64,000 nt of DNA, taken from Lineus longissimus (lineage: Eukaryota > Nemertea > Pilidiophora > Heteronemertea > Lineidae). Positions 1 to 64,000 of this stretch are shown piece after piece. How positions within the stretch are numbered: position 1 is the first letter of the stretch; each line of letters starts with the position of its first letter. Position numbers and translations under genes: made by a program. Where the stretch lies: assembly GCF_910592395.1 (NCBI RefSeq), contig NC_088308.1, forward strand, positions 21,837,501 to 21,901,500, given 5' to 3'. The notes under the pieces were generated by a model. The model worked only from the letters and a program-made list of their open reading frames with translations, had not been told where the DNA came from and did no database searches.

Positions 1-3000
1 CCATGGGAAAACTTTGCCTGTGGGATTTGAAGATGAGGGGCTCTGGAAGGTAAACCTCTTAAATACAAGAAAAAGCTGAAGTGCCTTGAAGAGTCGAGTA
101 GTCTTGATTTCTCGAAAGGTCCTTATAGTTATACTATGAAAAAAACAAAAAAATTACAGAACCACCTCGTTGTAAAGACAGAGAGACGTAACACCCTGTG
201 GTTTGGTTATGGATTCCTTTTGATTTTGTTGCCTTCATTATATTTTTGTAGTGTTTCAACTAAATGTCCCATGCCTGTCATTGTCCGTCGCATTGCCGGG
301 AGACCCCCAATTTTTCAAGCTATTACCTGGCGACAAATTTCACCAATGACATACTGATATTAATCCCGCTGTTTGAGATGACATAATTGCAAGGCAAAGG
401 ATCGGAGTCAGTGATTCTGAATTGGACCACTTTTGAATTTTAAAGGCCACATGAAGGGATATAAAACGATCAATATTTCACCAAAAGTGTCTGCAATTTT
501 GAAAAGAAAATTGAAAAGTTTACTGTTTATAGTTCTATTCATCCATTCTTTGGATAATAGGTTTCTTTGCTAGCCCAGGGATATTCTACAGCCTCCTCTT
601 GGCGGAGTTATTTTAGTGTGAGTGTGTGTAACTGATGGAACCCGCCCCCGGCGCTGGCCAACTCCACCCCGTCTCCGGCACTCGAACGCGCTTTATCCCG
701 ACCAGTTCTCCCGTACGCGGCAGAATTTCCGAAACACAAGATCTTTAGTAACCAAATGGCAATTTTTCACCCAAACACTCGTCCGTACAATAGTGATACA
801 TCGGAGGAGTGAACGGCAGGCTGGGATGTCAAAGCCCTGAGCCTTTTATATTCTGTTTATGATGTATGCTTGACTTAATTCTGGAGAGTCTTAATGGATC
901 TTGAGACAGCGTCTCTCAAGGAGCTACCAGAGTTCGGACACATTTTAATGATGCGCGCAGTGGCCGTGCACGCGTCTGTTGGTACCAGCATCACCCTTCG
1001 ATTTACCAAGGAGCAACCAGCATATATTCCAACTTCGTGTTACATAGTAATGTTCCACCTTGGGTAATCATCACATGGGATACTGATCACACAGAATCAG
1101 GATATTGGAACTTGCTTTTAGCGAAATCCAAGAAGTTGATCCGCAACAGCAAATTATCGTTGTGACCTTGCAACGAACGGAAGTACATTAAACCAAATTG
1201 GTGTGATTTTCAATGAGATTTATCTTTAGATCGTTGCTAGATTGCATACTATTCCTGTCCCCACATGTCAGTTCTTCCTACCCTACTCAGCGTGATCTCC
1301 ACCATAAAGTCGAGGGAAGCCGCCCGAGGGTAGACTCAGATTGATTAATAAATTTCCCCAACACCCCCAGAGAAAAATTTACATAATGTGCACCTTATTG
1401 TCCTGGGCGACTCATTCTTCCGAATGCCTCGGAGCGCTGCTTACACGATTGTCGCGACGATGGGCCCTTCGCGTACGGGAAATGACTTTCTAATAGATTC
1501 TGGTGACGGAGGTTTGGCTGCTTGTGGCAGTGCAGATGGAAAGACCAAAACCACTTGATAGCAGCTTATAAAGCCCATTGTAAAAATGTAATGATCATTC
1601 TTTAGGCTCACACCAGCTGGATTATCGCGCCTTTAGTGCCATGTTATCCGATGAAACCACATCGAGGTTTTTGTGGTGACCTTTCTTATGTCTGCATCAC
1701 TGCATGTTGTGTCTTTCTGACATTTACGGATTTGTCAAACCGTCCGTTTTATCCAGTGCATCAATATATATGTCGTGATGTAGTCAGTAAACAAAGTTTG
1801 TCAAGATGACGAATTCCAACTTCTCACCTCAGAGATAAGAACTGAGACTTCCCGATGATTTGTCACTTTGTCAAAGGGACATTTCAAGTGTAGGTTTAAG
1901 ATTAGAATGTATGGGTTTGTGGTAGTTAGTGGCAAAATCCTGAGGAGAAAATTAGGAAAACTAGTGAAAAGTAGAAACAATTATTATTGTTCTTGTTGAA
2001 AGAAGCAATAACCATATCGAAATGAGGCAATATCTTCGAGTGTGTTCATCTTGAATGGTGTATTCTCGAACCTAGACAATGGTAGACAGTCATCGCGAAC
2101 AGGTTCCACCCCTTGGTGACCACCGAGTCATCTTTTCGCCTCGCAATTAATCTACCAGCCGACCCGTTCCGAAAATTGGCCGAAATGTGATTAGGGTTAT
2201 GATTGTTGTTTGAACCGGCCAGGCCGCTGAGGAATAGCTTGATGATTCCTACGACTGGGTGACTCGTGATTGATTGAGATGAGGTAAAGATGTGATGGTT
2301 AGGAGAGGGGCAAGTCACCGTGGATGGTGATCATGGTTTATATGTTTTAGGGAAGCAGTTACGGATCTTCAGGTAGCTTATTGGGGTATTATAGACAAGC
2401 ACGACGAAGCAACCACGCCCGTGATAAAGGAAAGGACGAATAGCTTCATCCTCTTGCAAAAGTCATTCGATGGTTTCAAATAGCTGTACGTTTGAACACG
2501 AGAGTTCAAACAAACTTTTGATGAGATTCTGAAAAACCTCTATAAGGTGCATATTGTGTTGACCGATATAAACCTTTGTTTCTAAGAGTGTAGTATTTAC
2601 TCGGTTTTTAACAACTCGAAACAGATACTGTATAAGTCCCCATGTCATCGCTATAAGGTAATTCGATTACTTCTACGAGTGTCTTTTTCTCCACCCAATA
2701 ATTTGCAACAAAGTCCTCAGCGACGGGAACAGACGAGAGGCACTTGAAAATCAAGATGGTGCCCGGTATCGCCATAGAAAATATCTGTGTAATCATTCTA
2801 TTCTCAATAGTAATCCCCGCATCTCTCGCCAATTGCCATCATGATGCCATGATAAGGTGGCAGTGTCATCTTAATTGTGCTCATCCGCCTCAAAATAAAA
2901 ACAAGTCTCTCCTCATTAACACGAGAGTTAGAGTCTTCCCGTGGCGACGAGATCGCGACTTTGATGCTACGCCGCAAGCTCTCCGCAACTAATGAAATTA

Positions 3001-3557
3001 CTGCTTAATAGAAAAACGAGGTTTTGATGTCCGGGCAATGACAGGGGGCCACTGATACAATTCCATGTTATTCCACCACCGATAATTCTCTCAATAACAT
3101 ATTATTTGATTAAGTCGATCTTGACTATTCTCAAAATCAGATTAGACACAATTGACGATCACCAGTGTACACGGATCGCTTTCAGCGCGGCGGCCATCTT
3201 GATTGGTTGGCTCTGATCAGATTTGCTGTGTAATCCTGCTCGGCTGATTAAAGCGGGCATATGTCCGCCTTGCAATAAAGTCATCTCTTGTGACATGCTC
3301 GGATTATCAACAAAGGTAGATTGGATCATGATGGTGCATAAAATATTTTGCCACGATCTGATAAAGTTGGATATTTCAAAATGTCATGTGGTTTTTGGTT
3401 ATTTGTTATCACCAAATGCTTGACAATATCAATAGAGACAAATCTTCTCCAACTATAAACATTTCGTGATTGTCTGCCAAAAAAAGGTTAATGGTGTACA
3501 AAGAGGGGTTTACGGTGAAGGACAAAATAAAAGAACAAAACACAGTATTCAACTTAC
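1..3557 (-). other. Downstream Pax2/5/8 intron or 3' part; no exon recognised
   Basis: After exon 4 a phase-1 acceptor should lead to residual-homeodomain and C-terminal transactivation exons. I read the minus strand for the expected signals (an FTxxQLE helix, the SYP..TGRD and PYSHPQY-type blocks) and found none. Several short open frames exist (for example 2046-2318 and 2608-2832) but lack matching splice sites or family sequence. A good acceptor (TTTACCTTCCAG) occurs about 45 bases from the window edge and could open the next exon, but too little follows to judge. The stretch 610-720 is clearly GC-richer than its surroundings and contains, on the minus strand, a tRNA B-box-like word (GTTCGAGTGCC), possibly a SINE remnant. 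Confidence 0.5.
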
Positions 3558-3793
3558 CACCTTCCGGTTCTCGCTTCCGCTTGTTCGACATCTCGCCGGT
3601 AGGGGACTGTTGGACAGGGGCAGCAGCACCATTGGGAGTATGCATCCCGAGTATTCCACTGACGGAGAAGGAGCCGGCTTTCTGCTGGGCTAGTAAGGCA
3701 TCCATGGGAGTAGGCGTCTGTGGCAGGCCTGGACTACCGCTTGGGGAGCCTGGGTTGTGTTTATGCTTTTCGGCAGCTTTGTTTCGTACAATT
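3558..3793 (-). CDS. Pax2/5/8: Pax2/5/8 exon 4: end of paired domain, linker and octapeptide
   Basis: This exon encodes IVRNKAAEKHKHNPGSPS, finishing the last paired-domain helix, then a Pro/Ser/Gly-rich linker (SGSPGLPQTPTPMDALLAQQ), then FSVSGILGM and the basic motif NKRKREPEG. FSVSGILG is the octapeptide (eh1-like, a Groucho/TLE-binding motif) that Pax2/5/8 proteins keep; the vertebrate form is close to YSINGLLG. NKRKRE after it matches KRKRDE of vertebrate Pax2/5/8 and may act as a nuclear localisation signal. Acceptor CTTTCCAG|AATTGTACG and donor GGTG|GTAAGT bound 236 bp, entering in phase 2 and leaving in phase 1. The following exon must carry the residual homeodomain or transactivation region, but I do not recognise one in the remaining 3.5 kb. 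Confidence 0.95.
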
Positions 3794-6700
3794 CTGGAAA
3801 GCCGTTAAAAGAGAATATTGCTCGATTAAAGTCTTCACGATTTATTGAATTTGATTGAGGGTGGTTGTGGTTAGTAGATCTTCGGGGAAGGTTGGTCTGC
3901 AAAAGAATAATCTTTTCCGAAATGGATTAAATTTAATTACTAACCGTAACATAGAAAACACCGCAAGTGCACAGTTTTCAGATTTAGTAGGCAAGTCTGC
4001 GGTACTGAGGGTTAAACCAGGAAGGGCATTTTGTTTACATTTTTTTTGGTAGCTGGGTCCCTGGTCACAAGTTCACGACCAGGTAAAAAGTGTTGAAAAT
4101 GCACTTAGATGGATTAAAGAGATTCATTAACTTCAAGAAGTGGTCAAGAGGTCCCTCTAGTCTGTTTGGCCGTCAATCAGATCACGATAAAGAGACTACT
4201 CAACAGAAGTGAGGTCGGTGTCACATCCAAGGTGTTGGACCGTTCACTTGAAATGTCCGATGTTATTGTTTGGAATTAAACTACGGGCAAGTTACTCGGT
4301 TCAAGTAAATCTTGAAAGGTAAATGTTTTGGGAATAGTTTTGTAGTTGTTGTCTTGGTGTATTCACCATGTTTTGGCCAAGAAGATAGCAGCAAAGATAG
4401 GGAGAAGTATAGCTTTTAATCGGGTTGAACGCGTTGTGTACTAGAGGTACAATGTATAGTCATAGCCTCGGCCCGGAGCTCTTGTCAATCTAGTATTTGA
4501 TTTGAAACATGTTTTAAGCTATACTTCGCCAATAGTTCCTGACAACTCCACTGATTTGTTTACGGATGGAATTCGACAAACTGCTCTGAATCCAACATCT
4601 ACACACTTGAAATAGAATCTTAATGGGAAATTCGATGTAAAACTTAGTTTGTAAAAAGCATCATAGATTCTAGAAACTTTTGCCTGTGTAGCGAGTGTCT
4701 TTAATACCACTGCCCCAAGGCTTGTAAATTCTCATGCACTTTCACTGTCATAAATGTCACAACCAAACAAGAGAGTAAAGAAGCAGCTGGCTACGCAAAA
4801 CACTTCCACGGCTCCGGTTACAAAATGCGTAGATGACGGCAGCTCATTCGGTATCCGATCACGTCTTAGTTTAGTGACGTCCGTTTCTGAGCAATAACAT
4901 CTTCATTAGCGCGTCGCTAATTACTATAACATTGCTCTGAAGCTATTAGGCGATTTCGTGTCACGATTTAAGAAAAGAACATCGGGGTGTAATTATTTCA
5001 TAGATTTACAATTAATAAATATGTAAACGACACCCCGTTGCCAGCTCTCAGGCGATCGAAGCGCCAGAAGGAAAACTCGAACTCTCTCGGGAGTTCACGC
5101 CGGAACGCGAATTGCCCAACTGAATGTCTTTACACAACAGCTAAAGATTCCCCTATTCTTATCCATCTACTTTCGACATTAACTCAATATAGATCAGGTT
5201 CATTACATTGTGGACTTTGAATAACCAAAGCCTTTGTTTCTGCGTGTGTCATTTTCTTCCACTTAGGGCCAGATGCAGATAGTGGGAGCAGAACTTGCCT
5301 CCTTACGGTTTGATGCGTCCGATTACGCATGGCCCGATGATTGCAGGGCACTCGGAATGAAACCTAAGACATCACGCCCGTATCTATTACCAACAGTAAC
5401 AACTTTCCAAGAGGACACCATCAGAATTACCTTTGAAACAAAATTGCCGGAGACAACCTGCAATTGTGAATGTCTACACAGAGAAATCTCGTGAAAATAA
5501 AACGAAGTGACCCGAGAAGGATTGGGGCAAAATCTAACGCAGTGTAATTGAATTTTGGAGTGAGTCCGTGTAGTTAACCAACCAACTTGGACGGACAGGT
5601 GTCCTACGTTGCATTGAGATAACAATCTGTGATCAGTGGTTGTGCTAACTTTGGCTTTGTTCACTGTAGAATTGTCTCTAGTGGGAGTTTAGACGGAAAA
5701 TGCACGCTCCAAACCATGTCGTGGATGCTGGGCAAGTTGTCATGTCATAATTAGTGGTTTCAGTGAATTGAATTTTCTGAAAAATACGTGATGAGTTCAC
5801 TGGGAAAGAAACATGAAAATGATACCTTAAAAGATGTAATGTCAGCAAAAAATACACCACTTCCGACGATACAGTTCATGACATCAATCACGGGGCGTGT
5901 AAGCGCGTGGTACAATACAGTTGACATATCGTGTGAAACAACATGCAATTGTACCCGATATTTTTAGAGATGGAAACACGATAATTTTTGATACTTTTGT
6001 CTGCTATACAATGACCGTAACATCATTGTGTTTTTTTGCCATTTTTATCAGTGACGTTTATGTATTTTTAGCAAAAATTTTCTGTGATAGGAATCTTTTT
6101 GCAAGTGTACCACCATCTGTCAGTTATAAGCTAAGGGAACAGTATCTTATCAAAACATAGGGTCTGTTTTAACTTCCAGCCTTTTTTGATTATACTGAGG
6201 TGACACGGGCAAGTTTTCGCCATGTTTCGGGGGTTTCTCCCCGCCTATACCATGTCATATGGGCGGCTGATGGCAATGACTGTATCGCGAGATCGGGGAG
6301 GGTGTAAGGTCCTACTCATCAGGAGTATGATCTCATACGGCCCGGGTCCAGACACGATGGGAAAACCTCTTTCACCATCCGGGAGAACGGTCCACTGGAT
6401 AAGATGATCATTTATAACGCAATTTTACACTTTGATTAGTTTGCAAAATTGAGTGGCGTAATTGATCGGGCAAGTCGAGTGAAAGGAGCTCTTGCTTCTG
6501 TATAAGGCTGATGACGGTTTGCCTTCTGACAAAGGTTGTGCAATAGAGAGTAAGAAGGCCATGTGGCCTATCCGAAGACCGGGCGCGGGGATTTCATATT
6601 TGATGACACAGACGGCGCGCGCAACGCACATCACACGACCTTTCCCGAGATCTCGTGCGGGAGGTTTTGGGAAACCCTACTGTCGAGTTCATGCACGGAT

Positions 6701-9080
6701 CCCGTGCTGTCGGTGACACGTCTTGAAATAAAACATAAAAGTTTGGAACTACGGACGTCCGGAAAAGAAAACGTTGTAATTTACGTAGCTGTTGCGTGTT
6801 TATTGTAATCAATTTTATTGAGGCTGAAACAATCGGACTGGGTTTAGCCTGATGGCCCAGAGATGATTATCGTACGGGGGGATAAGACGACGGCGCACGC
6901 TCCTGTCTCCAAGTTTCCACTCGGCCGGCAATGGGACAGGGGACGGCTGAATTTAATCACATTATGGTTTTCTCCTTATAAAATCACCCGCTATGTCTGT
7001 TTTTGATCATTCTCCAACCACAATGTCGGATGAAAGGAAGGTGACAAGTCACGTGATGCACAAGTTTAATCTGCGCCAATATAATGGCGCTCTTTCATCA
7101 GCCATCGTCTGCCTAATTGAAATATCTGTTTATCTTAGCTCGGTTCGATAACAAAATGGCATACATCAATCGCATTGTAAGTCTATGAAACCACCATTGT
7201 TTTGCGAGGCGTGTCTGATGAGACTATTTTCTAAATAATCTCCCGTAACTGTTTGAGAATCTGGCGGGCAAGTGAACAGTCACGAATACCAATAATGTCA
7301 CACGAGAATGGCACGTGACGGGCGCTGACCACTCCCAGGGCAGCAGGTAGCAGACGGCGTTGTCTGTTGCTGGTTTCTCTCTTGGCATCAGCGGCCATGC
7401 GCCTCAATAAAAAATGCCATCAACGATCATATGACATCAAACTGCTTGTGTGCCAGTGAAGAATTTGGTGGTAGATTTTGTATTAAAATCTTTTTTGCCT
7501 GAAACTTTTTTCTTTCAGTTGGATCTTTGTTCACATCGTTTAAAGTGAATTAGATTGATTTTAGTAAATCATCAAAGCCAATCCCACACTACCCATGAGT
7601 GGGTTGAGAAAGTCAAGCGAAGTCATACCAGTTCGTGGTGCATCATAGCATTGGTATGCAAGAACAATACTTGTAGCACCATACGATATCCCTGAGAAAG
7701 TACCCCCAAAGTCACGATAGTCCTCATAAACATGGTCACTATGGAGTCAACTGTGGTCACCTTTCCCCCACTCCATGTAAACACCATTCCTAAACATCGT
7801 CTCTTTGTTGTGACAACCAATTGAGAGTGAATTGGATCTCGTGAATCCTCAATTTGGATAGACTGTGGGGGCATTTTGGTTACACCCATTGACCTTTTGA
7901 CTGGATTACGCAATTCATTTCGTGTTACGAAAGACGCTGCAGATTTCACTATCAAATCTTTTGTGCTTGATTGTGGTCTTCAACAACTTTGCCAAATGGC
8001 ACTCAATGGTGGACAGTGATTCTTGCTAAGATGGCCGGACCGTATGGCACCGCTGCAATTCGGACAATCTCGGGACTATTCCAAGCATCTGGACCTTACA
8101 TGGCGACCAAAATAGACGAGGAATGCCGAGTAAAACTTGAAAGCATCGACATAACTTCCACTCGAGTTGTAACGCCAATCGGAAAGTGGAAGGAGATATT
8201 CAAAAAATGTCAACGATGTAACATTTTGACTGTTTAATTGACTTGAAGGAAAGTGACGCCACAGTTTAATGATTTCTCTTCATATTTTCAGTCATTTCTC
8301 GTCCAGACAGTTTATATTTGAATTGAATCGTTTTGAGACAGACGACATCGGAATGGATTTTTATAAAACGTGGAATTACCAGGGCTTTGGAGGGAAAACC
8401 CATGGGATTACAACAGCAATATTGAAAACATGCTTGGAGATAAGGAAGAGAAATGATACTGATACGAATACATTCCAAAACTGTTGATATCAGATGCAAT
8501 TATGGAAAAAAAGAGTTGATGAAAGTTGGAAAATATAAGAATTTCATCAGGGAGTGACATCATATTTTCAGCATCTTGTACAGCCTCTCATGCTACTTCC
8601 GGTCGATGAAGATACAGATTAAACTTATAATAAGCAAGAAGAAAAATACTACATGTAATTTAGGAGAAAATAATATACTCAAGTTTCACCAATCTAAGAC
8701 CGGTTGATTAATAACTACGACATCGAAACAAAGGTCAAGTCGGAACACGACGGTACACGACCGTGTACATCACTTGAATTGAATGCTGATTCAGAACAGG
8801 TCTTAGATAAGTGAAGCTAGCGTATGTACAACGTGTAAAAACAGAACAAAACTTATTATACAAAGATACTAGTTTTCCTTGCATATAGCTCCACCTTTAG
8901 TTGGTTTCTGTTACAACTGATCTGATGCCGACTTGCTGGAATTATTCCATTTTGAAATGGGCAGCAATGGTCGGTGCTATCGATAGGCAAGGAATACCAG
9001 TACATGTGACAGCCAAACAACACCGAAGATAAACGCCATGCGGGAAGTGAGGGTGAGACACCGTACGTTTATCTTCTTAC
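3794..9080 (-). other. Pax2/5/8 intron 3 (exon 3b to exon 4)
   Basis: A 5.3-kb intron bounded by the exon 3b donor and exon 4 acceptor. No convincing coding exon was found. The block around 6900-7120 is richer in CpG and transcription-factor-like words (TCACGTGA at about 7051, AATAATGGCGC-type words at about 7083) than its AT-rich flanks and may be a regulatory element. On 7620-8240 frames are open on both strands (minus 7623-7955, plus 7971-8237) without clear splice sites or known domains; I leave these unassigned. Confidence 0.6.
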
Positions 9081-9278
9081 CTATTAATGGAACTGACGCT
9101 AGGCACGTTCTCCTGGTCACACACCCCTTCAGCCAGCAGCCTGTCCCGGATCTCCCAGGCAAACATAGTCGGGTTCTCCCTCTTGTACTTAGCAATGGCG
9201 TTCACAACCTTCGGCGTAGCCACCTTGGGCTTTGAACCACCGATCACACCGGGTTTAATAGACCCCGTTTCATAATAT
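9081..9278 (-). CDS. Pax2/5/8: Pax2/5/8 exon 3b: consensus-like copy, rest of paired domain
   Basis: This second, downstream exon 3 copy encodes [18 protein letters not shown], the linker and RED subdomain with [18 protein letters not shown], ending SVSSINR. It is closer than 3a to the general Pax2/5/8 consensus, so it is the better candidate for the ancestral exon. It is also 198 bp, entering and leaving in phase 2; acceptor ACAATTTCAG|ATATTATG has a weak pyrimidine tract and donor AATAG|GTAAGA is strong. It joins exon 4 at codon AG|A (Arg), giving SSINR-IVRNKAAEK. Synonymous sites have diverged heavily from 3a: about 14 silent differences against one replacement in the first 25 codons. This points to an old duplication kept under purifying selection. 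Confidence 0.95.
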
Positions 9279-9316
9279 CTGAAATTGTCAATATGATTCA
9301 TGATAAATAACCTTAC
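9279..9316 (-). other. 38-nt spacer between exons 3a and 3b, too short for normal splicing
   Basis: The spacer runs from the exon 3a donor (GTAAGG) to the exon 3b acceptor (TTTCAG). A 38-nt distance leaves little room for U1 snRNP at the donor and U2 at a branch point, which is a known way to make neighbouring exons mutually exclusive. Joining 3a to 3b would not break the frame, because each exon is a whole number of codons, so distance rather than frame must keep them apart. If the spacer were retained, reading on from exon 3a would meet TAA at once (AGG TAA). Any branch point used for exon 3b should lie inside the spacer or in the end of exon 3a. Confidence 0.8.
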
Positions 9317-9514
9317 CTATTTATTGAACTGACACTGGGGACATTTTCTTGTGAACAGACACATTCCGATAGCAGCATATCACGTATTTCCCAGGCAAAC
9401 ATTGTGGGATTCTCAGCTTTGTAATGGAGGATGGCGTCGACAACTTTAGGGGTAGCAACCTTGGGCTTCGAGCCCCCTATCACTCCAGGTCGAATTGACC
9501 CGGTTTCATAGTAC
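9317..9514 (-). CDS. Pax2/5/8: Pax2/5/8 exon 3a: alternative copy, rest of paired domain
   Basis: This is the first exon 3 copy met in transcription. It encodes [18 protein letters not shown], then the RED subdomain with [18 protein letters not shown], ending SVSSINR. It is 198 bp with acceptor TTTCCAG|GTACTATG and donor AATAG|GTAAGG, entering and leaving in phase 2, so it joins exon 2 and exon 4 in frame. Compared with copy 3b it differs at 9 of 66 residues. It departs from family consensus at RDM (usually RDR), SEC (usually AEG), VCS (usually VCD) and YKA (usually YKR or similar). The changes fall in and around the first two RED helices. The linker after the PAI subdomain and the last helix (VPSVSSINR) are unchanged apart from one Lys/Arg swap. 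There is no stop or indel, so it is not decaying. Confidence 0.93.
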
Positions 9515-12500
9515 CTGGAAACATACATATGAGCTCCTGATGTACTGGCATTTTTAAAAGTTTGTTAGTATTTTTGAATCAGAACCGTTGTTAGTAGAAG
9601 AGACGTGTCGTGGTAAAATCATGATAAGTATAGAAAGGGTATTTACGCTATGGGATTTTAAATATTCAATTACAGATTAAATTTTTAAAATTTTTAACGA
9701 ACGTTGTAGGCCTTTAAAGCAAAATATGTCAATTATATGAATCTGGGTTGATACGAGGTGCCAACTTCTACATGTAAGTTGATATCTCCAAGGAGCGCCA
9801 ACTGACCATTTAACGACAAAAAAGTCATGTTCAAGCCATTTTGCACTGCAAAGCTTCAGTCGTAATTATTTCATGTTTTTAAAGGGGCTAGGATCGGACC
9901 AATTTAAAAAAGCTTACACCATTGGAGAGGGTTTAATGTCAACTTGAGAACGCTGTGTACAAACATAGTTGACGGACGCCTGACATCAAGTGACCACAAG
10001 GGGCAACACTGTCATACTGATTTAGTTTGAAGAGTCGGTTGAAGTTATTTTTGTCTGTCATTTTGGCCCTTCAATTTATTTATTTTTCTCAATCAGTAGA
10101 AATCGAAGAGCAGGTTATACTAAAATCTGCTCTACACAAGTATTGTTTTGACATTAAATGAAAGTATGCATTACAAAACTGGTCTGAAGCGGAACTCAGT
10201 CATCACGGGATCAGCATCAAAGGATGTGACGTCAGAAAAGCACTGAAAAATTGAAGTTTCACTCTTCAGTTTTTCTGTATTGTACCAGAATTGGACCAAC
10301 TCCTACCACTGGAAGTTGTAGTCTGCAAAACGTACTCTATGGAAATAATGTAACATGTCGTGGTGTTATAATTTATAAAACAAGCCAATTTAAAGAATAA
10401 GCGTTGTCGGTTGAAGAGGACCTGGTGACATCCGAGTCTACAAGGTGGTCCCCGAGGATCAAGTATAAGTACGCCTCTTGACCACTCTTGACAGCCTTCT
10501 CTGTAATCATCGCGCGGTATTATTCCCAGGTATGGCGGTGGTGTCTGGTCACCCGCATGAGGAGGCCAGCAGACCAAAAATTATAGCAATTTTGTCAAAA
10601 TATCCACCGCCACAACATTTACTAAACGTTTTAAAAATCTGTAACATCTGTATGTCAGATTATTCTGATCAAATATAAGATGGCAGTTGACTATTTTTGT
10701 CATTTTATACCCCATATGGGTAACAAACAAAAGATCGCTACAGATACCCTAATGAGAATATTGTCTGCGTAAGCCTGTCCACCTGTTTTTGGCAAAGATA
10801 GTGGTTGAAATCATTTTTTTATTGTACTTAAAGTTATGTGTTTAAGTAGATCCAGGTGCAAGCTTATAACACTTGTCATCTGATTATTATGACGCTTAGA
10901 TTTGCTGAGGATCGGTATGGCACTTAAAATGTTCGGTGGATTTGCATCATAAATTTTAAGTCTATCCAAGTACGTCAATTCATTGAATAGGCCTAGGCCC
11001 TAGAACCTGGTGGGTTTGTCAACGTGGGTAACCAACCTTGATATGTAGGCACACGGGTCTAGACAAGGCGCAGTGTGTTTGTGCAATGACTTATCTATGA
11101 TCTGTTTAAAATTTACCAATGATTAGGTATGTCTAAAGGCAAATCCGAATTCGACCATAAAAAGGAAGATTGATTTTCAAAATTGTCGTATTGTAGCCTT
11201 TTAAGTAGTTTTAAACAAAAGCTGTACTTAAAAGGGAAATGATTTTGCTTAGTTCCAGACACCTGTTGTCTTAAATGCAGGGTAAAATATGTATTCTGTA
11301 TTATTATCCGTCGCATCTGTCCAACATCAACGTTAATACTTCAAAACGAAATGACATTGTTTCTAATGAAATATGCATAGGGTACGATTTACTATTATGC
11401 AGTTGGTAAATTAAATCTTTACATTAAAATGATGAGGCCTGTTGCGCATTTGGAATGCTCCGAGTGCTTAAATCTGCAATTTATATGAAGACGGGAATTA
11501 ATGCGTTTGTATGAAAACAATGACAATGACTAAGAAGGTATGTGATTGAATTGGTCTCTGTCGGTTTTACATCCTGCGAGTTATGAATCATTATGAAAAT
11601 ATGGATTATTCAAAGTTTTGTTATACCATGTATATTATTGTACTCACAAACGTAAACTAACTTTTAAATGAAGAAACTGCTTTAATTTTGGAGCAGCGGG
11701 TCTCAATCTGGCACTGTGAGTAAAGAAAACGAAAGTAAAAAACGCCCTGGCCGAAAACAGCATTCACAACGCATCCAAACATCTGGCTTGCAAGAATAGT
11801 TGAACAACAACTAAAAATTCGTCGCCGAAATATCAACAAATAAGACATTTTCACAAGTTAGAAATAAAGGAAAGTACTTCTCCGTTTAATCTAAAACTTA
11901 ATTAGTGTAATCACGTACTTAATGGACTGCGACAAATGACATTTTAAGTGGCGTTGATATCCATTTAGCGGCGTCCATTTCATACTGGACATTACAACGC
12001 GCCAGCTAGTCGTTCCCAATTTCTGTCATTACAGCAGTTAATGACCTGACTGTGGTTTGATTCGACTCTTGTTGGCAGCACTGATAAACTGTATCACGTT
12101 ACGAGAGTTGACAAACCGCAAAATGTTAATTAGGAGGAAAGCTTTGAAAATTCGATAATTACTATGAGTTTGAGATTGTTAATTACACTATACATGTATA
12201 TGTTGCAAGTATTGTCGATTAAAGACTTTGGGGTCGTAGAATCATTTGGGAATTAACGCAATTTCCTTTGCCTTTGAATTGACTTGATATGGAACTTTGC
12301 GTTATATTTGATAAAACTATTCCAGGACAATTTACCCCAATACTTAGCGATAGTAAACGTTCAGTAAGAAATTCCCGGAAATGTGGTTTCTAGTATTTTT
12401 TACACGGTCTTCGAAAGGAATTGAAGCAATGGCGACAACTTATTGTACAAGAGGAAAAACACATTTAATTGATGCACATAACTTACACCATCCTTTTATT

Positions 12501-13045
12501 ATCGCAGCTGTATGCTAATGTCCACCTAAGTAAACCCTTATTACCATCCAACTGTTTTCGGAAATTTGATAAGTGATAAGAACAGGTTTTGTCTGGCTGA
12601 ACTATATACAATATACTAAGGGATAGAGAATGTATTTCTGACGATGTATTTTTTTGTGAAATGTCATGTCTCGTTGCTTCTCCACGTATGGTTGGTTTGT
12701 GACAACTGAAGACTGAAGTCTTGCACCATCAGGCGAATCGGTACATTATGACTTTCTACAGTAATCCAGCGCAACAGCATCTCTCATTACGTACCATCAA
12801 ACTATTTTTGAATATGTGACCAGTCGTTCTTTTCTCTCCTCAGTTACTGATAGTGAATACAGCGAAGATATATAACTTTTAAAGTTCAGTAGTTGGAAGT
12901 TTGACTGAATGTACATGTAGGACACCAGAGCTTTGATTTTTCAATGTTTTATCCATTACCATTGGAGAAGCAACCACACATGGCAAGGGTTCCATGGCAA
13001 GATATTTTTGTGAAAAAGATATGCTGAGAGAAAATCACATCTTAC
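9515..13045 (-). other. Pax2/5/8 intron 2 (exon 2 to exon 3)
   Basis: A 3.5-kb intron before exon 3a. It is mostly AT-rich and I see no coding exon or known element. A GC-richer patch at about 10430-10580 contains open frames on both strands but no splice-bounded exon. Regulation of the 3a/3b choice might involve intronic enhancers here, but no specific motif can be named from sequence alone. Confidence 0.55.
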
Positions 13046-13211
13046 CTTCCCAATATTTTGCTGACGCATCCATGTGATACTCTGAGTTGTCTTGAGATGT
13101 CACACGGCCGGACCCCTTGGTGGGCCAACTCCACAATCCGCTGCCGGACCACATCGGGTAGGGGCCGCCCGTTGACGAAGACCCCTCCGAGCTGGTTGAC
13201 ACCCCCATGGC
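13046..13211 (-). CDS. Pax2/5/8: Pax2/5/8 exon 2: N-terminal (PAI) half of the paired domain
   Basis: This exon encodes [19 protein letters not shown] and continues through [20 protein letters not shown] to [11 protein letters not shown]. It covers the beta-hairpin and the three helices of the PAI subdomain, which contact DNA in the minor and major grooves. The match to vertebrate and invertebrate Pax2/5/8 is essentially complete with no frame break. Splice sites are clear: acceptor TCTTTTCAG|GCCATG and donor GGAAG|GTAAGA. The 166-bp length equals that of the matching vertebrate Pax2/5/8 exon as I recall it. It enters in phase 1 and leaves in phase 2. The first exons at 16.9 and 32.1 kb both match its entry phase, and the two exon 3 copies both match its exit phase. 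Class assignment rests on HGGVNQLGG and [12 protein letters not shown] and is very secure. Confidence 0.97.
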
Positions 13212-16200
13212 CTGAAAAGATAAGAGGATCCAACATTAGGAAAACTACATGGAGGAAAGTGTGGGAAAGGAAATAACCAGGCGACATTAAACCTGCAAAT
13301 AACCAATATATCAAATACTACTTGTATACAATATATATCAATTCTACCTGTTTCATAACTTTCAGAAATATGTTTAAAAACACCGAAACGCTGGTTTCAC
13401 GGAAATCACTTCAAAAATGTATTCAATAGCCAGTTTTGGGCATGTTTCAATTCATTCATCTGACCATTTCATATATTTTACGACGAAGAACCATATGCTT
13501 TTGATCGAGACAGCATGCGGGTTGTATCAATTCGAATTCAAATGTTGCCATGGAATTACAAAGTGGCCATGATGGTGATTATCAGAGAACAGATTGTTGA
13601 AATCTGAATACATTAAGTTCGCCTTACAGGTGTTCTTCCGCGACAAATGTTGAGTTAATTTCTTCGTAACTGGGGCGAAATCTCAGGTGCGTAAATGCAC
13701 ATTGTCGAAAGCTAGCCCTTGAAATGCAGGTAGATTTTGTGATTGTTTCACCCACATTTACCTGAATCTCGCGAAGATCATAACACATTTTCACAAGGAC
13801 ATGTGCAGCAGCCTCGGCTAGCCGTAAATGACACTAATCACAAACACTTGAATATATTTTCATCACCTCAACTATTAAATCGTCACAATATTTTCATCTG
13901 ATACAGTCCCCAGGAGCATAGAAACACTGATTTCGTGTCAAATGCAACGAAATTGTATAATTGTTCGCCTTCTACACGTAATTACCAATAAAGGCATCCA
14001 TCCTAATCAATGATTGATAAATATCTTAAGAAATTAATTCAGAAACTCGTGTAACAAAAGAAACAACAGGGGCCTCGCCACCAATAAAAACACCGACTTG
14101 CACACGCAAACTTTCCTCGCATGTCCCAAGATTCGGACCACATTAATCAGTGGTCCCTCCAAAGTAAACATCGCCCATTTGGAATTAGTGACAATTTCAG
14201 AGTAAAAGACACACACATTTGGGCGCCATGTCGGTTGGCCAAGCGTTTGCGGCACTCACGCAGATACCATTATTATAAGATAGATTGAGCTAAGAGACGC
14301 GTACTCCTCCAAAAAGGAATTGCAAGTTTTGTTGTTCTTGTCAACGCTTACCTACATGTTTTCCGCAAATCCTGTAATTTCCGAACAATTTCTCGTAATT
14401 AGATGACGACTGTTAGCAATAATAGACAGTGGACGCCATTGTCCGCAACTTGAGGCTTGCCCGCTGCTCGGAAGCTGCGAGGGAAGCCCCCTGCCTCAAC
14501 TAAGTCCATACCCCCAACAAACTATCATTATCTGTGTTATCTCACAATAGGTAATGGTGTAATTGAGTGGTGTTTTATGATTGATTCTATTTGATGAATG
14601 CTCATTCTGTTAATGTACACAGATAGTGGAACAGTTTTCTCAAATGACAATATGGTTGGATTAATTGAATAGAACGGATTCTGAAGCACTTATCTCAAAT
14701 GACAAAGGTTTTGACAGAGCGTGGATTAAGACCGACTTGTCTCTCAAGAATTACAAACACGACGAGTTGCATTCTGTGTTTGTAAACGCTAGCCAGCTTG
14801 TTATAATTCTTAAATAAACAAATCGTTTCGCAATGAATGCCTAATTAATGTACTAGTACATGAACATCATTTCAAAAGTCTTCAAAGAATATTTCGATGG
14901 TCGATATTCGTATGTTTTTATCTAATGTTGACGAATGAACAGAACTATACCTGACATCACAATAATGTTGTATTGCAAATGCCACAAATGCTTAGGCCTA
15001 TTCGTCTGATATAACATCATGCAATGTACCAACACCACCACTGACTATCCACTTGACCAAATAACCGATATCAAAATTTAATAAATCAAAGGATTTGGAT
15101 GTGGCCCCAACAAAGATGACATGGATGACAGACTTGCAAAACTAAGGTCAAGTTAAAACTATTGCAAACTTGACTGCAGGTACTTGATATTGCAACGTAC
15201 CCAAGCATAATGCAAACAAGGCGCAATAACCTGCACGAGAAGTTTAGTATAGATAACCCAATGTTATAGCCCAATATTTCATGCATACCAAAATCTAGGA
15301 CCAGTAAACCGGATTTCCATGGAGCAGAAGATAAAATTTCAAGTCTTACCTTCCTGCGCAAAACAACCTTGCTGGGCAAAACCGGGGATGTTTGGAAAAC
15401 AAGGATCCAGTCCGTAAACCATTGCTTGTGATTTCACTAAACGAGACAAGAAGAGACAATCCTGTACTAAGGGCCTAAACACGAGTGGGGAAGTCAATTT
15501 CTTATTCCTATACTCCAAGTCCAAGTCCTCCGAGGTGTACCTAACTCGAAAAGTACTCAAACAAGACTGAGCGGTCACAAAAAGGGAGGAAGATTTTAAA
15601 GGACGTTCCAGTGTCATGCGGTGATGTGTTATGTCATTTAATAGGCCTGTACCAATCAATGTGATTGTCATCCGCGGCTTCTAAACAATACGATGTCTAC
15701 AAAAGACAATTGGGCCCGATTGGTAATTAGGGCGTGGGTCGTTACCCTTCTGATGACAGTTTTCCCGCTCGGGCAGCGTCAGAGAGCCAGCCTGTTAACA
15801 ACATAATTATATCAATTTGAAAGCGTATAAGCCCGGACGGGGTTAAGTATCCAAGCCAAGTTTAGCAAAACCAGTGCAACACCTTGACCAGGCCCTAGCA
15901 GGAGCCTACAAATCAATTAAATATACAGAGAAGTGTGAATAGAATTGTGGGAAGTAGGGCGCCTTCAGAAGCATCAAGATTCGGGTTGTCAAAATCTGTT
16001 TTGGAAGTGTGACTTTTGGAAAAATGAATGAATGTTTAAGATTTGAAGCAGGACGCCGCATAATAGGCCGAGAAATAGTTTGTCATAACGATAATGGTGC
16101 ATGTCCATCACAACAAAAACACATTAATAGAGTCCTCTGAATGGGTATATGGCTACAGGTGACAATGTCTTGACAATCATGCGTATGGTATTCCACTGCA

Positions 16201-16909
16201 GCCAGAAGAAGATACGGACTTATCGCGACAGAATGCAGCAAGGTGTCAAAAGAGGCAGTGAAATGGATCGAAGACCAAGGGCATCGAGGGGCAGTCACAT
16301 GGAACAACTCGGGATGCTCCGCTGGCTGCGCCTGCCGCGGAGACCTCACCGTGCGCATCACCAATGCCAGACCGGACGAGGCCAAGGACAGTCCATACCC
16401 AATCTCCTCAGTTTGCAATTGAAACAATCTCTCACCGGACACCTACCTAGCTTCGTGGCTAACGCCAATGCATAGTGCGAGTCCAACAAATAGCAATATC
16501 CCGTGTTATAAGTCATCGTCCTTTCCAAAGAGTCGTAACGGAATTCTTTTGGATGCTTTCGGTTTAAATACTCCAACACTGTCTTAACCTAATCCCCGGT
16601 CAAAAGCTTTGAAGAAAATCTAAGGCATCCTATGGTTAAGCTTGACTACTTACAAATAAAGTTACCCCTAATTTGATTTAGACCCCTACTCTGAATACCT
16701 TTAGATGCTCTTCCATATCACTTATGTTGAACTTAATCTAATTGTTCCATTTCCACATTGGGAACTGTCGAAGTGGAGGATGGAATTCGTGATTGCCAAG
16801 TGCGTGAACATTCTAACATGTGTAAAAGTAACAACTGCGAAGGGCTAAAGATTCATAAAAAAATTTACCTCAAATATCTATAAAGTGATGTAATAAAATG
16901 ACTACTTAC
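13212..16909 (-). other. Pax2/5/8 intron 1 (exon 1B to exon 2)
   Basis: A 3.7-kb intron shared by both first-exon forms. It holds a GC-richer block around 14410-14510 that includes one copy of a 16-bp word also found inverted near 21860, and a CpG-rich block at about 16240-16440 that is open on several frames. Two short stretches of unusually clean coding-like sequence in the latter are listed separately. The rest is AT-rich, with no repeat or exon that I recognise. Confidence 0.55.
16174..16422 (+). other. Plus-strand open frame inside Pax intron 1, possible terminal exon
   Basis: The frame is open from 16174 to a TGA at 16420-16422, antisense to Pax. After a plausible acceptor (TATTCCACTGCAG at about 16202) it reads RYGLIATECSKVSKEAVKWI, then a Cys-rich segment with a possible N-glycosylation site (WNNSGCSAGCACRGD), ending ISSVCN. 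There is no in-frame ATG, so it could only be an internal or last exon of a plus-strand transcript. Two other frames are also open through the block, one on each strand, so the signal may simply reflect GC content. No family is recognised. Confidence 0.2.
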
Positions 16910-16991
16910 TTTTACATGAGTGATAAAACTCCATCATATTCATATTTCTGTGGTTCATATTATACGGGTTATACGCCGTGGCGAGATCCAT
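16910..16991 (-). CDS. Pax2/5/8: Pax2/5/8 proximal first coding exon (1B)
   Basis: This exon encodes the short N-terminus before the paired domain. It starts MDLATAYNPYNM and continues with an Asn/Met-rich stretch ending FYHSCK: 27 codons plus one base. The start sits in an optimal context (CACCATGG). The exon ends AAAA|GTAAGT, a strong donor in phase 1. Exon 2 opens with GC, so the junction codon is AGC (Ser) followed by HGGVNQLGG. Vertebrate Pax2, Pax5 and Pax8 likewise have a short first coding exon immediately before the paired domain, and Pax5 exon 1A also begins MDL. The 5'UTR limit is not visible; at least two short upstream ATG frames occur in the 200 bases before the start. Start and donor are seen directly; use of this exon is inferred from phase and position. 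Confidence 0.88.
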
Positions 16992-17400
16992 GGTGATAAT
17001 TTGGGTGAACGAGCTGACCGAACACACTTAACAGGACAATATTTCCTACGCACTATCAAGGTATAAGGGCGAATGGAATCTAACTATCAAGTGAGCTACG
17101 CGACCATTAATATTGATACACAGCAGCCTTTAAGCGTGTCCCCATGGGCAATATGCACAATAAAAGTCACAATCATCAATCCGGTCTATTCCATGCTCCA
17201 CCAATGGTCTGCAGCGGATCCCTCCCTCTATGGCGTCACGTGACTGGCAATCACGAAATCTCTTTCAAGATGGCTCCTCCCGCCATTGAGATTGGCTGAA
17301 AGGCACGCGTCATCGCGGTATGAATATTAAAACGTCCTAGTCTATTTACCGTTGGCTTATGCTCGTGTGACCAGGGAACTGGTGCGGGCAAAGCATGTTT
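16992..17400 (-). promoter_or_regulatory. Probable proximal Pax2/5/8 promoter and 5'UTR
   Basis: On the minus strand this lies directly upstream of the exon 1B start. Between about 17215 and 17330 it has a CpG-rich block with a palindromic E-box CACGTG (17237-17242), an inverted CCAAT (ATTGG at 17291-17295), GGCGGGAGG on the minus strand (about 17275-17283) and YY1-like AAGATGGC/AATGGCGG words. No clear TATA box is placed where a start site would be expected, in line with a CpG-type promoter. The 5'UTR appears to contain short upstream frames (for example ATG GTC GCG TAG). The transcription start cannot be fixed from sequence. Confidence 0.45.
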
Positions 17401-18614
17401 TGCTAAACATTTCAACAGAAGTGATAGTCCAATTGAAAAGCGATAAAATCAAATGATGCGTCTATCGAGTACTCTATGATGCGACCAGTTCAATGGCCCT
17501 CAACTGGTTTGCGTGAGTACTCTTATCCTTGGGAGGTGTATGCTGGGGAAGAAGCAAGGACATTGTCAGTGTTGCGCCACGGAAAATCTTTATAGAATGT
17601 TTCCAATGAGAAGTTACAGGGTTTAAGAGCACTGACCATGGTTAACCGTGACACAGCATTGGGTCGGGTGTGAGAACATCTCCTGGACCTCATGGTCTTA
17701 TACTCCCTTTAAATGTTGGGCTCATATTCTTAATCTTGAGAAGGCGCACACATCTTGGTTGTCAGGATAGTGCGAGAATTGTTCAAACGGCGTGGGGCTC
17801 AGTGAGTGGTACTAGCAATAGCGAAAGCAAGGACGTGTTGAGCAGAGTAAAAAACAATCTGCTTCAGCTTCAGATTGAAATTGGTCAACCAAAGACACCA
17901 ACAGAGTAGAAACCACGAAATAAACATTTTCATGTCATTGGTTTATAATTTTAACCGATTTATATCCATCATTTGCTTTTGGGAACAATCAACGCGTGAC
18001 CCGATGAAACAGTGTGCATTTTTGCATTACTGACCTAATGACCCAGATACGATTTAGGGTTTGGCCTCAAAGCCCGTGGGAAAACCGCTGTGAGCCAAAA
18101 GACACGAGAAACACTCCAACATCGTCCGTTGAAAAAGTTGGACGTGCAACAACATGGAATTGTCGCTAAATACCTTATCTATTAGAATAACACAGATTTG
18201 TCAAGGGTTTGCCCTCGCCTGCTGCTACCATCTTATGCAGATTTGTACCACAGATGGGTTTGAAATACAATGGGTGATTGGTTGTTAAACGAGATGACGC
18301 AATTTGAAGTGGGGGTAATGGTGAGTGACAGAGAGTGTTGTTTTCTTTCATATGAATCAATTTTAACAAATCGTCGGATATGTTTGGGTCAGGTTTTAAC
18401 TCGAATATACAGAATCTGAACACGCGTAGTCAGGTATTATAAGTCGTCAGAAAACAAGCTGGTACCATTATCTGAGGCTCTTGCAAAACGTTGCGTAAGT
18501 GTCGAGGTGCAAGTGTAACGATTATGTTGAAAAATCTAACATATTCGATGATGCACACCAATGAACCCTTTGGTGATTGCCTTATATGGAATAATGATAA
18601 CTGGTGTTAGTAGC
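17401..18614. other. Upstream of exon 1B: no gene seen
   Basis: This stretch lies between the proximal promoter block and the 37-bp minisatellite. Open frames at 17670-17909 (plus) and 18175-18423 (minus) have no splice support or recognisable domain. If exon 1A is real, all of it is intron of the distal Pax transcript. Confidence 0.5.
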
Positions 18615-19257
18615 GAAGGCAATAACCACTGGCCTGAGGTTTCATGTTAGAGAAGGCAATGACCACTAGCCTGAAGTTTCCTGTTGAGGAAGGCAATAAC
18701 CACTGGCCTGAGGTTTCATGTTAGAGAAGGCAATGACCACTAGCCTGATGTTTCCTGTTGAGGAAGGCAATAACCACTGGCCTGAGGTTTCATGTTAGAG
18801 AAGGCAATGACCACTAGCCTGATGTTTCCTGTTGAGGAAGGCAATAACCACTGGCCTGAGGTTTCATGTTAGAGAAGGCAATGACCACTGGCCTGATGTT
18901 TCCTGTTGAGGAAGGCAATAACCACTGGCCTGAGGTTTCATGTTAGAGAAGGCAGTGCCCACTGGCTTCCTGTTTGGGAAGGCAATGACCACTGGCCTGA
19001 TGTTTCCTGTTGAGGAAGGCAATAACCACTGGCCTGAGGTTTCATGTCAGAGAAGGCAATGACCACTGGCCTGATGTTTCCTGTTAGGGAAGGCAATGAC
19101 CACTGGCTTGAGGTTTCATGTTAGAGAAGGCAATGACCACTGGCCTGATATTTCCTGTTAGGGAAGGCAATGACCACTGGCCTGATGTTTCCTGTTGGGG
19201 AAGGCAATGACCACTGGCTTGAGGTTTCATGTTAGCGATGACCACTGGCCTGAGGTT
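18615..19257. repeat. 37-bp minisatellite, about 17 copies, with a 74-bp higher-order dimer
   Basis: Tandem units of 37 bp read GAAGGCAATRACCACTGGCC followed by TGAKGTTTCMTGTTRRG. Two subtypes alternate for most of the array: one with AATAACC, CTGAGG and TTTCATGTTAGA, the other with AATGACC, CTGATG and TTTCCTGTTGAG. The effective repeat is therefore a 74-bp dimer, implying expansion of a two-unit block. The right end is less regular, with one shortened unit near 18960 and another near 19235. Because 37 is not a multiple of three the array shifts frame at each unit, so it does not encode a repeat protein. It lies about 1.6-2.3 kb upstream of the exon 1B start. Confidence 0.97.
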
Positions 19258-22200
19258 CCCTCTTTTCAAAACCTTATTGAATACATTCGTTTTCACGCGC
19301 AATTCACGTTTGTGATAAGTACTAACACCGTACCACGGATAGAAATGTTGGTCTGGTGGGATTCTCACTAAAGCCTGTAGCTCAGTGCAGTTCCAGCAGT
19401 GTCAAGCCACATTTCAGAATCTGAAGACAATGATTCCAGTAAAGCAAGAGAATGCACTACATGCTAACGTCATTACTGTACATCAAACACTTGACTCTTC
19501 GCAAAACACAGCCCTTTTCTCTTTTGAGAAGTATGGTGGAGTCAGTTTTCAAAACGCATGTCAACAACGAGTCGTTTGGAGTGGGGGTCTTTATTTCGTG
19601 GCGAATTATAAAGCTGAAGACATGATTTGAAATCATAAAATTACGACAACAATCAAGTCCAGCGTAAATGAATTAAAACAATGGTTGTAAATATAATGGG
19701 CCCGGTTGTAGGATTGAAACAAAATATCCTGCAATCGTTCCAAGAGTATTTCATTGAGCATCGTCATGGAGATATACTTTAATTAAATTAGACAAATTGT
19801 CATGTATCTTACAAAAAATGAAATTAAATATCAGAAGAATGAAAAATGGTTTCAGGACTGTCAATGTCAAAACGGAAGCAGGGGGTGCACGTGATGTGAT
19901 TTGAAACACGCGACGAGGTGCAAATGGAAAAGTTGGACATCATTCTGGGATAATAACAATTCATTTACCGCGTCCGAATTGAATCAGGCGACATTATTAC
20001 CAACATATAGAATTGTCTTATTGTCCGTTATCGTATTATTAGATTCAATAAATCCTTAATATGTTGCCCTATGTTACGCGCGGAATGGTCTCCGTACAAT
20101 GGAGGCACTCTGGTTAGGAAGTGCTCCATCTCCCGCGCCACGCACCTGGGTAAGGCGAGAATGGAGTCAAATACAAAAATACAAAACAAAATCAGCACCG
20201 ATGGAACTCCTGTCATATTAATTGATTTTTTGAATTTTAAGATTGGGGTGTTTTGTATTCTACTTAAAAAGGTGGGAAATGGTTTGTGAAACATAATGTC
20301 GATATGATTAAATGAGAGGTCGTGATTCAATGTTGACTTTGTTGCAAAACAAATCATTCTTGTCTCTGGAATAGAAATAATAAGGCAATAGATTCGGCAG
20401 TTATTAGATATCAGATATCAATATCTTCAATAGCTGCGCCCGCATCACATTGTCAACAGGCAAAAATGATACACAAAAATAGGCATAAGCAAGACTTGAT
20501 GCATTCAATAGAGGAGCAGAAATGAATGTGTAGACCTATGGCAAATTGGGCTGACCTACTTTCTCAGCCCCTGGCGGACGAAACGCAAACCACCACATAT
20601 ATTTTGAAACTTCAGAAAATATAAAGATCGTACTGAATCTAAATGAATAAAAAAAAGGGATATCTCAAATCAAGTCTTCTCAGATGTGGATTATGTGCCC
20701 TCTTTGAACTAATGGACCGAAACGAATCACTTGTGTGTATTCTAAGTAGACCACTTCTTGACAGTAACATGTTGATAAACCCACGGCAACACACAGACAG
20801 GTCTCCATGTACGTTTCAATGCCAGTAACTGAAGGCAGGCAGTGATCCGCTAGGCTAGCCATCTGAAACTTACCTCAGCTGACACCGGTCAGGACAACGG
20901 CGCCACTGAGGCACGGTCAGCCATGACAGTAGCGGGACCTGCGGGGACCCCGTGTACGGAACCATCAATACAGTTTGAAAGTAAACGGGCCATGTTCTGG
21001 AACATATTGGCATTTATACCCTATTATCAATTAGGCTCGCGACTTTTAGATGGTCTTCTTGCCATTGTGATATACTGTGACAGAACACATAGAACAGGGT
21101 CCAGCCCGATTTTCATCTTGATAACAAGGTACAGGTTTATCAGATGTCCCTAACAAAACTACACCTGGCGCATCAATACGGCGAAAAGAAAACCTTTCTC
21201 TCTTGGAATTTGTTAATTAAATAGCAATATTCTTCTTTGATCCCTACATAAACAGATCAACGTGCAACAATTTATTTTCAATTCAGTTGAGAGATAAACC
21301 ACAAATGACTTAATGACGACTTACTTTGACTAAATACAAAATTGATTATATTCAATGATTCACGAACATTCAGTTTTTTTAATGAACTTAAGGAAACACC
21401 ATTTGCCTCCCTTTAATCCAGAATGCAATTTGTATCAAGTTAAAGGCGAGTTGCCAAGAAACAATGTAATAAGTAACTAATTTGAGAAATGGACTCCTTG
21501 CACATTTCTCTTCAGTTGAGACATTTTTCTTTGTACACCAAAGACCACTTAGTCAGAAGATGACGAATCCCTGGTTATGATTCGTCATATTTGTCATATT
21601 TTGCTACAGTTAGAGGACAGCGTCATTCAACGCATCGAGTCAGGTGTCAAACAGGATATGAATTGGTCAACCAATACATTGTACCCAAGCCCCGATGTTA
21701 TTATTCAGGCGAGTGCAGTGCGTTTATTAGGGAGAGGGTGATGAATTATTTACTTGTAGAACAGAAGGGTGGACGCATAATAAAAATCAAGAAACGAACC
21801 GAAGATTTTGAATTTTGTGATTGATCAGTCATTTCCTATTGCTTAAGATAATGATAATGGCGTCCACTGTCGCTTAGGATGCTAATCACAATGGTCGTGT
21901 CCTTTGTTTTTAAGCGTTTTTGATTGGCGAATACTGACTGGTCGTCCCAAATGTACCTGGACCAAACGCTACGTCAGCCTTTTAGTAATCCCAGTTACGA
22001 AGTTAGCACATGTTTCTCTAAAAGTAAAACAAGGAATTTTCTGATAATGCTCCAACTTGATCACCAGCTAGGCGTGACAAATTATATCTCACCAAGTAAA
22101 TAATTAATATATTTACTAGTACCAGGATGCTCGATAATTAATTGGACAAATTCATTTGGTGCAGAAGCGCATATCATATCTGATTGCTATAGCGTAGAAC

Positions 22201-25200
22201 TGCTTTGTTTCTGACTGGGATCAAGTGATGATAAACAGCCTCGTGAAGTAGTGACAAAGTACGGAATTGACTCATCCCCAGTTTGCAGTACAACTACATG
22301 TGTGGTAACAACAAGCATCCCAATGGTCTTGCAGTCAGCTGACCTCAACAAAATCGACTCAAACCGAAACAAATCCGACGACTTTCAAAATCAACTGTTT
22401 AAACAGACATATATAGAGAGACCCAGCCTTTACGATAGCCGGCCATGCTCCGACAAGGTAAAGATTTTCCCGGCTCTACAACCTTATAGAACTTATGTAG
22501 GGAAGGAAAATACAGATACAGTACCACTGACGAAGCGATGTGATACAATGCTATTAGAAGCGTGTACATTGTACAAGTACAAATGCGCCATTTGCACCCC
22601 GACTTGAAATAACTTTGACATCGCTTTGGAAAACCGATCAACTCTTATAGCAATTCTGTCAAATAATAAGATCATCGACACCAGAAACTTATGATCGCCG
22701 CCAGCTAAACGCAAAAGGCAAAATAATTTTCTCATAAAGGGAAGAGATATTAAATCAGTCGAAACAGGCGATGGCTGTTTTATGCCGAGCGTCACGGTAG
22801 GGCGGGTTCATTACGGTAGCGAGGCGCGGCCCGCTCGGCTGCAGCCGGCAGATAAAATTGATCCAACTCCGTTGAGACCTGCGCCTGTCTGAAGAGAAAA
22901 ACAGCTCTCATACATTTCCATGCCCTTTGCGATCTCCGATACGTTGGTGAAGCCGATGACGAATCGTGTTCCAAGCCAGGGAGCACTGGAGCTCGACCGA
23001 GATGCCAAATTGGAACAAACTACTTGGGCATGTGGATCGAGGGGCTCATTTTCTGATATTGTACATATAAATGTTACCAGGAGCTTGGAAAGGGTCGCGG
23101 AGGGGACTCGGGTTGGAGGGCAGGCGAGACACGACCTTGGTATGATATTGATATCAATACTGTAACTGAGGCAAGGGTAACGTCTTGGCTACATGGACCG
23201 TGTGGAATGAGGCGAATCTGGAGAAGTCGGCCACTTATGTTTCACATGAGAGACACCTCAGATTATTTCTTAGCGGACTGACTGGCAGCGGAACTTCACA
23301 GTTCCTGCATCAAAATAGATGCAGGTAACACCATCTGAATCAAGATTCCTATCAACAGATGAAGAAATACACATGAGTTAACATGAAAAACGAGTGAACT
23401 TTGCAAACTACATTGTCCTTGGTGCCACAGTGATTTTGCAATTTGTATTTTTTGTTGTTGAATTCGACCACAATAAAAAGAGATATGAATTTAAATGATA
23501 CATAATTTGAGTGAGTGCGCATGCGTTCGTAATTCTGCCCGAATAAATTAGCATTAGGACGACTGGCAAAATAATGTTCCTCTCCATCGATTTTAATGTT
23601 TACGATATTATAGATGAGTTTCAGAATTAAAACAGACGCCACAGCTCAAGATAATGTTCAATTTCCTCTTTTTAAACTCAATAATTCACACCCCTTGGAT
23701 GCGAGAGGAAACCCGAATATTAACCGAAGTGAGAAGATTCAAATTTCTAAATTATCCTCGCCAGTCAAAACAATACAAATCGTCTGCTCGACGACCTGGA
23801 AAATTTGTTCCGAATATAAAATATATTGGGGGAAATAGTCGTTTATCATGTTAGGTCAGGATTAGACATTCCCCTAATTTTTGACAGATTCTCTTCACAA
23901 TCGCGTGTAAGGACCCTTCCGTTTTGCGGTAGGACAAGGAGAAGATGCTGTGTAAAAAAACACCCGCCATTGTTGTCCGATGTTCTTTTAGCCAATCAGC
24001 GCCAAGTCTCGTGTTGCAATCACGAGAACTGGTCATTTACGCCAGCGGCCCTAATTCGTCACAAATTGAAAGACAATAACTGTAATAACGACCTCGCGCG
24101 AAATTGTATTAAATCTGTTTATGGAAATGGAGAAGTGTTTGTCCGGGAGCTACGGCTGTCAAAGGGCGCAGATATTCTTAATGTCCCTAATGGCTGCGCT
24201 ATTACGTCAAACTCGTAATGGAAACTGTCAGATTGCATGAGCTAGGGGACCTTTGATAGCCTGAATAGAACAACAAATAAATAGCTTTTCATATTAATAA
24301 ACGAGCAGTGTTGATAATTGATAACTTTGGAAGAATTATTAGCGCAGGATCAAAATAATAGGACAATTACGGGGTATGGGACACTCCAAAGACATTGAAA
24401 GATTCGCTTAAGGGAAAGCTACGGCGTAACCTGTAATTATATCGTCATCAGGACTGCAGACTACACCTCCGCATTTCTCAGCAACTTTTGGCGCCTTCAA
24501 ACTGCCCGAGTTGCTATGGGCCACTTCAATTTGTCGGGTTATGTCCTTAATCAGTTTAACCTTGGTCTTTGCGGTAAATTCTCGACACTTTTTTTCTGTT
24601 CGAAAGTCACGGCTTATCAAACTTTATCAGGTACCTTGTAATTTAATGCGGAGGAAATGCGATTGTGACATCCAGCAAAAGGAGTTGTGGAAGCTGCAGT
24701 ACTTCGGCTAATATGAGAATGTGTCCTTGACGTCTTATCAGCCCCAAAGGGTGATGAAGAATTTCATATCTGGTGCCATTTTGACTGAAAAAGAAAAGGT
24801 CATTGACCACCATTTTATAACCATGTGCCGATCGTAACAATTTGCATGCTTGCCTCCCTTCTTCTAAACTGACGGACGCTAAACAGCTGGGAGTGAGTTT
24901 ATCAAAATGATTACTAATATACATGAAATTTGATTTTTCCCCTTTTGTGTGACCGGAAGCCGCGTTCAGCGTGGTGAGGCCCTATTTTAGGCAATATTGA
25001 TGATCCATGGATCTTGCACGGCAGGCCGTTCAAACGTCCCCCTCCCGGATCATTCGCATGCCCATCAGAAACTACACCAGTCAAATCACGCAGTTCTGGA
25101 AGCTGGTCCATACTCATTACCCCATAATCAAATATTGTACCATGAGATAGCGTTTAATTACGTCAATCAAGAATCCCGGAGGAAGAGGCCATTCCCCCAT

Positions 25201-25514
25201 TAGTTTGTGATGATGGTTTGTCACTAGTCAACAGACCAACCCAAATGCATCGTCGAGTCGTTTTATATGATCCACTTTGCGTTGGCTATTACCTTAATGG
25301 CTTGGGTAAATAGACACAGGAGTTATGACAGAGTTGGGAGGAGACGAGGGAACTTTATGACAATTAAAAGGAAGAGGCAAACTTTGTCGATGCTTGGAGA
25401 AGAAGGGTTAGGTATGACTGGTGTGTGGCAGAGATGGAGAGTCAGTATATATGTCCATGTAATTTGGCGTTTTTCTGGCCAACACTAATACATGCACATT
25501 TTGTATGCACGCCG

Positions 25515-25600
25515 TATAGAGGGTTTTTTAGCGAAATTATCAACCCTAAAAAGCTTCAGAATTTCAGAAACGATTAATGCTTGTGTTGGCCGAAAAGATA
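25515..25600 (+). repeat. Degenerate copy of the foldback element family
   Basis: Shares TAGAGG(G)TTTTTTAGCGAAAT at its left and TAATGCTT..TTGTGTTGGCCGAAAA at its right with the longer element at 56575-56826, in the same orientation. The terminal inverted repeats are not recognisable here, so this is probably an internal remnant. Confidence 0.5.
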
Positions 25601-28600
25601 CATAGCACAGCGGTGATTCTTTCGGCTTGATACCACAGTTTCATATATGATATTCCAGGTTATATATATTATGTTCAGAAGCAATGCAATATACTGTATA
25701 TACCTTTGTTCCAAAGATGGTCACAGTATTTTTAATCAGAAGCTCCTTATCTTCGATCTAAAGCTGTTACCATCAAACTTTTAAAAACTTGTTTAGTCTT
25801 CCACAATTATTATCTATTCACAATACACTCCGGACGCAGTGGACCACGAATATGATGACGAAATGGACTGCATCGGGAGTCTATTCACAATGTGAATGCA
25901 GCCAACAGGACGCTACAGCAGGTGAGTAAAAGAGTAAAGACACTAATTGGAGTCTTGTTAAAGCGACTCTCTCCAAGTCGTCTTTTGTTGTCCATCAATG
26001 CAATGAATTACGATACGGGATGCCGCCTCAATTATGTAAGTCGAGATGGTGCACAGGCGACCTACACACAAAACACCGCGATGAAGCATCATATCTATTT
26101 GTGTAGCGCACAAACATGACTTTTGTTAGATACGATGCCTGGTTTACTTTCAGTTTTATCAATCGAGCAATTAATACGTAAAAGTCTTATTTTATTAGAA
26201 AGTTGTAATTTTTGATGACTTTTTCGTCTAGGAAGCATTATTTTGGTCACGTGCAACATCTGTGTTTTTGTGTTCTGGTGCCAAAACGTCTATGACTTTC
26301 TTTGCAGAATAAAAGTCAGTCGTTTTGTTCCATTCTTTACCACAAATTAGCGAACTTGTCTAATGATCGCCAGATATGTATCAATAAACCCTTTTTAGGA
26401 GCAATGCTTGACATGTCCGCCAGGTCACGTGCCATTAGGTGCAAAATCGGATTTCAAAACATCAAGTTTTGTCCAAATCATATTGGATTGCACATTCTAC
26501 AATAAAATGATTGGTTGTGTATCAAAATATTTTTGTTTAAATCGTCATCATGGAGATTTGCTTGAGAAATAGGTAATTGTTGAGAAGTTGGAGGTATTGG
26601 CATGAGTAGTAATACTTTTTGTTTATAAGCAATAATAATGCATGGCATAATGATATTATATATATTTTTGTCGAGGTTTCGGAAAAGAATTGGAAAACGT
26701 GAGAGAGGGATGGGACTGTACTAACTGACCTACAATGCCAGTACACAAGCAATACAATAACAATAACAATAACGATAAAATGAAGTTCGCTTTTTGAAAT
26801 GTTACTTTCCAGGAATTACGCGTTCAACTAATTAACAAAGGACCAATCAGGTGTTGCTTTCCCAACGTATATTAGAAGAATAGAAAACGGGAATGATCAT
26901 TACAAACGGGATCTTCTTTGCGGTGTCCAAGGGCTTCCGGTTGAACCTAAAAATGCTTTGAGTGCAATTGTTGCAGATTTTCCCTGGTACTGGTTGTTTG
27001 CATCACATGGATGACTCCCGGGCCAGGTCGCGCGATCTCCACCCGAGATTAATATTTATACCCCAGATATTAATTCATAACTTCAACCTTTGAATTTATC
27101 GCTCGGTTTGTCACCAGAATGCAACAAAGGTACCTAATCGGCAAAGACTGAAAAAGAGTCATCAAATATTTACGCGGTTTTCTCGAACGAAATATTACGG
27201 CATATGCCTAATGCATCCCAATAATGCTAGGCTGAGTGAAATTGTAAAAATGCGTTTCTTTGAATGCGATTGCCACGTGACTGACCCACGGCGGACCATA
27301 TGCTTGGTTAGTTCGTTTTATGATTTTTACCTACGTTTTCACGATTTTTCGAATGAATAGCAAAAATCACCAAACGTACAGGTGAATTCCATATGGAACG
27401 CTTAGAATAGCAGATGGGTAGTCACGTGGCCCTACTATCTTGTCCCCGTCTCATTCGATGGACCCGCGGTGATTCTGCTGTGGGAAATGTACCCGGGACA
27501 ATTACACAACAATATAGGTGTTTAATAGCGGAGCTTACTAAATTTGAAATCGTCACCAATATTTTTATGAAAGAGAAGAAAACCAGTCACTGTCATAGTT
27601 CAGGAAACGCACACTGTTATTATTTCATACTCGACCGTTATGGCAATTTCCCAAATTCGGGGTTAGTTACCATGACATTGTCAACACAAATGCATTACCT
27701 GAATATGTCAATAGATACTGTATCGATATCGTGCTGGGATATATCTTTACATAGGAAATTATGCTAGGCAGAACCTTTGAGACATAATCAGCAACCGAGA
27801 CGGTGAAAAGGGTCAAAATCATCCAAATGTAACAGATGATTAGTATAAAAAACATATTTTTCGTGATCGTTTGGAAATAATATACGAAACGTTTATTTTT
27901 GTATCGACATGTACTTGTACTTTATCTGTAGGCCGCACAAAGGAGCAATTTCTGTCGCAGCGACCTGCGATCAAAACATCTCTCGTCTGCTGGTAAAACC
28001 GATAATAGCTGATGATATATCATGCAACTGATGATACTACTTCAATAATCATAAACATCACAAAGCAAAATTTGGTCTTGTTGAACATGGAAAATGATAA
28101 AACAATGACAAGCATATAATGTAGATGAATCATTTTTGAAATTGTTCGTTCTGACATTTGGTTGCCCTCAGCTCCTTTAAGGAACAATGGCGAAAAGCGG
28201 ACACAATATGTTCCCAACACACATCATGGCCATTTTGTAGCAACATGCACTCCCTCCACTCATGTTTTATTACCCCCACTCCGAGACACAATCGAGTTTT
28301 ATTCACGCAGTTAGTCCATGTGAGCCACGGACGATTAATAGTTTATGATTTCCATCAATTTTCCAGTTCCATTAGTAAAATGACAAGTCGATTCTCTCCC
28401 GACTGATTTACTTGCCCGGTCAGTTTATGAAACACAGGGGAGGCCCTTGGGTAACACGAGGTAACCCAGTTGGAAAAGTCACAAAAGTAATTTGCAAGAT
28501 TAAACCCCAATGTCTCAAGTCAGAGAGTACGATTAAATTTGACGGAGATTTTACTTCGAAAAAAAACCCTGAACCACTTAAATACTTCGTTTTTCATTCA

Positions 28601-28849
28601 GTTTTTCGTAAGGTTTCTTTAGTTATTTCAAGATGTTGATCGAAAGGTTCTTGAATCAAGATCTTTACCCAAACACTTTGGGTGGGCTGAATTTTATTCT
28701 AATCCCCCCGATCGATCAAGGTTTTGATATACATGTAACTGGCATTAACTTTGTCGTCGCGCAGATATTTATCATTTGTTTTGAATGGCGCGCTTTAAAA
28801 TTGCAAGGACACTGTGGTTCGATAGAATTGCGCCGCTGTTTCGAATGTG

Positions 28850-28863
28850 CCCCCCCCCCCCCC
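28850..28863. repeat. Poly-C tract (14 bases)
   Basis: An uninterrupted C run followed by ACCCC. Its length is prone to slippage and assembly error. Confidence 0.9.
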
Positions 28864-31800
28864 ACCCCAACATTTTGACGGCACAATCAATGGCAGCTGC
28901 ATCTAAATTTATTTATGTGCATAATACTAAATATCATTAGAACTTTGAAGTACATGTATCAATAGACATTTCAATACGCAGTACATTTTAATTTTAATTT
29001 TACCAAGTTTGTTTTTAAAGCATGAATGTATTATCAACAAGTCTTATTTGAGTGCACTTCTAGTGTTAATTAAATCTGAAATAAAGTTACCAAAGGTTAA
29101 CCGATGCATCAATCGGAAATGTTGCAGCAAGGGGTTTCCTACAAGATTCTCTAACTTTCTTAGCAACACATACCTCTATCTAAGTCCGTTTGGTTAGCAA
29201 CAAGGAGAAAAATATTTTTGCGAATATTCTTATCTTCTTTTTCTTTCTTCCCTTTAGATTTGGCGGGAAACGGTGTTGTTGTGTCCGAGGTAAACCTGAC
29301 AACTTCAGTTCCTTTCACAGGTAATTGAGTCCAAATGAGCCGTGCATTACATACAGCAAACCACTTTCTTCTACAGGTAATCTAGGTCAACCTCATGGTG
29401 AACTCAAGACAAGGTTGTCATCCGGAAACCGTGTGTTAATTTTAGCGTACCCGAGTAATATGACGTAATCACCTGTAAAGTCATTATTGACTCTGCAGGT
29501 CGCCAACACTTTGATATCGATCTGTGATTCTTGATGATAAATTGTAAACTACAAATAACAAATTTAATGAGTAGAAATCTTTTTTGATCGGCAACACGGC
29601 TGCACACCTGGATTTCGAAACTCCTGCATTGTTGCCATGCAATGTGATGTAATATATACATTGATGCTTCGCCGAAATTCACAAATACGTTATGTGGTAT
29701 TAAATGTCAAAAATGACAAAAGATTCTGCACTTAATTGCAAGTGAACGAAAGGAAAATTGATACTAAGTGCTGGGCGATGTTCGAAGTTTTTGGTTAAAA
29801 TCAAGGTAATCTTATGTTAATTTTGAATCACAAGACGTTCACTTTTGATACTAAAACAATTGAACACTTTCACTTTTTTTCCAAATTCTTGCTTCAAAGA
29901 CATAGTTTTGGTTTAATCTAATCGTAATATCGAGAGCAAATCAAACGGATTAGTAATACCATCATGGAGCAAGATTTTACATTTTTTTGATCAGCTGACA
30001 ATGGTAAAAGGTTTGGCCCGACAGGGCAAATGCAAACTGACCAATCTTTGGCAATTATTCTGATTCAATTTTAGTTAAAACCACAATGCCGATATCAAAA
30101 TTATCCGACATGACCAATTATGAAATTGAATTGTCAGTCTCTTTTGTGAAATATTAATTTAATCAGGTTAATCATGATCACTATTTCCAGCAATTAATGG
30201 ACTAAAGCGCCACTTCAGATGAAAATGAAATTCATCATCGCGCTCAATAAAGATACATGCTAAGATTATATACAGGTCAGAATAGGTCCAAGCATTTAAA
30301 TTAAACTGTCACAGAAGTCCGAGATGGCACTTCGTGAAAATGGCGCAATTATTATTCGAGTTACAAAGGATAATGATACAAATAAAAGAATAATGACAGA
30401 AGCGATCAGTAAACGCCCCAAATGCATGAAAAGAATGATCTTCCAGAAATGGCGGAAAATTGCAGAAAATTGGCGGAGTCACGAACTAGTACGATTCATA
30501 TCTTGCTTTATCGGGTTATTGTCGCAACACCTGTACACCTGCAAATGACGGCCAACAAGACATATCGTGTATTTCGGACAGTTCAAATACAACGGCTGTC
30601 ACCTGTCTAACCGAATATTTTTTCGATATTCTGACGTTTTTCCTTTCCTTGAGTTTTTCTAAAGCAAAAGTTAATCCAGCTGGTAAACTGAAGTTTTCGC
30701 GTCGCGTTTATGTATCAACATTACTGTAAATGTTTGTTTTAAGGCAACGCGCGATTCTCGGCTCTGAATTTTACATTGGCGTTAGGATTCAGGAAAGTCA
30801 CACCCAACATTTTTTTCGGACTGAATACAGGCGATTTCAGACTTGCAAAACGTTGATGATAAGAATTAGAAATTGAAAATGACGTGCATATACATTTGTA
30901 TTATGCAGTATTTGAGAACAGGGAAGAAAAAAAAAACACCAAATCATCACGAGACCTCTTTGTAAACAATGGACTTCAGCTCCGACTCAAAAATAATCTA
31001 AATCAAAACTGAATTCCACGCTTATCAACACTCGCGCCTACCTGGCGTTCAAATTGCCATGAATGTCAATTTATAGCGGGCTAATCTGATACCGAATTGG
31101 CCAAGAATTTCTAATGAAGGCGGTGAATACTTTGACATATCATTAAGGTGGGTCACGGTGGTTCGACATCTATACACTTCGCAATAGTGCATGTACATGT
31201 ACATGCATGTGCATTGTATGCATTTGATTTCTCAGCTATGTATAACATCACCTGTTGGAGTTTCGGCTGTTCAGGTGACATAAATGTACTTTTAAAACTA
31301 AATTCCGGTGAAAGGAGGACCAGGTCTCGAATTGTTTGAGATTCAGGAGAATGGTAAAGCTTGGTTTCAATTAAAGGATTCGAACAATGTTGATTAAGAT
31401 GACAAGATATTTTTTAAATGCTATTAATTCCAGTGTTCAAAATGTGATAGGCTCTCGGCATCTCACTATTCGGCGATGGCTGTCACCAGGGCACGGTGCA
31501 TATTTTTTTTCATGAAATTAAAAAAATACCAGATTTGCCCAGCTAGACTAGTTTTAATTTAAATGGAGGAGTTCTAGTTTCCGGCCAACCACTGCATCAA
31601 TATACTACGAGTCTGCGGAATGTATACCTGTCATCCAATTTTGAATTTATTGATTTGGTATCAACGTGGATTTTATCATTAGTATTATGGTCACATAGCT
31701 TTTTACGGTCAATTAGTTATTCATTAAAAACGCGCGAGCAAATGATAAATGTATGGAAGTGCTTTGAAGGGCGATGCAAATCAGTGCCCTTGGTTTAAGA

Positions 31801-32131
31801 GTGAAGTGTTTGGGGTTGGTGTCGGTGCGAAAAAATACAGGAAAATTTTAACTTAAAAAAGGAGAGTTTTATCCCTAGGCGGCTGTTTGTCTCTGTCAAC
31901 TTACAGTTAGCTGAAACACTGAGAAACTATCTCAATATATTGGATTTGGAATTATTTGCATTCCTTTTGGATGTTCTTGTCACTATGAAAATGATTTGGG
32001 GGGTCATGAAAAAGCACTCAAGACGAAGATTTCTGTTAAATTTGTAAACGGCGCAGAAAGAAGAGTTCTGAACATTTTTACTTTATCACTGCTTACTTTT
32101 CAATTTTTCATCATTTTTATTTTCGTCCTAC

Positions 32132-32342
32132 CTTTAGCTCTACCACTTCTTACTCTGGTGTGCTCCAACTGAGGCCAAGCGCATTGTTGAGGTCCACCAA
32201 AGGGGGACGCAAGAGGATTACCTAGCATATCTCCGTATGAACATGAATTATATTCCCTTTTTGGATAAAAGTCGCACTTGTAGGATGGTGGTATATGGTG
32301 GGAGTAGGGGTATCCTTGTCCCGAGGTGAACATCATTGTCAT
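32132..32342 (-). CDS. Pax2/5/8: Probable distal alternative first exon of Pax2/5/8 (1A)
   Basis: An open frame begins MTMMFTSGQGYPYSHHIPPS and ends HTRVRSGRAK (70 codons plus one base), followed by the donor AAAG|GTAGGA in phase 1. It is rich in Tyr, Pro, Ser and Gly, typical of a transcription-factor N-terminus. Joined to the paired-box exon at 13211, the split codon becomes GGC, giving ...[24 protein letters not shown] is the canonical Pax2/5/8 start of the paired domain. No other recognisable exon on this strand lies between them. The first ATG has a weak context and the frame stays open upstream to about 32495, so the start could be one of three clustered ATGs, or the exon may begin further up. 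It could instead be the first exon of an unrelated gene whose other exons I do not see. Confidence 0.6.
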
Positions 32343-33937
32343 TGACGAGTTCTTTTTGCCAGAACTGCATGTAATTTCGCAGCTCATGAAAGATAGAGAC
32401 GGATATAGTTTCTCCGAATTTTCCGTGTTGGTTTTCCTGACAAAAGTTGGATAAAAGTAGTCAAAGATATGAACTGCACATCCTGATATCACCAAAAGAA
32501 AAGTGTTAAGTTCTCCAAACTCTTCACTCTAATAAATTTCCAAAAATCGAACAGTACATTTAAGCGTTTGACGAGTTTCAAAAGTAGGAGATGGGTTGGC
32601 AAAGATGAAGGTAGAGTGGTATATATTCCAAGGAAGTTTGAAGAAAGATGTCAACAAAAATTCTCTGATTAGTTGATGTCTTCTATTCTCCAATGGTGGT
32701 TGATCCCCAGAGATGCCACTTGAAACAATAAGGGGCAAGGAACGCCGTGGCAACGACAAAGGCAGACTTAATCCTCAGCTGAAACTGTACGCTTGTCACG
32801 ACATTTACGTTTCCGCCGCGGGAAAAGTCAATGTTTTTCACCTTGAACGTGTACGTCTTGCCCGAAATGTTGACTCAATGTTTCCGTACTGGTCGCCAAC
32901 AGGTTGTCACCTATGCCAGGAATGTACGCCGGCGAGATGAAATCACCAACTTCTTCATCAAAATGCACAATTTGTCCCCATCATGCTAATGAGTGTAACT
33001 GATACCCGGGGCAGGCGCCGCCAAATCAAGACACATTCCCGAGTAATCTGTGGGGAGAATTTACCAGAGAAGACATCAGTCAGAGCAATAGGAGGAACTG
33101 AATGGTCACTAAATCAAACTGGGTCCATTTCCACCGGATTATACAGTGTTATCCAACATGAATTGATATAAATAATGTTACATTGAAAGTTGAAAATGTC
33201 TCCACTAATGACTTTGCGGTAAATATGCCATAAACTCCATCAGAGTGCAGGAAGTGCCCCACGAGACAATGACTCGAAGTGAAAGTTCAATTTGAAGAAT
33301 TTGCCCGATTTTCCTTTTAAATCCCACGGCCCTGTGTCTTATGAGCAATTGTCTCAGGAAGAGTCAGTTGTAAATTACACCTGAACATGAAATGGCATCA
33401 ACACTCGAATGGTTTAAAATATTAAGTTTGTCCAGTTCGTTACGCTTTGTCAACCGCCTGATGGGCATTTAGATCATTCTAAACTCTAAAATAACAGATT
33501 ATCATCCAAAAATAGTCCCCTCGGAATATTCATTTTGATCCAATCATGTTTATTTTCCACAAAGCGTTGTGGTACGAGCCATTTTTTAATTGGCCATATA
33601 CGAGCCTAACGAGCTTTGTCTGGGCTTATTCTTCTCAGAGTGACTTTCGGACTCACCTAGATCAAGCTTTAGTATTTTGCACCAAAAACACGGTGGTCCT
33701 AAGGGGATTAATCCCCCCTCGTATATAAAAATCATCTAACATTACCACAAACGCCGTAAAAGTCACCGCGCAGATTTTTATCGAAAGCCTATTAAGTGTA
33801 ACCAAGTGAAAGAATGTCTCACCAGTTGACCAAGCCTTGTTTGACACGAGGTAAAAAAAGTGCTGAGACTTTGACACAAAGTTTGATGAGACCCTTCCCA
33901 AGTTATTGACGGAACTTCTCAACCAAAAGATGTAAAA
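32343..33937 (-). promoter_or_regulatory. Region upstream of distal exon 1A, candidate distal promoter
   Basis: On the minus strand this precedes exon 1A. The part at about 32730-33080 is clearly richer in CpG than its surroundings (GGAACGCCGTGGCAACG and CCGCCGCGGG words) and could hold the distal Pax promoter or an enhancer. No TATA box or start site can be assigned with confidence. If transcription starts here, intervening 5'UTR exons may exist that I cannot see. Confidence 0.3.
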
Positions 33938-34066
33938 CGGCGCGAGTCTGTGGTTTTATCGTTGTCTAGAGGGTAAACCGGCGCGAGTCTGTGGTTTTAT
34001 CGTTGTCTAAAGGGTAAACCGGTGCGAGTCTGTGGTTTTATCGTTGTCTAAAGGGTAAACCGGTGC
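33938..34066. repeat. 41-bp tandem repeat, three copies
   Basis: Three full units begin CGGYGCGAGTCTGTGGTTTT and continue ATCGTTGTCTARAGGGTAAAC, with a six-base start of a fourth. Copies 2 and 3 are nearly identical and copy 1 differs by about two bases, so the expansion is recent. The repeat lies in non-coding sequence upstream of exon 1A. Confidence 0.95.
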
Positions 34067-37000
34067 CATGTATTCATGTATTGACTCATCTAACAATAAC
34101 TATCCTCTCATTTTTCATGAATACAACTCATTTCAAAAATGCATAAACTCTTCTTATTGAAACATGAATTCCGTACTCTCTCCTTGGAAGGTATTCATTA
34201 TATGGCTGCCTTTGATGTAGAATGTGATGATAAAACAAGAACTGTTATCACCATTATCTTTGCGACATTGGGGCGAGCCATACACAAGGAGAGTGTGCAT
34301 CAATCGCATAGTATAGCCTTCACATATAGCATCGTACTTAAATTTTAGTATCCAGGCTTAACAAACATTTTCGTGCGGTCATATTCAATCTTAAAGTTGG
34401 CTCGTTCTCCTTTCTGCTTTGTAATGGCATTTGAATTAAACCGATAATGGTCAGCATTATTTCTTTCTAATCGGGCATAAAAATAACCAAAACATTGCAT
34501 GAACTGCCAAAACGCAGTGGGTTCTTTGACAAATTCTATATTTTAAGCGGCTTTCATAAAAATACATTCAAGTTGGGTCGATGACGCCAAAAAATACTTG
34601 ATTTTGACATTTTATTTATGATTTTACACGTTCTGCTCAAAGTATTTTACTGACTACTGGACACGTCCAACATAACACTATGTTATGTCCGTTTGAACGT
34701 TCTTAACATGTCTTATGCTCGTTTTTAACAATAACCAATACAAGTACCAATGGGGAAAAACAGCAAAGTATTTTCAGACTGACCCCAGCCAAGTTTGATT
34801 TGATGATATTTTTACGAAGACCATACGGCGTTCATGCGAGAATGGTCATCTTCAAAATTTGAATAAGCTAATATCAAACTTAATCGAATTCTTAACCGAC
34901 TCTAGGTTGATAAGTTATTAGGAACTAAGGCAATACCTCTATTGATTGTAGCGGAATTTAGAAATTAACCTCCGTAGTGGATGTGGTAAAAGCGTTACGA
35001 ATTTTCGGGACTCTCCGGTATGCACTCTTCGAAAGAAAGGTTTTGAGGACTCGAAAAACTTTTAATTGTTTTTCGGCCATCACAAATATGAAGCCCGTAT
35101 AGTAGGTTGCCACGGTAAACCATTCATATATAATTATAACAATGACAAGAGCAGAACGCTGTTAGCAAGGCTGCTCGTATCATATTCTTTGGTGTGTCAG
35201 CGAGGATTTGAAAGCTGACGACAGTGTCTAATAATATTCCGTTAATTTATGCTTAGAATTAGGTCGAGATGACTAAGCCTTATTTCTTCTAAATACCAAT
35301 GAACCGTGTCCCACTGCCTCTGGCAAGCCGTCCCGGGCACTGTAGCCCGTAAGCCTGCAGCGTCCGGCTAATGACTCTAATGCAAATTACAAGTGACTGC
35401 ATCATCATGTCTCATCCTGGCGCGATATATGACAACGTTGCTCATCACTTTATTTGAAGAGGACATGGTGATGGAAAGCAAGTGGTCATCACTGGGGAGG
35501 GGTAGGGGTACGGAATTCCTGTACTGATACGTCACACTGCTAGCATGGTATTACCTGGTTCGCATTGAAAACATCCAAAATGAAGTCATCTACCAAAAGC
35601 AGGCGGTAGACGAATAGCATGGCGGAGTGTACTAGTAATCCAGAGAATATTTATCCGAAAAACGGAGGTCCACCAAATAATTCCAAGAGAGCAACTAAAA
35701 GCATCTGATCAGACCCAAAACAGAGAGCAAAATGCTAGCAGCGTTAAGACAGGCAATTTATTTACATTCCTTTAAATCATAGATGCAGGGCCGGTGACAG
35801 TTTTGTTCGTTTCCCTACCCCGTTAGTTTGCTCATAGTTATGGAAGAGTGAATTTTCGTGTACAGGCGTGACTATCGCTACTGCTCAGTCACTAGCCGCG
35901 TCACTAACCACCAGTATCAACACGGGTGGATCCCCTCCGGTGGCTGCACCTTACCCGCCACTTAACCCTCCCTAGCACCACTGGTAACACACACATACAC
36001 CATAGCCAAGCAATGATGGATGGTACAGGGGACCCCGGCTCCGCACATACCCAAACTGCGGGGAAGTCGTCCGATCCGCATGGTCAAGCTAGCGGTAGGC
36101 GATGCTCGGCTGACCACGGTTCAGGTGTGAGGCGCACCTTAGCAATCTCAAAGTAACATGCTATGACGAGCTGCGAAGGAAGACCAGCAGAAGAGCTTGA
36201 TTAAAACTCACTGGCTGTGAGTGACGCCGAGACCTATGCCTCGTCGAGTTTATTATATGCTCAATCGAATACAAAATCCAAAACTTACGAAAAATTGGTT
36301 GATAATCTGTTGTGGAAGAATAAAAATAATTGATACGGAGTGATTTTGCTTTTGGCATTGTGCAGGCACTGACAATGCCAAGAATGTGATGTGAGCAGTT
36401 CCAGATCAGAACATGAGTGTGTGCATTTTTCTCTGTCTCAAATTTTGCTGAGAAATGGCACTAAATCACGAACCGAAACAAGTTATTACTGACAATATAG
36501 GGTTCGGAAATAAAAGAAAGGTTATACGATTATCAAGAATTTAGAAGATAATTATGTACAAAAACATCGAGGATAGGCGACAGAAATAATAATGAAATGA
36601 TCGTGACCATGCATATGTTTTCTGTAATTCACTGCGGTTTGCCTCGAAAAAGATAGCCAATTTCCTCTTCCGCTCGAAGCCAGACACAAAACCTTAAGGT
36701 CTCATTTTGAAAACAGTTGTATTGTAGCTGTTTTATTGCCGGATAAAAACGATGAAACCTCTTCCTCAACCGAAGGAAAGGAAACGATAAACCGAAACAA
36801 CCGAGTGATTTACTGTAATACCTTTTTGACAAGGTACTAGGTGGGGGAAGTAAATAATGAAAAATAACATTGGAATCGGCTTTAATTTGCGGCATCAACA
36901 CCAAGGAAAATGGCAGAGAGAGAAAGGTGAAAAAGCTTCGTTTGGTTCTAAATGTCGTGGATTATGGAGCCTCACGGATAATGTTTCGTCCCTGTGCGTG

Positions 37001-40000
37001 ACTATGCTCAGTTCATTTTCCGCAACCGTGGTCGCCTGTCATCTTTGACAGACGTGGTTTACTCTACCAGTGAACACTGTGTAGTGCATAAACCACAGGA
37101 TCGTATTGAAAGCGTATACATTTGTTTGTGTACACCTGTACATTCTCTTTGTACATTCTACAAGAGATGAGGTTCTTCTCGGTTCTTCGACGTGATGCAC
37201 TGAAAATACGTACAATGTACATGTAGGTCCAAAGAAAAGCATTCTTCTCAGTGATACTCTATAAGCATATTTTTAACACTAAAAGTAGCAATATAATGGT
37301 GAGAAGGAAAAGGGGATGAAACGGCCCAGGTATTTTCAGGACAGATTTACTATGCTCCAAAACACAACTGACTTTTAGATATACATGTACATGTACTTGG
37401 AACTATAGAGTTTGTGTGCTGAATGCGGATCGTTATCTTTAAAATGAAAAGAACGACAAACATTTATATTCAAACATTTTTTGTTGCAGGTAATTTTCAT
37501 GTTTATTCTCAGGCATCTTAAATAAACAAGTCTAAGGAAACAACTCGACTTTGCGAAAAAAATCGTTCACCTCATCAACGACTAACAGCAACTTATCTAA
37601 GTCATTAGTCAGTACCTAACAGCAATGCAGACGAGAATGGCAACCTATTGTATATTACATGTATACCCCTTGAGAAATTAAAACTAGTCACTTTCCCATT
37701 CAAAGTAATTAGCAATACCGGCTTTCACCCCATGTCATATAAAGATGCCCTCTTGCTCCACGGCGATAGTTGACTTCTCAAGATCATAAATTATTTCACA
37801 AAAAGATAATAATACAGTTGAAGAATAAAGTTTCGCACGTTTCGTGTTGATTGCCTGAAGGTACGAACTAATGACAATGCCATTACAATTCATGAGCATA
37901 TCGCACTGGTATCGTTTTACAGCATGCAGCGTTCGTGAATCTCAAACAAGAGAAGGAAAGATTGCGCTGATGACGCGCCAACCACAAGTAATGGTCGTAG
38001 CTTAGTTATCAGTGGGGGGACTTGAGCTACGCAGAGACCGTGGAGAGCCCAGCCCGGCTGCATCAACCCAGATAACAAGATAACCGGGGAAGGGTTGCTC
38101 AACCGTACGGGGAGCGCGCAATGACATCCTTGCGCGTATAGATACCATCTTGGTGATTAGCCTGAGCTGGTGTCACGATTCATTGTAAAACACTTCGGAA
38201 GGACTTAACAATGTTAGGTAAATGACACGGAGAAAGTAATTAAGTCTTTTCTGAAGCCAGGCATCATTCTGCCTCCAATTGTATCGGATCTATTGTCTAG
38301 CTTCATCAAGGGTAATGTTTTTCTGATTTGTAATACTTTGTTGGTGGTTAATTTCTCCAGGGAGATTGGCAGAAATAGATACCATGTTGCAATGAAGCTG
38401 CATTGTGTTATGCCGGCACTGGGAATTGCTTTTTAATTTGTGTTTTTAAAACATGGGTTTCTTATTTATATCTTTGGCAGGGTATTGATAAGAAATACTT
38501 TTTTTTCTCATCATAGAGGACTCATCTTTAATCTACAAATGACAAAGTTGTTTTTATTCGGTAACAATAAAAACGAATTGCTAGTGTTCTCCTCTGAATC
38601 TTCAAATGACGACAAGGATTACTCTGGTATTTGTGAACAGTATGTTTGTGTTATCTTCTATACGAAGTTAGAAGAGAGCAGGAGAGTTCTTTTTTATTGT
38701 CACCAAAAACCAATGCAAGCCTTTGAACTCTAAAAAGAATTTGTTTTGTTCTTTGCCAAAACCATCTACGTGGAGCATACAAATGTACTTGTCGGACCGA
38801 AAAATCTAGTAAAAGTTTTCAAAAGCCCAAAATTGTTATTTTCTAAGAGTGTGCAAGCACCAAAAAAACCAAGTCAATGATACTCTGTATGTTCTTCTTT
38901 AAAAGCCTACAGGGGAACAAAAGCATCACCAGTAACCTCTCATTTCCAGACAACAGCGTACTCCCCAACTTTGGCAGAAAAAGAGCACAACTGGCTCTAG
39001 CGGTACTTTACGTTGCCTATTACCACGCCGGCCACGTCCGCCATTTGCCGTGGTCACAAGGCGTAGAGCCTTCTTCCAAGTCGTAAAGGCACTGAGTCAC
39101 CATCAACGCCATGCGTGATTCTATTCTCTTTTAAAAGAAATAAATTTGGGCAAAGGGTGACGTTGATACATTTGCTTTCAAAAGCATTAGCATATATGCT
39201 ATTCTCTTATCACTTCTAGCAAAATAACTCGAAAATCAATGTCATCTCTTTTTAGTACGACTGATAATCAGCTGCGTTTTCTACATTATTGGTTTTCTGA
39301 TTTGCATCGATCATTAATGCGACAAGTGTAACTTTCATATTTGTTTCAAACAGAAAACAATCTGCATGCAATTTCAGCTGTTGTGCAGTGCACCTTTACC
39401 TCGAATTCTTGAGTCATTTTAATAACATCTCTTTATACATGTTGGACCAAATTTATAATTAAATCTTTAAAATCATACCGAGTGCACCAGCTTTCGCGAA
39501 ACGCCATAAAATCATCAAGGCAGAATGGCGTATCCTTTTAAAACTCGTTAAGCTTCGTTGGTAGAATACATAAACGGATTGCCTGGCGATTCTCTACCTT
39601 ACATTTCCTGTTTGTGTGCATTGCATGCGAGCATTGGTGATCGTCAACCGTGATGTTTTGGTGCAGGATTCACTGGGGATTATTTTGTAATCTTGTTGCT
39701 GAAGAGCTCGGTGAGCGGCTTTTGGATTGAAAAGTGGTTTCATCGATGGTTTGCTGACAAAATCGTTCATTTGTATGGCGTGATTTGTCTTGTTTTTCTT
39801 CAAAACTGCATTCAAATTAACTAATGCCTTTGAATACCATTCACCATTGAACATGAAACGAGATTAATTCTATTTGTATCAAAATCTGATCTGTTTTTCT
39901 TGGTTAGATTTGAGGTGGATGAAAATTAGATACAGAAGAATTCTGCACAGCTGGACAGTTACATTATAATTGCATTCATAGGCCTTTTGTTACAGTTGCC

Positions 40001-43000
40001 TCATGAATGTATTCAAGGGATTATTATCGATTTAGGAAACGTCTGTTTGAATGCTGGACTTGATAGATTATCGACTGAACTGCACTGCTGTCCTGTGCAC
40101 ATGCAGATTTCTGTTGAAAGTATTTTTATAAGATATGTTGCTAATAAAGATCTGAAGAATGGATATATTTATTAATTTCTATATCACAGCATGCTTTATC
40201 ACAGTAAAAATGCAGATGGCGCCGAGACCCGGCCATTTTGAAATTCCGATTATTGGTAAGTAGTGAGAAGATATACATGTAAGAACCTTAAGTTGACACT
40301 TGTGACAGGTATACTATAGTATGCTACGATGACAATTCAAGGGAAGGTGCCAATGTTGATGATAAATATGCTTCGTATATGCATGTGGGAAGAAAAGATA
40401 ACCACCCGAACCCACTGCTTCGTTCAGTCCAACTCTGTCAATGGTTATACCAAATGCAGCTATATCTACCATCTTTTGCCAAACGACCAGGATTAACCTG
40501 ACCCACCGAACCGTTGAAAACAAACGATTACCCTTCCCTAACAAACCATACTCGTCTTTCTTACTTAAGACCATGATGATGGATGATGAAAACAAGCCAA
40601 ACCAGATCCGATACAAACTGACCAATCAGAGACGAGGATTGATTGGCAGCCATTACCAGTTTACGATTGCCTGCCATGACTTGTCTACAATGATCGATTC
40701 CTCATTAGCCGATAAAATGTGACCTGTCTCGTGTCAATATATCAGGAGACACTGGAACAAGCTAAATAAGATAACCCACGCCTGGTCGAGGTGCTGGTGG
40801 GGTGATCGTGAAAGAGACCAGAGATCCACGCGCCCGGGCGAGCAGACGACCGTATCATCCACTCATCATCTCCCCGCGCTCATCAAAACATCAAAGACGA
40901 GAATAAGAGAACGATATAAGAGGACAATGAATAATTATTCTATTCTTTATCATATCATGATACAATTATTCTCGATATTTCTTCAATTTATCATTGACCA
41001 TCCTCAGCGCACCTTTGTCGATTTGCAATGGATACATATGTATGTCCACGCCCCGCCCTCTCAGGCGATCAATCTTTCGATAGTCCGCGAGAAGGGCCGC
41101 GTGTCTGTAAGAGAACTGTGGTCGGCCATCGCATGAGCTCAATAAGCGGCATATATGATCATAATAAAGCAGGAAAAGGACTTGGTTATTTCATTGTGGC
41201 TGTTTTATGCTAGATCACAGCTCATTTTGGTCAGATCTGAGTGTCCGAAACAAAGATGGTGTTATGACAACAGGAAGGGCAGGTTATAAGAATAAACCAT
41301 GAATATAGATGGTGTCTGATGCCTAGATCGTGACCATAAATCGTGATTCTTGATGTCAAGGCAGGTAGGTTCTCGGCTAGCGTTATAATATGATTCTTGG
41401 ATTCATAGAACACCTATTTAAGACAAAGGCGGTTTTTCGCATCGGCAGAAACGGGCACTGACTGTTCCTGAAGGAAGTTGAAATAAAAAATCACCGGGAA
41501 TACCAAATTAGTAGAGTCAAAAAGGATTGGTGAAGGAGTTACCAAGACGACATAGTTAGCTTCGAAGAAAATTATTTCCGATGAATAACGATGTGCCGTT
41601 AAAGTGATAGAATCGAAAGATAATGGAATGAAAGTACATTTCAGAATGGACTCCTATTTATATCAAATCATACCAATTAATGGAAACTTCAAATTTCACG
41701 AATGATGTAACTATAATGCAACTTTGCTTTTAAGTTGACAATAATGAATGGAAGAACAATTGGTTTATGGCCATTATATACGGCCTTTTTCTTTGATAAA
41801 AGGCCGTTCTGTGTCCCAGCTATCTTTCGCATTCTTCTTGTGCCCAGATGGGAATGTATCGGGTGCGATCCAAGACCGTCAAAAATAAGGGAAAAGCGCC
41901 AAGGTCTGTCGACTAGAGATAAAGAGGCCACTAATTGCCACTGCAGAGATCTAGAGATCTCAAACGTGCCAAGAAACGCGGAAACTTTCAAACTCAATTT
42001 TTACGGTTTAACAATCATGGAGGTTTATTTTCACGGGGTATGGGTTTTGCGTCCCGCAAGACAAACCGAGGCGGGGACTGGATGCTTTTACAGCGATAAA
42101 TCTCGCTGGGACTGTCTTCATTTCGATTATTTGCTCCGCGTGATAAATGGCAGTAAAAAACATCAATAAATACGCGCCCGCTTTGTGAAAATGAAATGAA
42201 ACATTGCGCTGTTTTGGCGATGCGTGATCGGGGGTCAGGCCCCCTCATGTCTCATTGGGGATGGCTTCTCCGAGCGACAGGAGTTACCTCATAGCATCAA
42301 CATGCACAGTACGCACCAATAATAAAGTGGAAGTACACATTAAAGAGGCCATCGATCACGACCAGTAGAATGGAAGATTGTTAATGAACTCCATCAACTG
42401 GTTAATGAAGTTTAAATCTGTGTAAGGCGGTAAGAAGACGTCGCCTTACTCACTTCTGGCGCGAGGGACCCCACTCAAGAGATGTCCGTGACGGCCCACT
42501 GAGTCGTAAAATTACATTATTTGCCGCCACAACTCTGCTACTCCAGCCGCAAACTTTTATTGACAACTTTTATCTTAAAATATCTCATTTTTCTGACCCA
42601 CTGAGAACCTAACGCGCCGTGGCGTTACATAGATATGATACGCTGAAGACATATAGCTTGGTGGCGATCCCCAGGGCCCCTACAAGCTGCGAGCATCCAC
42701 GTGAAGGAGGCGGCCCGCGAAATCTCTCGCGAACGACGCAACCAAGGCGTAGCGAAACCTCCCAAAGATGCCGTTGCCATCAGAGATGACTCTTTAAAAT
42801 TCTATTTGAGATGTCTAAGAATTGATCAGGCGAAAGGGCACATTATCTGGTCATCTGGCACTGAGGCTATCATCTGGCCATCGATGGCATCATGGCTTCA
42901 GTGATGAGATCATGATATTGCGTAGAGATAGCAGGATGGTAGTATTATTACAACATCACAAGAATGATGCGGATTTAGATTATAATTCAATTACGACTGA

Positions 43001-43134
43001 GAGAAGAAGTGTGATTGCTTGAAAGCAACAGTGACCAGTCATCGGCTACGCTTCAAATTCGTAACATGGGTCCATCACTTATGATCCAGTAGGTTATCAT
43101 TCAGGTGAAGCCAGTGCCAAGTAGGAGAAACAGA
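34067..43134. other. No gene recognised; CpG-richer islands
   Basis: Nine kilobases without a supportable gene. GC/CpG-richer blocks of 100-250 bp stand out in AT-rich sequence at about 35880-36150, 37960-38110, 39000-39080, 40790-40870, 41870-42250 and 42650-42790. Some are open on several frames (the plus frame 41735-42169 reaches 144 codons) but none shows a domain or splice-bounded exon. They may be distal regulatory elements of Pax or of the right-hand gene, or insertions. A minus frame at 39594-39854 ends at a fair donor (GTAAG|GTAGAG) but has no clear acceptor. Confidence 0.4.
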
Positions 43135-43251
43135 ATCTAAAAAATGTTTTTTACTGAAAAATTCCAAGGCAAACGCAAGGAGTGCCTTTCTTTCTTGGCC
43201 AAAAACCCTTTAAAGATTTTTCAAAATTTCAAAACCTTTATTTCTGAGAGT
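43135..43251. repeat. Foldback (MITE-like) element copy, about 117 bp
   Basis: The right end reads AAAACCTTTATTTCTGAGAG, whose reverse complement matches the terminal repeat of the copies at 54.9 and 56.7 kb (CTCTTAGAAATAAAGGTTTT). The left end (ATCTAAAAAATGTTTTTTAC) is a diverged version of the same terminus. The centre has the family core TTGGCCAAAAACCCTTTAAA. It has no coding capacity. Confidence 0.65.
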
Positions 43252-46200
43252 GGTTAATGCGCGTTTTGTCCATCATCACGGCTCAATCAGTTAAGTCGTA
43301 TTTTGGAATCGAACAAATACTCGTAATCGGAGAAACATGTATTACAGTTTAAGCTGGCTATAACAAGCTGGCTATCATTTGACTAATGATCCTTTTTTCA
43401 ACTAAAGAAACCTGAAGGAGTTGGAAACGAATCGATTACAATACAAGGCAGTTTATTTCTTACGTGTTTAGTCGAGAGAGACACCTGGATTAATCTCGCT
43501 GAACTAAAATCCACGCAAAATCGGACGTGATAATATTATCACAGCACAAAACTAGAACGAAACTATGCTTTTCAATATGCACAGATCATGCGAATATCGG
43601 TTAGTCGCAGCATATAATGCTAATCGTTTGGCATGAAAAAAATATTTTATGTGAAATGTAACTTATTCACTGTTAAAATAGCGAGATTATATCAGTTCGA
43701 CCGATCCTTGACAGGCGGCAGCACCTAGACCACAACAATGGCTGAATTTTGGACAGTTATTGGAAAATTTCCTTTTCTTCCTGTTCTCTTTCCATTCTTA
43801 TTCGCGCTACTACAAAACAAATATCCCCGGGCTGAAAATGAATGGGATTTACCACTTCACTCTAGGAAGATCAGTCTGTGGTAGGGCAGTTGACTTTGTA
43901 CAAATTCCCAAAGAAAACAAGTCGGAGTCTTAACAGTTAAACAACAACAAATGTCAAAAGTAAACTAAACCATCTGACCCGTCGACGTCCAAAGTTGTTA
44001 TTGCAGAGTACAGAATCGAACTTAAATACTTTTGATCAGAGTTAGTTCTGATTTCCACATAGTTACGCTCAGTCTACGACAACCAATTGAGCTTTAAACC
44101 AGAATAAAAATGTTGACTTTTGGAATAGGTTTAATGAGTCTAGTGACACGGACGGAATAGCCTAGTGTCTCAGGACAGAGGTCAAGAGAATCACACATGT
44201 CAGTTTAATATGTGAAGGAGTCGTGTTTTTTTCTCATACGTTGTGGCAAGTTCATGAGTTTCAATCTCTTGCACTGGCCAAAGAAAGATAAGAACAGATT
44301 AAAATGCGCGCCCCGATAAAAGGAACATTGGCGTATCAAAGTAAAAAATCTAATGGGCTCGGTCAACTAGGAGCCGACAGAACACCTTATCCAAATAAGT
44401 GAAAAGCCCATGCAAAAAATCACGAAAATGAGTACAATAAGTTAACAAGAGGGTGAATAGCCAGCCGAGGGAAGGTCGGGGGATTAAGTGCCCCATTTAA
44501 AAATCGTAATTTAATGCCGGTGGTTTTAAAGTTATGTTCCTTTTTCTGTCATCCAACAATAGGGCAGGACTAATTTTATAGGGGACTACATTTACTTTCA
44601 CATCGGTAACAGACCTAGTATTCTCTGACCATGACTAGCTTTCCCCCTCGCAAAACCAGCAACAAAATGCTGGTACTGGTAAACGAGGGAAGCAATAAAT
44701 TACTGAAACAAGACTTGCATTGTCAGAAAGGCATAACAGGACATGAAAATCATTATATACTTTCCGTTAATGACGTGATCAAAAACGGTACTAACCAGGA
44801 ATATAATGCACGATATTGCCCAGGCACTGTCATGACCAACTTCTTGAGGAATGTTTCAAAATTAACATGATTATAACCATTGTGCTATACGCATTTATAC
44901 ACGAAACAGGTCAATTTGCAGCTAAAGTTCTCAATGCATTATATTCTTGGACAGTCTTAGCTCCAGTTGCCCTCGGCCGTTCCTGCAACCAAAATTATTC
45001 TAAAAAATTGACTCACCCGATTTTGACGAATCGAATTCCATTCCTAGCACTAATAAAGAGAAACAGAAGACAAAGTAGTCCACGATTAGTAACATAAAGT
45101 ATATTGTTTATTCAAAAACACTTCAACCAGCACTTTTATCACGGATATAAAGAGCAATGGAAGCATAAAATCATTAGGGAAATATCATCGGCGAAAAAAA
45201 CCCCTGAAATTACCGGATCATACCATACCAAACCCTCCTCACAGCCAAGCATGTATACAACTCGATTCAATTCGTATTTCCGGGCGTACAAGTAAGTAAA
45301 GAAGTATGTGTACCGAAGAAGGAAAATGAATAATACAACAGTCCGAATCTCAAAATCTTCCAATCTTCCAACTGACAACCTCGACCCACCTGGTTTCGAC
45401 AAAACCTATTCCATTCTTGACCGAAGTCAGTCGCGAAGCGCAAGTTTACAATGGCATTCAATGGTCTGTGTAGAAAAGTACCCCTCCCAATGACATCTAA
45501 AGAAGTATGTAGCAATTTACCTCTTTCAATCAATCACCTATTGGCGCCGTGTTCGTTTTGGTGTTAGATTCGACATTCGTGACATCAAATAACGGAGGCA
45601 AACACACCATTCCACCTGCTGAATGATTTGGTCGTGTTCACAAAGGCCTGTGTACACATGCAAAGGAGGACGTCCAAATAGTCAGCCATGTTGCAGCGGT
45701 GACAACACGATTTACCACAAGAAAAATGCCACTTTATGACGTTTTTTTCCGTTGTGATCTGTCAGTCACTTAACAAGAGAAGACGATATCTTCCGAAGAA
45801 ATTGTTCGTATCTGTTGGGGACGTGCATTCCTAAATCATATTTCGATGGAGGAGACATGCTTTTAATAGTTGTTGCCTACTTCATGTTACATTTGGAAAT
45901 TCACTTGTCCGTTATTTTTTTCAAGTCTTCTGCGCCAGTTTTCAGCGGGGGACCGATGTTTATCCTCATGGACTGTCAAGAAGTCCTAGATGGCCAAGGA
46001 AGTCGCTGGTCATTACCCAAGGTGCGGTAGCCACTGCAGCGGATTCCAAACGTATATCTGAACGTAGGACCTTCTGTCATGTCTATACATATGTATAACG
46101 ACCATTACCAGTTATGCTGGATGTCTGACGTGCCTTCACATTGGGAAGCTCTTACAAACGCACGTCCGACAATTGATGTATACGTGTACCAATTTCGGAC

Positions 46201-48509
46201 ACGCACTCCTCAAAACATCGATTATTTCGGAGTGCCTGAATATGCCGTGTTCAGTATTCAGAATTTGCACCCTGCCTTTCCTTCCAGGCTTGGTATTTTT
46301 TCAATACTTGAAGAATTTTTCTGGCGGTCCGTGTGGCGATCTATTTATTCCCTTGGGCGATGGGTAGAAGTGAACACGCGACTAATCAAGATGTCACCCC
46401 CATCTTACCTACTCTTACCACACGTTACACCTTATTCTTCACGGAAGATCACCAATAAATACACCTGTCTTTCCTGCATGGCTGCGCCTCTATAGCAAGT
46501 GCCTACTCTTGACGTGAGGAATTCTCCAATTGCATCATTTCCGTCAAATTTTCGGTACGCCAAACCACAAAGTAAAAAAGCACGAGAAGGGATAAAATAC
46601 AACGCTCAGCGAATGAAAAGACACCTCTTACACTTGACCAGTTTTATCTTGACGATTTGCTATGATTACCATGGTCTACCACCATTCGAAAGTCGGAGTG
46701 ATCATTAATAGCTTCGTGCGTATTCTTCAAGGAAAATTAGTCCAAATGGCTCGGACTTCTTGACGCCACCAATGATCTTGTCTATTATTGAGCACAATTA
46801 CTATTACTTGAGCAATCGTGGTTTGGAGAAAAGAAGGGTCTGGTTCCGACATGAATACTATCATGTAGTTTGTCAAACATTTTTATAACTAATTCGTAGA
46901 AAGTTATTTTAAGGTGTAATTTTCATCGTACTCAACTACCCGTCCCCCAGTCAAAATATTTGCACTAATAATCATAGAAAGTACTTTTACTGTGTTATTG
47001 TTTGCGAAGGTGTATTCACGACTTGTTCTGGGACAGGTCAGGAGGAGCATTAGTACTGTCATATTCATCAATGTGGTATACGATAGCGCAGTGTCAACCC
47101 CAGGCTTTGTGTGGCTTAAATAGTGACAACTTGTTGTAAGGGGTGTTGAGTCGGAACATGATCCCACAAACAGAGGTGCAAGTGCATTAACCATTTGTAA
47201 GCAGCATGGCCACGGAAAATGAACGGTTTCTCTTAGATTCGGAGTAACACCTGCGTAACGCCTCAAAAGGAGCCTTCAGATTATTTGCTACTGTTCACAA
47301 ACTATTCAACAAAAATCTGAGTTTCCTTCAGTTAAAAAAGTTAACTCCCCCAGTAAAAAAGCACATCGCTTTCAAGTTCTTATACGCTTCCAAAATGTTA
47401 TATTAAAGAAATACGATGCCTGCCAGAAATGGCTGATTCACACTAAGCACTATTGAAATGGGCGGAGACCAAACGACTCTATTTGCTTCTATGGATCAAA
47501 TATCGTTAGAAATAATCATTTCACTAGTTACACCATCACTGTAATTCACGCTGTTGGAAACCCTTTGATGACAGGTGAAGATTTGAGATACATACACTTT
47601 TCTGTGATCAGTTTTCTGACATCAAGATTCACAGCCTTTCATACTGAAAAATCAGCATTGAGTATAGTAATCAACTTTTAAGAACCACTTCGCAACAAAA
47701 GCGTTATGATTATATAGAAGCTGTTCAAAACTTCTAAAACTGCCGATGGTCTGTTAAAAGACGGCTTGAGATACGGCGAGTAATATACATCGATTGATTA
47801 CGGGGTTCTTGTGGTCATGTTTGCTAACACAGCACAAGATGTGGCCCTCCTCCCCATTGTAGGGCGGGTCCGTCTCTCACGGCAGACGACATTCTCCCAC
47901 GGTCCAGAGGCCACATTGTGTACATCCATCTCAAGGCAAGTTTGCTTCAAAACTAGGCACATTTTACAAATGGCGCGTACAGGATGCACAGATTCTTCTC
48001 GTGAGATGGACCCCGTCCCTTACGTGATATTTTGACCTCGGAATAATATGAGAGGTGTGAAAGGGACTTCTGTTGACTCCAGAACAATGGCGCCAGTGAT
48101 CGTGGCAGTGGTTTGGGGACTCGGGCACCTGACGCGAAATCGACCGCGATCAAAGTTACGTAAGCAAGGCAAAGAAATGATTGGGGATTTAGAGATTAAA
48201 TCTGAAGTCGCCCGAGGAGGATGTGATAGATCTCGAGGCGATTTCTTCCTGGGTTTGGGGAATGAAATTTTGGATTTGAGGTAACGAGTGTGGTTTGCTT
48301 GTCACCATATTCTGACCGCTCTCAAGATAATGATGATTTCAGAAGTTTTGGATGCTGTGAATAGAACTTGACTGGTGAAATTTATCATATGGCTCGTTTG
48401 AGATGGGAGATATGGCAGAGAACAGTTGTTGCAATGCATCAGTGAGCGGCAAAGCTTTGACCACAGAATGACCACTCTCAGTTAAAGTTTCATCAAACGC
48501 AAATTGTAT

Positions 48510-48905
48510 TCAAAACGGATTTTCACTATGAATAGTTATTTGAACACCAGTAGCGCTTACACTTGTACACAGTATGTATGGCCAATGATGGCGAACAGTT
48601 GCCGGTTTCGAAGATGATGATTGAATTTTCAGTAGCAAAGCCATCAACACTGTTAATATGAACCCAGCACTGCACGAACTCGTCCATAACAAGTCGATGT
48701 CCTTTAGGTTAAAAGTCCGATCAGACAGAAACTGTAGATATAGAGGTAAATACTTCGTCTTTGCAAGTCGGTAAACAACATCTCTCCTGCAGTGATCGCA
48801 AAAAGATGATTGATAGGAGAAGAATTGATGAACTCCACCAAGCTTCACAAGCGAGCACAAAGCGTGTTGAAGAACACAGCTGGCTTTCTTTGCTAGAATG
48901 TGAAA
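48510..48905 (-). other. Minus-strand open frame with a hydrophobic segment, unassigned
   Basis: The frame is open for about 130 codons and ends at a stop near 48510. Midway it has a Cys pair (FCDHCRRDVVYRL), and later a hydrophobic stretch (SAGFILTVLMALLLKIQ) long enough for a membrane segment. A second minus frame overlaps it (48721-49158, 145 codons), so the open length is not decisive. There is no clear splice acceptor and no family match. It could be a terminal exon of the right-hand gene, a decayed gene, or chance. Confidence 0.15.
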
Positions 48906-51900
48906 TTCGGGGGTGCCTGCCTATACACTGAGCCAACTTTCCCATAGAAAATTGAAATAAAGCTTTTGAAGAAGATTCATGAATGAAAATATAAGCTTTC
49001 GTCAATTGTTTCTTGTACTTTATCGAAACTGTTTTCATCTCGACGTGATTCTCCCTTTGCTTGTATTCCCCCTTGAAAAGATAGCAATGTGAGGATCGTT
49101 TTCTTTGCGTCAGTCTACTTTTCCGACACGACCTAATCTGTTCAACAATTAAGGACATGATTTGTCTTGAAATAAGCCGTTTTATATTTGAATTGGGAAA
49201 CAGTCAAAATTGAAGTAGAATACAAGTGAGAGTAACGATCATGAGTACTCGGATTACTTGTACATGTACTTGCACTAAAATATCGAACTCGCATAAGCCG
49301 GATTTATACATAACTAAGCGGTTTCAAAGTGTTTGTTCCAAGTATATTGGTGATGCTTATGACGTAATATAGGGAACATTGGCCAAAAATGTTGGTCATG
49401 CCGAGTCCGATATGACAGTTTTACTGTATGTTATATACTTAATGTAACCTAGACCGTGATATGTTGCGAAGTGATTCGAAGTCTCTAAAAAAAAACCAAT
49501 CAGAAAGTTTCTTCTTAAGGGGTACCCTATTCGTATTTACTGGTGCCTCAGGAAAATAGAAATGCCGCTATACACAACGATGATGGGCAATTATTATTCA
49601 TGCGAATTTGTTGAAACTTGCTATTTGAAATATTTCAATATCTGTCTAGACAACGGCAATGTTGAAATTTATATTCAGGTAGTACGAAGTAAAAAAATTC
49701 AAATTCAAATAACAAATTTCAAATGTTTAACGATTGGCGTAGGCCTTTAATGCGAGTGGCCTCTGCCGACGTTTGAAGATACGGTGATTACCGGCAATTT
49801 CACATTCTTACGAATAGAATGCCTTCTTTCAATTTTTTATTATCAAAATCAAAAGACGCCAAAATTGGCAACGTCAAGCTTTAAATAGGCCATTAATATG
49901 AAAGCTATAGTGCCCAAGTGATTCACTTCAATTCCCACGCAGGGTAAATGGAAAAAAAATTGTGTGAAAATCTGGAAAAAATAACCTGCGAATGTAATAA
50001 GCAGGGAAAATTAGTTGAAAGTGCCTGACGTTTAGCAACACAAGAATTTCACAAGAAGAATTTTAGGTGTGCTGAGTTAAAAGACTTGACCTGTGTGCGT
50101 GGGCTAACGGTATTGAGATACTGAGTTATTTTTATGTCTTGTTTTCAAGCGTTAGAAATATTTTGCTGATGAGTGCGCCTTAGAATTTTGCTAAGTTTTC
50201 TAATTTTGTCCGGAGTCGCCAAGATTAGTGATATACCCGGCCAGGCACGGCGCCAAACAATATCGCGGGCAGGTTTCATTCCAAGAAAAGTAATGTTTAT
50301 CATAAAATGAAAAATATTTCTTTTCAAAAATAGGCCATCCCTGTCATGATATTATGACTGAATATTTACCTCATTCTGGCAGTAAACGTCTGGCTTGATT
50401 TCTTAAAAGCTTTGTCAAAGTTTTTATTCCCCTGGGCGATTTCTTGAACTCCTTCGTTAGTACTGGTGCGCTTTTAATTAAGTAACCAACTTCGCCGCTT
50501 TGACAATCGAAATATCAAATCGACGCGTTCGACTCTCATTTACTGAATGGAAAATGCATTTTCATTTGAAGCTAAAAAAATACCAATTGTTGACGATTTT
50601 TACGAAAATTGTATACAAATCAATAAAAATTCACCAAACGACGAGACCGCTACACATGCATAAACACCCCACCCTTTTCCCTTTACGCGCCAAGGAACAA
50701 GATCTCCAGCTTCGGTCCGGTCCCTATTTTAAGAGACACTTGTGGCAAGGCAAGGTGTCATCAACTTGTCAACAGCTTAATCCGGGAAATTTGACCCTCT
50801 CGTCTGCTACTGCCGAGGTGTCAATCATAAATTGCAGATGCACCGAACAACGTGAGGTTTAGAATGAAGCTGCAAACACCGATTTTGGATGGAAAAAAAG
50901 AGATTTTGCGGACGGTTTTCAAGCTCATCTCAACAAGAAAATTGGGTGATCAGTTTGAATGTTTCATTGCCACGCAAACAAGAAAGTTCAATATACTAAA
51001 GGTTAGGGCAACAGTAACTAAAATTGGCCAGAAGGCCATGCTGTGCCCTCGTAACTCGCCCATCAAATCCGACTGACCTGGCCTCTTATGGCCACTGTCT
51101 AAAGTGGTACATTGTCCCTGCATCTGAGCCCGTCAATGAAGATGACAGATATTATCCATCAGGTGTCTAAGATCATCAAGGCCAACAGGACACCCCGCGT
51201 TCGTACCGAGTCCCTAACACAGGCAAGATGCTATCAAAGAAGCTGAGAGCTTAATTTACTACCCTGGTCTCCTTTTAGGGCACCATGACCAGGGCTGTCT
51301 ATTATGTACGGTATTCGACACCCATGACTATTCATCTTTGGACAGCCGAGACGTGACCAGCACTGAACCGTCTTGCTTATGTTTAAGGTGCACATTTGTT
51401 CACAGCAGACACATTCCATTTCTTTGCCAAATGTTTCGAGGAAGGAGTAAAATAAATCTGTAAACATTCGTTGGTGAATAACCAAGAATTATTATGGCTA
51501 CTCCAGCACATCTTTCTATCGGAAACGCATCAATTGCTTGCTTGATATCAACTTTAGATGTTGGATTCATTCCAGTTTGCATCTAATGAGCTGCGGTGAA
51601 GCCAACTTGGCCAAATGAGAAAATACTGAAAATCATCTTGGCCCGTCTGAGGACGATATGTTGGCAAAGCTAGAGTGCACACACACAGTCCTATGTGAAT
51701 TATGACCGCCCCTTTGCTACAATCTCTCTCTACATTTCTTTGATCCCCTGGATCGGTAGCCATTACCAGCTGGGTAGTTGACAAACTGGTAGTGCGGATC
51801 CATCTTTGGCTGGTACGAGGGCATTGGCCTGGTCCGTATGGCTGTAAATCGTAACAGTAGTTATCAGAGTTGCTGAGACTGCGAGCGAAAGGGACACGTA

Positions 51901-52765
51901 ACTGTAAACTGCTCACTTGCAATAGCTCACCACGACAAATGGTTTTAACTGAAATGAGCTTTAGACTGGAACTGATCAGCGCATTCACTTGATACCTCCT
52001 GTTATATATACTTGTTGTGGTTCAACACCTTTGAGATGGCTCAGTAGACATCTAAGCAATGATACCCTTGGTTAATTCAGCCTAACCGTTGAAAGCCATT
52101 CGCCAGCCTTAACGAGGACAAGTTTTTCGATGATTTCTGCTTGTGTCACTGCCTTTGAATACGGGTTATGGTATCATTGGTGTAAATACTGTGAAAACAT
52201 TTTGTTAATATTGTAATTAACTTGCTAAACTGTTCTGGGCTGCTGGGCACAGTCAGATAGTGATTCGCATCGCTACTTGCGCGGCACGCTTACAGTGATA
52301 GTGCACCGCCGAGAAAGGCTTTTCGTTCGCTATCTTGAATGTCGGGTTGGTCCGATGATATAGGAAATGCTTGACCTTTACATCTCCTTTTCATGCCAAG
52401 GTTAACCAGTCGCACGGTCGGCTTGCGGAAGCTACTCACACGTAACTGTGCTTTTGACATTTTACTCAGGTATAAGTGATGATAAAATACCTCGCCATTG
52501 TAGAATGGTTTATATGAATTTTCAACTCAGCAAGAAATATTTCGCTCAGTCTTTCAGCTCTTAATGATTGTAGACTTCGAAAGAGGACACATTTTCGTGA
52601 TCAAGGTAATGACAGATCTTTTATCATAAAGACAGTGTTTGCTGGGGATCGTGAATACGCTTTTACGTGCCACGAGGTTGAATATGAGTCTCAGTTTACC
52701 GGCAGAGCTGCGAAGCCATTTTCTTCAAGAATTTCGAAGGATATTCTCTCTGCAAAAACACTGAC

Positions 52766-52859
52766 CTCCATTACACCATGAGGTCCCGATTGTGCATCTG
52801 GCGCGTGATGGGTATCAGAATCACCAAATCCATCAGCGATCGATCGGTCACCGCAATAT
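52766..52859 (-). other. Splice-bounded minus-strand candidate exon, unknown gene
   Basis: A strong acceptor (GTTTGTTTTTCTGTAG) and strong donor (ATGGAG|GTCAGT) bracket 94 bp. One frame is open: it starts after one base, reads YCGDRSIADGFGDSDTHHAP, ends GVME and leaves in phase 0. Its phase does not match the phase-1 exons at 55.7-57.3 kb. A plus-strand frame runs through the same DNA, so at most one of the two is real. Confidence 0.25.
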
Positions 52860-53136
52860 CTACAGAAAAACAAACGAATCGTGGAGTAGCGGAGCAAAAA
52901 GAGTGGCCTTCGTTGGCAGTCACTTCAGGATGTACATCTGTAGTTCCGCGGCTGCACGGGTCAAAGTGCACTGTATTAAGCCCAAAGTCCAGAAATTCGT
53001 AACATTTTACGTCAGGGTGCCGATTGTCCAGGATGGCCTATACGCCATCCCCCGATTGACGCCGGCTATTGTCAGAAAACCATGGAAACAGAAACATCCC
53101 AAGAGTGTCATGAAAACAGGCCACCGGCAATTATAA
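52778..53136 (+). other. Plus-strand open frame with coding-like codons, unassigned
   Basis: A frame open from before 52792 to TAA at 53136 reads, from its ATG, MHLARDGYQNHQIHQRSIGH, later AFVGSHFRMYICSSAAARVK and a basic C-terminus (RKPWKQKHPKSVMKTGHRQL). Codon choice looks more coding-like than in surrounding DNA. An overlapping plus frame (52778-53002) and minus frames are also open. It is immediately preceded by a separate short plus frame (52684-52770), so a decayed insertion is possible. No domain is recognised. Confidence 0.2.
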
Positions 53137-54623
53137 CTCACGAGGTGTGGTTCTGAAAATTTGTCAGGCTGTGCCTGTTGCTTGCCGGGGCATTAACCCA
53201 CTTCTGAGGGGAGCTCCGCAATTATCTGGTCATAAAGCAGTAGGGAACAGGTTCACCACTGAGTTTCATTGAAAAGATTGATGTAGTCAGGATATCATTC
53301 TTTCCTGGCGACATCGGGCAGGTTTTGCTTGACAAAAGAATGGGACGTTACCATAAGGAATAAAGAATAAATTTTACGGTATAGTGAAAGATTTTTCAAA
53401 AGCTCATATCGTCGTGGTCTACTTTTAGATTGTGTTTTGGTGATATAGTGAATTGTGACTTCGCCCAGAATTTTGATACGAGTTCTATTTACAAAGTTCA
53501 GTTTAAGTAGAGTGAGTTATTTATCTGTCATCTCGAACGTTGAGGTTCGGAAAGGAATCATTACGACACTCTGTATCAACCAAATACCCCCCCCCCCAAA
53601 TTTTTTTTTCAATATTGACATATGTCCTTGTCACATGTAACTGCCAATCAACCCATTTAATGACCAATTGCACTTAATATACCTCCCACGGCTGAAGTCG
53701 TTTAGTAGGTATTTTCGCCAAGGCAGAAACATATTCTTGCCAAGTGGAAGATTGGCCCGCAGATAACATGGCAGCTCAATGTATTGGCCAGGGGCGTAAT
53801 AGGTTAGAACCTTCGACTCAGACGATGCCTATCTGTGACGAAACGTTGCCAATAACCAAAACAATTGATTCCACAAAGATTTTTTTTCCATTCATAAACG
53901 CACCGGTGTATTTTGTAGATCATATCAAATGATTGTTTTTATCTGGGATGTCATTTAGAAAACACCCTAGAATCAACTGCGATCTCTATCAAAAAGTTCC
54001 TTAATACACCAATTACTCTCATCGTCTGTTTATGATGTAACACGCGGTCTGATTGGTCGATTAATCACAAGGTTAACCAGTGGCATAATTCCAAACATTT
54101 TCAAATACATGTTGCACACTGGACTCACTCGTGTTATATTTTGAAGTTTTCCGTCAATGTAGCAATTTGTTGGGTTTCCAAATGAATTTTTGGACGGATA
54201 TTACGGAGGCAGTGTAAAGACGTCACAATAGAACTGAAGGTTTCCCATGACCTTTTATACTGGGACCGGAGAGAAGTCACCTACGAGACAAAGTTTATAG
54301 CCAATCATTTCCTGATAGAGTTCCACAACACCCAAAAACAGAGTGACCTCGTCCTCAAGAAATGCCACAAATGCAAATAATTTGCTACACTCTAACTTTG
54401 GGACGTTTTCAAGTTTTGGAACGTTTTATAACATATGGTATGGTGTTAAAATGGGACAAATTTCAAGGCATTATTCGCTGGGAAGAATGTTGGGACGGTT
54501 TGAATGCCAATAATTTAACGCTTTTCTCTCACCAAACATGTTTTCAGGAATAGGCAGGTCTGGACAATGTTGTCTTTGATGGCAAAAGCGTTTACACAGG
54601 TGCTGAATGTCCACGAAACTTCA

Positions 54624-54757
54624 CTATAGAAAAGAGATACAATTGCCCAAGAAAGGTCGCATCATTCTGAAAGGAGAAACTCGGGTAAATACACACAACA
54701 TGGTGACAGGGAATACAAATAGTTGTTGCTCGGCGTCTCCGCTCTTCGAGTATGGCT
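54624..54757 (-). CDS. Tentative further exon of the phase-1 exon gene
   Basis: A pyrimidine-rich tract (about 54770-54790) and CAACAG acceptor lead into a frame that, with the G left by the previous phase-1 exon, reads EPYSKSGDAEQQLFVFPV and reaches a stop at 54624-54626. The Tyr is at the same third position as in VRYTEL and APYHEL of the neighbouring exons. It could be the last exon (about 44 codons) or an internal exon with a donor I cannot place. A Tyr at one position and a fair acceptor are weak evidence. Confidence 0.25.
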
Positions 54758-54851
54758 CTGTTGTTGGTTGAAATCGCGGAAAGGGGGGAGATAATTAGAG
54801 GTGTGCAGCGGGAGGGAAGATGGCAGGGGTCAAAATATGTGCAAACCAGAG

Positions 54852-54963
54852 CTCTTTAGAAAATAAAGAGATTTTGTTGGCCGAAAGCCCCTAAAGGTTT
54901 TTCAGTTCAGAAACTCATACCAAAATCCCTTTCGTTCGAAAACTCAAAAACCTTTATTTCTAG
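54852..54963. repeat. Foldback (MITE-like) element copy, about 112 bp
   Basis: Begins CTCTTTAGAAAATAAAGAGA and ends CTCAAAAACCTTTATTTCTAG, which are reverse complements with a few mismatches. Between them is the family core TTGGCCGAAAGCCCCTAAAG followed by GTTTTTCAG. It has no coding capacity, consistent with a non-autonomous DNA element. Confidence 0.75.
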
Positions 54964-55653
54964 TTTGGCACGAGTAGCAATCCATCCGTGGATACCACAG
55001 AGGAGTGTCAGCTACATCACAGGAAAATGAGAATTTGATGAGCAGAATGATACTAAAACAGCATTTGGCATAAAATCATATACAACAGTGAAACAGTCGA
55101 AGCGCATTCTCTTCTGTCGCCGCAGTGGTAAGACGTTGGCGAGACTAAAGCTTTCTTGATGAGCTTGCAAATAATGGGTCATTCATTTAGTACATACATG
55201 TAGTACATGGTACACATGATGTACCGATTTTTGATTCCCCCTGTCATCCTGCATACGCTAGAGCACAGGCTCCCACAAGCGTACGTACGCAAAAACCTGC
55301 GTACGTACGTAAAACCTGCGCAAAAAGATCAGTCGATACTGGTATAGTGTACTCAATAGTACAGTGGATGTCGTCATGTGGAATTAGCTTCTTATTGTAC
55401 AAAGTGAATCTATGATCTCATCTTTTCTACACACATATGCACATGTACATGTACATGATGGCATTTTACGGTCAATATAAATGTCCAAATTAATTTTCAA
55501 TCTCCCTAACACACATGTACGCACGCTTACGCCAAATTGACCGAAACGGATTGCTTCCCCTTAGTACGTACTAAATGAACGGCCCCTATTAAGAAGGCGA
55601 AGGGATTGGCGGGATGATATATTGCGTGACGTCATCATCATGGTCTTTGTTTT
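54964..55653. other. Simple-sequence region rich in ACATGT and ACGTACG words
   Basis: No exon is seen. Palindromic words cluster: TACATACATGTAGTACATGG at about 55190, GCGTACGTACGCAAAAACCT followed by a second GCGTACGTACG unit at about 55280-55305, and ACATGTACATGTACATG at about 55440. The same ACATGT motif recurs at about 31190-31205, 37383-37396 and 60852-60885. Confidence 0.6.

Positions 55654-55689
<36 letters not shown>
55654..55689. repeat. (ATC)12 microsatellite
   Basis: Twelve uninterrupted ATC units, immediately downstream (minus-strand sense) of the exon at 55729-55800, so inside an intron of the right-hand gene. Confidence 0.97.
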
Positions 55690-55728
55690 TGTTGGTACTA
55701 CTCTATGTTAGATATGTTTTTGACTCAC

Positions 55729-55800
55729 CCTTTTTCAAGTTGGTTGTGAAGCCCTGTGGTGTGATGAGGTGTTGAGGTACATTCTCCAAATGGTGGGTTT
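55729..55800 (-). CDS. Phase-1 exon E of the unknown tyrosine-motif gene
   Basis: Acceptor CCCGTTCCAG|AAACCC and donor AAAGG|GTGAGT are both strong. With the G carried over it reads ETHHLENVPQHLITPQGFTT then NLKK: 72 bp, phase 1 in and out. The ending TTNLKK parallels NSNLKK of exon C, and THHLEN parallels RYTELE and PYHELE, but with His where the other two have Tyr, so this unit has lost or never had the tyrosine. It looks like a diverged duplicate of a common cassette. Function is unknown. Confidence 0.65.
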
Positions 55801-56136
55801 CTGGAACGGGACGAGAAAAAAAGATTACAAGAATGTGAATAATGAAAAAAAAATGATTATAAGAACGTGATAAAAAGAAAGGACACCTAAATTGTTTGCG
55901 AACGTTATATTCTTTATTCCAAATAATGGTACATGTACTTCCAACAAAACTGAAAATACACCAGAAATTTGCAAAAATGCCATACCATGGCAACAGAGCT
56001 ACCCTTGCGAAATTTAACCGCCCGATACTCTAATAATTCGAAGAGTTTTTTGCGGGCTTCTCTCGGTAACTCGAAACCCTCCTCAGCGCCAGTACTAGTA
56101 CTATGCCTGTACATTTGAACAACGCCAAATGCTCAC

Positions 56137-56187
56137 CTGTCTTTAAGCTAATCGGCTGTCCTATTGTCTCCAGTTCATGATATGGGG
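56137..56187 (-). CDS. Phase-1 exon D of the unknown tyrosine-motif gene
   Basis: Acceptor CTTTTCTAG|CCCCAT and donor AAGACAG|GTGAGC. With the carried G it reads APYHELETIGQPISLKT: 51 bp, phase 1 in and out. YHEL fits the loose YxxL rule for SH2-binding or endocytic tyrosine motifs; Ala at -2 makes it a weak ITIM. Its removal or addition would leave the frame intact. Confidence 0.65.
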
Positions 56188-56387
56188 CTAGAAAAGATGA
56201 AAGGCATAGAAAATGATCGGGCCATCTATTATGATGCAACTTATATGATCGAGTCAATAATTATGATGGACATACATGTATGACATACTTTAATCCAGCA
56301 TATTCAAAACCTTTTTTTAAAATCGATCTCTCTAGTTAAAAAACTATGAGGACACTCTGTCATTTTCGCATTCTTTTTTATGCATAC

Positions 56388-56462
56388 CCTTTTTCAAATT
56401 GCTGTTCATGTCTGTGTCCTGAAGCGCATGTGCCTCTTCACTTTCTAACTCAGTATAGCGAA
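56388..56462 (-). CDS. Phase-1 exon C of the unknown tyrosine-motif gene
   Basis: Acceptor TGTTTTTCAG|TTCGC and donor AAAGG|GTATGC. With the carried G it reads VRYTELESEEAHALQDTDMN then SNLKK: 75 bp, phase 1 in and out. VRYTEL fits the ITIM rule (I/V/L/S-x-Y-x-x-L/V), a site that in vertebrate inhibitory receptors recruits SHP phosphatases. The acidic stretch after it is typical of a cytoplasmic segment. There is no hydrophobic or Cys-rich part. Confidence 0.7.
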
Positions 56463-56574
56463 CTGAAAAACAAAGAGATCACGGTAAATTTAAGAAAAAG
56501 CCTCAATCATGGATGTGAAAATCTTTGCTTTAAAAAATATAGGCTTACATTTGTCATTCTCAGTCATGTCTACA

Positions 56575-56826
56575 CTCTTAGAATGAAAGTTTTCTGAGCT
56601 TTTGAAAAACATTCAATTTAAAGGTTTTTCGTTCAACACAAATATGCATCATGTAGAGGTTTTTCAGCGAAATAAAAAAAAAAGGTTTATCAGAATCTCA
56701 ATGAAACCATGAGGGCATTTTTATCATGAAAAATTTCTAATGCATTATTGTATTGGCCGAAAAAAACCTTTGAAGTTTAAGAAAAAGTTGCATCAAAACC
56801 TCAAAAACCTTTTTTTCTAAGAATGA
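56575..56826. repeat. Longest foldback (MITE-like) element copy, about 252 bp
   Basis: The left end CTCTTAGAATGAAAGTTTTC and the right end (reverse complement) TTCTTAGAAAAAAAGGTTTT run on as GAG-TTTTGA, giving imperfect terminal inverted repeats of about 30 bp. Internally it has AAAGGTTTTTC and AAAAACCTTTG inverted pairs and the family core TTGGCCGAAAAAAACCTTTG. It lies in the intron between exons B and C and has no coding capacity. Confidence 0.75.
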
Positions 56827-57202
56827 ACACGCAATCACACCTCAGAAAAAAGGTCCGCAGCGGTATTTTTAATTCACCATTAAAAAAAGGTGATTCGAGG
56901 TCACGATTTACACGGGTTTCAATAAAAACCGTTTACATCACGCAACCAAATAATTGAGAGAAGAATTGAAAACACAGCTGGCTGAGGTAACATTCATTGT
57001 TTCTTTTAAACCGTCTTTTACCAGTGCCGCAGTATCTAATAGGTTTCTCTTTGTTCTAATTGGTTTCGATTCTGACCATCACGCCAAGCCGCAGCAGCTT
57101 TGTTCAGTTGCACCAGAGTCTTACAATAAGTTTATATTGAAAGACTCTGGTTGCACCTTTCGACACTTTGAAAGAGTACGGTAATAAGAGTTTTCGGCTT
57201 AC

Positions 57203-57313
57203 CCTTCTGAACGTTACTGTTAACATCGGCAGCAACGTATACTGCGTGCGGTTGATACTGATGGGTCTCCATTTGTTCTGCCTTGCTGGCCTCTGACATG
57301 TCGATAGCCCCTT
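57203..57313 (-). CDS. Phase-1 exon B of the unknown tyrosine-motif gene
   Basis: Acceptor TGTTTACAG|AAGGGG and donor CAGAAGG|GTAAGC. With the carried G it reads EGAIDMSEASKAEQMETHQY, then QPHAVYVAADVNSNVQK: 111 bp, phase 1 in and out. It contains two tyrosines (HQYQPH and AVYVAA), neither a strict ITIM. The end VNSNVQK resembles MNSNLKK of exon C, suggesting shared descent. It joins in frame to the start exon at 63679-63745, but further exons may lie in the 6.4 kb between them. Confidence 0.7.
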
Positions 57314-60300
57314 CTGTAAACATAAAACAAAAGCACTTTTAATCCAACAGTTAACCTGATGTTAAATTTGAAACGAATGTCTTTTCCTACATTATTATCC
57401 AGCGAATTCTCAGAGCCGCCCACCCTGAAACTCTGATGAAGAATATCGGGATATCCGAGTTCTATCTTTTGTCCACAAATTTATAAAATTTATAAAATTC
57501 ATGATATTCTTTTGTATGGATATCGAACGGATGTCTACATTGATTGAAAAAAATTATCCAATCTTGGCTTCTTTTATAAAACAAAATAGACAGACAGTAT
57601 ATCATTGGCCATCCTAAAATCGTTCAATACAAATGAGCGAAGCATTCAAGTTTACAGAAAAACGTGATGACAATAATTTCGGAAATGGTACACAGAATTG
57701 GATTATCAACAAATCTTTATTTTATAGTAGCTTGACAGGATTGATATTTAACCAATATTATTTGCAAAACGACGAACCAGAGACATATGTTAAGCATAAG
57801 GTAGCGTAACTATTTGCGTTTACTCAAACATTTTAATGAAAAAGTATTTGCTCGAATGAGTGAGTGCTTTCATATGTGAAGTAGTAAATAATTTTGCGCG
57901 AGTTGGTGGCCAGTTTTCGACCAAATACGGCAGCAGGTCAGGCAATTATGATATGTTGCGATATCTTGGGATATTGACCTGTGGGCATGGGGTTTGATCC
58001 TTCTTCTTGTCAATAAGTGCTTCACCCATTGATTCCAGTCCTTGATATGAGCTAGTGTCATGCTTCGGGGATTCGAATCGGCCACAATACTACTTCAAGC
58101 CATCCGTGGTTTGCCTTTCGTCTGCAGCAGAGCGCGGACCGGCACACGCCAGCAAACAGGCGAGTGAGACCTTGGAACGTATGGTAGTGGTTCCAGGTCA
58201 TTTCCCTACCTAAGTTAAAAGTAAATTCGCTATTTTGTCTATGCAAACATGGTCATTGTTGATAAAGTGTAGGAGGGAAAGGTTTACAAGAAAGGGAAAG
58301 GTTCTGTTTGAGCTGCGCCAAGGAATCCCCACTGATCTCACTCGAGTGGAAATGTCAAAGTGAAAGCGAGCGTAACGTATCACTTCATTGCAAATAAAAG
58401 ATTACTGAAACTATTAAAATGGTAAATATTACATTTGTAGCTCAATTGGTGCATGATAGGTTACAGTTGGTGGTCAACCATGAGACTACTGATGCTCATT
58501 TTGCAGCCAATAAGTAGGTCTGGCCCATATTTTTTGTAAGAATAAGACCGTAACGATATAAACATTGCCGACCTTGCCCACCATTGACTTTGCACTGCGA
58601 GACCTTGTATCATACTATGCCTAAATTTTCTTGCTTTTATGCGATTGAAAAGGAAGGTTTAATTGAAGGTGAGAAGAATACTGGAGGATTCTAAAAATAT
58701 ATCAAATCATATGGAATACTACATTTTTATGACTATAAATCGTATCACTGTTGGTAAAGCTTTTCTTAAAATGGGAAACGGATTTATCTTTCTCAAAATG
58801 TCTTCTCAAAGCTTCTTTATGTCCAAAGCGATGTTTTCATCGACATCATAGTCAAAATAGGGCCGATATGGAAGCTATCGTGCTTTAAAAAGGATTTTGT
58901 ATTGCCCCATGGAGTAACTGGGCGAAACACAACGAAACATGAATTCATATTCAAACTCAACTGCAAAATCTTTTTCAGGCCACACAATTCATGTAATTGA
59001 TATCTCCAGGCAGTTATACTTGGAGATCAACATTGCTGGTGACCGAAAATTCTTGAAGGTTGTTTCATTTTCCTTCGATTAAAGTGTAGTTTACCTTTCA
59101 TGTGAGCGCCTGTCTTTACCGCTCCCACAATTCATACAAAGACCAAATAGAAAATGTGAATTTCCGAAAATATTACAAAGCAATCTTTAGTTTACAGCAC
59201 AAAGGCTTATTCAAATGCTGATATTGATGACTCCACCGCATTGCCAATAAAATGTCTCATGATTCGAACTTGGCTCTAACAACTTTGATGCTAATTCACT
59301 ATACGTCAAATAAAATCATATGAAATTGTATACATGTGTGATAATGGTATAGTTCTGATAGAATACGAAACAAGGCCTGGGGGTCTTCTGAGGAAATGCT
59401 TCCATTCATACCGAGAGCTAGTATGAGACCATATTCAAAAGTTATTATGGGCAGGTATGCACATGCCTCGTGCATGACACTTACCATAAACATTACATTA
59501 TCTTCCTTTAAAAATGGTATGTCAAACTTGTTAACAAGTTTTTAAAGCTTTACCAGGATATAATAATGGTATATTATATTTGGTTCACTAGTCAAACCCC
59601 AGTTGATAATCGCCAAAGACCATTTAGTCGAAAACTCTCAATTCTCAGTTGATTTCATAAAAGAATTATGCACTTGTACAGTGTTACTCCAGCATAGTTT
59701 GAGACAGTGTCACATTGAAAGAGTCTGACAAAACGGCCAAAACAAAGCGTTGAAGCTTATGGTCAATGCCCTGAAAATGCATTCTTCTTGTTTCTTGAGA
59801 TGCAACAAACGAGGAGTATAAAATAGCGTTTTCAGAGCATCTAGGTCATTCTTCAAATGGAATGACAACGCTTTTGGCAAATATTGTTTCTTTCTTCACT
59901 TAATGAAGGGGTTGATGTCCAAATTAACCGGCACAATCTTGATGGATCTTTGCAAAGAGTTTATATACATACATGTCTGATCTTTATGATCTCTGTTACT
60001 GTTCAGGTAAAAGGCTTGCAATGGACATTAAATGAAAATTCTTGGTTATATCCTAGACCTTCAAAGGGTTTTTTATAACCTTAGTGGTGTATCTGTAATA
60101 ATGTTCTCATCTAGTCACCTGAAATTGAGTAGCCAATTCACGTGGCGAAACTCAATTACTTAGCTTTTTTCTCGAAGTCATTATCATTAGCATCAAGGAT
60201 TTCAAGTGTGGGCGTCTCTGCATGAGATAAGGACAAGAAAGGGAAAATTAGCCCTTTCCATAGGGCAGGCCCCTTGTGATTAGCCAAAATGGCCGATTAT

Positions 60301-63300
60301 TAAAAAATATCCCGAAGTGTTATTTCATTCGTTTCATTGCATTTCCTGACAATTCTTACTCTATATAGTATTATAAACTGCTTGATAATCGATGTCACCA
60401 TTCCTTGTTCCTCTCTTACTTAGCATTAAACACAGCCACTGCTAATTAACCTCTAGTTCTCATCATTGTCAAAGTATTGGTGTTTTATTGTTACAGGAAT
60501 GGGTTTTTATTGTTATAAGAACTTTTCAACAAGTCGGTTAAGTAAATACGTCCATTAATACGTCCATTAAGAGTATTAAATACAAGGACGAGGGGCAGCT
60601 GGAGTCGGTGTGAGTGTTCTCATTAAATCCTACCTACTTTCATACTATACCGGTAGCTTATAAATCACTGCTCCATCATGATAAGCCGGCATTACCTGGT
60701 GACAATAGATTCTGTGGGATATTCGTTTTTAATTTGTTTGAGGGTGTGGGACATTTCATAACGTCCTATTTAGCGAAAGCTGTGATATGCCATGTAGTAT
60801 CGATACAGTATGTACAACATGTAGTAGCTATGGTTTACTCGTCACCACAATACATGTACATGGAGGCCCACGTGTACATGTACATGAAAGTGACACCAAA
60901 TAATAGGTAGAACGTCGCCTGAGAACATGGATCCTGCATTTTGTTCATCTCCGGATATAAAAGCTACAGGGTACCAGATATCTTCTTGCGCACCGGGATC
61001 TCTTCTAATCGTTCTCTCAGACATAACATGGATAACACCTGCATAAAGACAGTACAAAACACTATGTCGACACCACGGCACATCACCAGGAAGTATCGAA
61101 TGTGTGAATATTTCATGTCAAAACCAACGAAGTGGGCTGACACTCCCTCCGCACTAGTTGGACATAAACATGTGAATTCTGGTGACAATACGGAGAACAA
61201 TTCGCGACATATTTCGTTACAAACCCCAGGGTTCAGCTGATTATTGGCCTCACCATCTTTAACCGATGGGAGGTTGTCGTTTATGACAAAGATGTATTCA
61301 TCTGGTAGACAAGTGCAACACAATAGAATGAAAAGTTACTTGGGCAGCAAGTGGAGATATTGTTTGTAGCACAATCAAAAATGATCGCGATAAACCTCTG
61401 ATAAAAGATGCGAAATTGAACCTAAAAACTCTGCGAAGTTAATAGTTGGGAGTGTGGGAAAGAATGGAATGCCGATAAGACTGTACCAGATTTTCAGATT
61501 TTGAGAAAAAATGCGATCTCCAAAGAGTAAAATGAAATTGACAATCAAACTTTTGGGGCAGAAAGCTACATGAAATATGCGATGAACTGCATGGGTTGGA
61601 AAGTAAAACCAATGATATTGGTGGTCGCGTAATGTTTTTTTGTGCCAGGGGAACATGCTTACCCCCGATGTCCAACACTACCTTTAAATCTAAGAACAGA
61701 ATATCTTAATTATTGATAAGATGCAGGAACCTTGGTGGCCAAGGGGGAGGGGGCATGCCGATCAGTTTGTAAACAAAAACTAACTCGTCTATCTTTGAGC
61801 GGATGAGGAAGGAGAAGTTAGAAGATTACAATATATGTCAAAACTATACGGTAGTAGGACTACTGCGTCGATCACAATATTAACCTTTTGCCTCGAAGAC
61901 TCAGAGAATCTCTTGCAGTATGACGCACCAAAGACCAAGAACTCAATGACGATAAGTGACAGATCCGCATCAGAAAACAAGCGGCAGAGCATATCCACTA
62001 CATGTACCATCGCCAAGTATAACAACTTACCTTGGCCTATCTCATCGCCAGGAAAAAAGAACATTTCTTGTGAGTTTCAGGCAAAGGTTCCTTTGAGAAA
62101 CGTCCGTCAGCCGTGTAGTCCTTTTTTGAATCGACTCTGAAGTGCTTCTGATCATCAATACACCAATACCAATTCAAGGCTTATCCCTTTTCTGCCACCG
62201 CCCAACTATTGTAGCAGAACGGTCTTACGTAATACATACACTACCTTTTCGTGTGACAAGCGTTACGCAACGTGGCTTGCAAAAGTCACGCGTTTGAGAT
62301 AACTCCATATGTGATAAGTTAATCTCGTATCTCCTTTGGGTAATGAGACCGTGTTTGAAACGAACATGGCCAATTCACTTCATCATGGTTCAGAGAGACA
62401 GGTGAAAGTTTGAAAAGTCCTCGTATAGAGGGGTCCGGGGAAAATGATTCTATAATGCGCTGTTTATCTAAGAGGTACTAATACGGTCATGGTCTCTATT
62501 AAACCACATACCTTAATCCGTCATCATACAATAGGAGCGAACACCTTTTCCCGGGAGACATGTTATGCTACGCCGAACTTTAACAAGTTTCTCCACCCGA
62601 GCATTCTTTTGGCGGGAGGGGGGGGGGGAGGGGGGAGGTAAAGCTGACCTAGTGTCCAGTTTAGGACAAATAGTCTAGGTTTGTATTTGATGACAAACAC
62701 CTTTACCCAAACATAATTCAAACAACACAGTTTGCAAACTGTACAAACACCATTAATGAGGCGGAGTAAACTTCTCGACGAGGAATGTCGTATATCGTAC
62801 GTTCATAGATTATGGTGCGATACACAGAATTATTTCCCGCCTTTTCCAAAATCAGTTACGAGAATACATGCTTCAATCAGCAAATATGACCCTTAGACAT
62901 GCACCTCTACAAAGAGTATTGGGAAAGACAATGCCAGTTATATAATTCATATCAGTAAAATGAAAGTATATTCTCCGTCTACATACCAATAAAATTAAAG
63001 ATGCTCATATTTTACACAACTTCATTGGATCGAGAATTGGTTGTAAAATTGGACGCCAACGACAGATGCCTCAAAATATCCTCTTAACCTCTCTCAGTAT
63101 CCCATTTTACAACAAATATAATATTACCAAACCCCATGAAACCATACATGGTAATTTAGCCATTAAATCCTTAAATGTTTCCCCCGAGCCAGCTGCGATG
63201 ATGCCCCATCACTGGGCGTATGGAAACTCCGACACCGGCCTCACCCCATTCATCGCCAGCATTCCTCCACAGAGGCAGCGAGGACCATGTGCTCGGAGTG

Positions 63301-63678
63301 ATAAATTGGTGTACCCACGCATTCTGGTCGTTCAGGAGAAACAGCTCTCAAGAAACCAAACCTAAAAGCTCGAGACCAATGTTTTGATCTGAATTTGATC
63401 ACCCATAACCAAATTCATGGATTATTATTGAATTTCACCAGTTCATTGCTTCAAGCATTTCCCGTGTTTACGTCTCGCAAATATTGTCGCTAAATTTATA
63501 TCCACAAAAAATGAGGTCAAGCGAGACGGACATCTCACTAGTTCGCCATACGGTTCTGAATTCAAAACTTTCTTTAACTTTATCTAAGCAATGAAGGGAC
63601 TTCTTTAGTTATTGTCCCTAACAGTTTCGCCCCTGCTACTTTCACTATCTCCTGGTTGAATGATGAAAAAGGACCTAC
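57314..63678 (-). other. Intron(s) of the unknown minus-strand gene; microexons possible
   Basis: A 6.4-kb gap between the start exon and exon B. Possible short phase-1 exons exist but are weak: 59094-59120 (27 bp, reading A-VKTGAHMK before AAAG|GTAAAC) and one ending at about 62031 (GGCCAAG|GTAAGT). A minus-strand B-box-like word (GATTCGAATCCCC at about 58073) hints at a tRNA-derived SINE remnant. ACATGT simple sequence is at 60852-60885. A GC-richer patch at 63180-63320 is open on the plus strand with no recognised protein. Confidence 0.45.
62611..62638. repeat. G-rich tract
   Basis: A run of 11 G with flanking G3-G6 blocks, GGCGGGAGGGGGGGGGGGAG and onward. It could form a G-quadruplex and is prone to length error in assembly. 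Confidence 0.85.
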
Positions 63679-63871
63679 CTTCTGTGAGCTTACTGGAGTG
63701 AGACATGTTCGGCTTGACTGGTTCTGCTGCAGGTATTGGTTCCATGGCGGTCTGTAGATATCCAAATGGCAAGTGCTACTATACTTGGGCACAGAGCGAG
63801 GACTGTTTGATCCGTGGCTAACCAACCGGGACGCTTCTCTTAACCAACAATGTCCGCCGTCAATTGTCCTC
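63679..63871 (-). CDS. Start exon of the unknown tyrosine-motif gene (CDS from 63745)
   Basis: A 193-bp exon with acceptor ATCATTCCAG|GAGG and donor AGAAG|GTAGGT. The coding part begins at 63745 with an excellent Kozak context (CCGCCATGG) and reads MEPIPAAEPVKPNMSHSSKL then TE plus one base (phase 1). Two adjacent TAG stops lie in the same frame a few codons upstream, supporting this ATG as the true start and 63746-63871 as 5'UTR. There is no signal peptide: the N-terminus is Pro/Ser-rich and hydrophilic, so a membrane form would be type II or have a late membrane segment. Another frame of this exon stays open in phase with the upstream exon, which weakens the UTR reading slightly. Confidence 0.6.
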
Positions 63872-63965
63872 CTGGAATGATATCAAACACACAGGTGAGA
63901 GCCCTAAAGAAACCCAGTCATCAGAAACCTATAGACCATCGCAATGTCATTGGACCGTACCATAC

Positions 63966-64000
63966 CTGAGGGAGAGTAGGTCCTGGACGGAGGAGGGCAG
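63966..64000 (-). other. 5' exon fragment at window edge, probably 5'UTR
   Basis: The last 35 bases, read on the minus strand, end TCCCTCAG|GTATGG, a good donor. They can be read LPSSVQDLLSL plus two bases, which joins in frame to an open alternative frame of the next exon. The Kozak ATG at 63745 instead suggests this is untranslated leader. It continues outside the window. Confidence 0.35.

Follow-up and report, generated by a model that had tools for sequence, protein, structure and literature searches.

Pax2/5/8 regulates sensory and neural development, and its paired domain has stayed nearly constant over very long periods. The Pax2/5/8 gene on chromosome 1 of the ribbon worm Lineus longissimus (Nemertea) carries the exon that encodes the RED half of this domain twice in a row. 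Are the two copies alternatives to one another and, if so, what would their exchange do to the protein? Judging from the sequence, we consider it probable that the RED exon of a single Pax2/5/8 gene has been duplicated in tandem and that the copies are used as mutually exclusive exons.

Layout of the Gene

The gene lies on the minus strand of the window, by which we mean the whole stretch of 64,000 nucleotides that was analysed (C1:21837501-21901500). The features that the argument needs are the following.

Exon 2, 13046..13211, minus strand: 166 bp; PAI subdomain, common to both forms; 3' end ...GGA AG
Two perfect TACTAAC just upstream of 3A, 9564..9596 (5' ends 9596 and 9570), minus strand: candidate branch points or regulator sites
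Exon 3A (upstream copy), 9317..9514, minus strand: 198 bp; linker, RED helices 4 and 5 and the start of helix 6; apparently the derived version
Intron between 3A and 3B, 9279..9316, minus strand: 38 nt; GT...AG
Exon 3B (downstream copy), 9081..9278, minus strand: 198 bp; apparently the ordinary Pax2/5/8 RED version
Exon 4, 3558..3793, minus strand: end of the paired domain, octapeptide-like FSVSGILG, KRKRE stretch; opens A ATT GTA; 3' boundary predicted only

The paired domain matches PF00292 with 236.7 bits in the 3A form and 246.9 bits in the 3B form (cut-off 22), and the solved relatives closest to the 3A form are Pax5, then Pax8, Pax6 and Prd. In exon 4, FSVSGILG followed by KRKREPE corresponds to the octapeptide and the KR-rich/diacid signal of lophotrochozoan members, although FSVSGILG matches Y[TS]IX2ILG only loosely (F replaces Y, and V replaces I). 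Further coding exons, assigned by eye, likely continue past the left end of the window. A query with the approximate tail of a vertebrate Pax2 gave one believable match downstream, and none of the three downstream exons proposed by eye has a Pfam match. Exon 1 was not located. No partial homeodomain was recognised downstream of exon 4; the available portion of one source describes it as absent from every lophotrochozoan Pax2/5/8 surveyed (PMC5333810), and that of another reports it in Pax2/5/8 of three molluscs (PMC4625944).

Divergence and Selection of the Two Exons

The first-pass annotation had described two 198-bp exons with identical phases, intact splice sites and uninterrupted frames, and all of these properties were found at the coordinates listed above. 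The copies align without a gap; they are preceded by TTTCCAG (3A) and TTTCAG (3B) and followed by GTAAGG and GTAAGA, respectively, and the frame is kept from exon 2 into exon 4 through either of them. They are identical at 145/198 nucleotides (73%) and at 56/65 residues. Of the 65 complete codons, 23 are identical, 33 differ silently and 9 carry a replacement; the nine replacements given earlier stand, with their denominator corrected from 66, which includes the split arginine codon, to 65. Silent differences had been claimed for over half of the first 25 codons, and 14 of the 25 have one. At four-fold sites, 19 of 28 comparable positions differ. The NG86 method yields a dN of 0.106 with dS not computable owing to saturation, and maximum likelihood yields a dN of 0.09 with a dS of 6.8, i.e., likewise saturated. 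When the 52 within-codon changes were placed at random on 3B in 20,000 runs, every run altered at least 23 amino acids, against the nine observed, and a stop codon arose in 81% of the runs. The 33 silently differing codons indicate that both copies of exon 3 have long been kept by selection, and the earlier claim of a tandem exon 3 duplication in Pax2/5/8 with both copies under long purifying selection is upheld.

Tandem copies are a classical assembly error, and one could suspect that two alleles or paralogues were placed side by side. However, such an artefact, which the first-pass annotation had named as a possible refutation, is extremely unlikely, as the copies differ at 53/198 nucleotides with functional splice sites on both, as a single Pax2/5/8 locus was found in the genome, and as the assembly was made from 79-fold PacBio reads with haplotypic duplications purged, according to the available part of its published description (PMC8593623).

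The genome search covered the 391,118,348-base assembly in 30 contigs, and its counts are lower bounds. It returned at least nine PAX matches: three are exon 2, 3A and 3B, and the other six lie at five places, which we named by eye as Pax3/7, Pax6, Pax1/9, PoxN and Pax-beta types. Neither a second Pax2/5/8 gene nor a third copy of exon 3 is among the at least nine matches listed, and a third copy is also absent from the window plus 30 kb downstream. No doubled RED exon was seen at the other Pax matches; for the Pax gene on contig C7, the remaining RED part was not located within 10 kb. The divergent Pax gene at L015 4505-5658, which by eye is of the Pax-beta type, has its paired domain spread over three exons.

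Splicing of Exons 3A and 3B

The intron between the two exons measures 38 nucleotides, a feature absent from the first-pass annotation. Any branch point in it would be less than 38 nucleotides from the 3A donor, which makes the joining of 3A to 3B unlikely. Candidates of the yUnAy type are found 25 and 9 nucleotides before exon 3B, less than 30 nucleotides from this donor. A survey of human mutually exclusive exons, in the portion available (PMC5740500), treats donor-to-branch-point distances below 50 bp as potential steric interference and counts 57 cases in 629 clusters. This limit is a human value that may not hold for the present genome; every base of the 38-nucleotide intron would fall below it as a branch point, and 3A and 3B are homologous neighbouring exons of equal length and phase. 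Among all GT sites in 8700-9900, scored with an approximate matrix, the 3A and 3B donors come out on top (9.94 and 9.39; the next reaches 6.47). The pyrimidine content of the 20 nucleotides before the AG is 0.55 for 3A and 0.50 for 3B, compared to 0.75 for exons 2 and 4; weak tracts at the 3A and 3B acceptors are as expected for regulated exons. With so short an intron, and with the donors of both exons outranking all others in the region, mutually exclusive use of 3A and 3B appears most likely.

Alternatively, both exons might be included and the 38-nucleotide intron spliced out, adding 66 residues and producing a paired domain with two RED subdomains. The reading frame would be preserved, both exons being multiples of three; very short introns exist, and a limit derived from human genes need not apply to all animals. 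Nevertheless, we regard this outcome as quite improbable, as the yUnAy candidates lie so close to the donor and as two complete RED copies occur in none of the best 120 of 450 matches, from a search that covered proteins of about 36 to 114 residues. Retention of the intron would place a TAA immediately after the AGG at the end of 3A.

If the exons are mutually exclusive, then the joining of exon 2 to 3A would leave the 3A donor and the 3B branch point to clash within 38 nucleotides, and 3A would be joined to exon 4; otherwise exon 2 would join 3B, and 3A would be lost within the intron. The two acceptors, both weak, would then compete, and proteins bound to the TACTAAC sites upstream of 3A might decide the outcome. 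These are candidate regulator sites because STAR proteins such as QKI/HOW recognise ACUAAY. TACTAAC occurs in the window five times on the minus strand and four times on the plus strand; two of the minus-strand five are those upstream of 3A, 26 nucleotides apart, and they form the only pair of ACTAAY at most 30 nucleotides apart on either strand. A third minus-strand TACTAAC is located about 80 nucleotides before exon 4.

The true start of 3A may differ from the one listed, as three other AGs occur within 30 nucleotides upstream and a branch-point-like site lies 20 nucleotides before the first of these. The AG 30 nucleotides upstream of 3A defines a candidate in-frame extension of ten residues (9515-9544, minus strand) at the PAI/linker border, which is where vertebrate insertion isoforms also lie. 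If the nearer TACTAAC served as branch point, then the first AG after it would add these ten residues before 3A; by eye, the extension is absent from P0003, an exon from another source that is described below.

A docking and selector RNA structure was considered and rejected, as three pairings of the flanks were no better than 100 dinucleotide shuffles each (fractions 0.29, 0.59 and 0.15). A 13-nucleotide inverted repeat with one mismatch (G-U in the RNA) flanks the 3A-3B pair at 8993-9005/9540-9552, about what chance would produce by a rough reckoning.

Relatives of the Two Exons and Age of the Duplication

The best 120 of 450 matches to 3A gave 67 distinct exon stretches which, together with three solved structures, form a comparison set of 70 rows; this set leans towards 3A, which was the query. 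Within exon 3, 38/65 positions are invariant in 54 aligned sequences. Among the rows compared, the nearest to 3B is P0024 (62/65 residues), and the rare residue of 3B, N26, occurs in 1/70 other rows. In 3A, L29, M46 and C51 are each found in one of the 70 other rows, H30 in two and A33 in none. In these comparisons 3B appears as the ordinary version and 3A as the derived one.

The five rare residues of 3A (29, 30, 33, 46 and 51) and a GC3 below that of 3B (0.45 vs. 0.65) could also mean that 3A is hardly used and represents a functionless old copy, or one that is spliced in as noise. We find this very doubtful: silently differing codons outnumber replacements 33 to 9 with silent sites saturated, 3A has no stop, intact splice sites and the best donor of the region, and a similar exon exists in another source. 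The latter, P0003, is an ORF on a 766-base contig that agrees with 3A at 58/65 residues and has L29 and M46 in common with it, which are found in no other of the 70 rows (M46 in 2/72 rows, 3A and P0003). The tree, built on 65 columns, pairs 3A with P0003 at 97/78, with the SH-aLRT below the mark of 80 and the bootstrap unsettled. By identity P0004 is nearer to 3A (59/65 residues) than P0003 is, and it is without L29 and M46. The P0003 sequence suggests that a 3A-like exon is present in another organism.

A second case may come from the isopod Idotea baltica, where the predicted protein P0001 (GTU68_026734, 104 aa, on a 7,951-base contig) has the start of one exon 3 (SIRPG), followed by a full one (SYKAG). 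The first copy ends after KPKV, and the record is flagged UNVERIFIED_CONTAM. No other double occurs among the best 120 of 450 matches, and P0001 perhaps reflects a tandem exon 3 in an isopod.

One could go further and place the duplication of the RED exon at an early point in the history of protostomes or bilaterians. It would have produced one version with D54 and another, less basic, with S/T54, spliced in a mutually exclusive manner; ribbon worms and perhaps isopods would have kept both, flies the S54 type and vertebrates the D54 type. Sarcophaga P0044 is of the S54 type, and Pax5 and Pax8 are of the D54 type. The tree is compatible with this scenario but does not demonstrate it, the S/T54 and D54 rows not forming two clades, and we regard so early a duplication as a tentative and unlikely idea. 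If it were true, then swapping the RED half would be an ancient equivalent of the way in which vertebrates disable the PAI half.

What the Proposed Exchange Would Change in the RED Subdomain

The residues replaced between 3A and 3B are located in the linker (8), in helix 4 (26, 29, 30 and 33), in helix 5 (46 and 49) and in the turn before helix 6 (51 and 54), and the recognition helix of the RED subdomain is identical in both. At positions 30, 33 and 46, 3B has K, R and R, and 3A has H, A and M. Over the 65 residues, the net charge is -1 in 3A, 0 in P0003, +2 in 3B and Pax5, and +1 in Pax8.

The predicted model of the 3A exon folds as a RED subdomain. It has helices at 22-34, 40-49 and 61-64, a mean pLDDT of 76.8 (below 50 for residues 1-15) and a pTM of 0.58, and its five PDB matches under an E of 0.001 are all paired domains, from Pax5 (two chains), Pax6, Pax8 and Prd. 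The rmsd amounts to 8 to 12 A over the whole exon, because the linker is not fixed, and to 2.5 A against the RED part alone (1k78_I).

With the recognition helix unchanged and basic side chains lost at 30, 33 and 46, 3A would be expected to alter the affinity or the partners of the RED half rather than its base code. The 3B form would act as an ordinary paired domain, and the 3A form would have a weaker or re-weighted RED half, leaving binding more PAI-led, or would engage other partners. The first-pass annotation had proposed two DNA-binding specificities or affinities; of these, only the affinity part is favoured, the recognition helix being identical in both forms.

The charge argument is soft, as 57/70 other rows have a net charge of 0 or +1, so that 3B itself is more basic than most; 5/70 are as negative as 3A or more so. 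Basic residues are found at position 30 in 32/70 rows, at 33 in 45/70 and at 46 in 68/70. Where no more than one of the positions 30, 33 and 46 is basic, which is so in ten rows, position 54 is always S, T or N, compared to 32 of the 60 others, in counts unweighted for kinship.

An explanation that overlaps with the favoured one except in its last step is that the exons are alternative, and 3A changes protein partners or stability instead of DNA affinity. None of the nine changes falls in the recognition helix, and C51 and M46 might contribute to contacts or to packing, both of which would fit. However, three of the nine changes (30, 33 and 46) swap a basic side chain for a non-basic or weakly basic one, and loss of basic side chains would be a usual way to weaken backbone contacts. 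An effect confined to partners or stability seems somewhat unlikely to us.

Comparison with Known Systems

Alpha-tropomyosin has mutually exclusive tandem exons separated by a short intron, and FOXP1 exons 18 and 18b are mutually exclusive homologous exons that alter DNA-contacting residues in a developmental regulator. FOXP1 differs from the present case in that the domain is a forkhead, the animals are vertebrates, and the recognition residues are changed. Clusters of the alpha-tropomyosin type, like those of the human survey in its available part (PMC5740500), similarly consist of neighbouring duplicates of equal length and phase with a donor too near the next branch point; what would be swapped in Lineus, however, is half of a paired DNA-binding domain. 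The word PAX is absent from the main text of that survey.

Vertebrate Pax6(5a), Pax8(S), and medaka Pax2.1(2a+) and Pax2.2(ext24+) also involve paired-domain splicing near the border of exons 2 and 3, but in these isoforms, as set out in part of the source (PMC4488758), residues are inserted in or near PAI helix 3 and the PAI half is impaired, whereas in Lineus it is the RED half that would be exchanged, with no insertion. In keeping with this difference, 3A has no extra residues relative to 3B at the border of PAI helix 3 and the linker, which a 5a-type isoform would have. The same partial source describes chordate Pax2/5/8 paired-domain splicing as insertion, extension, deletion or skipping, and gives single forms in the PAI-RED part for amphioxus (PMC4488758). 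Drosophila eyeless Ey(2a) likewise has regulated paired-domain splicing that changes DNA binding, but there, in the part of the report available (PMC1803029), 60 residues are inserted where the paired domain begins, and nothing is exchanged.

Among lophotrochozoans, Mytilus galloprovincialis resembles Lineus in having several forms of Pax2/5/8. Its six isoforms differ from ours in that the sequence preceding the paired domain divides them into two groups, which may stem from two genes plus splicing, and exon 3 is not mentioned in the available part of the account (PMC5333810). The words splice, isoform and exon are absent from a molluscan Pax study (PMC4625944). In the portions of these sources covered by a narrow literature check (PMC4488758, PMC5333810 and PMC4625944), there is no report of an exchanged RED exon. 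The mechanism, tandem mutually exclusive exons, is known; within the limits of this partial check, its proposed use in a paired domain appears to be new.

If the proposed use of 3A and 3B is correct, one developmental regulator would be produced in two forms from one gene via the choice of an exon. Invertebrates would then have an alternative to the paralogues (Pax2, Pax5 and Pax8) through which vertebrates diversified. It would also offer a natural experiment on the contribution of the RED half, with two forms that have nine differences and a constant recognition helix.

Other Observations in the Window

Scans of the window with Rfam (gathering threshold) and for tRNAs gave no matches, and a search of viral contigs gave nine pattern matches, none of them a relative. 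A short tandem array at 33932-34063 consists of 3.2 copies of a 41-bp unit with 96% matches. Upstream of the located Pax2/5/8 exons, a minisatellite at 18611-19235 repeats a 37-bp unit in about 17 copies.
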